Origin: Crocinitomix sp.
GTDB lineage: Bacteria > Bacteroidota > Bacteroidia > Flavobacteriales_D > Crocinitomicaceae
Reading direction: 5' to 3'
Length of the DNA: 49,003 bases
NCBI GenBank assembly: GCA_013138735.1
Contig: WTCE01000008.1
Location: 1-49,003 of the forward strand
Position numbers and translations under genes: made by a program
In this document: positions 1-49,003 of the stretch, in pieces
How the letters are laid out: every line of letters starts with the position of its first letter
How positions within the stretch are numbered: position 1 is the first letter of the stretch
The notes under the pieces: generated by a model
Seen by the model: only the letters and a program-made list of their open reading frames with translations
What the model was told of the DNA's origin: nothing
Databases searched by the model: none

Positions 1-90
1 GAAAGGCTAATTGCAAAATACGTAAAGGAGCAAGGAATTGAACAAGAGTATAAAAAGCTAAAAGAAAATCATCAATTGAAGCTATTTTAA
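1..90 (+). CDS. C-terminal end of an unidentified protein (partial)
   Basis: An open frame runs in from the left edge and stops at a TAA ending at 90. Only the last 29 residues are visible. They are charged and helical-looking and end in QLKLF. That pentapeptide resembles the QL(S/D)LF sliding-clamp-binding motif found at the tails of several DNA repair and replication proteins, and recX is next door, so a DNA-metabolism protein is possible. This is too little sequence to name a family. A hairpin follows the stop codon directly. Confidence 0.6.
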   Translation, partial: ERLIAKYVKEQGIEQEYKKLKENHQLKLF

Positions 91-92
91 TG

Positions 93-113
93 CCTCGCGG
101 GCTTGCCCCGAGG
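93..113 (+). terminator. Hairpin after the partial gene
   Basis: CCTCG-(C)-GGG pairs with CCCCGAGG around a CTTG loop, giving 8 bp with one bulged base. It begins 2 bases after the stop codon. The sequence after it is ATTATTTA rather than a clean T run, so it may be a weak terminator or a repeat hairpin. Confidence 0.45.
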
Positions 114-156
114 ATTATTTACTAAACATAGTACATTACGATTTCTCAAGTAGCCA

Positions 157-624
157 TCAACCAATTAAATCCTTCAACCCTTCACGCACCAATTCATTCT
201 CATAACCTTTAGATTGCATATAACGTTGTAGTTTCGCCAAGCGATCCCACTTGTTTTTAGCTGTCGTTAATCGATTTTTAGATTCAATCAAATCATTCAA
301 GGTGTCTAAATACTCCTGTTCATCAATTTCACTCAAACCTTTATTGATAGAATAATCCGAAATGAATTTTTGTTTTAAATGTTGCCGAATTTTAATGCGG
401 CCCCATCTTTTAATCCGAAATTTACCACTTACAAAAGCAGACGCGAAACGCTCTTCGTTAAGGAAATTATTTTGAATCAAATCAGAAATCAGAATATCAA
501 CATCTTCACTATACATTCCCCACGGTTTCATTTTATTCCGAAGTTCTTGGTCACAGCGCTCTTGATAAGCACAATATGCTTCCAATTTTTGTTTGGCTTC
601 CAGTAAACTGTATTTTGGCTCCAT
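157..624 (-). CDS. recX: Regulatory protein RecX
   Basis: RecX binds RecA and inhibits or modulates filament extension during recombination and the SOS response. The 155-residue product has the short all-helical RecX layout: an N-terminal helix pair (SLLEAKQKLEAYCAYQERC), the typical LNEERFASAFVSGK and RWGRIKIRQHL segments in the middle, and a C-terminal helical repeat (LQRYMQSKGYENELV). Length is normal for the family. I chose the ATG at 624. An in-frame TTG four codons upstream (636) is possible but less likely. recA is not in the window. About 280 bp with no other gene separate it from the RNase gene upstream. Confidence 0.9.
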   Translation of the reverse strand: MEPKYSLLEAKQKLEAYCAYQERCDQELRNKMKPWGMYSEDVDILISDLIQNNFLNEERFASAFVSGKFRIKRWGRIKIRQHLKQKFISDYSINKGLSEIDEQEYLDTLNDLIESKNRLTTAKNKWDRLAKLQRYMQSKGYENELVREGLKDLIG

Positions 625-821
625 TTGAAGGTTCAATTGTCAATGTGCAATTTACAATTAGTAAATATCAAAATTAATATATCACCTTGAAAAAAGCAGC
701 TCAAATCGCCTCAAACCATTTTTAGGCAAAAGGAAAAATGTAACGAGTCATTATGCATTGGGAAATTGACATAAGGCAAGGCAATCGTGATCTCAGTTTC
801 TAATTCTTGTTATAATCGAAG

Positions 822-845
822 ATTAAAACATTAAAACATTAAAAC
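822..845. repeat. Three perfect tandem copies of ATTAAAAC
   Basis: The 8-base unit ATTAAAAC occurs three times head to tail in the 278-bp gap between recX and the RNase E/G gene. The rest of this gap is AT-rich and I see no gene, promoter match or strong terminator in it. It could be a slippage-prone microsatellite. Confidence 0.8.
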
Positions 846-914
846 ACCGGATCAAACCGTCAAACAGCAAGTCAAAACGTATTGAAAAGTACTACCGACT
901 AATGACTAGAAAAG

Positions 915-2468
915 CTATACTTTAATATTCTTTCCTTCGCCGTCCAAAAACTTGTATTCCAAAATATGATTGGAATTATTGGCTTGAATAGGAACCCATC
1001 TTTTGAATTGGAAATACCATTTTCGCTGCTTAGAAACCAATCCTTTTTTAAAGTAAGATTCTAGATAAGGATGCACAATTAACGTGACCTTCTTCATCTT
1101 TTTCTCTTCCAATAAATATTTCAGTTTGTTTTCAATTTCATCCGCAAACATGATTGACGCCTGAATTTTTCCTGTTCCAGCACATGTGGGACAACCTTCA
1201 GAAGTTTCAATATTTGTTACTGGTCGTACACGTTGTCGTGTAATTTCAACCACACCAAATTTACTTGGCGGAATTATGCTATGTTTGGCCTTGTCCTGTT
1301 TCAGTAGTTCGCGTAACTTATTGTATAACATTTTGTTATTATCACGCTTGTGCATATCAATAAAGTCAACACAAATAATACCACCCATATCTCTTAGGCG
1401 TAAAACACGTGCAAGCTCTTCAGCTGCCTCCATGTTTACAGTAATGGCATTGTTTTCTTGTGTATCGTTCTTGGCACTTCTATTTCCACTATTTACGTCA
1501 ACAACGTGCATAGCTTCAGTATGCTCAACAATCAAGTAACCACCACTAGGTAATGGTACTTTTTTACCGAATAAGACTTTTATTTCTTTATTGACCCCAA
1601 ACTGCTCAAAAATGTCAACCTTTCCTTTGTATTCTTTTAAGATGCTCACTTTTTCGGGAGCAATCGATTGTACATAATCCTTCATTTCTGCTAATAGCAC
1701 AGGATCATTTACATGAATTTTAGAATAGTTGGCATTAAGTGTGTCGCGTAACAAAGAAGAAGCACGATTCAATTCACCCAAAACACGTTTAGGCGATTTG
1801 GCTCTTTTCAAATTCGAATGCATTTTTCTCCAACGATCTAATAAATCTTTTAAATCGCCATCAATTTCAGCAAGCTTTTTTTCGTTGGCTACGGTACGAA
1901 TTATTACACCAAAGTTTTTTGGTAAAACACTTCTTACAATATCCTTTAAACGTTTCTTCTCGTCAACATCTTTAATTTGCTGAGAGATTGAAATTTTATT
2001 TGAAAAGGGAACAAGGACTAAAAAGCGTCCTGCTAAGGTAATTTCAGAACTTAAACGCGGCCCTTTAGAAGAAATTGGCTCCTTGGCTACTTGCACTAAA
2101 ATTTCACGAGAACTGGTTAAAGTATCCGTTATTTTCCCGTCCTTCTCAATATCCGTTTCAGATTTAAAATAAAGTAAATCTGCAACGTTTTGCTTTCCTC
2201 TAATAGTGTCTTGTGTAAACTTGTCTAACGACTTAAATTGTGGTCCAAGATCTAAATAATGTAAAAACGCATCTTTTTCGTACCCAACATTGACGAAAGA
2301 CGCATTTAAGCTGGCAACGACTTTACGTACTTTGCCTAGATATATATCACCCACGGCAAAATCCGTGTCTACCTTCTCTTCATGCAGCTCAACAAGCGTT
2401 GAGTCACGCATAAGAGCCATAGAGATTTCTCCGCTGGGTTTTGAATTAACTATAAGTTCAAAACTCAC
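915..2468 (-). CDS. rng: Ribonuclease E/G family endoribonuclease
   Basis: Endoribonuclease of the RNase E/G family, acting in 5'-end-dependent RNA decay and rRNA processing. The 517-residue length fits the RNase G form, without the long degradosome scaffold tail of E. coli RNase E. Visible parts are the N-terminal S1-type RNA-binding domain (DIYLGKVRKVV onward, about residues 38-130), the catalytic DNase I-like region with GGIICVDFIDM carrying metal-binding acidic residues, and the zinc-link CPTCAGTG near residue 430. The start is GTG at 2468, which places the N-terminus where relatives begin; the next ATG would remove conserved sequence. The 30-residue ribosomal protein gene lies 100 bp upstream on the same strand, so the two may be co-transcribed. 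Confidence 0.95.
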   Translation of the reverse strand: MSFELIVNSKPSGEISMALMRDSTLVELHEEKVDTDFAVGDIYLGKVRKVVASLNASFVNVGYEKDAFLHYLDLGPQFKSLDKFTQDTIRGKQNVADLLYFKSETDIEKDGKITDTLTSSREILVQVAKEPISSKGPRLSSEITLAGRFLVLVPFSNKISISQQIKDVDEKKRLKDIVRSVLPKNFGVIIRTVANEKKLAEIDGDLKDLLDRWRKMHSNLKRAKSPKRVLGELNRASSLLRDTLNANYSKIHVNDPVLLAEMKDYVQSIAPEKVSILKEYKGKVDIFEQFGVNKEIKVLFGKKVPLPSGGYLIVEHTEAMHVVDVNSGNRSAKNDTQENNAITVNMEAAEELARVLRLRDMGGIICVDFIDMHKRDNNKMLYNKLRELLKQDKAKHSIIPPSKFGVVEITRQRVRPVTNIETSEGCPTCAGTGKIQASIMFADEIENKLKYLLEEKKMKKVTLIVHPYLESYFKKGLVSKQRKWYFQFKRWVPIQANNSNHILEYKFLDGEGKNIKV

Positions 2469-2568
2469 TTATCTGTAAATTAAATAATAAACTAAGAAAA
2501 CTTAACAGCCGTAGCCGTTAAGTTTCTAATGAATTGACAATCAAATGTTGTAAATAGATTTTTAAAAC

Positions 2569-2661
2569 CTATTTTTTCTTTTTGTGTCTGTTTTTTCTTA
2601 GTCTTTTCTTTCTCTTGTGAGTGGACATTTTATGTCTTTTTCTTTTTTTACCGCTTGGCAT
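2569..2661 (-). CDS. Tiny basic bS22-like protein (AURKAIP1/COX24 domain)
   Basis: This 30-residue ORF starts MPSGKKRKRHKMSTHKRKK and consists almost wholly of Lys, Arg and His. It matches the short AURKAIP1/COX24-domain proteins that are widespread in Bacteroidota and related to mitochondrial mS38 and actinobacterial bS22, which sit in the small ribosomal subunit and contact rRNA. The match rests on recalled family sequence, not on a search. It lies between HU and the RNase E/G gene, a place where I recall it in Flavobacteriia. It is easily missed by gene callers because of its size. A terminator hairpin separates it from HU, so it probably has its own promoter. Confidence 0.82.
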   Translation of the reverse strand: MPSGKKRKRHKMSTHKRKKRLRKNRHKKKK

Positions 2662-2705
2662 AACAAAGATTTTTAATTAATATTTTTTTTAACTCTAATA
2701 TGTAG

Positions 2706-2734
2706 AAAAACTTCCTGATATTCAGGAAGTTTTT
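2706..2734 (-). terminator. Rho-independent terminator of the HU gene
   Basis: A perfect inverted repeat, AAAAACTTCCTGA / TCAGGAAGTTTTT, with a 3-base loop. It gives a T tract on either strand. It sits 60 bp beyond the HU stop codon and before the small bS22-like gene, so it should end HU transcripts. Confidence 0.85.
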
Positions 2735-2794
2735 ATCAAATTCATCCTTTAATAAGGGGACAAAGATAGTAAAATTTATAATTAAGCAATAATG

Positions 2795-3085
2795 TTACTT
2801 AACCGATACGTTATCTTTTACATCCTCTATAAATGTTTTTGCTGGTTTAAACGCCGGAATGTTGTGTGCCGGTATAATAATAGACTCATTTTTTGAAATG
2901 TTTCTACCCGTTTTTTCTGCTCTCTCTTTTACAATAAAAGATCCGAAACCTCTTAGGTAAACATTGTTACCTTCTGTTAAGGATAATTTTACTGAATCCA
3001 TAAATGCTTCGACTGTTGCTTGCACTGCAATTTTCTCTATTCCTGTAGAATCCGAGATTTTCGAAACGATATCTGCTTTGGTCAT
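2795..3085 (-). CDS. HU-family nucleoid DNA-binding protein
   Basis: HU/IHF family histone-like protein that binds and bends DNA as a dimer. At 96 residues it has the standard length. It shows the N-terminal helical dimerisation part (MTKADIVSKISDSTG), the conserved VYLRGFGSFIVKERAEKTGRN strand-and-arm region, and the IPAFKPAKTF segment near the end of the DNA-binding arm. It is divergent from mutY with about 100 bp between the start codons, and it has its own candidate promoter and terminator. Bacteroidota usually encode several HU paralogues, so I assign no symbol. Confidence 0.95.
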   Translation of the reverse strand: MTKADIVSKISDSTGIEKIAVQATVEAFMDSVKLSLTEGNNVYLRGFGSFIVKERAEKTGRNISKNESIIIPAHNIPAFKPAKTFIEDVKDNVSVK

Positions 3086-3120
3086 AACTTCTTAATTTTT
3101 AATCTTTTGTAATTCGGGGA

Positions 3121-3128
3121 CAAAAATA
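3121..3128 (-). promoter_or_regulatory. Candidate -7 promoter element for HU
   Basis: Read on the minus strand this is TATTTTTG, an exact match to the Bacteroidota -7 consensus TAnnTTTG, 36 bp upstream of the HU ATG. A TTTTG about 23 bp further upstream could serve as the -33 element, although the spacing is slightly long. Confidence 0.55.
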
Positions 3129-3185
3129 ATTCTAATTCTTTGAACTTTTTACAAAAAAAGGAAAGAACTTTGATTTTTTATACAA

Positions 3186-4223
3186 ATGGCTGATTTTTCG
3201 ACACTAATACGACTCTGGTTTAGACAAAACCAAAGAATTCTACCTTGGAGGGGTGTTTCTGACCCATACAAAATATGGCTTTCTGAGGTGATTTTGCAAC
3301 AAACAAGAGTTGATCAAGGTACGGCATACTACCTAAAGTTCATAAAAGCGTTTCCTACGATTAAAGACCTAGCAAATTCGAAAGAAGACGAAGTGCTGAA
3401 TTTATGGCAAGGATTAGGCTATTATAGTCGTGCAAGAAATATGCATTTTTCGGCAAAATTAGTCGCGAATGATTTCAATGGCGTTTTTCCAACTACGCAT
3501 AAAGAGGTGCTTTCATTAAAAGGGGTTGGTGAATATACAGCTGCAGCAATAACTTCTATTGCCTATGGTTTACCACATGCAGTGGTTGATGGTAATGTTT
3601 ATCGAGTTTTAAGTCGTTATTTGGCAATTGACACCCCCATTGATAGTACAGAAGGTAAAAAGGAATTCGCTCTGGCGGCTGCAGCGTTTTTAGATCATAA
3701 GCAACCCGGCGACCACAATCAGGCCTTAATGGAGATTGGTGCATTGGTTTGTTCACCAAAAGCACCTAAATGTCATGAGTGCCCATTGTCAGGGTCTTGC
3801 GCAAGTTTGCAAAGTGGTAAGCAACTTAATTTCCCTGTTAAATCAAAAAAAATAAAAGTTGTAAACCGTTATCTCCATTATGTGGTTTTTACAAATGGAA
3901 AAAATACCGTACTTAAAAAAAGAACTGGAAAAGGAATTTGGGAAGGTCTTTACGATTTTCCATTAGTTGAGAAAAAAGAGGGAGAAGAGCTGACTAAAAA
4001 TGATCTTGAAGAATTAGATTTTATTGACCTTACTTTTGATGGAAATTTTAAGCATATTCTCTCGCATCAAAGAATATTTGCCACTTTTTGGCAGGTTCGT
4101 GTCAAGCACATTAAATTAATTGATAATCAGATTGAAACACCAATTAATGAGATAGAAGATTATCCGTTGCCGCAACTGTTGATAAGATATGTTAAGGAGT
4201 CGACCTTATTCGAAGCAGATTAG
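3186..4223 (+). CDS. mutY: A/G-specific adenine glycosylase
   Basis: MutY removes adenine mispaired with 8-oxoguanine in base-excision repair. The 345-residue product has the catalytic Glu34 in the WLSEVILQQTRV helix, the helix-hairpin-helix LKGVGEYTAA followed by catalytic Asp135 in AVVDGNVYR, and the iron-sulfur loop Cys189-x6-Cys196-x2-Cys199-x5-Cys205. The C-terminal third (about residues 228-345, with GIWEGLYDFPLVE) is the NUDIX-like domain that reads 8-oxoguanine. All key residues are present. It heads the mutY-ssb-gldE-gldD gene order typical of flavobacteria. Confidence 0.97.
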   Translation: MADFSTLIRLWFRQNQRILPWRGVSDPYKIWLSEVILQQTRVDQGTAYYLKFIKAFPTIKDLANSKEDEVLNLWQGLGYYSRARNMHFSAKLVANDFNGVFPTTHKEVLSLKGVGEYTAAAITSIAYGLPHAVVDGNVYRVLSRYLAIDTPIDSTEGKKEFALAAAAFLDHKQPGDHNQALMEIGALVCSPKAPKCHECPLSGSCASLQSGKQLNFPVKSKKIKVVNRYLHYVVFTNGKNTVLKKRTGKGIWEGLYDFPLVEKKEGEELTKNDLEELDFIDLTFDGNFKHILSHQRIFATFWQVRVKHIKLIDNQIETPINEIEDYPLPQLLIRYVKESTLFEAD

Positions 4224-4224
4224 C

Positions 4225-4232
4225 TATATTTG
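4225..4232 (+). promoter_or_regulatory. Candidate -7 promoter element for ssb
   Basis: TATATTTG matches the Bacteroidota TAnnTTTG consensus. It lies directly after the mutY stop codon and 19 bp before the ssb ATG, so ssb is probably transcribed from here as well as by readthrough from mutY. No clear -33 TTG is seen. Confidence 0.5.
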
Positions 4233-4251
4233 TTTAAATCAATGAACCAAT

Positions 4252-4695
4252 ATGGCTGGAAGCGTAAATAAAGTGATTCTGATCGGAAATCTTGGAAAAG
4301 ATCCTGAAGTAAGGTATTTAGAAAATGGAACGGGTGTAGCAAACTTTTCAATTGCAACATCTGAAACGTTTACAGACAAGAATACGGGTCAAAAGCGCGA
4401 GATTACAGATTGGCATAACATTGTGCTTTGGAGAGGTTTAGCGAAAATTGCCGAAACTTATCTGAAAAAAGGGATGAAAGTTTATATTGAGGGAAAACTC
4501 AAAACGCGCTCTTGGACGGATGATAAAAATCAAACTCGTTATACAACTGAAGTTGTTGCGGATCAAATGACTATGTTATCTCGGGCCGAACAAAACCCAA
4601 ATCAACAAAGTTATCCAAAGACGGTTGAAAATAAACCAGTTCAGCCAATGGATACAAAATTGAATAAAGAACCAGAAGATGATCTACCATTTTAA
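4252..4695 (+). CDS. ssb: Single-stranded DNA-binding protein
   Basis: SSB coats single-stranded DNA during replication and repair. Residues 1 to about 105 form the OB fold ([52 protein letters not shown]). A flexible Gln/Asn-rich linker follows, and the protein ends in the acidic tip EDDLPF that recruits partner proteins. The length of 147 residues is normal. gldE follows after 20 bp, so the genes are likely in one transcript. Confidence 0.97.
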
Positions 4696-4715
4696 GTTAA
4701 ACGAAAAAGGATAAC

Positions 4716-6065
4716 TTGGAACATACCTTTTCACCCGTTCTTGCCGCAATCCAATGGGACCAAATTTGGTTATCATTCTCAATCTCAATTGGTGTTTTAC
4801 TAATTTTATTGCTTTGTTCTGCACTAGTATCTGGTGCCGAAGTAGCTTTTTTTTCGCTGACACCTTCGGATAAAGAAGCAATCAGTGAAGATTCTAATAA
4901 AGGGGCCATAACAACACTCGAATTGTTAGAAGCACCAAAGGGTTTATTGGCAACAATTTTGATAACCAACAACTTTATCAACGTTGCCATAATATTGCTC
5001 TCTACCCAATTGTCTAACACCTTGTTTGAAGGTTCGGACCAAACCTATAAGTTTTTTATAGATGTTATTGCCATCACGTTTGTATTGCTACTATTTGGAG
5101 AGGTAATACCAAAAGTATATGCCGCTAAAAATGGTAAAAGAGTGGCCTTAATGATGGCGATTCCGCTTAAAAGGATCGGCAACATTTTTCCCTTTAATTT
5201 ATTAAGAAAAGGATTAGTACAAGGCACAGATATTATTAATAAACGAGTTAAAAAGCGCGTAAAAGAACTTTCTCCAGACGATTTGTCAGATGCGCTTGAA
5301 TTGGCAAGTGATGATTATGAAGATAAAAGTGATTTAGAAATTTACCAAGGGATTATAGAATTTGGTAAAAAAGATGTGAAGCAAATCATGTGCTCAAGAC
5401 TAGACGTGAATGCCTTTGAGTTTGATAAAACCTATGGTGAGATTTTAGCACTATTAAATGGGAATGGAAAAATAGCACACCATTCGCGTGTTCCAATTTA
5501 CCGAGATTCTTTTGATAGCATTGCAGGGATTCTTTTTGTAAAAGACCTCTTGGCTTTTATAGATGAATCAGATGATTTTAATTGGCAGGAATTAATTCGC
5601 GAACCTTATTTTGTGCCAGAAAATAAAAAGATTGACGATTTGTTGATCAATTTTCAAGAGCGCAAAATGCACATGGCCATTGTAGTAGATGAATATGGTG
5701 GAACTTCCGGCATTGTCACATTGGATGATGTTTTGGAAGAAATTGTAGGCGATATCTCTGATGATATTGATGACGATTTAGTGTATTCAAAATTAGACGA
5801 GTTTAATTACGTGTTTGAAGGAAAAACTTCCTTGATTGATATGTACAAGATTTTGGACATTGACGGAGAGGTTTTCGAAGAAGCCAAATCAGAGTCAGAT
5901 ACCATTGCGGGTTTTGCAATTGAGCAAGCGGGTAAAATTTTGAAAAAGAATGAACGTGTAACTTTTGAAAATTATACGTTTACAGTAGAAGCGGCAGATA
6001 GTCGTAAGGTGACACGAGTGAAAATTACGGTTTTGCCTATAAAAAATGATTCAGATGAAGATTAG
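4716..6065 (+). CDS. gldE: Gliding-motility-associated membrane protein GldE
   Basis: GldE belongs to the HlyC/CorC (CNNM-like) transporter-associated family and is linked to gliding and type IX secretion in flavobacteria. The N-terminal part has several hydrophobic segments (about residues 18-42, 68-88 and 108-128) forming the DUF21/CNNM membrane domain. Two CBS motifs follow ([17 protein letters not shown] and [20 protein letters not shown]), then a CorC_HlyC C-terminal domain. The start is TTG at 4716; no ATG gives the full first membrane segment. The 3' end overlaps gldD, which supports GldE and GldD acting together. Confidence 0.92.
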
Positions 6066-6621
6066 TATTTCAATAATAATGATTTCTCTTTTCTTTCTTG
6101 CCAGCTGCGGAGGAGATGAGGGCGATTACTACCCAAAACCAAGAGGCTATATGCGATTGGATTTTCCAGAACGCAGCTATGAAATTTATAGTCCTGATAG
6201 CTGTCCCTATCAATTTGAAATACCCGAATATTTTGCGGTTATTGACAAGTCAAATTGTAGTAAGACCATTATAATGGATCGGTTTAATGCAGAACTATAT
6301 TTGACCTACCAACCAATTGATTCGAATCTTTTAATGAATATTGAATACTCGCGTAAACTGGCTTATGACCATAGTATTAAGGCGGATGCTATTGAGGAAG
6401 TATCAATGATTGATCCAAGGCGAAGAGCTTATGGATTGAAATACAATATAAAAGGTGATGCGGCCTCGCCTTATCAATTTTATGTGACAGATAGCACCGA
6501 TCACTTTTTAAGGGGTGCACTTTATTTTAATGTTAAACCTAACTACGACAGCATTAGAACAAGCCTAGAGTATATTACCGAGGATCTGGACAATATTTTA
6601 GAAACAATCCACTGGCAATAG
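6055..6621 (+). CDS. gldD: Gliding-motility lipoprotein GldD
   Basis: GldD is a lipoprotein required for gliding and type IX secretion in Flavobacterium. The product begins with a short lipoprotein signal ending in FFLASC, followed by the diagnostic YYPKPRGYMRLDFPER segment and a CPYQFEIPEYF motif. I prefer the ATG at 6055 (MKISISII) over the in-frame ATG three codons upstream at 6046 because it gives a compact signal peptide. Either start overlaps the end of gldE. Length of 188 residues fits the family. Confidence 0.93.
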   Translation: MKISISIIMISLFFLASCGGDEGDYYPKPRGYMRLDFPERSYEIYSPDSCPYQFEIPEYFAVIDKSNCSKTIIMDRFNAELYLTYQPIDSNLLMNIEYSRKLAYDHSIKADAIEEVSMIDPRRRAYGLKYNIKGDAASPYQFYVTDSTDHFLRGALYFNVKPNYDSIRTSLEYITEDLDNILETIHWQ

Positions 6622-6636
6622 GCTTAAAATAAACGC

Positions 6637-7674
6637 ATGAACCTTTCAAAACCAATTTATATAGCACTCGCAGGCAGTTTGCTTCTTGGCTTATTGGTTA
6701 CTATTATTCTGGTTCTAATCAAAAATCTATCTGCTACAGGTCTTTCTGGATCAATCATACTTTTAGTCTCATTGACGACAGTGGTTTTATCACTTTTGAT
6801 TTTTACATTTTTAGTGCGTCGTTATTTGAGTGAAAAAATTAAGGTGATATATGGTATTATTACCAATGAACAAGTTTCAGAAATGCCTGAAGTAAATTTC
6901 ACGAATGATACGCTTGCTAAATTGACAGAAGATTCTACCGAATATGCAGCTGTGCAGCAAAAACAAATTTCAGAACTTAAAAAACAAGCCGCCTTTCGAA
7001 AGGAGTTTTTAGGGAATTTGGCGCACGAATTAAAAACCCCAGTTTTCAGTATTCAAGGCTATGTGCTTACTTTATTAGAGGGTGGATTGGAAGATGAGCG
7101 CGTGAATCGAGATTTTTTAGAAAGAGCCCTCAGTGGAGTTGATCGTATTTCAAATTTATTAGAAGATTTAGATGACATTGCCAAACTAGAAACCGATCGC
7201 TTTAAATTAAACTTAGTCAAATTTAACTTCGTTCAATTGGTAAAAGATGTTTTTCAAGAACTGGAAACAAAAGCCAATCATAGAAACATTAAACTAAAAT
7301 TTGACAAACATTACGAACCTACGTTTATACTTGCAGATGCGAATCGAATCACGCAGGTTCTTGTGAATCTAGTTTCTAATTCAATTTCATACGGCATTGA
7401 TGGTGGTGAAACTTCCGTGTCAATTAATGTTTACGATAAAAAGAAAATTTTAGTCGAAGTTTCTGATAATGGTGTGGGCATGGCAAAAGAACATATACCA
7501 CGTTTGTTCGAGCGTTTCTACAGAGTTGACAAAAGTAGAGAGCGTAATATCGGTGGTTCAGGCCTTGGCTTAGCAATTGTGAAGCACGTACTAGAAGTGC
7601 ACAAACAAACCTTAACGGTTCGCAGTACAGAAGGCATTGGATCTACCTTTTCTTTTACCTTGGATTTAGCCTAA
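6637..7674 (+). CDS. PhoR-like membrane sensor histidine kinase
   Basis: A two-component sensor kinase. Two membrane segments (about residues 7-29 and 38-60) are separated by only a few residues, so there is almost no periplasmic sensor. A coiled segment leads to the dimerisation domain with phospho-acceptor His130 in LAHELKTP. The ATPase domain has the N box (LVNLVSNSISYG), G1 (DNGVGMAKEH), F box (RLFERFYRVDKSR) and G2 (GGSGLGLAIVKH). No response regulator is in the window, so its partner is unknown. It starts 15 bp after gldD. Confidence 0.92.
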   Translation: MNLSKPIYIALAGSLLLGLLVTIILVLIKNLSATGLSGSIILLVSLTTVVLSLLIFTFLVRRYLSEKIKVIYGIITNEQVSEMPEVNFTNDTLAKLTEDSTEYAAVQQKQISELKKQAAFRKEFLGNLAHELKTPVFSIQGYVLTLLEGGLEDERVNRDFLERALSGVDRISNLLEDLDDIAKLETDRFKLNLVKFNFVQLVKDVFQELETKANHRNIKLKFDKHYEPTFILADANRITQVLVNLVSNSISYGIDGGETSVSINVYDKKKILVEVSDNGVGMAKEHIPRLFERFYRVDKSRERNIGGSGLGLAIVKHVLEVHKQTLTVRSTEGIGSTFSFTLDLA

Positions 7675-7702
7675 ATAGGCTTTGGACAGAAATAGGCTCT
7701 CC

Positions 7703-7729
7703 ATCCGCTGACGGATATTTATTTTTTTA
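7703..7729 (+). terminator. Weak terminator after the histidine kinase
   Basis: ATCCG-CTGA-CGGAT forms a 5-bp hairpin followed by ATTTATTTTTTT. It lies 29 bp after the kinase stop codon. The rest of this 297-bp gap holds a second small hairpin at 7741-7761 (AATCCTT / AAGGATT, no T run) and no gene. I see no clear promoter match for the next gene. Confidence 0.5.
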
Positions 7730-7971
7730 TCAATTTAATTAATCCTTATTCTAAAAGGATTGAGGTAATCTAAATCGTTTAGTTATTACGGGTCAATTCC
7801 ATTTCTTTCTTAAGAAGACAGTAGGGGGCAAGTTTTTGTCACTCGACTATTTTACAGAGAGTGGCTGACAGAAAGGAACGAATTTTCAAAAAGCATGAAC
7901 TTTTAGAAAAATAATATTCGTTTTCTTTCTGGGCAGCCCATAGATAGTCTAATTATTCAAAAAACAAGCGT

Positions 7972-8892
7972 ATGAAAAATTTAAAGTTAAAATCAGTTGC
8001 CTATTTAATTGTGCTCCTGACCCTATTTTCTTCTTGCAGGAAAGAAGATTTTGGTCCAGATGCAGATCAAACAACCATTCAGAATGGTGAATCAGAAATA
8101 GGCGGAGAAATCACCTTGTATGAGGTAAAAGGAGATAAAATTACGGTGGTGAAAGACTATGAAGTCAACGGAGCCGATCGTGATTTTCAAAATGACCGCG
8201 ATAAGCACCAACAAATTTGGGATTTGGTCACAAAAATTGTTCCCTTATCTCACCGTCATAAAATGGATAAATTTTTAATTTATTCTGGCAATTCAAGTCA
8301 AACCGCAGGTTTTGTTGATCCTACGTCAAACGACTTATCGACATGGAGAATGGGTATTGCAATTGACTATGCTTATGAAGGTGGATTTAATGTCAATAAA
8401 GATTTGTCTTACACCATTATTCATGAATTTGGACACATACTAACCTTAAATAATGAGCAGGTAAACGCCGGTACGGCCGAGCAAGATTGTAATGGTTTTT
8501 TCATCCAAGAAGGTTGTGCTAAAAGTGGGTCATACCTTCATACAAACTATACCAGGTTTTGGGCTGATATTTATCCTGAGTTTAGGGATGAACATAACGA
8601 AGGCCAAACAAGAATGGGACAGTTTTATAGAAAATATGAAGATCGTTTCGTAACAGAATATGCCGCAACAAATTTGGTCGAAGATTTTGCAGAAGTATTT
8701 GCATTTTTTGTTACCAAAGACAATCGTCCTTCGCCCAATACAATTGCCGATAAAAAGGTCTTAATGTTATACGAATTTCCGGAGTTAGTAAAGCTCAGAA
8801 ATGAGATTAGAAGTAACGGAGGTACAAGAAGTTCAGGCGGTATAAATATTTTGCCAGAACCGGGTAAATGGAAAAGTGTCCACAGACATTAA
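7972..8892 (+). CDS. Zincin-like metallopeptidase lipoprotein
   Basis: A secreted lipoprotein with a zinc-peptidase signature. The signal peptide ends in the lipobox LFSSC (Cys22). A HEFGH motif at residues 151-155, preceded by hydrophobic TII and followed by ILTLN, is the HExxH zinc site. A later EDFAEVFAFFV segment supplies acidic residues that could hold the third ligand or stabilise the site. It resembles the putative zinc-binding metallopeptidases common in Bacteroidota, but its substrate is unknown. It ends at a strong terminator and appears to be monocistronic. Confidence 0.78.
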   Translation: MKNLKLKSVAYLIVLLTLFSSCRKEDFGPDADQTTIQNGESEIGGEITLYEVKGDKITVVKDYEVNGADRDFQNDRDKHQQIWDLVTKIVPLSHRHKMDKFLIYSGNSSQTAGFVDPTSNDLSTWRMGIAIDYAYEGGFNVNKDLSYTIIHEFGHILTLNNEQVNAGTAEQDCNGFFIQEGCAKSGSYLHTNYTRFWADIYPEFRDEHNEGQTRMGQFYRKYEDRFVTEYAATNLVEDFAEVFAFFVTKDNRPSPNTIADKKVLMLYEFPELVKLRNEIRSNGGTRSSGGINILPEPGKWKSVHRH

Positions 8893-8949
8893 AAATGACA
8901 ATTCTCATTATTTCGGAAACATCCAAATAATGATCCATCATAAATAACA

Positions 8950-8986
8950 ACGAACCGCCACAATTAAGTGAGCGGTTCGTCTTTTT
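8950..8986 (+). terminator. Strong Rho-independent terminator
   Basis: ACGAACCGC pairs with GCGGTTCGT. An inner CAC/GTG pairing extends the stem around AATTAA with one bulged A. CTTTTTATTT follows. It lies 58 bp after the metallopeptidase stop codon. Confidence 0.85.
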
Positions 8987-9031
8987 ATTTAAAAATTTCA
9001 GCTATAATTAACTTTGCTGAATAGGCATTAT

Positions 9032-9793
9032 TTATTTCAAATACTTTTCCAGTTTTATAGCCACCAATTCACGCGCCATTAAAGTAATATTATCATTAAA
9101 TGCTACCAATCCAATTGTCATTTCTTCAAAAATTAAAGCGTGAATTCCGCCATTCAAATTGTCTCTTTCAGGACTCGTATTTCCTCCTCCAGGGATTGGG
9201 GTGTATTTAGCAATAGTATCAATTAATTCTTCTCTTTCTATTGTGCCACTGGTAAGTGATTTGTCGTCCTGCATCAGTTCATAATCCATTTTCAAGAACA
9301 AGCGTGTGCTTTTACACATTTCCTTTTTCCATGTAAAAGAAATTGCAGGAGGCATGCCAGCCATTCCACCTTTATTATAATAGTTAAAATCAAAGCGTGC
9401 TTCTGTAACAGTCAATTTCAAATCGTAATTATTATCAATTCCCTGTCCGTAAATATTATCAGCTGCAGTCAAAATAGCTGCTTTGATATTGTCTTCCAAT
9501 TGATTTTCTATTGTAACCGATCCAACAGCACAACCATAATCTCTTTTATGCCAAGTTGCGAAAGGAACAACGACTAACCAGTCCTTATTTTTACTGACTT
9601 GCATTGTTCTTTCCATCATTGGAACAGAATCTTGTTTCGCAAAAGAAACGTTCAAGGCATTAAAAGTAGCGCTTTTATTAAGTGGAGTTAATTGCGAATA
9701 AGAAGCCGCGCGCTTGATTTTTTTTGGGGTAAAGCAAGCAGTAAGCAAAACAACGACACAGATTAACGAGTAGAGTAGAGAGTTAGATTTCAT
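9032..9793 (-). CDS. Lipoprotein of unknown function
   Basis: I do not recognise this family. The ATG at 9793 gives a clean lipoprotein signal, MKSNSLLYSLICVVVLLTAC, so I chose it over longer in-frame starts. The mature 230-residue part has alternating hydrophobic and polar stretches (LVVVPFATWHKRDYG, DLKLTVTEARFDFNYY) that suggest a beta-rich periplasmic domain. It ends in an amphipathic helix (ARELVAIKLEKYLK). It is convergent with the metallopeptidase gene and divergent from the secreted cluster at 10025. Confidence 0.7.
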   Translation of the reverse strand: MKSNSLLYSLICVVVLLTACFTPKKIKRAASYSQLTPLNKSATFNALNVSFAKQDSVPMMERTMQVSKNKDWLVVVPFATWHKRDYGCAVGSVTIENQLEDNIKAAILTAADNIYGQGIDNNYDLKLTVTEARFDFNYYNKGGMAGMPPAISFTWKKEMCKSTRLFLKMDYELMQDDKSLTSGTIEREELIDTIAKYTPIPGGGNTSPERDNLNGGIHALIFEEMTIGLVAFNDNITLMARELVAIKLEKYLK

Positions 9794-10024
9794 AAAGTGT
9801 AGGTTTAAAACGATTAATGGATTGAATGCAGCAAAACTAACAATTAGATTCAGCTTCCCCAATTTATTAGGATTATACTTCTAAATGCGTCTCATTATTT
9901 CTAATTGTAACTGAATAGTTTCTTAAGAATTGTTTTCTTATTCCAAGATTATACATTTAAATATTGAAATTTCTTATCTTTATCAGACTCAGGAAATTTT
10001 AATCCGCAATACAATTTTTTGTAC

Positions 10025-10450
10025 ATGATAAAAACACTCAAAAATACACTACTATTATTTTCGCTTTTATTTCTGGTTACATCCACATTTGGACAAACAG
10101 AAAATGCAGTGGCTATGTCTTCATATTCATTAGATGAAACGCAAGAAACAGTTCGAGTTTCTATTAAAACAAGCGAATCATTTATAGCGGGTGCCAATCG
10201 CTATGTTTTGCATATTGGAAGTAGACACTTTTTATTGAACGAGCATCCAGAGGGAAGCTTAAGCGAAATTGTTTTTTTTATTCCACTGTCAGATTACGAA
10301 AACTTAATAGATCAAAGTAGCATTGTATTGGTTTATGGATTTTACCATAGCAATACATTGCAAGATGGAGAAGGTGGACAAGCAACTGGATTTAGCGGAA
10401 AACATTGGAACCTAGGAAAGTTCACAGCTCAAACATTTAACTCAAAATAA
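10025..10450 (+). CDS. Small secreted protein of unknown function
   Basis: A 141-residue protein with a clear signal peptide (MIKTLKNTLLLFSLLFLVTS, cleavage probable after TFGQ). The mature part is beta-rich with no domain I recognise. The ATG at 10025 is preferred over the TTG two codons upstream. It is 19 bp upstream of the large sorted hydrolase and on the same strand, so the two are probably co-transcribed and may work at the cell surface together. That link is inference from spacing only. Confidence 0.72.
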   Translation: MIKTLKNTLLLFSLLFLVTSTFGQTENAVAMSSYSLDETQETVRVSIKTSESFIAGANRYVLHIGSRHFLLNEHPEGSLSEIVFFIPLSDYENLIDQSSIVLVYGFYHSNTLQDGEGGQATGFSGKHWNLGKFTAQTFNSK

Positions 10451-10469
10451 AGCCTCAAAAAACAACAAT

Positions 10470-13400
10470 ATGAAATTACGTTTACTTCAAACCTTAGTAA
10501 TTTTCCTGATTTCAGGATATAGTTTTGCCCAAACACCTGATCCAGGAGAGCCTGGTATCTATGCTGTGTCAAGTGATGAATATGATTTTGGAGATGAAGC
10601 ATTTGGACCGCCCACCTTTCCTGATTTGGTTGAGGTTAGAGGTTCTGTTCATTATCCAACGGATCTTACAGATGGACCATTTCCAGTCATTTTAATTTTA
10701 CACGGCAGACATTCAACCTGTTATAACGGCGGTGGCGGAACCAGTATCGCTTGGCCGTGCACAGGCTCATACTCTCCTATTCCAAGTTATCAAGGGTATA
10801 ATTATTTAGCCGAGCAATTGGCCAGCCACGGTTATATTGTAATATCAGTTTCTGCCAATAGTATTAGCTCAACTGATAATTCAACACCCGATTATGGAAT
10901 GCGCGCCAGAGGTGAATTATTGCAACATCATTTAGATTTATGGAATGATTGGAATGACGTTGGCGGAGATCCATTTGGTGATCTTTTTGTTGGGAAATTA
11001 GATATGGGAAATATCGGAACTATGGGTCATTCTCGTGGTGGAGAAGGTGTGATTGAACATGCACTTTACAATCGTGAATTAGGCAGCCCATACGGAATTA
11101 ACGCTGTGCTAACTTTAGCGCCAGTTGATTTTAATCGACCAATATTGAATGGTATTCCTTTAATGAATATTGCTCCTTATTGTGATGGAGATGTTTCAGA
11201 TTTACAGGGTGTTCATTTTTATGATGATTCCCGTTATAATGACGCCAGTGATACAATGCCAAAACATAATTTAATGATGTTGGGTGCGAATCATAATTTT
11301 TATAATACAGTTTGGACGCCTGGCGAGTTTCCTGCGGGAACAGCTGATGATTGGGGTTATGTAGATGGTGGTCAATCAGATGATCATTGTGGAACTTCTA
11401 GTCCTGATAACGGGCGTTTTGATCCAGAAATGCAACGCAATTCATTATTGGCCTACGGAAGTGCTTTTTTCCGTGTTTACATTGGTGGAGAAACGGAATT
11501 TGATCCTATTTTAAAAGTAGAAGATGTTACACCACCTGTAAGTTCAACCTTAGATGGTTCTGAAATTTTCATGTCCTATCATCCTGGAAACCATAAGCGG
11601 GTTGATGTGAATAGAACAGATTCTGAGGGTACCGAAGACATTAATACTGTTGGCGAAGAAGCAAGTGAAAACGGCTTAGTTGTGTATGATATTTGTGGAG
11701 ATGATTTTGGAGAGCAATATTGTATTGGCGCTGGTGCAGGAACAAGACAAGAACCACACAATAGAAATGGCGGAGTTGCTATTTTAGGACTTTCGCAATT
11801 GGAGGTTGAATGGAACTCTGGGGATGATTGGTACCGTAATGATGTACCAAATTTCATGGAAAATTTCACCATTTTTAATGCGTTACAATTTAGAGTAGCT
11901 ACAAATTTTGATACCTCTCCTGCAATGGATGGATTAAATTTTAGCGTGGAATTAACAGATAATACTGGAACTTCGGCATCTGTTTCTGTTGCCGATTATA
12001 GTGCTGCATTATATTTTCCTCCTGGAGATTATGGCACAACCTTGCCGCGTACCATGCACAATACTATTAGCATTCCAATTGAGGATTTTACAGGGATAGA
12101 TTTAACTGATATTAGCTATATCCGTTTCTTATTTAATGAATCGGCAAATGGCGGTATTTTAATATCAGACCTTATTGTAAGTTCAGACGAGGAAGTTGTA
12201 TTTCCTCCAATCGCAGCTTTTGAAGCAAACGTAACAGAAACCTGTACAGGCGAAATTACTTTTACAGATAATTCAACCTTTACACCAACTGAGTGGTTAT
12301 GGATTTTTGGTGATGGTGGATCTTCAGATGAAGCAAATCCAACACATTTTTATACGGCTAACGGAACGTATACTGTTTCTTTAACGGTAACGAATGATGC
12401 TGGAGATGACAACTTAATTGAAACGGCTTACATTGTGGTTGACAGACCAGATGCGCCAGTTGGAACTGGAACTGAAATTTGTGGAGAAGGAGATGCAACC
12501 GTGAACGCGGTTGGAAGCGGAGGAGGTGTTTTAAATTGGTATGACACGGAGGAAGATGGAACTCTTTTAGGATCAGGAGATGATTATACTGAATTTATTA
12601 CAGAAACGACTGATTTTTGGGTGGAGGAATCTGTTCCAAATGATATTTTGTCAGTAGGGCCACCAGATAATACTTTTGGTAGTGGTAGTTTTTTCGGTGC
12701 AAATGATTTAAGAGGATTGTTTTTTAATGCCTATTCACCATTCATATTAGAATCAGTTCGCGTTTATGCAGACGGAAGTGGCGAACGTAACATTCAAATT
12801 TTAGATGGAGATGGCGGGACAGTAATTCATTCTGTTTTTGTTGACATGTCAGATGGTGAAAGCGTTGTAGTGCTGAACCTAGAGATAGATGTTTATTCGG
12901 GTTATTATATGAAAATAACAGGTGGTTTGGTAGACTTATTTAGAATCAATGATGGTTCACCTGATTATCCTTATGAAATCCCAGGCATTGTTGCCTTAAC
13001 AAGTTCTAATGTGGACGACACTCCGCTTGATTATTATTATTTCTTTTTTGATTGGAAGATCAGAGAACCGGATTGTGTAAGTAGCAGAACATTAGTTACT
13101 GCAACTGTTGAAGCTGGATTTCCTGTAACAATTAGTGATGATGTAACAATTGCATCAGGCGAAACAACCACTTTAGAAGCTACAGGCGGAACAACGTATT
13201 CATGGTCACCAACTACAGGGTTGAGCGATCCTGACGCAGCAATTACGGATGCAAACCCAACCGAAACAACAACTTATACGTGCGCTATTACCAATGATGA
13301 AGGTTGTACTGTTACGGCTGAAGTAACGGTTACGATTGACGGTCAAATTGGAGTAGGGGAGTTAACAAAAACTAATTTCGAAATTCATCCAAATCCATCA

Positions 13401-13610
13401 AATGGTCTTATTCAAGTTCAATTGGGTGCATCAACTCAGTTAGATAAAATTGAAGTGTACACGGCAGCTGGTAAATTGGTTTACAACAACGAATTTCAAA
13501 ATCAAAATGAAGCCATTTCAATTGATCTTTCTAGTTTAGCAAGAGGTGTATATTATGTGAAGTTGTTCAACGGTGACATTGAGTATCAAGAGAAGTTGAT
13601 TTTACAATAA
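10470..13610 (+). CDS. Secreted alpha/beta hydrolase with PKD and T9SS sorting domain
   Basis: A 1046-residue multi-domain exoenzyme. Residues 1-20 are a signal peptide. Residues about 45-340 form an alpha/beta hydrolase: the oxyanion-hole HG at 78-79 (ILILHGRHS), nucleophile Ser188 in GHSRGG, and a likely catalytic His in GANHNFYN near residue 274. It looks closest to PAF-acetylhydrolase, chlorophyllase or cutinase-like esterases. A beta-rich region follows, then a PKD domain (about 580-655, with WIFGDGGSSDEANPTHFY and GTYTVSLTVTND), Ig-like segments, and a C-terminal type A sorting domain (FEIHPNPSNG to the end) for type IX secretion. Substrate is unknown. Confidence 0.92.
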   Translation: MKLRLLQTLVIFLISGYSFAQTPDPGEPGIYAVSSDEYDFGDEAFGPPTFPDLVEVRGSVHYPTDLTDGPFPVILILHGRHSTCYNGGGGTSIAWPCTGSYSPIPSYQGYNYLAEQLASHGYIVISVSANSISSTDNSTPDYGMRARGELLQHHLDLWNDWNDVGGDPFGDLFVGKLDMGNIGTMGHSRGGEGVIEHALYNRELGSPYGINAVLTLAPVDFNRPILNGIPLMNIAPYCDGDVSDLQGVHFYDDSRYNDASDTMPKHNLMMLGANHNFYNTVWTPGEFPAGTADDWGYVDGGQSDDHCGTSSPDNGRFDPEMQRNSLLAYGSAFFRVYIGGETEFDPILKVEDVTPPVSSTLDGSEIFMSYHPGNHKRVDVNRTDSEGTEDINTVGEEASENGLVVYDICGDDFGEQYCIGAGAGTRQEPHNRNGGVAILGLSQLEVEWNSGDDWYRNDVPNFMENFTIFNALQFRVATNFDTSPAMDGLNFSVELTDNTGTSASVSVADYSAALYFPPGDYGTTLPRTMHNTISIPIEDFTGIDLTDISYIRFLFNESANGGILISDLIVSSDEEVVFPPIAAFEANVTETCTGEITFTDNSTFTPTEWLWIFGDGGSSDEANPTHFYTANGTYTVSLTVTNDAGDDNLIETAYIVVDRPDAPVGTGTEICGEGDATVNAVGSGGGVLNWYDTEEDGTLLGSGDDYTEFITETTDFWVEESVPNDILSVGPPDNTFGSGSFFGANDLRGLFFNAYSPFILESVRVYADGSGERNIQILDGDGGTVIHSVFVDMSDGESVVVLNLEIDVYSGYYMKITGGLVDLFRINDGSPDYPYEIPGIVALTSSNVDDTPLDYYYFFFDWKIREPDCVSSRTLVTATVEAGFPVTISDDVTIASGETTTLEATGGTTYSWSPTTGLSDPDAAITDANPTETTTYTCAITNDEGCTVTAEVTVTIDGQIGVGELTKTNFEIHPNPSNGLIQVQLGASTQLDKIEVYTAAGKLVYNNEFQNQNEAISIDLSSLARGVYYVKLFNGDIEYQEKLILQ

Positions 13611-13617
13611 TTGAATT

Positions 13618-14037
13618 ATGAGATACTTTATACTTGTTTCGGCTGTATTTTTAATGATTTCGTGCAAAAAAGAAGGTTGCACAGATGCCAATGCGATTAA
13701 TTATAATAAAGCGGCAGAGGAGAATGACGGTTCATGCCATTATGAATCCACAATAGCCTTTTGGTTTGATGAAAATAAATCTGATTTTTACCAGGCATTT
13801 GATGTCACCGAATTTAGATTTTTTGTTGAAGACGAATTGGTAGGAACGGCAGATATTAATGACTTTTTAGTGTCTGCTCCAACTTGTGGAGATTCTGCGA
13901 CTATAACTTATACAAGAAGCTTGAACCTTTCTAAAAACGCCGAATTCGACTACGAAATTACCGATCAACATGATGGCCCCATTCAGTATGGGTATTGGGA
14001 CGCAACTGGAAATGGTTGTGTTGTTGAAAAAATGTAG
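13618..14037 (+). CDS. Small lipoprotein with a Cys-rich CTD..NY..DGSC motif
   Basis: A 139-residue lipoprotein: signal peptide ending MISC, then GCTDANAINYNKAAEENDGS followed by C, a short cysteine-bounded repeat found in many Bacteroidota surface proteins where it usually occurs once after the lipobox or in tandem. The rest is beta-rich with two more Cys. It starts 7 bp after the hydrolase, so it is in the same operon. Function is unknown. It might be a partner or surface tether of the secreted enzyme. Confidence 0.75.
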   Translation: MRYFILVSAVFLMISCKKEGCTDANAINYNKAAEENDGSCHYESTIAFWFDENKSDFYQAFDVTEFRFFVEDELVGTADINDFLVSAPTCGDSATITYTRSLNLSKNAEFDYEITDQHDGPIQYGYWDATGNGCVVEKM

Positions 14038-14056
14038 GTTCGAGTAAAAAAAGTCG

Positions 14057-14133
14057 AGCTTCATAGCGATTTGTAATTCCCTCGCTTCACAGGTATTGCC
14101 CCCGCGCTTCGCTGGATTTGTAATCCTGCGAGC
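14057..14133. repeat. TGT-loop hairpin repeat, family 1 (two copies)
   Basis: A clear copy at 14110-14133 (GCTGGATTTGTAATCCTGCG) and a degenerate copy at 14057-14085 (AGCGATTTGTAATTCCC core) lie in the gap between two convergent genes. Related copies occur near 16.5, 19.5 and 22.0 kb. The core GGATT-TGT-AATCC folds into a small hairpin. It resembles REP elements. Confidence 0.75.
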
Positions 14134-14196
14134 ACGATTCCCACATTTTGCAAGATTCAATATGATTATAAAGGAGAACGAGGGTTGGTCTTCTAT

Positions 14197-15213
14197 TTAG
14201 TGCGGTAAATCAACAATTCGCGGATTGGTGGCATTTTCATTCATCATTAGCATACTGCGACGAATATAAACTTCATTCGCTACAGAATCCTTCCACCACA
14301 CTTCATTCAAATTAAAAATCATTTTTTTGGATTCGTGACTATAATCTCCGGTACTTAGCATATACGAAATGTGTAAGGCTTTCAAAAACGTTCTTTGATC
14401 TTTCGCGATATCAAAAGAATATAGCCCATAGACTTCCTCTCCTCTTTGCTCAATAATATACATACTGTTTGCTTCTCGATTGTAGGCTTGAATACACATG
14501 AGGCATTGCGGTTCAGAATGCAAGGTGATTAGTTCACCATTATCCCATTTCAGTGATTGATAAAGTTGAGTATCGTAGTCAATTACAATTAGATGCTCAT
14601 TATCGATCCAATCTTGCGCGATAAAAGGGCGTAGACCTTCATACATTTTTATTTGATTTCCGGTCTTGTCAAATATTTTCAACCCATCTATTCCAGTAGT
14701 GTAGAAAAAGTTTCCGTCAGGAGAAAATTGACCAGCGCTTTGAGGTTCCGAACTTGATGTTACTTGCTGCAATTCCTCTCCCCACGAATTCATCATATGC
14801 ACTTGGAAATCTGTTCCTGAATAGAGGATTCTATCACCTGCTCCCCAACTTAAACTATAAAGATGATCATCTGAGATCATTCTCGATTCCTTTGAGCAAA
14901 AATCATAAAACCAAATCTCTTCCGCTCCAGGAATAGCTCCCGAATCTCTTTTAACATAAATTATTTGCTCCGCATTTTCAGGATTAAACTTTACATAAGA
15001 AGTGTAGATTGGACCTAGGAGAGTTCCGTACGGTCCCTCAAGAACATCAAAATTACCTACTTCTTTCAAAATGGGGTCATCATTTGCCAAATGAGAACTC
15101 TCGTCATAACAGTAGATTTCCTGATCGTTGATTGGCAAGTCGCTGAGTTTCGGATCTTTTCTGCATCCTAAAACACACATTAAACTTAGAAGAATTAAAA
15201 AAGTTTTTACCAT
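14197..15213 (-). CDS. Beta-propeller (PD40/TolB-like) lipoprotein
   Basis: A lipoprotein with signal peptide MVKTFLILLSLMCVLGC and a 318-residue mature part. Repeated blades with WD40-like or PD40-like sequence are visible, for example FSPDGNFFYTTGIDGLKIF and ENAEQIIYVKRDSGAIPGAEEIWFY. This is a TolB-like propeller, usually a protein- or ligand-binding platform at the cell surface or in the periplasm. It has no enzymatic motif. It is convergent with the hydrolase operon and its start is followed by a 210-bp gap towards a small divergent gene. Confidence 0.75.
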   Translation of the reverse strand: MVKTFLILLSLMCVLGCRKDPKLSDLPINDQEIYCYDESSHLANDDPILKEVGNFDVLEGPYGTLLGPIYTSYVKFNPENAEQIIYVKRDSGAIPGAEEIWFYDFCSKESRMISDDHLYSLSWGAGDRILYSGTDFQVHMMNSWGEELQQVTSSSEPQSAGQFSPDGNFFYTTGIDGLKIFDKTGNQIKMYEGLRPFIAQDWIDNEHLIVIDYDTQLYQSLKWDNGELITLHSEPQCLMCIQAYNREANSMYIIEQRGEEVYGLYSFDIAKDQRTFLKALHISYMLSTGDYSHESKKMIFNLNEVWWKDSVANEVYIRRSMLMMNENATNPRIVDLPH

Positions 15214-15269
15214 TTCACTGTTTTGGAGGATTCATTTCCCTCCTCCTAATTTAATTTAAATGTAAGGAA

Positions 15270-15410
15270 TTATTTTTTGGTCGCATCTGTAAGATTTAAC
15301 ATCTTTCGTCCAATTACTGCTGGTCTAAATGTTTGAGGTTTCCTTTGAACCTGCGGATGCTCATGTGTTTTCTTAGGATTTACAGGAATATTGAATGATA
15401 TATTTTCCAT
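15270..15410 (-). CDS. Small ORF of 46 residues, function unknown
   Basis: A short ORF starting MENISFNIPVNPKK and ending LTDATKK. It is Pro-, Lys- and His-rich with no signal peptide. Its ATG is only 12 bp from the divergent ATG of the antitoxin-like gene at 15423, so if both are expressed their control regions overlap each other's coding sequence. I do not recognise it and it may not be a gene. Confidence 0.35.
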   Translation of the reverse strand: MENISFNIPVNPKKTHEHPQVQRKPQTFRPAVIGRKMLNLTDATKK

Positions 15411-15422
15411 CTATTTGGTTAG

Positions 15423-15653
15423 ATGACCCATACCTCTGATATTGATACCTCTTCAAAAAAGGCAAAAGCATTGCTTGAGTATCTCCGTACATTGGAATTT
15501 ATTAAAGAGGAGAACCATGACGGATTTGTTCTGACTGACGAGCATACCAAAATTCTTGAACAGCGCAGAGAAAACCGAATGAATGGAACTTCAAAAACTC
15601 ACGCTTGGGATGATGTAAAGAATAATTTAGGTTCGAAAAACAAATATTATTAG
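15423..15653 (+). CDS. Antitoxin-like protein (orphan)
   Basis: A 76-residue protein with an N-terminal helix (KAKALLEYLRTLEFIKEE) and a C-terminal segment LTDEHTKILEQRRENRMNG followed by HAWDDVKNNL. The last part resembles the end of addiction-module-component and RelB-type antitoxins, where an ERR...(S/H)xWxxVK pattern wraps the toxin. This similarity is by eye. No RelE/ParE-type toxin lies next to it; only a 28-codon ORF follows after 3 bp. It may be an orphan antitoxin or a remnant. Confidence 0.6.
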   Translation: MTHTSDIDTSSKKAKALLEYLRTLEFIKEENHDGFVLTDEHTKILEQRRENRMNGTSKTHAWDDVKNNLGSKNKYY

Positions 15654-15656
15654 CGC

Positions 15657-15743
15657 ATGAAAGAACAATTGAAGAATGAGTTTGAAGAGGAGGCAACCGT
15701 TGCCTATTCAACAGATGGAAAACCTTTAACGCTCAAAGGTTAA
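15657..15743 (+). pseudogene. 28-codon ORF, possible truncated antitoxin
   Basis: An ORF starting ATG 3 bp after the antitoxin-like gene: MKEQLKNEFEEEATVAYSTD followed by GKPLTLKG and a stop. The VAYSTDGKPLT stretch resembles the start of short Bacteroidota antitoxins, but the rest of such a protein is missing. It may be the remains of a toxin-antitoxin locus or a real micro-protein. Confidence 0.35.
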
Positions 15744-15877
15744 AACAATCTAATCGATTTTATTAGTCACTTAATCGAGGATTGAAAATATGAGAGCTAA
15801 TCCGGCATATCTTTAAGCTATAGATATTGGATAATTTGACACTATTTAATATTTGGTTTAGTTTGTAAAAAGAATTT

Positions 15878-15912
15878 CCCTGTCCGCCTAAGGCGGGTCA
15901 GGGGATTTTTTT
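15878..15912. terminator. Bidirectional terminator
   Basis: CCCTG-T-CCGCC pairs with GGCGG-GT-CAGGG around a TAA loop. A run of seven T follows on the plus strand. On the minus strand the hairpin is followed by AAATTCTTTTT. It directly follows the stop codon of the minus-strand lipoprotein gene at 15911 and can also end plus-strand transcripts from the antitoxin region. Confidence 0.8.
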
Positions 15913-16405
15913 ATAAATGCCCCGCCGCAAAAATCTCATTCCAACTAAAGTTGGTAATTTCAAATTGATTTTCTTCAACTTGCTTTAAACTAAACATTAA
16001 TTCAAGGTTATAAGAGTCTGCAGAACCTGCGTGTTGACAATCAATATAGTTTCTTCTATCTCCAAAAGCGAAGTTATAGCTTAAATCAACGGCTTCCATA
16101 ACCGTTGGGACTATTGAATCAGCTAGCGTTAATTCCAGATTTGTTTTTGTCACAATAACAGCATTGGTTATGGCAATCGTGTTATCATCAACCGCAATAA
16201 CATCAGTGAAATAATCCGCTGGTAAGTCATCTAATGTCAATAATGAGGCATTTAAGGTGACATGATTGTCTCCATTCAAATAAACAGAATCGTAATCAAT
16301 AGCTTCAAATGTATTTCCTAAAACACCATTGCAAGTATCCTTAACGCAACTTGTAAGACTAAAAATTGTGACCGTGGCCAATATCAATAAGTAATTTAGT
16401 TTCAT
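15911..16405 (-). CDS. Lipoprotein of unknown function
   Basis: A 164-residue lipoprotein. The ATG at 16405 gives MKLNYLLILATVTIFSLTSC with a good lipobox; a TTG two codons upstream is less likely. The mature part is rich in Asp and Thr and beta-strand-like (HVTLNASLLTLDDLPADYF), and holds one further Cys pair region. No domain is recognised. It is isolated, with hairpin repeats upstream and a terminator at its end. Confidence 0.72.
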   Translation of the reverse strand: MKLNYLLILATVTIFSLTSCVKDTCNGVLGNTFEAIDYDSVYLNGDNHVTLNASLLTLDDLPADYFTDVIAVDDNTIAITNAVIVTKTNLELTLADSIVPTVMEAVDLSYNFAFGDRRNYIDCQHAGSADSYNLELMFSLKQVEENQFEITNFSWNEIFAAGHL

Positions 16406-16520
16406 GATCAACTTTCTTTCGTGTTATTCAAAGTTAAATCGTTTTAACACAACAATCCCCCTATTTGTAGTGAAAATTAATTTCATCTAAATAAAAATAT
16501 TTCTTCTGCTGTCTTAGAAT

Positions 16521-16644
16521 GAGTTTCGCTGAATTTGTAATCCTGCGACCGCAACTATTTATTATTGGAAGGTTCATAATAATTTTTTACTAAATTTAGT
16601 CTCATAGCATAAACGTATGAGTTGCGCAGGATTATAAATCCAGT
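16521..16644. repeat. TGT-loop hairpin repeat, family 1 (inverted pair)
   Basis: A forward copy at 16521-16553 (TTCGCTGAATTTGTAATCCT core) and a reverse copy at 16618-16644 (GCGCAGGATTATAAATCCAG) face each other about 90 bp apart. They sit in a 450-bp gap (16406-16855) that otherwise holds only a candidate promoter for the next gene. The inverted-pair layout is typical of REP doublets. Confidence 0.75.
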
Positions 16645-16825
16645 ATGTTCCGAAGACGTATCATTACATCCATCTAACTTCCAGTGTCTAAGAGGCCTGT
16701 TTACCATTAACACCAACTATTCCAGAACCTTAATCCCCAATTTCCAACAAAATCATTATTTGCGAAAATCACAAATGTTAAACGCCCATTGCGGAATTCA
16801 ATTCTAAATTGCAACGCACTCAACC

Positions 16826-16833
16826 TACATTTG
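16826..16833 (+). promoter_or_regulatory. Candidate -7 promoter element of the SDR operon
   Basis: TACATTTG matches TAnnTTTG exactly and lies 22 bp before the ATG at 16856. No convincing -33 TTG is seen at 19-21 bp. Confidence 0.5.
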
Positions 16834-16855
16834 ACTAAATCATAAAATCAATATT

Positions 16856-17848
16856 ATGAAAGTATTAGTTACAGGAGCAGATGGTGTATTAGGGAGTAAC
16901 CTCGTACGTATTTTATTAGAAAGAAACTATGAAGTAACTGCTTTAATTGAAAAAGGTAAAGATCCAATTACATTAAATTGTTTGGATGTAAATAAAGTAG
17001 AAGGTAATATTTTAAATATTGCAGATGTTAATGCGGTGATGCAAGGTCAAGACGTTTTGATTCATTGCGCAGCAAGCACGAATGTGTGGCCAGCAAGATC
17101 GGAAATTGTGAATCAAGTTAATGTACAAGGAACTGAAAACATGATTGAGGCTTGCCTCAGGTTTAAGATCAAAAAAATGATTTATGTAGGTACGGCCAAC
17201 TCATTTGGCTTTGGTTCAATGGCGCAACCTGGGAAAGAAGGAGATGAATATAAATCTGCTAAATATGGATTAGATTATATGGATTCGAAAAAATTGGCTC
17301 AAGAAAAAGTTATGCTTGCCGTAAAACATAATGGACTGCCTGCGGTTGTTGTAAACCCAACATTTATGATTGGCCCTTATGATTCGAAACCAAGTTCCGG
17401 TGCTATGATTTTAGCCTTGATTAATAATAAAATCCCCTGTTATACTAAAGGAGGTAAAAATTATATAAATGTGGCTGATGCTGCGGTGGGAATAGCCAAC
17501 GCAATTACTTTGGGTACGATTGGGGAGTGTTATATCTTAGGAAATGAAAACCTTACGTTTAAAGCCATGTTTGATAAAATATCAGCCGTGGTAAAATGTA
17601 AGGCACCTAAACGAAAATTACCAGCAGGAATCGTGAAGTTATATGGAAAACTCAATACACTTTTTGCACGACTATTTAGGTTTCAGCCTTCAATTACACG
17701 AGAACTTGCTATAATATCCTGTGAGGAACATTATTATTCGGCGCAAAAAGCCGTGCGTGAATTAAAACTTCCTCAGACTCCCCTCGAACAAGGCATTAAA
17801 GACTGTTATGAATGGTTCAAAGCGAACGGGTATATTAATCGGAAATAG
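16856..17848 (+). CDS. NAD(P)-dependent epimerase/dehydratase (extended SDR)
   Basis: An extended short-chain dehydrogenase, closest in feel to dihydroflavonol reductase or 3-beta-HSD-like enzymes. The N-terminal nucleotide-binding motif is VTGADGVLGSNL. The catalytic Tyr and Lys are in YMDSK (near residue 142), and VVNPTFMIGPYDSKPSSG is the typical loop that follows. It catalyses an NAD(P)-linked redox step on an unknown substrate in the cytoplasm. It starts the operon with the next two genes; the second SDR begins 43 bp downstream. Confidence 0.9.
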   Translation: MKVLVTGADGVLGSNLVRILLERNYEVTALIEKGKDPITLNCLDVNKVEGNILNIADVNAVMQGQDVLIHCAASTNVWPARSEIVNQVNVQGTENMIEACLRFKIKKMIYVGTANSFGFGSMAQPGKEGDEYKSAKYGLDYMDSKKLAQEKVMLAVKHNGLPAVVVNPTFMIGPYDSKPSSGAMILALINNKIPCYTKGGKNYINVADAAVGIANAITLGTIGECYILGNENLTFKAMFDKISAVVKCKAPKRKLPAGIVKLYGKLNTLFARLFRFQPSITRELAIISCEEHYYSAQKAVRELKLPQTPLEQGIKDCYEWFKANGYINRK

Positions 17849-17891
17849 GTTTGATTCAACCACTAATCAATAGCCACTAAAAATAAAGCAT

Positions 17892-18749
17892 ATGCGTTTT
17901 AAAAATAAAGTAGGAATAATAACAGGTTCAAGCCGAGGAATTGGAAGAGCCACCGCAATTGAATTGTGCCAACAAGGTGCAAAAATTGTACTAAATGGGC
18001 GCAGCCATGTGCAGCTTTTAAAAACACGAGATGAACTTTTAGCAATGGGTTTTGAAGTAATTGCTTTGCAGGGTGATGTCACTTCAATGGCCGATTGCGA
18101 ATATGTAGTTGCCGAAACCATTAAAGTATTTGGTCAACTTGATTTTTTAATCAATAACGGCAGTTCAACCATGAACGAAAGTTTTGAGAATATTGAACCC
18201 GCAATTTATCAAAATGTCCTTTGCAGCAATGCGCTTGGTGCAGTTTTGCCTACCATGGCAGCTTTGCCATATTTAAAACAAAGTAAAGGCAGTATTCTTT
18301 TTATTTCAAGCTTGGCAGGTTTACATGGCATGCCTTCTGCTTCTGCATACAGTTCTGGAAAAATGGCTTTAACGGCGCTTTGGCAATCGCTAAAAATTGA
18401 ATTGAGCCATACGGGAATCCATTTTGGAATTTGCTATTTAGGCTTTACAGAGAATGATGCGGAAAAAAAAATGCTGACTGCAGATGGAACACTTATTCCA
18501 GTTCCAAACCGACCGGCATATTTAGTAAAGTCGCAAAAACAAGTGGCCCAATTAATTGCCAAGTCAATTTATTATAGAAAATCGCGTCGCGTGATTTCAT
18601 TTGTTGGAAAATTGGCGGCATTTCTATTCCGATTTTTCCCAAAACTGGCCTTGCTAATTATGATAAAATCGCAGCAACGTGGCGCTGAAAAGATACAAAG
18701 TACGCAAGCTGTATTAGAAATGTCAAAACGAAAAATAAAAACCGCTTAA
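17892..18749 (+). CDS. Short-chain dehydrogenase/reductase
   Basis: A classical SDR oxidoreductase of 285 residues. The TGSSRGIG nucleotide-binding motif is at about residues 11-18, the INNGSS motif is near 92, and the catalytic Ser and YSSGK are near 140-158. The tail after residue 215 is hydrophobic and basic (LAAFLFRFFPKLALLIMI), suggesting membrane association as in retinol or sphinganine reductase-like SDRs. With another SDR before it and a membrane protein after it, a lipid or hydrophobic substrate is plausible but not shown. Confidence 0.92.
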   Translation: MRFKNKVGIITGSSRGIGRATAIELCQQGAKIVLNGRSHVQLLKTRDELLAMGFEVIALQGDVTSMADCEYVVAETIKVFGQLDFLINNGSSTMNESFENIEPAIYQNVLCSNALGAVLPTMAALPYLKQSKGSILFISSLAGLHGMPSASAYSSGKMALTALWQSLKIELSHTGIHFGICYLGFTENDAEKKMLTADGTLIPVPNRPAYLVKSQKQVAQLIAKSIYYRKSRRVISFVGKLAAFLFRFFPKLALLIMIKSQQRGAEKIQSTQAVLEMSKRKIKTA

Positions 18750-18750
18750 G

Positions 18751-19464
18751 ATGAAAATAGGAGAAGATTTTGATAAAATACAATGGCAATTCGCCGATTG
18801 GAATTTACTAGAGCCCAATGCATTTATTGGCGATACTTTGCTGTTTGTATTGGCAATAGTTTTGGCTTTTAAGGTTCATAGGGCGTCAAACGGAACGGCT
18901 TTTTACAAAAATTGGACACGCTTTTTTCTTGTTTTTGGACTGAGTTTGTTTGTGGGCGGATTGGGTCATCTAATGTGGAATTATTGGGGCGTTGAGGGGA
19001 AATATTTTGGATGGTATGCAGCTATTTTGGCCGTGTATTTTATTGAGCAAGCTATGATTTCGCTCTATCCTAAAAAACGGATCAAGAATGGTTTAAAGAA
19101 TTGGTCAATTCTGAAATTGATATTATCAATTGGTGGATTAACAGTGCTAATTTTTAAAGTTGACTTGACGCAAGATGTGTCTGTAGGTTTGATGATTCCA
19201 TCTATCAATTCAGCCCTAGGAATGATTCTTTCATTAGTTGTTCTAGGGTCAATTTACCAAAAAAACAAAATCGGTAATTTCAAATATTTTTGGATTGGCA
19301 TTGCGATTTTATTGCCCTCAGCCTTTTTTCAATTCATGAAAATAAGTTTCGCACAATGGTTTGATCGGAATGATGTGAGTCATGTGCTACTGGCACTTAC
19401 TTTTTTGTGTTATGCGATTGGGGTTTTAAAATTTCGGAAGACTGGGGAACTAATAAAGGTCTGA
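18751..19464 (+). CDS. Polytopic membrane protein, third gene of the SDR operon
   Basis: A 237-residue integral membrane protein with about seven hydrophobic segments, for example LFVLAIVLAFKV, FFLVFGLSLFVGGLGHLMW and YAAILAVYFIEQAM. The GGLGHLMWNYWG segment has a conserved-looking His. It may belong to the DUF6962-like group, which I cannot confirm. Its ATG follows the SDR stop codon with one base between, so translation is coupled. Confidence 0.72.
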   Translation: MKIGEDFDKIQWQFADWNLLEPNAFIGDTLLFVLAIVLAFKVHRASNGTAFYKNWTRFFLVFGLSLFVGGLGHLMWNYWGVEGKYFGWYAAILAVYFIEQAMISLYPKKRIKNGLKNWSILKLILSIGGLTVLIFKVDLTQDVSVGLMIPSINSALGMILSLVVLGSIYQKNKIGNFKYFWIGIAILLPSAFFQFMKISFAQWFDRNDVSHVLLALTFLCYAIGVLKFRKTGELIKV

Positions 19465-19479
19465 ATGAGAATGAGCTTC

Positions 19480-19624
19480 ACAGAGCTATCTGTGCTGTGC
19501 AGGATTTGTAATCCTGCACCAATTATCGCCGAGACCCTTAGAGAGCGGTATTACCATTAGACCTCCAACAGTTCGGTTTCGTAATACTAAAGCCATGTTG
19601 TCGCAGGATTACAAATCCAGAGAA
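19480..19624. repeat. TGT-loop hairpin repeat, family 1 (inverted pair, perfect palindrome)
   Basis: The forward copy contains GTGCAGGATT-TGT-AATCCTGCAC at 19497-19519, a perfect 10-bp stem with a TGT loop, preceded by GAGCTTCAC. The reverse copy at 19596-19624 holds TCGCAGGATTACAAATCCAG. They are about 100 bp apart in the gap after the SDR operon, where the first could also act as a weak terminator. Confidence 0.8.
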
Positions 19625-19719
19625 ACTCTCCCAATGTAAATTGGGCTTTTTTCGTTTAAAAGTGATTAAACTCATTAATTGACATGATCCATTAATGGAA
19701 TTTAAGCCAGTGATCGATC

Positions 19720-19727
19720 TAACTTTG
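19720..19727 (+). promoter_or_regulatory. Candidate -7 promoter element of the kelch-like gene
   Basis: TAACTTTG matches TAnnTTTG exactly, 13 bp before the ATG at 19741, giving a very short 5' leader. Confidence 0.55.
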
Positions 19728-19740
19728 TTTCTTTTTTATT

Positions 19741-20904
19741 ATGACAAAAAATATTAAAATTCTACTCTCCCTAACCATGGGGATTCTATTTTTTTCTTCT
19801 CTTCCGAGCTGTAAAAAGATTTCTTGGAACGATTATGAAATCACAGACTATGATGGTGAATTATTATGGGAACAAGTAACTGAAAAAGCAGCTTGGGACA
19901 ATAGATATGACCATGAGTCTGCTGTTTTTAATGATCATATCTGGCTCATAGGTGGTTATAATTCAGGTAATTCTGGAGATTCATACTATGAAGATATTTG
20001 GAAATCAGCTGATGGTTCAAACTGGACTCTTGTTGATGCTGATGCAGACTTCAAGGGCCGAAGAGGCCATTCTTTGGTGACTTTTGATGACGGATCAGGA
20101 GAAGCCCTATTTTTAATTGGTGGCTTTTCAGTTGATGAAGGAACAGGTGTCAGAAGCTATAACAATGATGTTTGGAAGTCGGTTGATGGCGCAAATTGGA
20201 CAGAAATAAAAGAGAATATTGACGTTGAATTTGAAGACAGTTTAAATTGGGTACCAAGAATGCATCATAAATGTTTGATTACAAACCATGGCGGCATAGA
20301 TTATATTTATCTAATAGGTGGGCAAAGCATGAGAGAAGGAATTGAAGGTAGATTTTCAATGACTTATTTTAATGATGTTTGGCGTTCTACTGATGGTGTA
20401 AATTGGGAAAAATTATTTAATACAGATTATGGTATTCGATCAGAACATGCAGCAACTGTAAATTCAGATGGTAGAATCTTTATTCAAGGTGGCATCCATG
20501 GAACGGTTTTCGTATCAGAAAATAATTCTAATCATCCAATAGCTGATTGGCAATATTTATATTATTCAGACAATGGTGTTGATTGGGTAAAGGCTTACAA
20601 TAGTGACATTGTTGAAGATGGCTATATGTGGCGCGCTAGTCATGAAATGGTTTACTATAAAGATAAAATTTGGACGCTTCCAGGTAAAACCAACTCCAAT
20701 ACCCATTATCATTTTGCAATCCCAGAATATTACTCGACATGGACCTATGACAGTGCTGGATTCGGAATAGACTCAAAAGGAACAGCAATAGATGCCAGAC
20801 ATGGTTATTCAACGGTAGTATTTAAAGACCATATCTATGTTTTAGGTGGCAATACAAATAGAAACGGACAAGACAATGATGTTTGGAAAGCATCTTTAAA
20901 ATAA
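19741..20904 (+). CDS. Kelch-like beta-propeller lipoprotein
   Basis: A 387-residue surface or periplasmic lipoprotein. The signal peptide ends LPSC, followed by KK. The mature part has at least five kelch-like blades marked by (I/L)xLIGG or related motifs: IWLIGGYNSG, LFLIGGFSV, IYLIGGQSM, IFIQGGIHG and IYVLGGNTN. Each is paired with a DxWxSxDGxNW strand. Such propellers bind ligands or proteins; no catalytic motif is seen. The next gene starts 5 bp after its stop, so the two form an operon. Confidence 0.82.
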   Translation: MTKNIKILLSLTMGILFFSSLPSCKKISWNDYEITDYDGELLWEQVTEKAAWDNRYDHESAVFNDHIWLIGGYNSGNSGDSYYEDIWKSADGSNWTLVDADADFKGRRGHSLVTFDDGSGEALFLIGGFSVDEGTGVRSYNNDVWKSVDGANWTEIKENIDVEFEDSLNWVPRMHHKCLITNHGGIDYIYLIGGQSMREGIEGRFSMTYFNDVWRSTDGVNWEKLFNTDYGIRSEHAATVNSDGRIFIQGGIHGTVFVSENNSNHPIADWQYLYYSDNGVDWVKAYNSDIVEDGYMWRASHEMVYYKDKIWTLPGKTNSNTHYHFAIPEYYSTWTYDSAGFGIDSKGTAIDARHGYSTVVFKDHIYVLGGNTNRNGQDNDVWKASLK

Positions 20905-20909
20905 TTAAA

Positions 20910-21875
20910 ATGAAAAAATATATACTCTTCTTTATCATTGGCTTTTTTGCACAAGCATCATTTGCTGCTGATTCAACAAAATTTGAATACCCAATAAAAA
21001 ATTGGAAATTAAGACTTATTGGTTTCGAAAACCTATACCCTACCTATTTAGCCGATCCATTAGGTGCTAGATTTGAGGTGAGTTCACAATCAATAAAATA
21101 CAGTGATTTTGACCCATCAGATAAAATTAATGAAGGGGGAGGTTATTCAGGCAAATTGGTCTTTTTTGTAGGAGCTCGAATGTCATTATTAAAATTTAGT
21201 CCTAAAAACAATCCTAAATTGGGAGTTGAGGTTGATTTGGGTTGTACCATCCCAATTTTTATGCGAGGTGGAAATAATGATTTAATTGGCGTGGATGGCA
21301 TTTACTATTTTGCCATAGCTGGGAATCCAACTGAATGGCTATCGTTGAGGTTTGCTAAGCATCATATTTGCACGCATATTGGAGATGAGTTTTACACGGC
21401 GGGCGTAAATTCAGTTATTGATTTTGACCCGAATATGACGCAGCTTCCTGTAAGAGATGATTTTATTTTATCCGCAGCTGTTAAGCCACTCTATTTCTTG
21501 AAAAATGAAAAATGGAATATCCTCCAAATCTATGGTGAGATGGGATATTTTTGGCCGGGAGTTGATTTTTTAGGGACGAGACAAAACAAACCCAATAAGC
21601 ATGCGATATTCAATTTTCAAACGGGTGCCGAAATTGAATATTATTTTAAACAACCATTATTTGGAGGCTTTTATGCAGTTTGCAATGTGAGCGCTTATCA
21701 GGCAAATGCTTTCTCATTAAATAAATCACTCAATTTTGGATATATCATTCCGCAAGAGCGAGATAAAAGAAAACTAAGATTGGGTATTAACTTTTATAAC
21801 GGCCGTGCATTAAGCAATCAATTTTATAATAGAAAAGAAAAATTTGTCGCTTTTAGTTTGGCTATGGATGTTTAG
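20910..21875 (+). CDS. Outer-membrane-type protein of unknown function
   Basis: A 321-residue secreted protein. The signal peptide is MKKYILFFIIGFFAQASFA. The mature part alternates short amphipathic strands and ends in an aromatic residue-rich strand (KFVAFSLAMDV), which suggests an outer-membrane beta-barrel or related porin-like protein. The ATG at 20910 is preferred because longer starts would overlap the previous gene and bury the signal peptide. It probably acts with the kelch-like lipoprotein encoded just upstream. Confidence 0.72.
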   Translation: MKKYILFFIIGFFAQASFAADSTKFEYPIKNWKLRLIGFENLYPTYLADPLGARFEVSSQSIKYSDFDPSDKINEGGGYSGKLVFFVGARMSLLKFSPKNNPKLGVEVDLGCTIPIFMRGGNNDLIGVDGIYYFAIAGNPTEWLSLRFAKHHICTHIGDEFYTAGVNSVIDFDPNMTQLPVRDDFILSAAVKPLYFLKNEKWNILQIYGEMGYFWPGVDFLGTRQNKPNKHAIFNFQTGAEIEYYFKQPLFGGFYAVCNVSAYQANAFSLNKSLNFGYIIPQERDKRKLRLGINFYNGRALSNQFYNRKEKFVAFSLAMDV

Positions 21876-21971
21876 GTTGAATTGAAATTATCAGTTTTTG
21901 ATTTAAGTATGTATTACTATGAGTTTTGGAGGATTTGCTTTGAGAGCTAAAATGCTTTAAATCTAAGGAAG

Positions 21972-22027
21972 TTCGAGTTCGCTAAATCTAAATCGGTGCA
22001 AGCGCAGGATTGCAAATCCAGCGAAGC
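21972..22027. repeat. TGT-loop hairpin repeat, family 1 (close inverted pair)
   Basis: A reverse copy at 22002-22027 (GCGCAGGATTGCAAATCCAG) is preceded by a degenerate forward copy at 21975-21999 (GAGTTCGCTAAATCTAAATC). They lie in the 363-bp gap 21876-22238, where I see no gene and no strong promoter. Confidence 0.65.
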
Positions 22028-22238
22028 CAATTTTGCGATAATTAAGAACAAAAAAAATCAGCGTTTATCAGTTCGATCCGCGTTCTATTAACTGACAACA
22101 TAGTTTAACCAAAAAATTTCCCTCCCTCAAATGACCCTTTCACCGCAAAAAGAAAGGCGATAACTAAAGCATTCTTCTTAATCGCACATTTTACAGTGAA
22201 TTGCCCTTACTTGGTATAGTTATTGGGAATCAACACGT

Positions 22239-22895
22239 GTGAAAAAAGGGATTAAATATTTATTGTGGGCAATCGTAGCTGTTTTAGCAATTAACCTCGT
22301 GTTGATTGCTGCCAGCTATATGACCTTTGATCCTAATCACAAGTTTTTAAATCTCAAACAACACCTCATTGGCAATCCTATTTATAGAGGGAACTTTTAT
22401 GTGCATTTGGCCTTTGGTATTGTTGCTGTGATTACAGGATTTGCTTTGTTTTTCGATAAATTCATTCGATTTAGTTCTAAACGGCATAAGCAATTTGGAA
22501 AATTGTACATCATTTCAATTCTATTATTAACCGGACCTACAGGCTTGTATTTGTCCTTTTTTGCAGAAGGTGGATGGCTGGCAAGTATTGGGTTTATCCT
22601 AATGAGCGGTATGTGGATGCTGATTACCTATATAGCTTTTAGTAAAATTTTAAAGGGAGACATTCGGGGACATTATAAATGGATGATTCGCAGTTATTGT
22701 TTCACATTGTCTGGAATCACATTACGTCTAATGACACCCTTATGCGTTTATTGGTTTGGAATGGATACTGAACTCACCTTTATTCTAACCGCTTATTTAC
22801 CGTGGATTTTTAACCTTTTGTTGGGAGAAGTAATTATTTACTTCAATCAAAACAGCATACAAAATGTAAACCTTTTATTAAAACGAACAAGATGA
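22239..22895 (+). CDS. DUF2306 membrane protein
   Basis: A 218-residue integral membrane protein of the DUF2306 group, with about six hydrophobic segments. Conserved features are the first cytoplasmic-side HLAFGIVAVITGFALF segment, RHKQFGKLYIISIL, and GHYKWMIRSYCFTLSGITLR. The repeated His residues at membrane borders are typical of this family and suggest cofactor or metal binding, but its function is not known. The start is GTG. Its stop overlaps the ATG of the next gene (ATGA), so the two are translationally coupled. Confidence 0.85.
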   Translation: MKKGIKYLLWAIVAVLAINLVLIAASYMTFDPNHKFLNLKQHLIGNPIYRGNFYVHLAFGIVAVITGFALFFDKFIRFSSKRHKQFGKLYIISILLLTGPTGLYLSFFAEGGWLASIGFILMSGMWMLITYIAFSKILKGDIRGHYKWMIRSYCFTLSGITLRLMTPLCVYWFGMDTELTFILTAYLPWIFNLLLGEVIIYFNQNSIQNVNLLLKRTR

Positions 22896-23377
22896 AAAAA
22901 GCAAAGTATTTATTTTTTACAATAATCATTTCACTCACGACTTTAAGTGTTTTGGGTGAGAATAATTTTGGAGTAGGATTTGGATTTAGTTTCGAAGATG
23001 CTGAACCAAAAATTACACAAAAACAAGTCCGTGACGAAGTAAAAGTGCAGTTAATTGATCCGCTAACCAAATGTTATGTTGCCGCGCATCCGGAAATTAT
23101 GATGATGAAATGTATGGCTTATATGAAATTCGAATTTTCGGGTCATTCAGCACGTTTTTTGGAAGAGGATACGAAGTTCAATTCTACCTACGGCATTCAA
23201 GGAGAAGTGATTTTTGATGATTGTGGAAATGAGACGCATGTAGCATCTGTCATGCTTAATTTTAGCAAGGACGATAAGGTGATGGTACAAGAATCTTTCT
23301 TTTCAGAGTTTGTAACGGCTGAAGCTTTTGTAAAGGACTTTTGTGAGAAGATGGAATCAGAAAAGACATCAGAATAA
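22892..23377 (+). CDS. Secreted protein of unknown function
   Basis: A 161-residue protein with signal peptide MKKAKYLFFTIIISLTTLSV. The mature part is mixed alpha/beta with four Cys spread over it (KCYVAAHPE, MKCMAY, DDCGNE, FVKDFCEKM), probably forming disulfides in the periplasm. I do not recognise a family. It overlaps the DUF2306 gene by 4 bp and precedes the TPR-like protein by 41 bp. Confidence 0.7.
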   Translation: MKKAKYLFFTIIISLTTLSVLGENNFGVGFGFSFEDAEPKITQKQVRDEVKVQLIDPLTKCYVAAHPEIMMMKCMAYMKFEFSGHSARFLEEDTKFNSTYGIQGEVIFDDCGNETHVASVMLNFSKDDKVMVQESFFSEFVTAEAFVKDFCEKMESEKTSE

Positions 23378-23418
23378 GTACCTTCGTAACGGAAAAATAA
23401 ATCTTCCTTATTCTATTG

Positions 23419-25470
23419 ATGAAGTCAACTTTAACGTACTGTTTTTTATTGCTTGCATTAGTGCTTTCTAATCCGACAAAGGCAGAGGTTATATCACGCG
23501 AACAAGCTAAAATTCCAACTTTACAAATGAAATGCGCTGAGGTAATGCTTCAGCATATCAATGATCCTGTTGACAAAGCAAAAGGTTTAGGATTATTGGC
23601 TATGGATTATCTGGAGTACAATGATCCAGATATGGCGCGAATAAAATATGATGCCTTGCTCACAGTTTGTCCAAAAATTGAGGATAAAAATAGTGCCTAC
23701 CGCTATTTATTAAAAGCAACAAATGTATTGAGTCCAATTCTTTCTGAAATGGAAAAGAAATCGATCTTTGATCAAGTGATGCAGGATACCGCGGGACTAA
23801 GTATCTGGAATAAAATTGCTTTGGGCCATTTAGCTGCTAGTCGCGGTGATTATGACAAATCATATGAATTATTATTACCTATTGTTCAAATACGTAATGA
23901 ATATAATTGGCAAACATTAGGCAAGCTCCGCTGGATTTATAATAGAGATTTGGAATATTCTGTTGGACGGATAATTGAAAAAGTAATAGCAGATTCAACC
24001 TTTATTAATGCTGATACCAAAATAGAAATTCTTGAAAAATTTGTAGCATTTGATCCTTTTTCTTTTGATAATGGCAATTATCAAGAATGGATTGATAATA
24101 ATATGTTTCAGGCCTTGAACCGGGGGGATATAGATCGAGCAATCGCACTGAATGAGAATAGGTACCAAGATTTTGATAAAGCGCAAGGGTTGGTAATGAT
24201 TTTAGATACACTCATTGCGAGGGGAGAAAAAGAGGTCGCCAAAGAAATATACGGCAGGTTTCAATCGGATATTGAGAAAGGACGCATGCATTATTATCTG
24301 GGGCGAATTTTTCTAAAAACAACACTAGAGTTGGATGGCTTTAAAAGTGTTGAGGCTAGTTTATCCAAAGAAACGAACCCCCGAAGTAAATGCTATTTCT
24401 ATAATTGTTTGGCAGATGCTTATTTTCAACGCAATCAAAGTATTAAAGCATTAAGCTATTTGGATAGTGCAAGACATTTGATTGATACTGAAGTAAAGGA
24501 TGAATATAAAATAGAGCATTATCTATTCCTCGCGAGGACCTATCAAGAAAATAATGAATTGAATTTGGCTAAAGACGTGGTCAAAATTGCCCAAGTCTAT
24601 ACCTTAGAAAACCTAGCAATGGAATTAAGAGAGCGCGGTTTGGAACATTTGGCCATTCACTTTGCTTATAACGGGGATTATGAAAGTGCTATTAGTATGA
24701 CGCATAAAATGAAAAATTATGGCCCTTCTAGTCCACGATCTTCGGCCTTGCACGAGGTGTATCAAATCGCTATGTACAATGGAGATCTTGCTGCCGCAAT
24801 ATTATTGAATGATGAAGCAGCAAAGCAACTGAAAACAATTGGACATAACAATCAGAAAAATTCCTCTGTAGAATATACCGCCATCAATTATGCCTATCAT
24901 GGAAAGTACGCGCGGTCATTTAAGGTGGCGCAAGAATTTGAGTCAAATTATTATCCCGGAATTCTTTATTTTATTAAAGGATTTAAACAATCTTATGAAG
25001 CGAACGAAAACAGTCAATTGCCTGAGGAATATTATCGTCAGTTTTTAGATTTACTCGAAGTTGAACAATACTATGAAAATAATTATCCAGCCTATAAATA
25101 CCTTATTGAAATCTATTACAGTGCATTTTATAAACCTTCAACTTATGATTTTGAGGCAGATCTAATTCAACGTTTAGAACGGTATGATTTTAATAAAGAA
25201 TTCAAATCAAAAAGAGAGGCGAACAGTTTGTATCGTTCGCTTTCAATCCCAAATCACCGCAACCGAATGGATCAGTTGTTTACTGAGGATTTAATTTTAT
25301 TTCAGTTGTACACTCATGCTGGGGAAACAGAAAAATTGACTGAGCTAGTTAATAAGGCAATGAAAAAATGCGAAAAACGAAAGTATAAAATTCAGGATTT
25401 GGTTGATTTGTTAGCTATTGAGGATAAATTCAAGAAATACAGTTATTGGAGTGGAGGTATGGGTTTTTGA
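23419..25470 (+). CDS. Secreted TPR-like repeat protein
   Basis: A 683-residue protein with signal peptide MKSTLTYCFLLLALVLSN and almost entirely helical mature sequence. TPR-like repeats are visible in pairs of helices, for example YFYNCLADAYFQRNQSIKALSYLDSARH (read about residues 325-352), HYLFLARTYQENNELNLAKD and HLAIHFAYNGDYESAISM. Such scaffolds mediate protein-protein contacts at the periplasmic or outer-membrane face. The ATG at 23419 is preferred over a TTG one codon upstream. It ends the small operon and is convergent with the gene at 25529. Confidence 0.75.
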   Translation: MKSTLTYCFLLLALVLSNPTKAEVISREQAKIPTLQMKCAEVMLQHINDPVDKAKGLGLLAMDYLEYNDPDMARIKYDALLTVCPKIEDKNSAYRYLLKATNVLSPILSEMEKKSIFDQVMQDTAGLSIWNKIALGHLAASRGDYDKSYELLLPIVQIRNEYNWQTLGKLRWIYNRDLEYSVGRIIEKVIADSTFINADTKIEILEKFVAFDPFSFDNGNYQEWIDNNMFQALNRGDIDRAIALNENRYQDFDKAQGLVMILDTLIARGEKEVAKEIYGRFQSDIEKGRMHYYLGRIFLKTTLELDGFKSVEASLSKETNPRSKCYFYNCLADAYFQRNQSIKALSYLDSARHLIDTEVKDEYKIEHYLFLARTYQENNELNLAKDVVKIAQVYTLENLAMELRERGLEHLAIHFAYNGDYESAISMTHKMKNYGPSSPRSSALHEVYQIAMYNGDLAAAILLNDEAAKQLKTIGHNNQKNSSVEYTAINYAYHGKYARSFKVAQEFESNYYPGILYFIKGFKQSYEANENSQLPEEYYRQFLDLLEVEQYYENNYPAYKYLIEIYYSAFYKPSTYDFEADLIQRLERYDFNKEFKSKREANSLYRSLSIPNHRNRMDQLFTEDLILFQLYTHAGETEKLTELVNKAMKKCEKRKYKIQDLVDLLAIEDKFKKYSYWSGGMGF

Positions 25471-25528
25471 ATCACTTCAATTAAGTACTTGTTCAAAAGT
25501 GACTTTTCCATACGAGTAATTTCATGGT

Positions 25529-26074
25529 CTAAGATCGATTATATCTCCTAACTAATGTCATAATTAATAGCGTAATAAGTGATAGAAAATAAAGTGTTGT
25601 CGCAGCACTTTTTACAATCGAAAAACAAGACGTGGTCATCACCATAGCTTCATTTATTTTTGGAAAAGAAGCAAGGAGTTGAATGATTCCAAAATTTTCT
25701 AAATAATCCGCTATCCCAGCTATGATTGGTAAATAGTTCAACCATTTCCAAAACGACTGTGAAAGTTTCAATTTACTGATAAAGTAAAACAAGGTTAGAA
25801 AGCCAGATATTGCAAAGAATAAGGGATAAAGAAAGTCAATTGGAAGTTGATAATGCAAGTAATAAGCTCTTCCATTTTCACCTAAATTTTGAAACAGATT
25901 AATGACATACTCTTGTGTATATCCGGAAGGTTTTAAATCAAGAATTGTAAGTACATCCGAGTAGTTTGTTAAGTTCGGAATTGTAATCAAGATCATTATT
26001 GCGTAAACGGAATAAGTGGCAACCAGGCTGATGATCACATTTTTGCCAGTGGCATACTTTTTTAAGTTTTTCAT
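25529..26074 (-). CDS. Four-helix membrane protein, partner of the Crp-like gene
   Basis: A 181-residue integral membrane protein with about four hydrophobic segments (VIISLVATYSVYAIMILITI, FLYPLFFAISGFLTLFYFIS, YLPIIAGIADYLENFGI and a C-terminal segment). The LPIDFLYPLFF stretch followed by ADYLEN is shared with a group of uncharacterised Bacteroidota membrane proteins. It lies 73 bp after a Crp/Fnr-type regulator on the same strand and is probably its target or partner. Function is unknown. Confidence 0.7.
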   Translation of the reverse strand: MKNLKKYATGKNVIISLVATYSVYAIMILITIPNLTNYSDVLTILDLKPSGYTQEYVINLFQNLGENGRAYYLHYQLPIDFLYPLFFAISGFLTLFYFISKLKLSQSFWKWLNYLPIIAGIADYLENFGIIQLLASFPKINEAMVMTTSCFSIVKSAATTLYFLSLITLLIMTLVRRYNRS

Positions 26075-26147
26075 TTTGTCAATGTTTTTGTTGGGTCAAA
26101 GAAATGACCTTTCTAAACGAATCCCATTAACATTTGATAAGACTTGA

Positions 26148-26741
26148 CTATTCGGTAGAGATTTGTTTACGTAAACGACTCAAAGAGATGGTCGTTATTC
26201 CTAAATAAGAGGCTATCATCTCATGGGGAATAAGGTTTTCAATATTCGGATAGATTTTTCTTAATTCCAGGAGGCGATTTTTTCCGTTGAGCGAGGCCAT
26301 TGAAATTTCCTTGCTCACCTTTTGCTTTAATTCTTGCTGTAAAACAGTATTGGCAAAGGTTCTTATTTCGATATTTCTAATCATGAGATCTAGAAAGTCT
26401 TTAGAATTTAAGGTTGCAATTTCACATCCTGTCAAGGTTTCAAAATCAAGATTTGAAACTTCATTTTCTGTCCGAATAACATGTGGTGTAATGACACTTT
26501 TTTCTTGGAAAAAGGAAATCGAAATTAAGTCGCCATTTTGGTTGGGTACAAAACTTCTGCAGATACCGCTCAAGAGAAAATATTCAGCCTGATTGGCTTT
26601 GTTTTTTTTAATGAAATGACTTCCCTTTGGTATGAGTTCCACCTTTACTAAATCCATAAATTCTTGAATCGATTTTTGGGAAATCGGAAGAGTATTGGAT
26701 ACAATTGCTGTGATTGCTATTTTCTGTTCTGCGCTAATCAA
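26148..26741 (-). CDS. Crp/Fnr-family transcriptional regulator
   Basis: A cyclic-nucleotide-binding-domain regulator. Residues about 20-120 form the cNMP-binding fold (LIPKGSHFIKKNKANQAEYF, FLLSGICRSF), and the C-terminal helix-turn-helix is IASYLGITTISLSRLRKQIS. The ligand-binding residues of E. coli CRP are not conserved, as is usual for this Bacteroidota group, so the signal is unknown. The start is TTG at 26741; a stop codon lies five codons upstream in frame and no ATG is available before residue 28. It is 57 bp after mfd and probably regulates the membrane protein behind it. Confidence 0.85.
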   Translation of the reverse strand: MISAEQKIAITAIVSNTLPISQKSIQEFMDLVKVELIPKGSHFIKKNKANQAEYFLLSGICRSFVPNQNGDLISISFFQEKSVITPHVIRTENEVSNLDFETLTGCEIATLNSKDFLDLMIRNIEIRTFANTVLQQELKQKVSKEISMASLNGKNRLLELRKIYPNIENLIPHEMIASYLGITTISLSRLRKQISTE

Positions 26742-26798
26742 ATCGTTTTTTGCATTTCATTAAATATACGAAGTTTTGGGTCTTAATAAAATATCAAA

Positions 26799-29700
26799 TT
26801 ATCTAATCCGTTCCAAATTACCAACGGCTTTAGAGATCGATTTTACTCCTTCAAAAATCAAGCGTAATTTATTGTTACGCTCATTCATTTTTGCATCCTT
26901 AGGATTCGTTTGAATGAAACTAAGCACTTGTGTAAAATGGCTCGATTGATAATAAGGCGAATCTTGTTGCGTCACAAAGTAACCAATCATTTTATTCCCT
27001 TTAATTACCAGTTTTTCAAATCCAATATCCTTCGCCATCCAACGTAATTCAATTGATTTAATCAATTCATGAACCACTGCCGGAATAGGTCCAAAACGAT
27101 CTTCTAAATTTGTGCGAAATTGCACTAAATCTGCTTGGTCTTTTGTGTTGTCTAAGCTCTGATAAATCATTAAACGTTCAGAAACATTATTCACATAAGT
27201 GTCTGGAATTAATAGCTCCAAATCTGTTTCTAAAATACAGTCTGTTACAAATTGCATATCGTCAACCGAAGTGTCTTCTGTAAACAGCTCTTTGAACTCA
27301 TTTTGCCGCAATTCTTGCATGGCTTCGTTCAAAATTTTCTGATACATTTCAAATCCAATGTCCGATATAAAGCCAGATTGTTCGCCGCCCAATAAGTTAC
27401 CTGCACCACGGATATCTAAATCGCGCATGGCAATATTAAAGCCCGATCCTAAGTCTGAAAAGTGAGCAACTGCCTCTAATCTTTTTCTAGAATCAGAAGG
27501 CAATGTATGCATGGGTGGTGCTATTAAATAGCAAAAAGCCTTTTTATTGGAACGTCCTACGCGTCCACGCATTTGATGCAAATCACTCAAACCAAAATGT
27601 TGTGCATTGTTAATGAGGATCGTGTTCGCATTGGAAACATCAATACCCGATTCAATAATTGTGGTCGCGACTAAAACATCATACTCGTGGTTCACAAAAT
27701 CAGACATTAAATTCTCTAATTTTTTACCGTCCATTTGTCCATGACCAATCGCTACGCGAATTCCAGGACATAAACGTTGAATCATTCCGCCAACTTCATG
27801 AATGTTTTGCACCCGATTGTGAACAAAAAATACTTGTCCACCACGTTGTACTTCATAGGTGATCACATCTCGAATTAACTCTTCATTAAAAGTCACAACC
27901 TCCGTGTCTACCGGTTGGCGATTGGGTGGTGGCGTGTTAATAATCGACAAATCACGCGCACCCATTAATGAAAATTGTAAAGTTCTTGGAATGGGAGTGG
28001 CAGTCAAAGTTAAAGTATCTACAGACGCTTTAAAAAGCTTGAGTTTGTCTTTAACTCCTACACCGAATTTTTGCTCCTCATCCACAATGATAAGTCCTAA
28101 ATCTTTAAACTTAACCTTTTTTCCAACGAGTGCATGCGTACCAATTATGATATCGATTTTTCCTTCTTCTAAGCGTTTTAACGTTTCGTTAATTTGTTTG
28201 GTTGACTTAAAACGGTTGACATAGTCAATATTGCACGGCATATTCTCCATGCGCTCCTTGAACGTCTTATAATGTTGCAAAGCCAATATTGTTGTTGGAA
28301 CTAGAATAGCAACTTGTTTGCTATCCGCTACAGCTTTAAATGCTGCGCGAATGGCTATTTCCGTTTTACCAAAACCAACGTCTCCGCAAACTAAGCGATC
28401 CATTGGCGCTTGCGCTTCCATGTCGGCTTTTACAGCTGCGGTAGTTTTTTCTTGATCTGGCGTGTCTTCGTATATAAAAGAGGCTTCTAATTCGTTTTGT
28501 AAATAAGTGTCAGGCGAAAATGCAAATCCAGATTCTTCTTTCCGTTTTGCATAAAGCTTGATCAAATCAAATGCAATTTCCTTTATTTTAGATTTGGTCT
28601 TTTTCTTGGTATTGCTCCAAGCTTGCGTCCCAATCTTATTCATTTTGGGCTGCGTTCCTTCCTTTCCCGAATATTTTGAAATGCGGTGTAAAGAATGAAT
28701 CGAAACATACAATACGTCATTGTCTCTATAGACTAACCGAATCGCTTCTTGTGGTTTTCCGTTGACATCAATAATTTCTAAACCAGAAAACCGACCAATT
28801 CCATGATCGATATGGGTGACATAATCGTTTTTCTGAAGGTTGTAAATCTCTTTTAACGTAAGGGCTTGTTTATTTTTTCTAAATCCGTCCTTCAGCCGAA
28901 ACCTGTGATACCGCTCAAAAATCTGATGGTCGGTAAAACAGGTGTATTTTAAATCGTTATCAATAAATCCTTCATGCAATGCAAAGGATAATGTCGTAAA
29001 TTGTACGCTAGAATTTAAGTCTTCGAAAATGGCGTATAAGCGTTCCACTTGTTTTGCTTGGCTCGACACAATCATATTTGTGAATCCAGCTTTTTCGCTT
29101 TTCCGTAAATCCTCAATCAGCAATTCAAAGTTTTTATTAAAACTCGGTTGCACACTTATGTTAAAATGAAAGGCTTGCCCTTCAAAAAACGAGCGCGTTC
29201 CAAATTCAATTACATTAAATTTTTGAATGCTTTTATTAAACCCGATTTTTGAGAAAAACAGGTCCGTTGGTGGGGTATGTTTTACGGGAGACTCAGGCAG
29301 TTCGTTAAATATTTGCACGGCTTTTTTATACTCCTTTTCCAAGGTAGATCCCGTGAGCAAAAAATCCTTGATCCAAATATTGGTTTGGTTCGGTAAAAAC
29401 TGCAGAATATCTTCTCGCACTTCCTCTGTCGCATAACGCTGAATGTTCGGCACAACCGTCAAACGACTCATTGATTTTAATGAAAGCTGATTTACAGGAT
29501 CAAATGTCCGAATAGAATCCACTTCATCTCCAAAGAACTCAACCCGATAAGGAATATCGTTCGAAAAAGAATAAATATCAATGATCCCTCCACGCACCGC
29601 GAATTGTCCCGGCTCGTAGACGAAGTCAACCTTATCAAATTCGTATTCAATCAATAATTCATTAATAAAATCAACTGAATATTCTGTGCCTTTTCTTATT

Positions 29701-30131
29701 TCTAAAATATTTTTGGCAAACTGCTTCTTCGTAATTATTTTCTCAAATAATGCCTCCGGATACGTCACCACAATAGAGGTGTTCCCTCGATTAATGCGCT
29801 CCAAAACCTCTGCCCTAGAAACCACATTCGCATTATCAATCTCCTCTAACTGATACGGCCTTTTATAACTATGCGGAAAAAACAAGATGTTCGAAGCATT
29901 CTTGTTCAGGTTCTGCAAGTCGTTTAAAAAAAACGCCGCATCCTCCTTATCAGGCAAAATAAATAAATGAAAGCCCGTTCGGTTTTGAATCACAGCATTT
30001 GAAACCACCGCAGCAGATGAGGCCACCAACCCGTTCAGGTTAATTTTCACATCCTCCTCTTGCAATAATGAAGCAATAGAAACTATCTTTTCTGAATTTT
30101 GATAGCTCTGCTTGAATTCGTCCACCGTCAT
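26799..30131 (-). CDS. mfd: Transcription-repair coupling factor
   Basis: Mfd removes stalled RNA polymerase from damaged DNA and recruits UvrA. The 1110-residue product has the UvrB-like N-terminal region, the RNA-polymerase-interacting CarD-like domain (YVTHIDHGIGRFSGL, then VLYVSIHSLHRISKY), the RecG-like motor with Walker A GDVGFGKTE, VDEEQKFG and LTATPIPRTLQFSLMG, motif VI RGRVGRSNKKAFCY, and the C-terminal TRCF domain. Length and motifs are those of an intact enzyme. It is divergent from the restriction-modification locus with 255 bp between. Confidence 0.98.
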   Translation of the reverse strand: MTVDEFKQSYQNSEKIVSIASLLQEEDVKINLNGLVASSAAVVSNAVIQNRTGFHLFILPDKEDAAFFLNDLQNLNKNASNILFFPHSYKRPYQLEEIDNANVVSRAEVLERINRGNTSIVVTYPEALFEKIITKKQFAKNILEIRKGTEYSVDFINELLIEYEFDKVDFVYEPGQFAVRGGIIDIYSFSNDIPYRVEFFGDEVDSIRTFDPVNQLSLKSMSRLTVVPNIQRYATEEVREDILQFLPNQTNIWIKDFLLTGSTLEKEYKKAVQIFNELPESPVKHTPPTDLFFSKIGFNKSIQKFNVIEFGTRSFFEGQAFHFNISVQPSFNKNFELLIEDLRKSEKAGFTNMIVSSQAKQVERLYAIFEDLNSSVQFTTLSFALHEGFIDNDLKYTCFTDHQIFERYHRFRLKDGFRKNKQALTLKEIYNLQKNDYVTHIDHGIGRFSGLEIIDVNGKPQEAIRLVYRDNDVLYVSIHSLHRISKYSGKEGTQPKMNKIGTQAWSNTKKKTKSKIKEIAFDLIKLYAKRKEESGFAFSPDTYLQNELEASFIYEDTPDQEKTTAAVKADMEAQAPMDRLVCGDVGFGKTEIAIRAAFKAVADSKQVAILVPTTILALQHYKTFKERMENMPCNIDYVNRFKSTKQINETLKRLEEGKIDIIIGTHALVGKKVKFKDLGLIIVDEEQKFGVGVKDKLKLFKASVDTLTLTATPIPRTLQFSLMGARDLSIINTPPPNRQPVDTEVVTFNEELIRDVITYEVQRGGQVFFVHNRVQNIHEVGGMIQRLCPGIRVAIGHGQMDGKKLENLMSDFVNHEYDVLVATTIIESGIDVSNANTILINNAQHFGLSDLHQMRGRVGRSNKKAFCYLIAPPMHTLPSDSRKRLEAVAHFSDLGSGFNIAMRDLDIRGAGNLLGGEQSGFISDIGFEMYQKILNEAMQELRQNEFKELFTEDTSVDDMQFVTDCILETDLELLIPDTYVNNVSERLMIYQSLDNTKDQADLVQFRTNLEDRFGPIPAVVHELIKSIELRWMAKDIGFEKLVIKGNKMIGYFVTQQDSPYYQSSHFTQVLSFIQTNPKDAKMNERNNKLRLIFEGVKSISKAVGNLERIR

Positions 30132-30295
30132 GTCACAAATTTAAGGTGAATAAATTAGAAAATGGCGATTGATTTTGGGAAATTGTTTTGGGTGGTTTTT
30201 GGGTGGGATTTAGTATATTGTTGTGTTATTAGCCCGAATGATTGAAATTATCAGTTTTTTTTAAGATTTTGTGGCTTTTATGCTTGTAATAGGAA

Positions 30296-30315
30296 TATAG
30301 ACCATGTGGTCTATA
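30296..30315. promoter_or_regulatory. Palindromic candidate operator of the R-M locus
   Basis: TATAGACC-ATGT-GGTCTATA is a perfect 8-4-8 palindrome, 71 bp before the methyltransferase ATG and 60 bp from the -7 element. It is the only strong dyad in the mfd to methyltransferase gap. It could bind a controller protein or the methyltransferase itself. No C-protein gene is visible nearby. Confidence 0.55.
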
Positions 30316-30374
30316 GCTGGATGCGATTTGACCTAGACTTAAAGTGAAAATTTCAATCAATAAACAATTAGCCG

Positions 30375-30382
30375 TATATTTG
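30375..30382 (+). promoter_or_regulatory. Candidate -7 promoter element giving a near-leaderless mRNA
   Basis: TATATTTG matches TAnnTTTG exactly. It ends only 4 bp before the methyltransferase ATG, so a start site at the usual distance falls on or just inside the start codon, giving a leaderless or near-leaderless transcript. Confidence 0.5.
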
Positions 30383-30386
30383 AATT

Positions 30387-31424
30387 ATGAAATATTGGGA
30401 GGAGATCAACAACAAATTAAAGCCGTGGGTAGATACTGAACTTGACAAAACGGTTGTTGATCTTTTTGCAGGTTGTGGAGGTCTTTCTTTAGGATTCGAA
30501 GCGCTCGGATTTAAAACAGTTGGCTATGAAATGGATGAAAAAGCCACAAATACGTACAATAAAAATCTTCTTGGTAACTGTTTTTGCACAAAACTAACAA
30601 CTGAAACAGAATACGCTAAAGCAGATATTGTAATTGGCGGACCTCCTTGCCAACCTTTCAGTGTGGGAGGAAAACAACTAGGGTTAAATGATTCTAGAGA
30701 TGGTTTTCCAATTTTTATTGAAGCAGTCAGAAAACTCAAGCCTGAAGTATTCATGTTTGAAAATGTTAGAGGCATGCTTTATAAAAATAAACCATATTTG
30801 ATGGAAGTTTTGCAAGCTTTGGAAGATTTAGGATACAAAATAAACTATTCTTTGTTAAATGCTAAGCATTATGACGTTCCACAGAATAGAGAGAGAGTAA
30901 TTGTGTTGGGCGCAAAATCGAAAATTAATTTACCTGCGAAAAGAAAAAAATTAATCACCGCTGGTGAAGCGCTAGGAACACTTGCTTTTGAATTCAATGA
31001 GAATTCAAAATTCTTCACAGAATCCATGGATAGATATGTGGCGAAATATGAAAAAGCCTCGAAATGTGTAAATCCAAGAGATTTATACTTAGATCGTCCA
31101 GCAAGAACCTTAACCTGTAGAAACTTGGCAGGTGCGACTGGAGATATGCATAGAGTAAGATTAAAAGATGGGAGGCGAAGAAGAGTTACAGTTAGAGAGG
31201 CTGCAAGACTTCAAAGCTTTCCGGATTGGTACGAATTTCAAGGTACAGAAACAAATATGTTCAATCAAATAGGAAACGCTGTTGCTCCAAATTTTGCTTA
31301 TTCTTTAGCTTTTACCATTAAAGAATATCTAAAAGGTAATCAACCTATTGAATATATAATTAATGAAGATAGTCAACTAAGTTTATTTGAGAATGAAAAA
31401 ATATATAGACCCCAAAAAGTGTAA
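30387..31424 (+). CDS. DNA (cytosine-5-)-methyltransferase
   Basis: A type II C5-cytosine methyltransferase of 345 residues that protects the host from the adjacent endonuclease. Motif I is VDLFAGCGGLSLGF (residues 24-37), motif IV is GGPPCQPFSVGG with catalytic Cys88, motif VI is FENVRG (124-129), motif VIII is VPQNRERVIVLG, motif IX is VREAARLQSFPD, and motif X is NQIGNAVAP. The target-recognition region between VIII and IX is short. The tail holds SQLSLFENE, a match to the sliding-clamp-binding pentapeptide QLSLF. The recognition site cannot be read from the sequence. Confidence 0.96.
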   Translation: MKYWEEINNKLKPWVDTELDKTVVDLFAGCGGLSLGFEALGFKTVGYEMDEKATNTYNKNLLGNCFCTKLTTETEYAKADIVIGGPPCQPFSVGGKQLGLNDSRDGFPIFIEAVRKLKPEVFMFENVRGMLYKNKPYLMEVLQALEDLGYKINYSLLNAKHYDVPQNRERVIVLGAKSKINLPAKRKKLITAGEALGTLAFEFNENSKFFTESMDRYVAKYEKASKCVNPRDLYLDRPARTLTCRNLAGATGDMHRVRLKDGRRRRVTVREAARLQSFPDWYEFQGTETNMFNQIGNAVAPNFAYSLAFTIKEYLKGNQPIEYIINEDSQLSLFENEKIYRPQKV

Positions 31425-32409
31425 AACATTTGCGTCAAAAACTCCGCGAGTGCAAAAATTAATCAACCAAACACTTTTTATGTTAGATGTATTCGGCATT
31501 CCCATGAATAGGACTGACAGGATGTTGGAAAAAGTTGCAATATCATTTCTCGCTTGTGGGAATGTTAAAAAATTATCCGATTTAAAAGTAATACAAGATT
31601 CTCACACCAATTATTCTGCTGGGACGAAAGAAATTATTGAATTTGTAAATAAGCATTTCAATGAAGATATTAGTCGTGGTTCTTATGATTATATTAAACG
31701 ACATGCACTAGACTATTTGACACCTGCCGACATAGTTTTTACATCTAACCCAAATAAAAATAACAACGATTCGACCAGGGGGTATTGTATAAACTCATTT
31801 TACGCAGATTTGGTTAAGAACTATGATGACCCCAATTGGGAAACAATAACAAGAGAAAAACTCAAAAACATTGTTCCTCTCAGCAAGAAATTGCAACGAG
31901 TTAGAAACTTGAAAAAAGTAAAAATTAAATTGCCCTCTGGGGAAAAAATAGACTTTTCGATAGGTAAACATAACGAACTTCAAAAAGCAATAATTGAAGA
32001 ATTTTTGCCTCTCTATGGTCATGGTTGTGAAGTGTTATATGTCGGAGATTCCTCGGTGAGAGACTTACATTACGAAAAACACAAACTTAAGAAACTAAAA
32101 TTCCCTGAACTTTCACATGAGGAATTGCCAGATATCGTAGCGTATTCGGAAAAGAAAAATTGGGTTTATCTAATTGAAGCTGTCCATTCCTCTGGTCATA
32201 TTGACGAATTAAGGTTATTGCGATTACAAAAATTAACTAAGGACTGTACTGCTGAAGTAATTTATGTAACAGCTTTTTTGGATAGAGCTAAGTTTAAAAA
32301 ATTTATCACGGAAATAGCATGGGAAACAGAGGTATGGATAGCGGAAAATCCCGAACATTTAATCCACTTCAATGGTGATAAATTTATGGGGCCTTATAAG
32401 CAAGAATAA
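31393..32409 (+). CDS. BsuBI/PstI-family type II restriction endonuclease
   Basis: A 338-residue restriction enzyme. The N-terminal part is the helical BsuBI/PstI domain (RVQKLINQTLFMLDVFGIPM). The C-terminal catalytic domain has the family signature LPDIVAYSEKKNWVYLIEAV followed by HSSGHIDELRLLRLQKL, which carries the acidic catalytic residues. The ATG at 31393 lies inside the methyltransferase gene, overlapping its last 32 bp, so the two are translationally coupled. PstI and BsuBI recognise CTGCAG and pair with adenine methyltransferases, whereas the partner here is a C5-cytosine enzyme. Confidence 0.88.
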   Translation: MKKYIDPKKCKTFASKTPRVQKLINQTLFMLDVFGIPMNRTDRMLEKVAISFLACGNVKKLSDLKVIQDSHTNYSAGTKEIIEFVNKHFNEDISRGSYDYIKRHALDYLTPADIVFTSNPNKNNNDSTRGYCINSFYADLVKNYDDPNWETITREKLKNIVPLSKKLQRVRNLKKVKIKLPSGEKIDFSIGKHNELQKAIIEEFLPLYGHGCEVLYVGDSSVRDLHYEKHKLKKLKFPELSHEELPDIVAYSEKKNWVYLIEAVHSSGHIDELRLLRLQKLTKDCTAEVIYVTAFLDRAKFKKFITEIAWETEVWIAENPEHLIHFNGDKFMGPYKQE

Positions 32410-32483
32410 TATGATTATTCGTTGTTCTCTTCCATATCATTTTCTTGAAACCAACAACTCACATACCTCCACATCCAACCCCC

Positions 32484-32660
32484 CCGCTGCCGCGCGATTG
32501 TGCCGCGTGTGCAAACTAACCTTGTAAACAAAAATCTACAAACTACTGTTTCTTCATTTAATTTCAGCCAATGAACTAGTTAGAAATTACAATTTGATCA
32601 TCCTATGGTAGCCACGATTTGACTTAACCACGCGATACAATCGCGCGGCAGCAAATTAAG
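32484..32660. repeat. GC-rich inverted repeat, family 2 (pair)
   Basis: The left arm at 32484-32511 (CCGCTGCCGCGCGATTGTGC start) and the right arm at 32628-32660 (CCACGCGATACAATCGCGCG start) are inverted copies matching over at least 24 bases with two differences. Each arm folds on itself through CGCGAT-TGT-ATCGCG or a near copy. They flank about 115 bp just after the endonuclease gene. Confidence 0.8.
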
Positions 32661-32672
32661 TTGCTACTCACA

Positions 32673-32846
32673 ATGAATTTAGAAGACAAATGGAAAAAGA
32701 TGATTAAGAAAAGAGGAGAGCAGATATCAAAACCTAAACTTCATGGCCGTTTCGTACCTTACAGCAACGCAAATTTAGCCAGGCGGTATGCAATTGAAAA
32801 AAGCACTCTAGATAAGAATGATTTTCTAGTAAGTTTTGTGTTTTAA
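32673..32846 (+). CDS. Small ORF of 57 residues, function unknown
   Basis: A short ORF starting at ATG 32673 with MNLEDKWKKMIKKRGEQISK, basic at the N-terminus, ending FLVSFVF. No signal peptide, no recognised motif. It begins 12 bp after a family 2 repeat. It could be a fragment of a longer gene disrupted by the repeat, or not a gene. Confidence 0.35.
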   Translation: MNLEDKWKKMIKKRGEQISKPKLHGRFVPYSNANLARRYAIEKSTLDKNDFLVSFVF

Positions 32847-32868
32847 AACAGAATATAATTATTATTTT

Positions 32869-32890
32869 GGTGAAGTTAAACAACTTCACC
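32869..32890 (+). promoter_or_regulatory. Perfect hairpin abutting a start codon
   Basis: GGTGAAGTT-AAAC-AACTTCACC is a 9-bp perfect stem with a 4-base loop that ends exactly one base before the ATG at 32891. In the mRNA it would fold directly in front of the start codon and could limit translation; as DNA it could be an operator. Confidence 0.6.
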
Positions 32891-33241
32891 ATGAAGCAAT
32901 TACTACTCTTTATTTCTCTTGTGTGTCTTTTGTTTTCTTGCAGCGAATCATATGATGGTACTTATACGCAAGAAGATGGACCTAATAAACATATTTCATT
33001 GAACGGAGATGTTATTACCATGTGGGAAGATGATCATTATCCTAAGTTTAAAGGGAAGTTCCGCGTTGATAACTCGAATACAATTATTTTGGAAGAACTC
33101 CATAAAGAAAAATCTGATGGAAGTACTGGATCTGCTGAAGAGGATAAAAAATTCATAAATGAGAGCACATTCAAATTAAAGGATAACAAAATTATGGCTC
33201 CATTACGTTCCGGCGGGTGGCTAGCTTATATCAAAGAATAA
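32891..33241 (+). CDS. Small lipoprotein of unknown function
   Basis: A 116-residue lipoprotein with signal MKQLLLFISLVCLLFSC. The mature part is beta-rich with a YTQEDGPNKHISLNGDVITM region resembling lipocalin-like or META-like small lipoproteins that describe a chemical change and background. I do not recognise a family. The ATG at 32891 is chosen because it gives the exact signal peptide; an in-frame TTG lies 8 codons upstream inside the hairpin region. Confidence 0.7.
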   Translation: MKQLLLFISLVCLLFSCSESYDGTYTQEDGPNKHISLNGDVITMWEDDHYPKFKGKFRVDNSNTIILEELHKEKSDGSTGSAEEDKKFINESTFKLKDNKIMAPLRSGGWLAYIKE

Positions 33242-33305
33242 TACGCACCCGCTGCAAATGCTTCACCAACCCAGCGCCAAATAAACTACATAGAAACCAC
33301 GCTAC

Positions 33306-33440
33306 AATGTGATTTTAAGCACAATTCACCTTTCAATTTCCATTTTCAACACCGTTTTCACATTAAAATGTGATTTTAAGCGTAATTCACTATTCAAATC
33401 CCATTTTCAATATCATTTTCACACTATAGTGTGATATTGG
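33306..33440. repeat. 61-bp tandem repeat with inverted ends
   Basis: Two full 61-bp units (33306-33366 and 33367-33427) match at 50 of 61 positions, and a third unit begins at 33428. Each unit starts with (A)ATGTGATTTT and ends with TTTTCACA, so each junction is an inverted repeat: TTTTCACAT-TAAA-ATGTGA and the perfect 16-bp palindrome TCACACTATAGTGTGA. They lie in the 346-bp gap before the membrane protein gene. Confidence 0.8.
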
Positions 33441-33486
33441 TGATATTTTTTTATGAAACTCACTCATAATCATAAACACGTAATAA

Positions 33487-33521
33487 CAAATTGTTGCGGA
33501 TTGAAAGCGTGTACCATCTTA
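33487..33521 (+). repeat. GC-rich repeat, family 2 (single copy)
   Basis: CAAATTGTTGCGGATTGAAA followed by GCGTGTACCATCTTA. It aligns well with the copy at 34821-34856 and less well with the pair near 32.5 kb. It is on the same strand as the copy at 34821. Confidence 0.65.
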
Positions 33522-33569
33522 TAAAAATATTCGGCTCAACCACCACCACCAACGCCATCTAAAAATGGC

Positions 33570-33577
33570 TATATTTG
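33570..33577 (+). promoter_or_regulatory. Candidate -7 promoter element of the membrane protein gene
   Basis: TATATTTG matches TAnnTTTG exactly and lies 10 bp before the ATG at 33588, again giving a very short leader. Confidence 0.5.
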
Positions 33578-33587
33578 CCCAGTCGTT

Positions 33588-34802
33588 ATGAAAACTGAAT
33601 GGAGTAAAATAAGCTTGACTTTTCTTTTCCTTGTTGCATTAATAGGAACTTTAGTTCGTTCAGTCACCTTTATTCCAATCCCCTTTGAGTATATAAATCT
33701 TGTTCATGCCCATTCTCATACTGCCTTTCAAGGTTGGGTATATCTGATTATGTTATTACTCCTTACCAAGACTTTCTTGACAGAAAATCAAATAGTAAAA
33801 GGACGCTATCCGCTTCAATTCAGACTTACCATTTTTGTGGTTATTGGAGTTTTAGTCTCTTTTTCCTTGCAAGGGTACGGCTTGTATTCTATTATATTTT
33901 CAACACTATTTCAGCTGCTTACCTACTGGTTCACTTTTTGCTTTTTTAAGGATGTCAAAAAAGTCAGGGCCACAACACCAAACTCTATTTCAATAAGATT
34001 TGTAAAAACCGGGCTATGGCTTGGTTTACTCTCATCAATTTTGCCCTATGCCATAGGAATAGCATCAGCTAAAGGACTAAATGGAACGGAAACGTACAAT
34101 TCATTGATCTATTCTTTCTTACACCTGCAATATAATGGTTGGTTCCTATTTGTGGTCTTAGGGCTATTCTTTAATTTATTGGATAGGAACGGCATTCCTT
34201 ATGTAGAAAAATTTGGCACTCGATTTTATTGGCTTTTTACTATTGTTGTTGTTCCAGCGATCAGTTTATCTCTTTTAGGAATGGAGTTTTCTAGCGGTAT
34301 ACGCTCTATCGCTTACGTTTCTGCGGTCATAATGGGAATCGCTTTAATTTATTTTATTCGGACAATCCCAATAAAATTAACTACTTATATTGCTAGTAAA
34401 AGTAGTTGGTTTAAATTATTTTTCTTTACTTTTTTAGTGTCATTTGTATTGAAAATAATTTTACAATGCATTTCTGTATTTCCGTTCTTCGAAACTTATG
34501 CATTTTATAATAAACCGATCATAATATCCTATTTACACTTAAGTCTCATTGGTTCAATTTCCTTTTTGTTTTTAGCTCTTTTAATTGAAAAAAAATGGTT
34601 GGTTTTGAATGGTCTAGTTAAAATTGGTAGCTCTCTTTTACTTCTAGGGTTTGCCGTAACGGAAGTTTTATTAGCGTTAACAGGACTTGGTTTATTTCAT
34701 AGCCAAACACTATTAATAATGGGGAGTGCGGCAATGACTTTAGGAGTGTTGTTGCTGATTGTTAGCGGGATTCAAAAAAAGCCAAAACATGGAACAATTT
34801 GA
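33588..34802 (+). CDS. Polytopic membrane protein with H-x-G motifs, function unknown
   Basis: A 404-residue integral membrane protein with about 11-12 hydrophobic segments. Three His-Gly motifs recur along the chain, at membrane segments: HAHSHTAFQGW (about residues 41-51), HLQYNGWF (near 180) and YLHLSLIG (near 312). The spacing of His residues in helices followed by Gly resembles haem-binding helices in NnrS-like or haem-copper proteins, but no known motif set is complete, and this is inference. It sits between mobile-looking repeats. The ATG at 33588 has a good promoter just before it. Confidence 0.7.
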   Translation: MKTEWSKISLTFLFLVALIGTLVRSVTFIPIPFEYINLVHAHSHTAFQGWVYLIMLLLLTKTFLTENQIVKGRYPLQFRLTIFVVIGVLVSFSLQGYGLYSIIFSTLFQLLTYWFTFCFFKDVKKVRATTPNSISIRFVKTGLWLGLLSSILPYAIGIASAKGLNGTETYNSLIYSFLHLQYNGWFLFVVLGLFFNLLDRNGIPYVEKFGTRFYWLFTIVVVPAISLSLLGMEFSSGIRSIAYVSAVIMGIALIYFIRTIPIKLTTYIASKSSWFKLFFFTFLVSFVLKIILQCISVFPFFETYAFYNKPIIISYLHLSLIGSISFLFLALLIEKKWLVLNGLVKIGSSLLLLGFAVTEVLLALTGLGLFHSQTLLIMGSAAMTLGVLLLIVSGIQKKPKHGTI

Positions 34803-34820
34803 ATTATTAATACCTAAACA

Positions 34821-34880
34821 CCAAATTGCTGCGCGTTTCCAGCGCGTACCATCTTATTTCCCACGCGCGGCGGCAAATTG
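34821..34880. repeat. GC-rich repeat, family 2 (copy plus inverted end)
   Basis: CCAAATTGCTGCGCGTTTCC followed by AGCGCGTACCATCTTA at 34821-34856, then an inverted end CACGCGCGGCGGCAAATTG at 34862-34880. The next 220 bp up to the ATP-grasp gene hold no supported gene. The part at 34884-34975 reads like an extension of a longer dispersed Bacteroidota repeat (CTCATTCCATCTCTGCTCCG), which I recall but cannot confirm. Confidence 0.7.
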
Positions 34881-35101
34881 AGGAATAGGAGCTAAATGTC
34901 TCATTCCATCTCTGCTCCGTAGGGTTTGTGGCTCTGTGTAACCTCTTGAAACAATGGGATTTACAGCCCCTTGCAACAATATGTACATGCGCCACACTGC
35001 CACTTCTTCGCTACCACGCAAATATTCTAAGAAAAATATCCTAAATTCAGCAAACAAACAGTAATCTTGCAACAAATGAATTGCAAAGGACACAATTAAA
35101 A

Positions 35102-36214
35102 ATGAGAGAATTTGGAATTATAGCAAGAGTTAAGCGAGATCCAACTCCAGCTGGTAGTCAATTCTATTATATAGAGGATATGATTACAATGGGCAAAGAA
35201 TGGCCAATTAAAGTTTATATTTTTTCACCTACAAATTGGTTGGCCGGAGAGGAGACGATTAAATGCTTTGAGTACGTAGATAATACTTGGTGCTCCTCAA
35301 TTAGAAAAATACCAACAATCATTTACGATAGATATATTTCAAAAACGGCTGAGGAAGAAGAGCGGAAAAACACTTTTCTATCTTATTTAACCAAGAACGG
35401 GCATAATTTTTCGACACCGCTTCAATTGGTTGATATCGTCAAAGACAAACTAAAATTTCATAATTTTTTATCCAAAAATAAAATCCCCTCCATTGCAGGA
35501 TTAAAATTAAAGCAGGCCACAGAGGCTGATCTCAATACTTTAATTAAATCTAATCAGGCGGTTTTTATAAAACCCATTCAAGGTTCTGGCGGGAAAGGAA
35601 TAGCTGTATTAATAAAATCGAATGATGAATTTGTCTTGAAAACTTTTGACGATAAGGTCATTATTCCTAGGAATGAGGTGCTGGCCCAATTAAAAGCAAG
35701 ATTTAATCCTGAGCGCTATTTTATACAGGCAAAAGCACAACTAATCGCTTATGAAAATGCACCTTATGATATTCGGGTTCTTGTTCAAAACAATGGAAAA
35801 AGTGACTATCAAATAACTGGTTTGGCATTGAGATTAGGTCAAAAGCATAGTTGGGTTTCAAATCTAAATTCAGGAGGAAGAGGAATAGCCTTAGCTGAGA
35901 TGAATGCTTATTTTCAACGTAATTTCAACAAAACAACGGATGAAATTACGCAAGACATATCCGAATTATGCCTCAACTGTTGCGCTGCATTAACACATGA
36001 GTATGGTGATTTTATAGAGATTGCATTTGATATCCTACTGACAAAAGATTTAGGTGCTATCATTATCGAAGCGAATACTAAACCAGCAAGATGGATCTTT
36101 AATACGATTGCGGACAACTATAAAGAAGGCACTTCAGAACATAAATTATATAAGTCCATAAGACAGAAAACAGTAGTTTTCCCTTTGATTTTTGCAACGA
36201 ATCAAAATTTTTAA
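35102..36214 (+). CDS. YheC/YheD-type ATP-grasp enzyme
   Basis: A 370-residue protein of the YheC/YheD ATP-grasp family. The N-terminal domain starts MREFGIIARVKRDPTPAGSQ. The ATP-grasp fold is seen from PSIAGLKLKQA onward, with the glycine-rich loop KPIQGSGGKGIAVLI, a metal-binding FIEIAFDILLT and IIEANTKPA near the end. ATP-grasp enzymes join a carboxylate to an amine or thiol with ATP; substrate here is unknown. Close relatives in Bacillus are linked to spore coats, which this organism lacks. It stands alone between repeats; the start ATG at 35102 was preferred over TTG at 35081. Confidence 0.85.
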   Translation: MREFGIIARVKRDPTPAGSQFYYIEDMITMGKEWPIKVYIFSPTNWLAGEETIKCFEYVDNTWCSSIRKIPTIIYDRYISKTAEEEERKNTFLSYLTKNGHNFSTPLQLVDIVKDKLKFHNFLSKNKIPSIAGLKLKQATEADLNTLIKSNQAVFIKPIQGSGGKGIAVLIKSNDEFVLKTFDDKVIIPRNEVLAQLKARFNPERYFIQAKAQLIAYENAPYDIRVLVQNNGKSDYQITGLALRLGQKHSWVSNLNSGGRGIALAEMNAYFQRNFNKTTDEITQDISELCLNCCAALTHEYGDFIEIAFDILLTKDLGAIIIEANTKPARWIFNTIADNYKEGTSEHKLYKSIRQKTVVFPLIFATNQNF

Positions 36215-36230
36215 AAGCGGCCACAAAATG

Positions 36231-36283
36231 CGCACGCTTTCATAAAGATGCTAGACTAGTGCGCACTTTTAGCGCGTACTACT
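36231..36283. repeat. GC-rich repeat, family 2 (degenerate pair)
   Basis: GCGCACGCTTT and, inverted, GTGCGCACTTTTAGCGCGTAC lie in the gap between the ATP-grasp gene and the minus-strand gene, running into the latter's stop codon. They share the GCGC-n-GCGCGTAC pattern of family 2 but are diverged. The inner GCGC/GCGC dyad could also work as a weak terminator. Confidence 0.45.
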
Positions 36284-38111
36284 TCACTTTCACAACCTTA
36301 CCATCCTCAATAACCAAACGCTTGCCTGCTTTCACATCAACAACCTTAACTTTAGATCCTTTATGAACGTCCATTGTAATTGGTGCTGCTGTTTCAACAG
36401 ATGTAATGATATAACCAGAGCCATTATTCATAACTTCTACTTCTGAACCAGATTGTATACTCACTTCTTTTCCATCAACCATGATGCTATGACCATCACC
36501 AATTGTAAAAGCCTCTAAGTTCGCCCCAGAATCAAGTTTTATTGAAGCACCTTTCTTTGCCGGCACAACACTAAACGTGTTTTCTCCAATTTTAACCTCA
36601 GTAGCATTCACAAGCTGAACACGTTTTAATTTGTCCTTATCAAATGAAAGGTATGAATCAGCAGGTAATTTGATTTCCGTGGTGCCAATCTTCCATGTGG
36701 CTTCACTTCCTAGTGTCAAATATCTTAACCTACTTAATTTGTCAAAGGCAAGATCAAACTCATTTGCCGTTGTTTTTACTGTAAGTTTTGTTCCATTATA
36801 ATCAATCACCGCTTCTTTTGATAATTTGACAGCATAAAGCCCTATTGCTGTAAATTCTATTTTACGATCTGCTTGCAATTCTAATTGTCCTAATGGATGG
36901 GCAACAGTTATTGCCTCAGCCAATGTTGCTCCTAATAAATAATTGGATTTATTGTGGTAATAAACGGGTTGACCTCCTTTTAAACTATAAGTAACACCGT
37001 CAAGCAAATAATCTGTGTCATACAATAGAATGGCAGAGTTTGTTGTTCCTCTTGAAACCTTTGTGTGTTGTACGCATAGCTTACCTCCTTTTAACGCGAT
37101 CTGTGATGTTAAAGAATCTGCTTTGCATTTATTGACTGCAGCAGAAATCACTGGAGCTGGTTTATTGACCTGGTCAGAAGAATTATCCGTGGCGTCCTCT
37201 TCTTTTTCTTTCTCCTCTTCCTCTTCTTCCACAATCTCATCTTCTACAACCTCTTCCTCTTCTTCTTCAACAACATCATCTTTACTTGGAAGCTCACACT
37301 CTTGAACACTTGAGTAATTAAAGCCATAGGCATATTGTCCGCCTAATTCCCATGGTTGAATTGTCAATTCACGCCAAATAATTCCTCCTTTAAATGTTTT
37401 TACACAGATATGGACAAAAATAGGCTGACTAAGATCAAGTTTTGTGTCTTTTGGATCTAAAGTATATTCGTATTGGCCTTTGCCAACAATTGAACCGCGC
37501 ACAGGGCAATCATTGATCGCCCATGCATCATCTCCTACATTTTTTGCTTGCAAGTGAATGTCTATATACATGGGTTTCTTTAAAACATCACCTTGCGCCT
37601 CAACAACTTTAGTTATTGAATCCGTTTTGCCTGGGTGAGTAAAAGTAAATTTCATCACTTCCTTTTTCGGACGTTCTGGACGGAAACTATTGCCATAGCT
37701 ATCAATCCAAATTGGTTTGTCAAAATCTGCTGGCGCAATCGTCTTTTCTACCCAAATGTCATTTCCAAAAGTTGTAGAACCTTCAATCTTTACTTTTATT
37801 TCTTTGGAAAAATCCAACGTACCTGTTTTTGGAACATCAAATGTCAATGAGAAATCATATTTCCCTTCAGCATTCGGTTCAATTGATTGCTGGATTTTCA
37901 CGTATTTGCTAGATCCTCCAGCAGTATTTTGCACTTTTACATAAAAGACATACTTCAGGCGATCTAATCCTTCCAAATTTTGAATTAATTCACCCGGTTG
38001 TAAGGCAGCATTTACCTCTTCTGTTAGGCCATTCAGTGTTAGTGTGATTTTGCTTTGGCTAAAGCCAAAAGTTGTTGCAAATAATGTGACAATAAGTAAT
38101 AGTGTTTTCAT
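36279..38111 (-). CDS. Large secreted protein with an acidic linker, function unknown
   Basis: A 610-residue protein with signal peptide MKTLLLIVTLFATTFGFSQ. The first 270 residues hold what look like two related beta-rich units (residues about 20-140 and 140-265). A highly acidic linker of Glu, Asp and Val follows at about residues 272-305. The last 300 residues are beta-rich with short repeated VxIGxxxxxV-like strands, ending in a basic tail (KGSKVKVVDVKAGKRLVIED). There is no recognised domain or sorting signal. It may be a surface or periplasmic adhesin-like protein. Confidence 0.68.
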   Translation of the reverse strand: MKTLLLIVTLFATTFGFSQSKITLTLNGLTEEVNAALQPGELIQNLEGLDRLKYVFYVKVQNTAGGSSKYVKIQQSIEPNAEGKYDFSLTFDVPKTGTLDFSKEIKVKIEGSTTFGNDIWVEKTIAPADFDKPIWIDSYGNSFRPERPKKEVMKFTFTHPGKTDSITKVVEAQGDVLKKPMYIDIHLQAKNVGDDAWAINDCPVRGSIVGKGQYEYTLDPKDTKLDLSQPIFVHICVKTFKGGIIWRELTIQPWELGGQYAYGFNYSSVQECELPSKDDVVEEEEEEVVEDEIVEEEEEEKEKEEDATDNSSDQVNKPAPVISAAVNKCKADSLTSQIALKGGKLCVQHTKVSRGTTNSAILLYDTDYLLDGVTYSLKGGQPVYYHNKSNYLLGATLAEAITVAHPLGQLELQADRKIEFTAIGLYAVKLSKEAVIDYNGTKLTVKTTANEFDLAFDKLSRLRYLTLGSEATWKIGTTEIKLPADSYLSFDKDKLKRVQLVNATEVKIGENTFSVVPAKKGASIKLDSGANLEAFTIGDGHSIMVDGKEVSIQSGSEVEVMNNGSGYIITSVETAAPITMDVHKGSKVKVVDVKAGKRLVIEDGKVVKVK

Positions 38112-38325
38112 GGTTTTATTCTTTTTTTAGTCGTTTTCAAAGTTAATAACAAAAAACATTCCAAACATGTGATAGCGTTTTAAATAAGCAATTTAGAGGC
38201 TTTCTAAATCTTTTTTAACCCCGCCACGGAAGCAAAGAGGAGTGTGGGGCATAAACGAAGCCGGTCACGAAACTGTACCGCCATAACAAAACAATAAGTC
38301 ATTAATTATTACGTTTCGCACTTAG

Positions 38326-38333
38326 TACTTTTG
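38326..38333 (+). promoter_or_regulatory. Candidate -7 promoter element
   Basis: TACTTTTG matches TAnnTTTG exactly, 57 bp before the ATG at 38391. The 280-bp gap 38112-38390 also holds a GC-richer patch at about 38220-38270 with imperfect CCCC.../...GGGG pairing and no gene. Confidence 0.45.
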
Positions 38334-38390
38334 AGCATGGAATGATTATTGTTGCTTTTCCAGTCCAAACATTAATTAACCTTTATCCCT

Positions 38391-39131
38391 ATGAGGAGTT
38401 TACATTTAGTTTATTTTACCGCTGTTGTATTTATTTTAATAGGCTTCGGTCAAAATGCATTTGCGCAAGACGGAAATTCAAAAGAGTTAAAATTATATAG
38501 CAATTTTGCCTGGCAATCTTCAGAGCGAACCGTTGGGTATGATACGACTTTTAATCAACCAATAACAGAAAATTATTTAGAAACTTCCTTGGGTTATTTC
38601 TCACCAGCCTTTTCATGGGCGACGGCCAAGGGAAATAGGCATGAAATTGAGCTTTCAAGATTACAGATTAATCAAATAGATGAGTCAACTTTTGTTGATT
38701 ATACTGATGGACAAAACCCTGTATTTTTGTCAGGTGACATTAAAACTGCCATTTTAATTGCCTTACGATATGAGTATAATTTCCGATTTTTCAAAAAGAA
38801 AGAAGACATGAAATTTAAGCCGTCACTTGGTTTAGCAATTCGTCCATACTATTCTAAGTCAATTTTTCAGCCACATCTTTCCACACAGTTTCCATCAAAT
38901 CAATCTGATATTGGAGCACTGGTTTCCATTATTCCGCGAATAACTTATGATTTGAATGAAAGATGGTTTATTGACCTGAATATGCCAGTAAATCTAGCCG
39001 AATTCAAGTTGCACTCAAACACTTATTTTAATCCTGCACTTCCAAAAAATCAGCAGACGGTTACTACGTTGGAGTTTGAAACACTTCCATCTCAATATTT
39101 GATAAGACTTGGTGTTGGGTTTAGATTATAG
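38391..39131 (+). CDS. Secreted outer-membrane-type protein, function unknown
   Basis: A 246-residue protein with a signal peptide ending NAFAQ. The mature sequence has many short amphipathic strands with aromatic residues (SLGYFSPAFSW, ALRYEYNFRFF, LGLAIRPYY, YLIRLGVGFRL) and ends in an aromatic-hydrophobic strand. This is the pattern of an outer-membrane beta-barrel. No further similarity is recognised. It is convergent with the lipoprotein at 39192. Confidence 0.7.
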   Translation: MRSLHLVYFTAVVFILIGFGQNAFAQDGNSKELKLYSNFAWQSSERTVGYDTTFNQPITENYLETSLGYFSPAFSWATAKGNRHEIELSRLQINQIDESTFVDYTDGQNPVFLSGDIKTAILIALRYEYNFRFFKKKEDMKFKPSLGLAIRPYYSKSIFQPHLSTQFPSNQSDIGALVSIIPRITYDLNERWFIDLNMPVNLAEFKLHSNTYFNPALPKNQQTVTTLEFETLPSQYLIRLGVGFRL

Positions 39132-39191
39132 CACGTCAATTCGTGCCAATAACTATCGGTTGAGCCTCTGGCGGATGTATCGAGAATGGTG

Positions 39192-39611
39192 CTATAAAGC
39201 AATATGTTTTTCGAGATCAGGCAGCCCAAAAACCTCACCATTATCAATAAGTTGTGTCTTGATCCAAAATTCAGTATCCGTTAACTTAACAATATCACTA
39301 AAAATATAGGTGTCCCAATTCCCAAGTGTACTGCGGATTTTTGTTTTCCCATCAACAAACTCCCATTTCCAGTTTGATACGGTAAATGCGGTGTCATAAT
39401 CAGAGGTCAGTAACATTGTGCCGTCTTCATTAAAGGTTTGAATGTATGTGAAAACTGGTGTGTAAACGGTTCCATCCGAAAGTATTTTTTCCGAATAGAC
39501 CCAACTCTTTGTCAACTTTTTCTCCGCTTGAAAAGTTGTTCCATCCTCTTCGAACTTTTTGCATGAAGCAAGAATTAATAAGGGTAGCAAAAAGAAAAAA
39601 TAGGTCTTCAT
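39192..39611 (-). CDS. Small lipocalin-like lipoprotein
   Basis: A 139-residue lipoprotein with signal MKTYFFFLLPLLILASC. The mature part looks like the short lipocalin-like DUF4923/DUF5004 group, with KKLTKSWVYSEKILSDGTVY near the start and TFNEDGTMLLTSD and WEFVDGKTKIRSTLGNW strands. Such proteins are common and of unknown role. It is 20 bp after tpx on the same strand and may be co-transcribed with it. Confidence 0.72.
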   Translation of the reverse strand: MKTYFFFLLPLLILASCKKFEEDGTTFQAEKKLTKSWVYSEKILSDGTVYTPVFTYIQTFNEDGTMLLTSDYDTAFTVSNWKWEFVDGKTKIRSTLGNWDTYIFSDIVKLTDTEFWIKTQLIDNGEVFGLPDLEKHIAL

Positions 39612-39631
39612 TCTAAAAAAAATTCGATAAC

Positions 39632-40129
39632 CTAAAGGGCCGCTAAAGCTGCTTCAAAATTTGGTGCTTGCCCAATTTCAGGAACTTGTTCCGTATACGT
39701 TACCGTTCCGTTTTCATCCAAAATAATAATGACACGTGAATGCAAACCTCTAAAAGCACCGTCGATAATTTCAAGACCATAAGCTTTACCAAAAGAACCG
39801 TCAACAAAATCACTTAAGTTGATCACGTTCTCCAATCCCTCGGCACCACAAAAACGTGCTTGCGCAAAAGGTAAATCTCTTGAAATGCATAAAACCTTGG
39901 TGTTTTCTAAAGCAGATACCTCTGCATTAAAATGACGAACAGATGCCGCACAAACTCCAGTATCCACACTTGGGAAAATATTTAAAATCACTTTCGATCC
40001 TTTATAATCTGCCATTGTTGCCACAGACATATCTGTTTTAACCAATGAAAAATCAGGAGCCGTGCTACCAACTTCTGGTAAGTTTCCTACTGTATTTGCT
40101 GGAGTTCCTCCAAGCGTAATTTTAGCCAT
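39632..40129 (-). CDS. tpx: Thiol peroxidase
   Basis: An atypical two-Cys peroxiredoxin that reduces hydroperoxides with electrons from thioredoxin, in the cytoplasm or periplasm. The 165-residue product has the peroxidatic Cys60 in IFPSVDTGVCAASVRHFN and the resolving Cys94 in LPFAQARFCGAEG, matching Cys61 and Cys95 of E. coli Tpx. No export signal is present. Length is normal. Confidence 0.97.
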   Translation of the reverse strand: MAKITLGGTPANTVGNLPEVGSTAPDFSLVKTDMSVATMADYKGSKVILNIFPSVDTGVCAASVRHFNAEVSALENTKVLCISRDLPFAQARFCGAEGLENVINLSDFVDGSFGKAYGLEIIDGAFRGLHSRVIIILDENGTVTYTEQVPEIGQAPNFEAALAAL

Positions 40130-40204
40130 TATATTGTTTTATGGGTTTGTAATTGTTTTTTAATTCTAACAAGTAAATGACGAAATTGTTTTGGAAGTGG
40201 CCTC

Positions 40205-41203
40205 TTAGCCCTCATTAGCAATCATTCCTTCAACCGTTTTTACCATATCCGTATTGCCCGTAAAATAAGGCGCACGTTGGTGTAAATCTGTCGGTTCAAT
40301 TTCCATGATCCTATTTTTACCGTCTGATGCTGATCCACCAGCTTGCTCTGCGATAAATGCTAATGGATTGCACTCATATAATAAGCGCAATTTTCCGTTT
40401 GGTGCATTGTCTGTTGCAGGATAAATATAGATTCCACCCTTGATTAAATTACGGTGAAAATCTGCTACTAATGAACCAATATAGCGTCCTGTATAAGGAC
40501 GATTCGTGGCGGCATCAATAGTTTGTGCATATTTAATATATTCTTGTACACCTTTTGAACTACGGTAAAAATTCCCTTCATTCATGGAGTAGATTTTTCC
40601 ACTAGCAGGAAATTTCATTTCTGGATGAGATAAGACAAATACGCCAATTCCTGGATCGTAAGTGAATCCGTTTACGCCGTTTCCTGTAGTATAAACCAAC
40701 ATGGTAGAAGAACCATAAATGACATATCCTCCAGCCATTTGTTCAGTACCCTTTTGTAGAAAATCAGCATCTGTTAAATCAGATCCAACAGGAGTAACTC
40801 TTTTATAAATACTAAAAATGGTTCCAATTGACACGTTTACATCAATATTCGAAGAACCATCTAAAGGGTCCATTGCAACGATATATGAGCCATCCTTATT
40901 AATCGTTATGTACTCATCATTCTCTTCAGATGCAATTCCACAAACAACTTTTCGAGCCGTTAAGGCTTTGATAAATTGGTTATTAGCATAAACATCTAGT
41001 TTTTGCTGGGCTTCGCCCTGAATGTTTTCTGAACCTGCTGCTCCAACAATATGGGTCAAAAGCCCCGCTTTGTTAACTTGATAACTTACAATTTTAGATG
41101 CTAAGCGAATAGCGCTTAACAATCTCGAGAATTCACCACTTGACCCGGGGAAGTCCTGTTGTTTATCAATTATAAATTCACCAAGTGTTTTTACATTTTC
41201 CAT
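40205..41203 (-). CDS. fbp: Fructose-1,6-bisphosphatase class I
   Basis: FBPase class I hydrolyses fructose-1,6-bisphosphate in gluconeogenesis. The 332-residue product has the metal-binding [20 protein letters not shown] motif and the substrate-binding NEGNFYR and [21 protein letters not shown] segments. The start at 41203 ([10 protein letters not shown]) gives the family's usual length; a longer in-frame ATG at 41260 adds residues that do not belong. It is divergent from the small gene at 41297, so the two share a 93-bp control region. Confidence 0.97.
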
Positions 41204-41269
41204 GACAATCGATTCAGATTTTAACAGTGCAAATAACGCTATTTTTAAAGATAATACCAATTGATTTAG

Positions 41270-41277
41270 TACCTTTG
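41270..41277 (+). promoter_or_regulatory. Candidate -7 promoter element
   Basis: TACCTTTG matches TAnnTTTG exactly, 19 bp before the ATG at 41297. It lies in the divergent region shared with fbp. Confidence 0.5.
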
Positions 41278-41296
41278 TGTCAACAATCTCAATGGG

Positions 41297-41530
41297 ATGC
41301 GAAAAAAGATCTATTTAATTACTTTGTTTGTGTTTTTTATGCAAGATCTGTTTGGACAATGTGCCATGTGTAAAGCAGTGGCAGAAGAACAGGCTGAGGA
41401 AAATGGAAGCAACCTTAATGCTGGAATTCTCTATATCATGATAATTCCATATATCATTCTATTTTATTTTTTCCGTAAAAAGATTTTTGCCTTTCTAAAA
41501 GAATTGAAAAACGCTGGCGTACCGCATTAG
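41297..41530 (+). CDS. Small membrane protein with a CxxC motif
   Basis: A 77-residue protein with an N-terminal signal or anchor ([20 protein letters not shown]) followed directly by [15 protein letters not shown], then a second membrane helix ([16 protein letters not shown]) and a basic tail. The CAMC pair on the outer side suggests a thiol or metal role, as in short haem- or copper-handling membrane proteins, but this is inference. It is divergent from fbp. The 210-bp gap after it holds only a terminator for the opposite strand. Confidence 0.7.
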
Positions 41531-41689
41531 TTTCTTTTTAACTATCCACACTTCGAGTTTCTGCATTGCATGCAGCCTCAGTGTTCTATCTTGGTGTGGA
41601 ATACTATTGACAAGAACGCCATCTAACAGTAAACAAAGTGAACGATCTATGTTCTAACAGCGCAGCGATCTAACTACTAAAAGCTAAAA

Positions 41690-41725
41690 AACCCCTTACC
41701 CGTCAGCTGACGGAAAAGAGGTTAG
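41690..41725 (-). terminator. Terminator of the DUF6341-like gene
   Basis: On the minus strand, CTAACCTCTTTTCCGTCAG pairs through CCGTCAGCTGACGG (a perfect 14-base palindrome at 41700-41713) with outer AAGG..GGTT pairing, followed by TTTTTTAG. It begins 22 bp after the stop codon at 41747. Confidence 0.75.
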
Positions 41726-41746
41726 TTATAAATGTATTTGTTAATT

Positions 41747-41938
41747 CTATTTTAATTGGTTCGGATCAGCTTCAGCTATTTTATTAAACTGATATTGTCT
41801 CCACATCCAATAACCGAACGCAAAAAATCCAAGCATTAATACTCCAACCCAATAAATTTCACCAATTGGCTCCAAAGTATTTTCGAATACCCAATAGCAA
41901 GCATCTCCTAAAGCATAAAAAACATCTGTTGAACTCAT
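41747..41938 (-). CDS. Small DUF6341-like membrane protein
   Basis: A 63-residue protein starting at ATG 41938 (MSSTDVFYALGDACYWVFEN), with one membrane helix (GVLMLGFFAFGYWMW) and a charged tail (RQYQFNKIAEADPNQLK). It matches the DUF6341-type proteins that I recall next to DUF6427 genes in Flavobacteriia, as here. Function unknown. A good promoter lies 19 bp before the start and a terminator at its end. Confidence 0.72.
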   Translation of the reverse strand: MSSTDVFYALGDACYWVFENTLEPIGEIYWVGVLMLGFFAFGYWMWRQYQFNKIAEADPNQLK

Positions 41939-41956
41939 AATTATCAATTTTCTAAA

Positions 41957-41964
41957 CAAATGTA
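41957..41964 (-). promoter_or_regulatory. Candidate -7 promoter element of the DUF6341-like gene
   Basis: TACATTTG on the minus strand matches TAnnTTTG exactly and lies 18 bp before the ATG at 41938. The divergent DUF6427-like gene starts 28 bp away on the other side. Confidence 0.55.
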
Positions 41965-41991
41965 ATAATAAATTACGTTAATTTTAAGCCC

Positions 41992-42948
41992 GTGCTAGTA
42001 AATTTGTATAAAACAAAAACACCAGGAGCTGTTTTTAGCTTTCCTATCCTAATGGGCTTATTGGCCTTGCCGATTTTGTTTGTTGAAAATACGGACTCAC
42101 CCAATTTTTATTCTTGGCAGCAAGAATTGGTAACGTTAGTTTCAAGCTCACACATAATTCACTATTTCTCAGCTGTTTTGCTCCTTTATATCAGCGCAAT
42201 TCAACTAAACCGGGTTGTAAATGTCTACGGATTTTATTCTAAAAACACCTATTTGCCTGGATTGATTTATGCGATAACACTCGCTAGTTTTGATCAAATT
42301 CATTTTTCAGCAGCATTGTTGGCTTATGCCTTTTTAATTTTTGGAATAGGCTATCTTTTTCGAATCACACGACAAGATTCGGCAAGTGAAAGTGTTTTTA
42401 TGGCCGCCTTATTATTTGGTATTGCAACTGTTTTTAGTCCATTTTTGCTTCCAATTATAGTTTTGCCTTGGTTCAGCTTAGTAGTTTTTAGATATTTTGT
42501 TTGGCGCGAGTGGTTTATGCTTTTAATTGGCTTTAGTATTCCTTGGGGCTATCATTATGGCGTCTATTTTGCTGTGACTGGTGAATGGAATATTTTAGCT
42601 GAAGGATTCGCATTGGTGAATTCAGAAATTGAGTTTTCCATAGAAAAAGCCAGTTTAATGACCTTTATGGCATTATTAGTCATTTATTCAATTTGGAAAT
42701 TCTTAGTCATCTTAAACACACAATTATTGGTGTTTAAAAAACGAAGTCGCCTTTTATTTCATTTTATTTGGTTAACCATAATCACACTTGTATTTGCATG
42801 GTATTTTCAAGATGTTTGGATAATTGCTGCTGCAATACCGTTAACAATTATAATAAGTGTCCAAATATTGAATGCCACTCAATCACTTTATTCCAATCTT
42901 ATGCTAACCGCTTGGATAGCTTTAATCGTTTGGAATTTAATTTTGTGA
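41992..42948 (+). CDS. DUF6427-like polytopic membrane protein
   Basis: A 318-residue integral membrane protein with about ten hydrophobic segments, starting with MLVNLYKTKTPGAVFSFPIL. The pattern (short N-terminal KTKTP, a WQ pair near residue 43, several Phe-rich helices) and the neighbouring DUF6341-type gene point to DUF6427, a Flavobacteriia family with proposed roles in envelope biogenesis that are not proven. The start is GTG. purQ follows 72 bp downstream with its own promoter. Confidence 0.72.
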   Translation: MLVNLYKTKTPGAVFSFPILMGLLALPILFVENTDSPNFYSWQQELVTLVSSSHIIHYFSAVLLLYISAIQLNRVVNVYGFYSKNTYLPGLIYAITLASFDQIHFSAALLAYAFLIFGIGYLFRITRQDSASESVFMAALLFGIATVFSPFLLPIIVLPWFSLVVFRYFVWREWFMLLIGFSIPWGYHYGVYFAVTGEWNILAEGFALVNSEIEFSIEKASLMTFMALLVIYSIWKFLVILNTQLLVFKKRSRLLFHFIWLTIITLVFAWYFQDVWIIAAAIPLTIIISVQILNATQSLYSNLMLTAWIALIVWNLIL

Positions 42949-42990
42949 TTTATAATCCGACTAAGCACTATTTAATTATCCGAATAATAT

Positions 42991-42998
42991 TAACTTTG
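42991..42998 (+). promoter_or_regulatory. Candidate -7 promoter element of purQ
   Basis: TAACTTTG matches TAnnTTTG exactly, 22 bp before the purQ ATG. No riboswitch-like or PurR-like structure is apparent in the 72-bp gap. Confidence 0.55.
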
Positions 42999-43020
42999 CA
43001 AAGCATTTAAAAACGACGAA

Positions 43021-43707
43021 ATGAAATTTGGAGTAGTTACTTTTCCAGGATCCAATTGTGACCAAGATATGGTGGACACATTAGAGACAAGCCTAGGACA
43101 ACAAGTTGAGCGATTGTGGCACAAAGATCACGATTTAAAAGGTGTTGATTTTGTTGTATTACCTGGCGGGTTTTCTTTTGGTGATTATTTGCGTTCAGGC
43201 GCTATTGCTAAGTTCTCGCCAATTATGAAAGAAGTTATCGCTCATGGAGAACGTGGCGGATATGTGATGGGAGTTTGTAATGGATTTCAAATTCTTTGTG
43301 AAACACCATTGCTTGATGGTGCTTTATTGCACAATGACAATCAAAAATTTATTTGCAAAAACATCCACCTGAAAGCAAAATCTAAGTCTGCTGCTATTAC
43401 AAAAGGTTTGGATGGAGATAGAGCGTATAAAATTCCAATTGCACATGGCGAAGGAAGATTTTTTGCGCCAGAAGATACCATGAAGTCTATTTATGATAAC
43501 GATCAAGTGTTATTTCAATACTGTGATGAGGCGGGAAATATATCTAATGAATTCAATCCAAACGGATCTTTAGATAATATTGCAGGAATCACAAATAAAG
43601 GAAAAAACATATTCGGAATGATGCCGCATCCAGAACGAGCTTCTGATGAAAATTTAGGAAATACGGACGGAAAGTTATTCTTTGAATCGATTTTAGCGAA
43701 TATTTAA
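43021..43707 (+). CDS. purQ: Phosphoribosylformylglycinamidine synthase subunit PurQ
   Basis: The glutamine amidotransferase subunit of FGAM synthase, fourth step of purine synthesis. The class I GATase triad is visible: nucleophile Cys86 in MGVCNGFQIL, and His and Glu in MMPHPERASD near residues 208-210. IAHGEGRF is the typical second motif. As a separate 228-residue PurQ, it needs a small PurL and PurS elsewhere in the genome unless it duplicates a long PurL. It ends at a strong terminator. Confidence 0.97.
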   Translation: MKFGVVTFPGSNCDQDMVDTLETSLGQQVERLWHKDHDLKGVDFVVLPGGFSFGDYLRSGAIAKFSPIMKEVIAHGERGGYVMGVCNGFQILCETPLLDGALLHNDNQKFICKNIHLKAKSKSAAITKGLDGDRAYKIPIAHGEGRFFAPEDTMKSIYDNDQVLFQYCDEAGNISNEFNPNGSLDNIAGITNKGKNIFGMMPHPERASDENLGNTDGKLFFESILANI

Positions 43708-43727
43708 GATACTATATATTAGTGCTA

Positions 43728-43762
43728 CGCCTAACTGTTTTTAACGGTTAGGCGTTTTTTTT
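43728..43762 (+). terminator. Rho-independent terminator of purQ
   Basis: CGCCTAAC pairs with GTTAGGCG around an 11-base loop, followed by TTTTTTTT. It begins 21 bp after the purQ stop codon. Confidence 0.9.
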
Positions 43763-43770
43763 GCGACGCT

Positions 43771-43830
43771 ATAACTATAAAAATAATTATATAATTATAA
43801 ATATAGTTGTATAATTATAAAAATAGTTAT
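43771..43830. promoter_or_regulatory. Three abutting 20-bp palindromes, candidate BlaI operators
   Basis: Three 20-bp units lie end to end: ATAACTAT-AAAA-ATAATTAT (43771-43790), ATAATTAT-AAAT-ATAGTTGT (43791-43810) and ATAATTAT-AAAA-ATAGTTAT (43811-43830). Each is an imperfect 8-4-8 palindrome. The second and third cover the -33 to -7 region of the promoter for the BlaI/M56 genes, the expected place for an auto-repressor. Confidence 0.8.
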
Positions 43831-43837
43831 AGGTTTG
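43807..43837 (+). promoter_or_regulatory. Bacteroidota-type promoter of the BlaI/M56 operon
   Basis: TTG (43807-43809), a 20-bp spacer and TAGGTTTG (43830-43837) match the -33 TTG / -7 TAnnTTTG consensus with normal spacing. The promoter is embedded in the operator array. The start site would be near 43844, leaving a 97-base leader. Confidence 0.75.
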
Positions 43838-43940
43838 CATTGTCGACATGAATAAGTTCGGCTCATTTATCTAGATGGATTTTCTTGCGCAGGGGATGAA
43901 AAAAGGAAAAGATAAGCCGAACATTAACAATTGAGCTAAC

Positions 43941-44315
43941 ATGAAGAAAGAGTTAACAAAAGCAGAGGAACAAATAATGCATGCTATTTGGAGCGTGGAA
44001 AAGGGTTTTGCAAAGGATATTTTGGGAAAATTAAAAGAACCTAAACCAGCATACAATACCGTGCTTACAGTAATTCGCGTATTGGTGCAAAAGGGATTCG
44101 TAAAATTCAAAACCTATGGCAAATCAAATGAGTATTATCCTACAATTTCTAAGGATGAGTATTCGCTCCAAAAAGTGCAAGGGTTGAAAAAGAATTATTT
44201 CAACAATTCCAATGCTCAGTTTTTATCCTTCTTCATGAAAGAAAACAACATGAGCTTGGATGATTTAAATGAAATTATAGGAATTATAAAACAAGACGAA
44301 GATGAGTCAGTTTAG
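43941..44315 (+). CDS. BlaI/MecI/CopY-family transcriptional repressor
   Basis: A 124-residue winged-helix repressor of the BlaI/MecI family. The N-terminal part has LTKAEEQIMHAIWSVEKGFA, followed by the recognition helix region PAYNTVLTVIRVLVQKGFV and the wing FKTYGKSNEYYP. Dimerisation helices follow. In the known family, cleavage by a partner M56 protease relieves repression. Its stop codon overlaps the next gene by 14 bp. The triple palindrome upstream is its likely operator, so the operon probably represses itself. Confidence 0.95.
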   Translation: MKKELTKAEEQIMHAIWSVEKGFAKDILGKLKEPKPAYNTVLTVIRVLVQKGFVKFKTYGKSNEYYPTISKDEYSLQKVQGLKKNYFNNSNAQFLSFFMKENNMSLDDLNEIIGIIKQDEDESV

Positions 44316-45522
44316 TTGGAATTTAATTGAAGTAAATGTAGTCATTGTACTGCTATTTTTAGGATACCTTGCAATTCGAAATCGCTTAAGTTTTGTACAA
44401 CAAAGGGCGACTATAATAAGTTTGCCATTTGTCGCAATCACAACTATTCTTGTTAAGTCCGGAATTGATTTTTCGAGCATTAGTTATTCACTTCAGGTTG
44501 TCGAATTGGAAACAATTCAAATTGGAGGCGAGCTTGCTGCAAGTAATTTACAAGCTGCATCAACAATTATTTCCTTAAATCAACTTTATTGGATTGGTGT
44601 TGCAGTTTTTGGAGCACTATTTCTATTTCGAATAACGAAAATCATCCTCTTTTTCTTAAAAAATGATTCAATAAAGACGGGTAGATATCAGATTTACAAA
44701 GTAAGTGACAAAGCTTCATTTTCTTTCTTCAACCGAATCCAAATTACATCTGAATTAAATTCAGACGAGCAAGAAATTGTTTTGGAACACGAGAAAGTGC
44801 ATGTGAACAAATTACACTCAATTGACACCGTCCTTGCTGAGCTATTCCATGTGTTCCTTTGGTTCAACCCGGTTTTCTTTTTCATGAAACGGGAAATGGT
44901 AAACCTGCACGAATATGAAGTTGATGCCTTGATGTATAAAAAGCATAAAGTCAATTATATGAAATTCTTAGTCAACTATGCACTCGGTTCAGGTGGATCA
45001 AATTATTTATTAACCAGTCGATTTTATAATCGACTCACATTAAAAAAACGAATTAAAATTATGAAAACTAATATTAGAAAAAAAACATGGTTATTGAGTG
45101 TTATTCCATTGATTGGTATATCCGCGATCATGCTACAATGTGTAAAAACAGATGATGTAGAATCAGAAAGAGAGACACCAGAAGTGGTTGAAAATGAGCA
45201 ACCAGAAGCAGTGTACGATATGGTTGAGGTTGATCCAATGTATACAGGAGGGCAAGAAGCAATGCAAAATTACATTATAGAGAACGTTACTTATCCTCAG
45301 ATTGCCAAAGACAATAATATTCAAGGTACGGTATATGTTAGCTTTATAGTATCAAAAACAGGAGAAGTTATAAAACCAATGATCCGAGCTGGGGATGATG
45401 AAAGTTTAAACGCGGAAGCTCTTCGTGTAGTTTCCGGTATGCCAAATTGGATTCCTGGTGAAGTCAAAGGGGAGAAGGTAGCAGTGAATTTCACATTGCC
45501 AATTAGTTTTAAATTGGGATAA
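44302..45522 (+). CDS. BlaR1/MecR1-like M56 metallopeptidase fused to a TonB domain
   Basis: A 406-residue membrane protein. The N-terminal half has about three or four membrane segments and the M56 zinc site HEKVH (His163, Glu164, His167) with a likely third ligand in NLHEYEVD near residue 204. A further membrane segment (about 267-285, SVIPLIGISAIMLQC) leads to a periplasmic domain of the TonB C-terminal type (about 318-406, with YPQIAKDNNIQGTVYVSFIV and IPGEVKGEKVAVNFTLP). No penicillin-binding sensor is present. It would sense an envelope signal and cut the BlaI-like repressor. Confidence 0.92.
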   Translation: MSQFSWNLIEVNVVIVLLFLGYLAIRNRLSFVQQRATIISLPFVAITTILVKSGIDFSSISYSLQVVELETIQIGGELAASNLQAASTIISLNQLYWIGVAVFGALFLFRITKIILFFLKNDSIKTGRYQIYKVSDKASFSFFNRIQITSELNSDEQEIVLEHEKVHVNKLHSIDTVLAELFHVFLWFNPVFFFMKREMVNLHEYEVDALMYKKHKVNYMKFLVNYALGSGGSNYLLTSRFYNRLTLKKRIKIMKTNIRKKTWLLSVIPLIGISAIMLQCVKTDDVESERETPEVVENEQPEAVYDMVEVDPMYTGGQEAMQNYIIENVTYPQIAKDNNIQGTVYVSFIVSKTGEVIKPMIRAGDDESLNAEALRVVSGMPNWIPGEVKGEKVAVNFTLPISFKLG

Positions 45523-45564
45523 GAGAATGCTATTCAGACATCCGCCAAAGTGTGTGGTCTAGCT

Positions 45565-45599
45565 AAAAGCATTTGCGAATTTCGCAAGTGCTTTTTTTT
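45565..45599 (+). terminator. Rho-independent terminator of the BlaI/M56 operon
   Basis: AAAGCATTTGCGAA pairs with TTCGCAAGTGCTTT with one mismatch, followed by TTTTTT. It lies 43 bp after the M56 stop codon. The rest of the gap to 45730 holds no gene; a TATCTTAG near 45707 is a weak promoter match. Confidence 0.88.
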
Positions 45600-45729
45600 A
45601 TTCTAACGGGATACAAGTCATTCCCATACAAGCAGGAGACTTTAAATTGGGCATAGAAAATAGGGCAAATGGGTAATTGAATCATTACCTATTGAAAATC
45701 CGTATCTTAGTTGAGAATAAAAACCAACT

Positions 45730-47463
45730 ATGAAACTATTTTTAAGTCTCCTTTTTGCATTTTCAACAATTTACGGAAGTGCACAACTCAATATATTAAG
45801 TACAAATCCCATTGCAGAGCAAGTAATGCTTGGCGATTTTAATCCTGCTGATTATGCCGCAACGGATGTAATTAGCGCCCATGATGATATCATAATGGGA
45901 ATTAATGCACAAATCAATTCCGAATCATTAAAGTCATATTTAGTAGACATGGCAGGTTTTATGAATCGAAATACGGGTTCAGATACTGTTTCAGCAACAA
46001 CTGGAATTGGAGCAGCAAGAAGATGGGCTTATGAAGAATTTGAAGCAATTAGTGCTGCCAACGAAAACAGGTTAATTCCAAGTTACTTGCAGTTCGATCA
46101 AGGTATTTGTGGGGTAACGCAGCACCGAAATATATTCGCTGTTTTGCCCGGAGCAAATGTTGAAAATCATGAAGTTATTATAATTGAGGCACATTTTGAC
46201 AGTAGATGCTCAAGCGGTTGTGATATTGATTGTGAGGCGCAAGGAATGGAAGATAATGGTTCGGGATCTGCCTTAGTTTTGGAGTTGGCACGGGTAATGA
46301 GTGCTTATACTTTTGAAAACACGATTGTATTTATGTTAACCATTGGCGAAGAGCAAGGGCTTTATGGTTCCAATGCTTTTTCGCAATATGCGGTAGACAA
46401 TGAAATGCCAATAAAAGCGGTACTCAATAATGACGTTATTGGTGGTGTAATCTGCGGGGAAACCTCCTCGGCACCGTCATGTCCCGGCGAAAATGAAATT
46501 GACAGTACACAAGTGCGCTTCTTTACAGAGGGCGGTTTTAATTCTCGCAATAAACAATTGGCACGTTTTGTTAAACTGCAATATCAAGAAGAGTTGTTAC
46601 CTATTGTTACTGTGCCTATGCAGTTGACCGTTATGTCTGCCGAGGATCGTGTTGGGCGTGGTGGAGATCATATTCCTTTTAGACAGGATGGTTTTACAGC
46701 TATGCGATTTACATCTGCGCATGAACATGGTGATGCAGGAGTAGGTGGAGATTATCATGATCGCCAGCATACTTCGGATGATATTTTAGGCGTTGACACA
46801 GATGGAGATATGGAATTGGATAGCTTCTTTGTTGATTTTAATTATTTGGGTAGAAATGCTGTCATCAATGGTGTTGGTGCAGCTATGATTGCAAATGGTC
46901 CAAAGCCTTGCGACTTTTTAATTGAAACGTTTGAAGGACCTGGAATTGTGGTGCGCATAACAGGTGAAACAGGTTATGATAAGTATCGCGTAGGTTTAAG
47001 AACAGAAACCAACGATTGGGATTCAGTTTATGTCTTAGAAGGATTTTTAGACACCATTTATCCACCTACTACTGATAACTATATACTAAGCGTAGCATCT
47101 GTGGATGAATACGATATTGAAAGTTTGTTTTCATCTGAAATTGCCATTACGAATGGTGAAATATCAATAACGGAAGAAAAGCAGCCACAACGGGATTTTG
47201 AATTGATGCAAAATAGGCCAAATCCATTTGATGAAGCCACTATAATTGGCGTTAAAGTTAATCATGCGCAAAATGTAAAAGAAGCCTTCATCTCCATTCG
47301 CGATCTGCAGGGAAAAGAGATAGAGCGATTGTCGATTGATTTGTCTGCAGAGGTCAATGAGGTTCTTTATCATCACGGTTACGGCAAAGTGGGTACTTAT
47401 GCATATACCTTGGTTGTAGATGGGCAGGATAAAGGAACCAAAATGATGGTTTTTGCCAATTAG
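45730..47463 (+). CDS. Secreted M28-family metallopeptidase with T9SS sorting domain
   Basis: A 577-residue secreted aminopeptidase-type enzyme. Signal peptide ends YGSAQ. The M28 zinc site is visible: His155 in EAHFDSR, bridging Asp175 in MEDNGSGS, catalytic Glu207 and metal ligand Glu208 in TIGEEQGLYGS, Asp235 in LNNDVIGG, and a final His in YHDRQHTSDD near 340. A beta-rich domain follows. The C-terminal 90 residues (FELMQNRPNPFDEATIIG onward) are a type A sorting domain for type IX secretion. It probably degrades extracellular peptides. Confidence 0.93.
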   Translation: MKLFLSLLFAFSTIYGSAQLNILSTNPIAEQVMLGDFNPADYAATDVISAHDDIIMGINAQINSESLKSYLVDMAGFMNRNTGSDTVSATTGIGAARRWAYEEFEAISAANENRLIPSYLQFDQGICGVTQHRNIFAVLPGANVENHEVIIIEAHFDSRCSSGCDIDCEAQGMEDNGSGSALVLELARVMSAYTFENTIVFMLTIGEEQGLYGSNAFSQYAVDNEMPIKAVLNNDVIGGVICGETSSAPSCPGENEIDSTQVRFFTEGGFNSRNKQLARFVKLQYQEELLPIVTVPMQLTVMSAEDRVGRGGDHIPFRQDGFTAMRFTSAHEHGDAGVGGDYHDRQHTSDDILGVDTDGDMELDSFFVDFNYLGRNAVINGVGAAMIANGPKPCDFLIETFEGPGIVVRITGETGYDKYRVGLRTETNDWDSVYVLEGFLDTIYPPTTDNYILSVASVDEYDIESLFSSEIAITNGEISITEEKQPQRDFELMQNRPNPFDEATIIGVKVNHAQNVKEAFISIRDLQGKEIERLSIDLSAEVNEVLYHHGYGKVGTYAYTLVVDGQDKGTKMMVFAN

Positions 47464-47464
47464 T

Positions 47465-47938
47465 ATGAGGGCACGCTTATTTCATATTGGATTCCTGTGT
47501 TTTGCAGGATTCATGATGTCATTTCTATCACAGTCTAAAATCAGTTCTTCCACAAGTCAGGCGTATAACGTCGAGTTTGATTTGCATGGATGTGATTGTG
47601 GCGCACCAGATTGTTATGAAACAACATTTGCATTCGATTTGAATTCTGAAAATAAAACACCAAAATCATTGCCAATTACAGTTAAGCATACGGGCTGTGT
47701 TGAAGCAGCAACTGAGTCTGATGGTTTTATAAAGGTTGAGGACGCAACTTGTTGGAGTTATTATAGCAGCAATTTAGAAATGAATTTGGTCTTAAAATGG
47801 AAGGACGATAAGGTTGTAGATGCAGCTTGTGTGATTGGTGGGCAAGTCAAAACTTGGGATCAAGTTGCTGAATTTTTTGAAAAATCTTGCGAAGAAGATT
47901 CTGAAATTGAGGTCTATAGATGGCGCAATTCTTATTGA
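47465..47938 (+). CDS. Small secreted Cys-rich protein, function unknown
   Basis: A 157-residue protein with a signal peptide (MRARLFHIGFLCFAGFMMSF). The mature part has seven or more Cys, including HGCDCGAPDCYE near the start and CVIGGQ and SCEED near the end, which would form disulfides outside the cell. No family recognised. Its ATG lies one base after the peptidase stop codon, so the two are translationally coupled. It may be an inhibitor or partner of the peptidase, which is inference from coupling only. Confidence 0.72.
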   Translation: MRARLFHIGFLCFAGFMMSFLSQSKISSSTSQAYNVEFDLHGCDCGAPDCYETTFAFDLNSENKTPKSLPITVKHTGCVEAATESDGFIKVEDATCWSYYSSNLEMNLVLKWKDDKVVDAACVIGGQVKTWDQVAEFFEKSCEEDSEIEVYRWRNSY

Positions 47939-48028
47939 TTTACAGGCGTATTTTAACCTTAAGGTTTTTTTATTGGGCAAAAGACATGAGGGGTTTATTC
48001 CAACGGTAATCTAAAAGGAAGCAGGCTT

Positions 48029-48868
48029 ATGTTTGAGAAAGTTCTTATATCTTTACCCTCTAACACTTTAAATTCAAGTTCAGATTTCAATATGATTTAC
48101 GTGGCCCTTTTTTTTACTTTGATTATACTTTTTGTTGGGTTGAGAAACAAATCAAAAAACACAAGAGAATCAAAAATAATTCCGACAGAATGGAATGAAA
48201 TATTAGAGAAGCATGTCCGTTTTTATCAACTCTTAAATGCTGAGGAAAAGCAATTATTTCAAGAGCAAATGAGGGTGTTTTTAGATGAAATTTATATTGA
48301 TGCTGTTCAGTTTGAATTAGAAGAAGTTGATCGCGTATTTGTTGCGGCTAGTGCAATAATACCCGTTTTTCGATTCAGAAACTGGCAGTATACCAACATT
48401 ACAGGCGTAATTATTTATCCCGACAATTTTAATGAAAATTTGGGTTTTGGAAGTGATTCTGAAGACCGTTGGATTGCTGGAATGGTAGGCACAGGAAAGT
48501 ATGAAAATCAAATGCTATTATCACGTAAAGCATTGCACCATGGTTTTAAAAATAAAACAGATAAGCGCAATACGGGAATCCATGAATTTATTCATTTATT
48601 AGATAAAACGGATGGTAATATTGACGGCATTCCGCATAATTTTTTAGGGCAAGAATACATTATTCCATGGTTAAATTTAATGCATCAAGGAATGGAGGCT
48701 ATTAATAAGGATCAATCTGATCTTCGTAATTACGGAGGAACTAAGCAAGCCGAATTCTTTACTGTCGCTTCAGAGTATTTTTTCGAACGTCCAAAATTGC
48801 TGCGACGCAAACATCCGGATTTGTACGCAATGCTAGAGCGTTGCTATGATCCGTATAAAAGTGAGTAG
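48029..48868 (+). CDS. MtfA/M90-like zinc peptidase
   Basis: A 279-residue protein with one N-terminal membrane anchor (about residues 22-38) and an MtfA-like (M90) peptidase domain. The zinc site is HEFIH (His185, Glu186, His189) followed by LLDKTDGNIDGIP, and a third Glu ligand is likely in EFFTVASEYFFERP near residue 257. E. coli MtfA binds the regulator Mlc and has aminopeptidase activity; the role of membrane-anchored relatives in Bacteroidota is not known. The last 135 bp of the window after it hold nothing I can support. Confidence 0.88.
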   Translation: MFEKVLISLPSNTLNSSSDFNMIYVALFFTLIILFVGLRNKSKNTRESKIIPTEWNEILEKHVRFYQLLNAEEKQLFQEQMRVFLDEIYIDAVQFELEEVDRVFVAASAIIPVFRFRNWQYTNITGVIIYPDNFNENLGFGSDSEDRWIAGMVGTGKYENQMLLSRKALHHGFKNKTDKRNTGIHEFIHLLDKTDGNIDGIPHNFLGQEYIIPWLNLMHQGMEAINKDQSDLRNYGGTKQAEFFTVASEYFFERPKLLRRKHPDLYAMLERCYDPYKSE

Positions 48869-49003
48869 AAAAACCGCCTCTGTTCTCCTATGTTTGTTTT
48901 TATATAAATTAAACGAAACAAACTTGATGAGGGGAATGACAGTTATGGATTGTTCTAAGTGACGAAAAGTACACTGTTATCGAGAAATTAACGTCATTCC
49001 TTT

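Follow-up and report, generated by a model that had tools for sequence, protein, structure and literature searches.

Genes and features of the blaI locus

The window, by which we mean the whole 49,003-base stretch analysed, encodes a BlaI-type repressor whose frame overlaps that of a downstream M56 peptidase (Table 1). The repressor scored 101.6 bits against Penicillinase_R (cut-off 22.6) and is related to MecI (E 9e-7). A copper repressor of the CopY/TcrY type was considered and rejected, as the protein reached 54.6 bits against a cut-off of 121.95 and contains no cysteine, hence no CxC metal motif. The M56 domain of its partner (PF05569, 39.9 bits, cut-off 31) is accompanied in the translation by HEKVH, which is of the HExxH type, and the C-terminal domain is TonB_C (PF03544). 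A BlaR1-type beta-lactam sensor was likewise set aside: M56 and HExxH are present, but TonB_C takes the place of a penicillin-binding sensor domain, which was detected in this protein neither by Pfam nor by the blaR1_generic model (17.6 bits, cut-off 400). Pfam scans of seven window proteins detected no beta-lactamase.

The gene pair is conserved. Of the 97 loci where the sequence reached far enough, 96 had a match to the window's M56 protein after blaI, and 94 had an open frame containing HExxH there. Searches of the window's own genome gave a single hit for M56 and two for Penicillinase_R at E ≤ 0.001. BlaI is cleaved at N101-F102 in the model described in PMC3305447; in an alignment read by eye this pair falls on S96-F97 of the window protein, and S96 is invariant across 20 aligned relatives. 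The alignment is compatible with proteolytic inactivation of the window repressor.

The upstream neighbour matched GATase_5 in Pfam and is named here a purQ-like amidotransferase. A terminator-like hairpin separates this gene from the array described below, and the array was therefore assigned to the downstream operon. The blaI leader (43838-43940) contains GTCGACA and TTGCGCAGG blocks that are kept in the congeners G003 and G005 and partly in G004, and in the window it carries an 11-nt inverted repeat (43856-43866/43912-43922).

Table 1. Features of the blaI locus in window coordinates
Feature	Position	Strand	Remarks
Intrinsic-terminator-like hairpin and T run	43727..43755	+	After the purQ-like gene, before the array
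Operator unit 1, distal (predicted)	43771..43790	.	Core 43773-43788, 9/10 core positions
Operator unit 2, middle (predicted)	43791..43810	.	Core 43793-43808, 9/10; covers the -33 TTG
-33 TTG, Bacteroidetes-type promoter	43806..43808	+	Inside unit 2; read from sequence
Operator unit 3, proximal (predicted)	43811..43830	.	Core 43813-43828, 9/10; between the -33 and -7 boxes
-7 box TAGGTTTG (TAnnTTTG)	43830..43837	+	First base is the last base of unit 3
blaI-type repressor, 124 aa	43941..44315	+	Penicillinase_R PF03965
M56 peptidase, 406 aa	44302..45522	+	HEKVH motif, C-terminal TonB_C; overlaps blaI by 14 bases

Three tandem dyads over the promoter

Upstream of blaI, positions 43771-43830 form three contiguous 20-bp imperfect palindromes with start-to-start distances of 20 and 20 bp. 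The arms of the successive 20-mers pair at 7/8, 6/8 and 7/8 positions, and nowhere else in the window does a triple run of 20-mers reach a sum of at least 20, or six paired positions in every member. The three abutting palindromes seen in the sequence-only reading were thus present as such; its 8-4-8 layout gave way to a conserved unit consisting of a 16-bp dyad, AAYTA-N6-TARTT, and a 4-bp linker. Every core differs from AACTA-N6-TAGTT at one of ten positions, in the right arm (TAATT) for unit 1 and in the left arm (AATTA) for units 2 and 3. The region is AT-rich, and single units in the window's genus reach 9/10 at best. The TACA/TGTA core of staphylococcal members is absent from the motif, whose inner six bases vary.

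The DNA helix has 10.5 bp per turn. A 20-bp period is then about 1.9 turns, close to the two turns proposed earlier, and places adjacent dimers about 34 degrees apart, so that an alignment of dimers on one face of the DNA is plausible and roughly right for this pitch.

The TTG at 43806-43808, which we take to be the -33 element of a Bacteroidetes-type promoter, is separated by 21 bases from TAGGTTTG. The proposal that units 2 and 3 lie over the promoter was borne out, with TTG in unit 2 and TAGGTTTG sharing one base with unit 3. The -7 consensus of Flavobacterium psychrophilum sigma-A is TAnnTTTG, according to the available portion of PMC9723704. A sigma-70 scan of 43400-44300, using a consensus that differs from the -33/-7 type, called three sites where 4.4 were expected, each of them on the minus strand. 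The -7 box of the window begins 17 bp past the start of the proximal core, and the same offset was found in 37 of the 95 unit-bearing loci described below. At other loci TAnnTTTG began 15 bp (10/95), 37 bp (3/95) or another distance (2/95) past the last core start; an exact match 10-40 bp past that point was not found in 43/95.

Conservation upstream of blaI in relatives

BlaI matches were present in 39 of the 59 genomes near the window's own. We scanned 110 loci (L001-L110), comprising 30 from these near genomes and 80 named loci, mostly titled Bacteroidota, which were the best 80 by BlaI similarity of at least 593 matching stretches. We removed six loci of a paralogous clade (L025-L030), the duplicates L032 and L046, and L003, L059 and L079, whose upstreams were shorter than 100 bp. 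Counts were made on the remaining 99 loci, and the lag and period analyses likewise used 99; these loci are phylogenetically non-independent and were thinned by the two duplicates only. A first scan covered 106 of the 110 loci, four having been dropped for short upstreams, with duplicates and paralogs retained.

The check on conservation upstream of relatives' blaI genes came out in favour of the array: 95 of the 99 loci carry at least one unit. Chained at exactly 20 bp, two units were found at 60 loci, three at 19, one at 16 and none at four, which gives the comparison of array length that had been proposed as a check. The four loci with no unit within 250 bp of blaI were L041, L050, L073 and L082, although at L041 a tandem pair occurs farther out, at 843 bp. 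BlaI/MecI dimers had been said to use usually one or two sites. The counts here, with two units at 60/99 and three at 19/99, agree with that, but Bacillus licheniformis has three operators (PMC3305447) and Clostridium thermocellum ordered double dyads (PMC8457756), so that the statement was borne out in part.

When the period was set to any other value between 16 and 30 bp, no more than one of the 99 loci gave a three-unit chain. Two-unit chains were found at 28 bp in 24/99 and at 24 bp in 14/99, and we attribute these to internal repetition of the AT-rich half-sites. With strict, non-overlapping units (at least 9/10), 68 of 82 successive spacings were exactly 20, and in the first scan 73 of 114 were. 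Mononucleotide shuffles of the first-scan upstreams gave 35.5 hits per round, compared with 210 observed, and no successive pairs at 20 bp. A motif-free measure of self-identity of the upstream regions peaked at a lag of 20 (z 12.7), with lags 1, 4, 12 and 8 close behind (z 12.1, 10.9, 9.4 and 8.6). Where a strong unit was present (79 loci), the second-best unit lay at exactly 20 bp in 56 cases and at another distance in 11, and was missing in 12.

The triple form was seen, under tolerant scoring, in 8 of the 11 loci of the window's family (f1) with a readable upstream; within this family only the window (L001) and L007 keep three units at 9/10 or better each. Fifteen loci overall hold three or more strict units. 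Six of these have spacings of 20 and 20 (L001, L007, L022, L077, L085, L086), and L081 has such a run with another unit 104 bp on. Three units lie 21 and 21 bp apart in L039, a Bacteroidetes MAG. The third unit is off the 20-bp pitch in L013 (20 then 24), L052 (35 then 20) and L065 (20 then 38), and the rest have two separate pairs (L062, L101, L106) or a pair and a lone unit (L100). A spacing of 18 bp was found in two loci.

Second tandem arrays occur farther upstream, to about 1.1 kb, in L035, L062, L068, L081, L084, L101 and L106, and L083 has a further array 2.2 kb downstream. In the congener G005 (C281, C285; L003, L186) a three-unit array lies on one contig and blaI at the end of another; the blaI start carried by C285 runs for about nine codons before the sequence diverges, which may reflect an assembly break. 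Glaciecola amylolytica is a gammaproteobacterial name. The BlaI encoded in the record with that title (L031, CP034120.1) shares 77% identity with that of the window, and mislabelling and transfer are candidate accounts.

Genome-wide scans for further sites

Base frequencies were taken from the 70 of 110 loci scoring at least 17/20 at period 20; because the loci were selected by that score, these frequencies are conditioned on the motif. A two-unit (40-bp) profile and alignment were built from 40 of the 70. The window array was the best match to this profile in its own genome (E 0.0016; 0.053 for its other strand), and no further two-unit match fell below E 0.3 among the 150 of 8870 candidates scored, a depth that could overlook single sites. 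Blastn with the array against the same genome gave, beyond the array itself, nothing better than E 0.024. A scan of the whole genome had been proposed as the way to the regulon; run with the two-unit profile, it found no second tandem array there. The second BlaI-family gene of this genome (G000:C134:49638-49952) belongs to another clade and has one weak unit just upstream (E 6.0). A tandem array was found at none of the five loci with a readable upstream in that paralogous clade (six loci in total).

In the 58 other genomes, 18 of 19 distinct sites at E ≤ 1e-3 adjoined blaI, a proportion whose weight rests on the scarcity of other sites, since many of those loci trained the profile. The nineteenth was in G044. 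At E ≤ 0.01, five further distinct places away from blaI were matched in relatives. At G044:C1 two units stand nearly in tandem, the second shorter by one base, and G039 has one unit and a half-site. In G057:C50, G027 and G023 the centre of the match is TAGTT-N4-AACTA, and the outer halves are degenerate. On these scans the array looks like a self-operator.

The genome G044, from the same order, gave 51 profile matches at E ≤ 0.5 and 61 at E ≤ 1, on both strands, compared with nine or fewer in each of the 58 others. All 16 of the stretches read (for example L170-L185) carry a single unit at 10/10; several units lie at gene ends or between genes, and those of L175, L180 and L183 lie in frames open throughout the stretch. 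These dispersed sites may be either a dispersed repeat or a large BlaI regulon.

A predicted self-operator and the meaning of its pitch

The sequence-only reading took the array as an operator for the downstream BlaI over its own promoter, and both its position and its conservation upstream of relatives' blaI genes point the same way; the family's habit of placing dyad sites over the repressor's own promoter is seen here on the same two grounds. We consider it very probable that the array is a tandem self-operator of the adjacent BlaI, providing negative autoregulation that the M56 protease would relieve. Binding, repression and proteolysis are the parts that we infer from the family. Each 20-bp unit would take one BlaI dimer, with up to three dimers abreast: the proximal between -33 and -7, the middle on -33 and the distal just upstream. 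Bound dimers would hold transcription of blaI and its M56-TonB_C partner low until some signal activated the M56 protease, which would then inactivate BlaI and lift repression. The strict pitch suggests either contact between neighbouring dimers or a need for them to sit on the same face of the DNA.

How the units would act together admits two accounts, both compatible with a self-operator. In the first, which we find plausible and stop just short of favouring, BlaI would occupy independent sites without cooperativity and act by layered occlusion, the proximal dimer blocking polymerase, the middle one blocking contact with -33 and the distal one adding occupancy, and the 20-bp spacing would follow from promoter geometry. 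CopY offers a precedent, since its two 21-base operators showed no cooperative binding and a two-layer occlusion was proposed (available text of PMC7253601). The account also draws on the phasing of the proximal unit relative to the promoter and on some third units (L013, L052, L065) that lie off the 20-bp pitch. However, promoter geometry alone should not fix the distal unit, and seven of the 15 loci holding at least three strict units show a 20,20 run, with a 21,21 run in an eighth.

That same pitch of the distal unit, which the promoter alone should not constrain, favours the second account, cooperative and switch-like repression through contact between dimers. We regard it as a tentative possibility; by analogy with CopY, the nearest experimental case found, which showed none on two operators, cooperativity would be without support. 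In L039 both spacings have shifted together, a single case which hints that the pitch is set by the protein rather than by the promoter. Extended across Bacteroidota, the contact account would have BlaI dimers seated on a fixed 20-bp DNA ruler through dimer-dimer contacts, with the number of units (one to three) tuning the sharpness of an envelope switch, a generalisation that we also hold to be doubtful. If it were true, the contact surface in the L039 lineage should have changed to match.

The dimer site could instead be the other dyad, TAGTT-N4-AACTA, centred between units, and three units would then make two sites. TAGTT-GTAT-AACTA is palindromic in itself, the weak matches in G023, G027 and G057:C50 centre on this dyad, the single-unit loci L014 and L088 have an extra TAGTT on the left, and left-flanking half-sites (at least 4/5) were seen at 5 of 65 arrays, which exceeds the background of 2.2%. 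Yet arrays mostly open with AACTA and close with TAGTT, and right-flanking half-sites accompany 0/65. With flanking half-sites so few on the left and none on the right, the N6 dyad is the likelier unit. The 16 dispersed sites read in G044 are lone N6 dyads at 10/10 (L170 also has a second, shorter copy), and in a comparison made here the outer half-sites of the CopY consensus RNYKACANNTGTMRNY are compatible with the N6 geometry. The unit counts were made with the N6 motif and so bear on neither side. We judge the N4 site improbable.

That a regulator other than BlaI reads the array is highly improbable, given that in relatives all but one of the 19 distinct sites at E ≤ 1e-3 adjoin blaI, with the weight again on the scarcity of others, and that the five readable upstreams of the paralogous BlaI clade showed no tandem array. 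Chance palindromes in AT-rich, low-complexity sequence, which the nearly all-A/T units of the window's genus and the modest E 0.0016 of the 40-bp profile in its own genome might suggest, can be dismissed on conservation and on the shuffles, as the same dyad recurs at the same pitch before distantly related blaI genes, in many cases with 10/10 for each of the two units, and shuffled upstreams gave no successive pair at that spacing.

Comparison with known systems

Multiple ordered BlaI operators are already known, in B. licheniformis and C. thermocellum. We found no report in the open-licence PMC literature of an AAYTA-N6-TARTT motif or a locked 20-bp pitch in Bacteroidota; the available portions of two papers on Bacteroidetes (PMC5294843, PMC5613140) mention expression of BlaI genes and not an operator. 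BlaI relatives of the window type are numerous, with at least 593 matching stretches, and the defined motif and pitch let anyone list the targets of such proteins. With loci of one, two and three units occurring naturally, cooperativity in the BlaI repressor family can be tested directly.

The BlaI-BlaR1 systems of B. licheniformis and Staphylococcus aureus, as described in the portion of PMC3305447 available to us, share with the window a dimeric repressor, several operators (OP1-OP3 in B. licheniformis) and a membrane protease partner. They form a divergon with a beta-lactamase and a penicillin receptor, whereas the window's partner has TonB_C and gave no sensor in our scans, and the scissile pair N101-F102 of the known model corresponds to S96-F97 here.

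CopY/CopR belong to a homologous repressor family with two 21-base repeat operators over the promoter, and their outer half-site RNYKA is compatible with the AACTA of the window (PMC7253601, in the part available). The inner ACA/TGT bases of the CopY operator, however, are not conserved in the window-type motif, and the cysteine-free window protein differs from these repressors in having no CxC metal motif.

Parallels in operator layout come from BlaI_0696 and BlaI_1845 of C. thermocellum, whose sites were defined by DAP-seq and EMSA (PMC8457756, on which, as far as available, this comparison draws). Those operators have two dyads with half-sites five nucleotides apart, and an abutting triple array with a 20-bp pitch was not found in the available description. 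Like the window array, they consist of multiple ordered dyads, there as inverted-repeat pairs for four protomers, and their half-sites GTCTAT/GACTAT resemble the AACTA(T) seen here. The two systems are also alike in their very small regulons, which in C. thermocellum include the repressors' own operons, with BlaR1 genes among the operon members.
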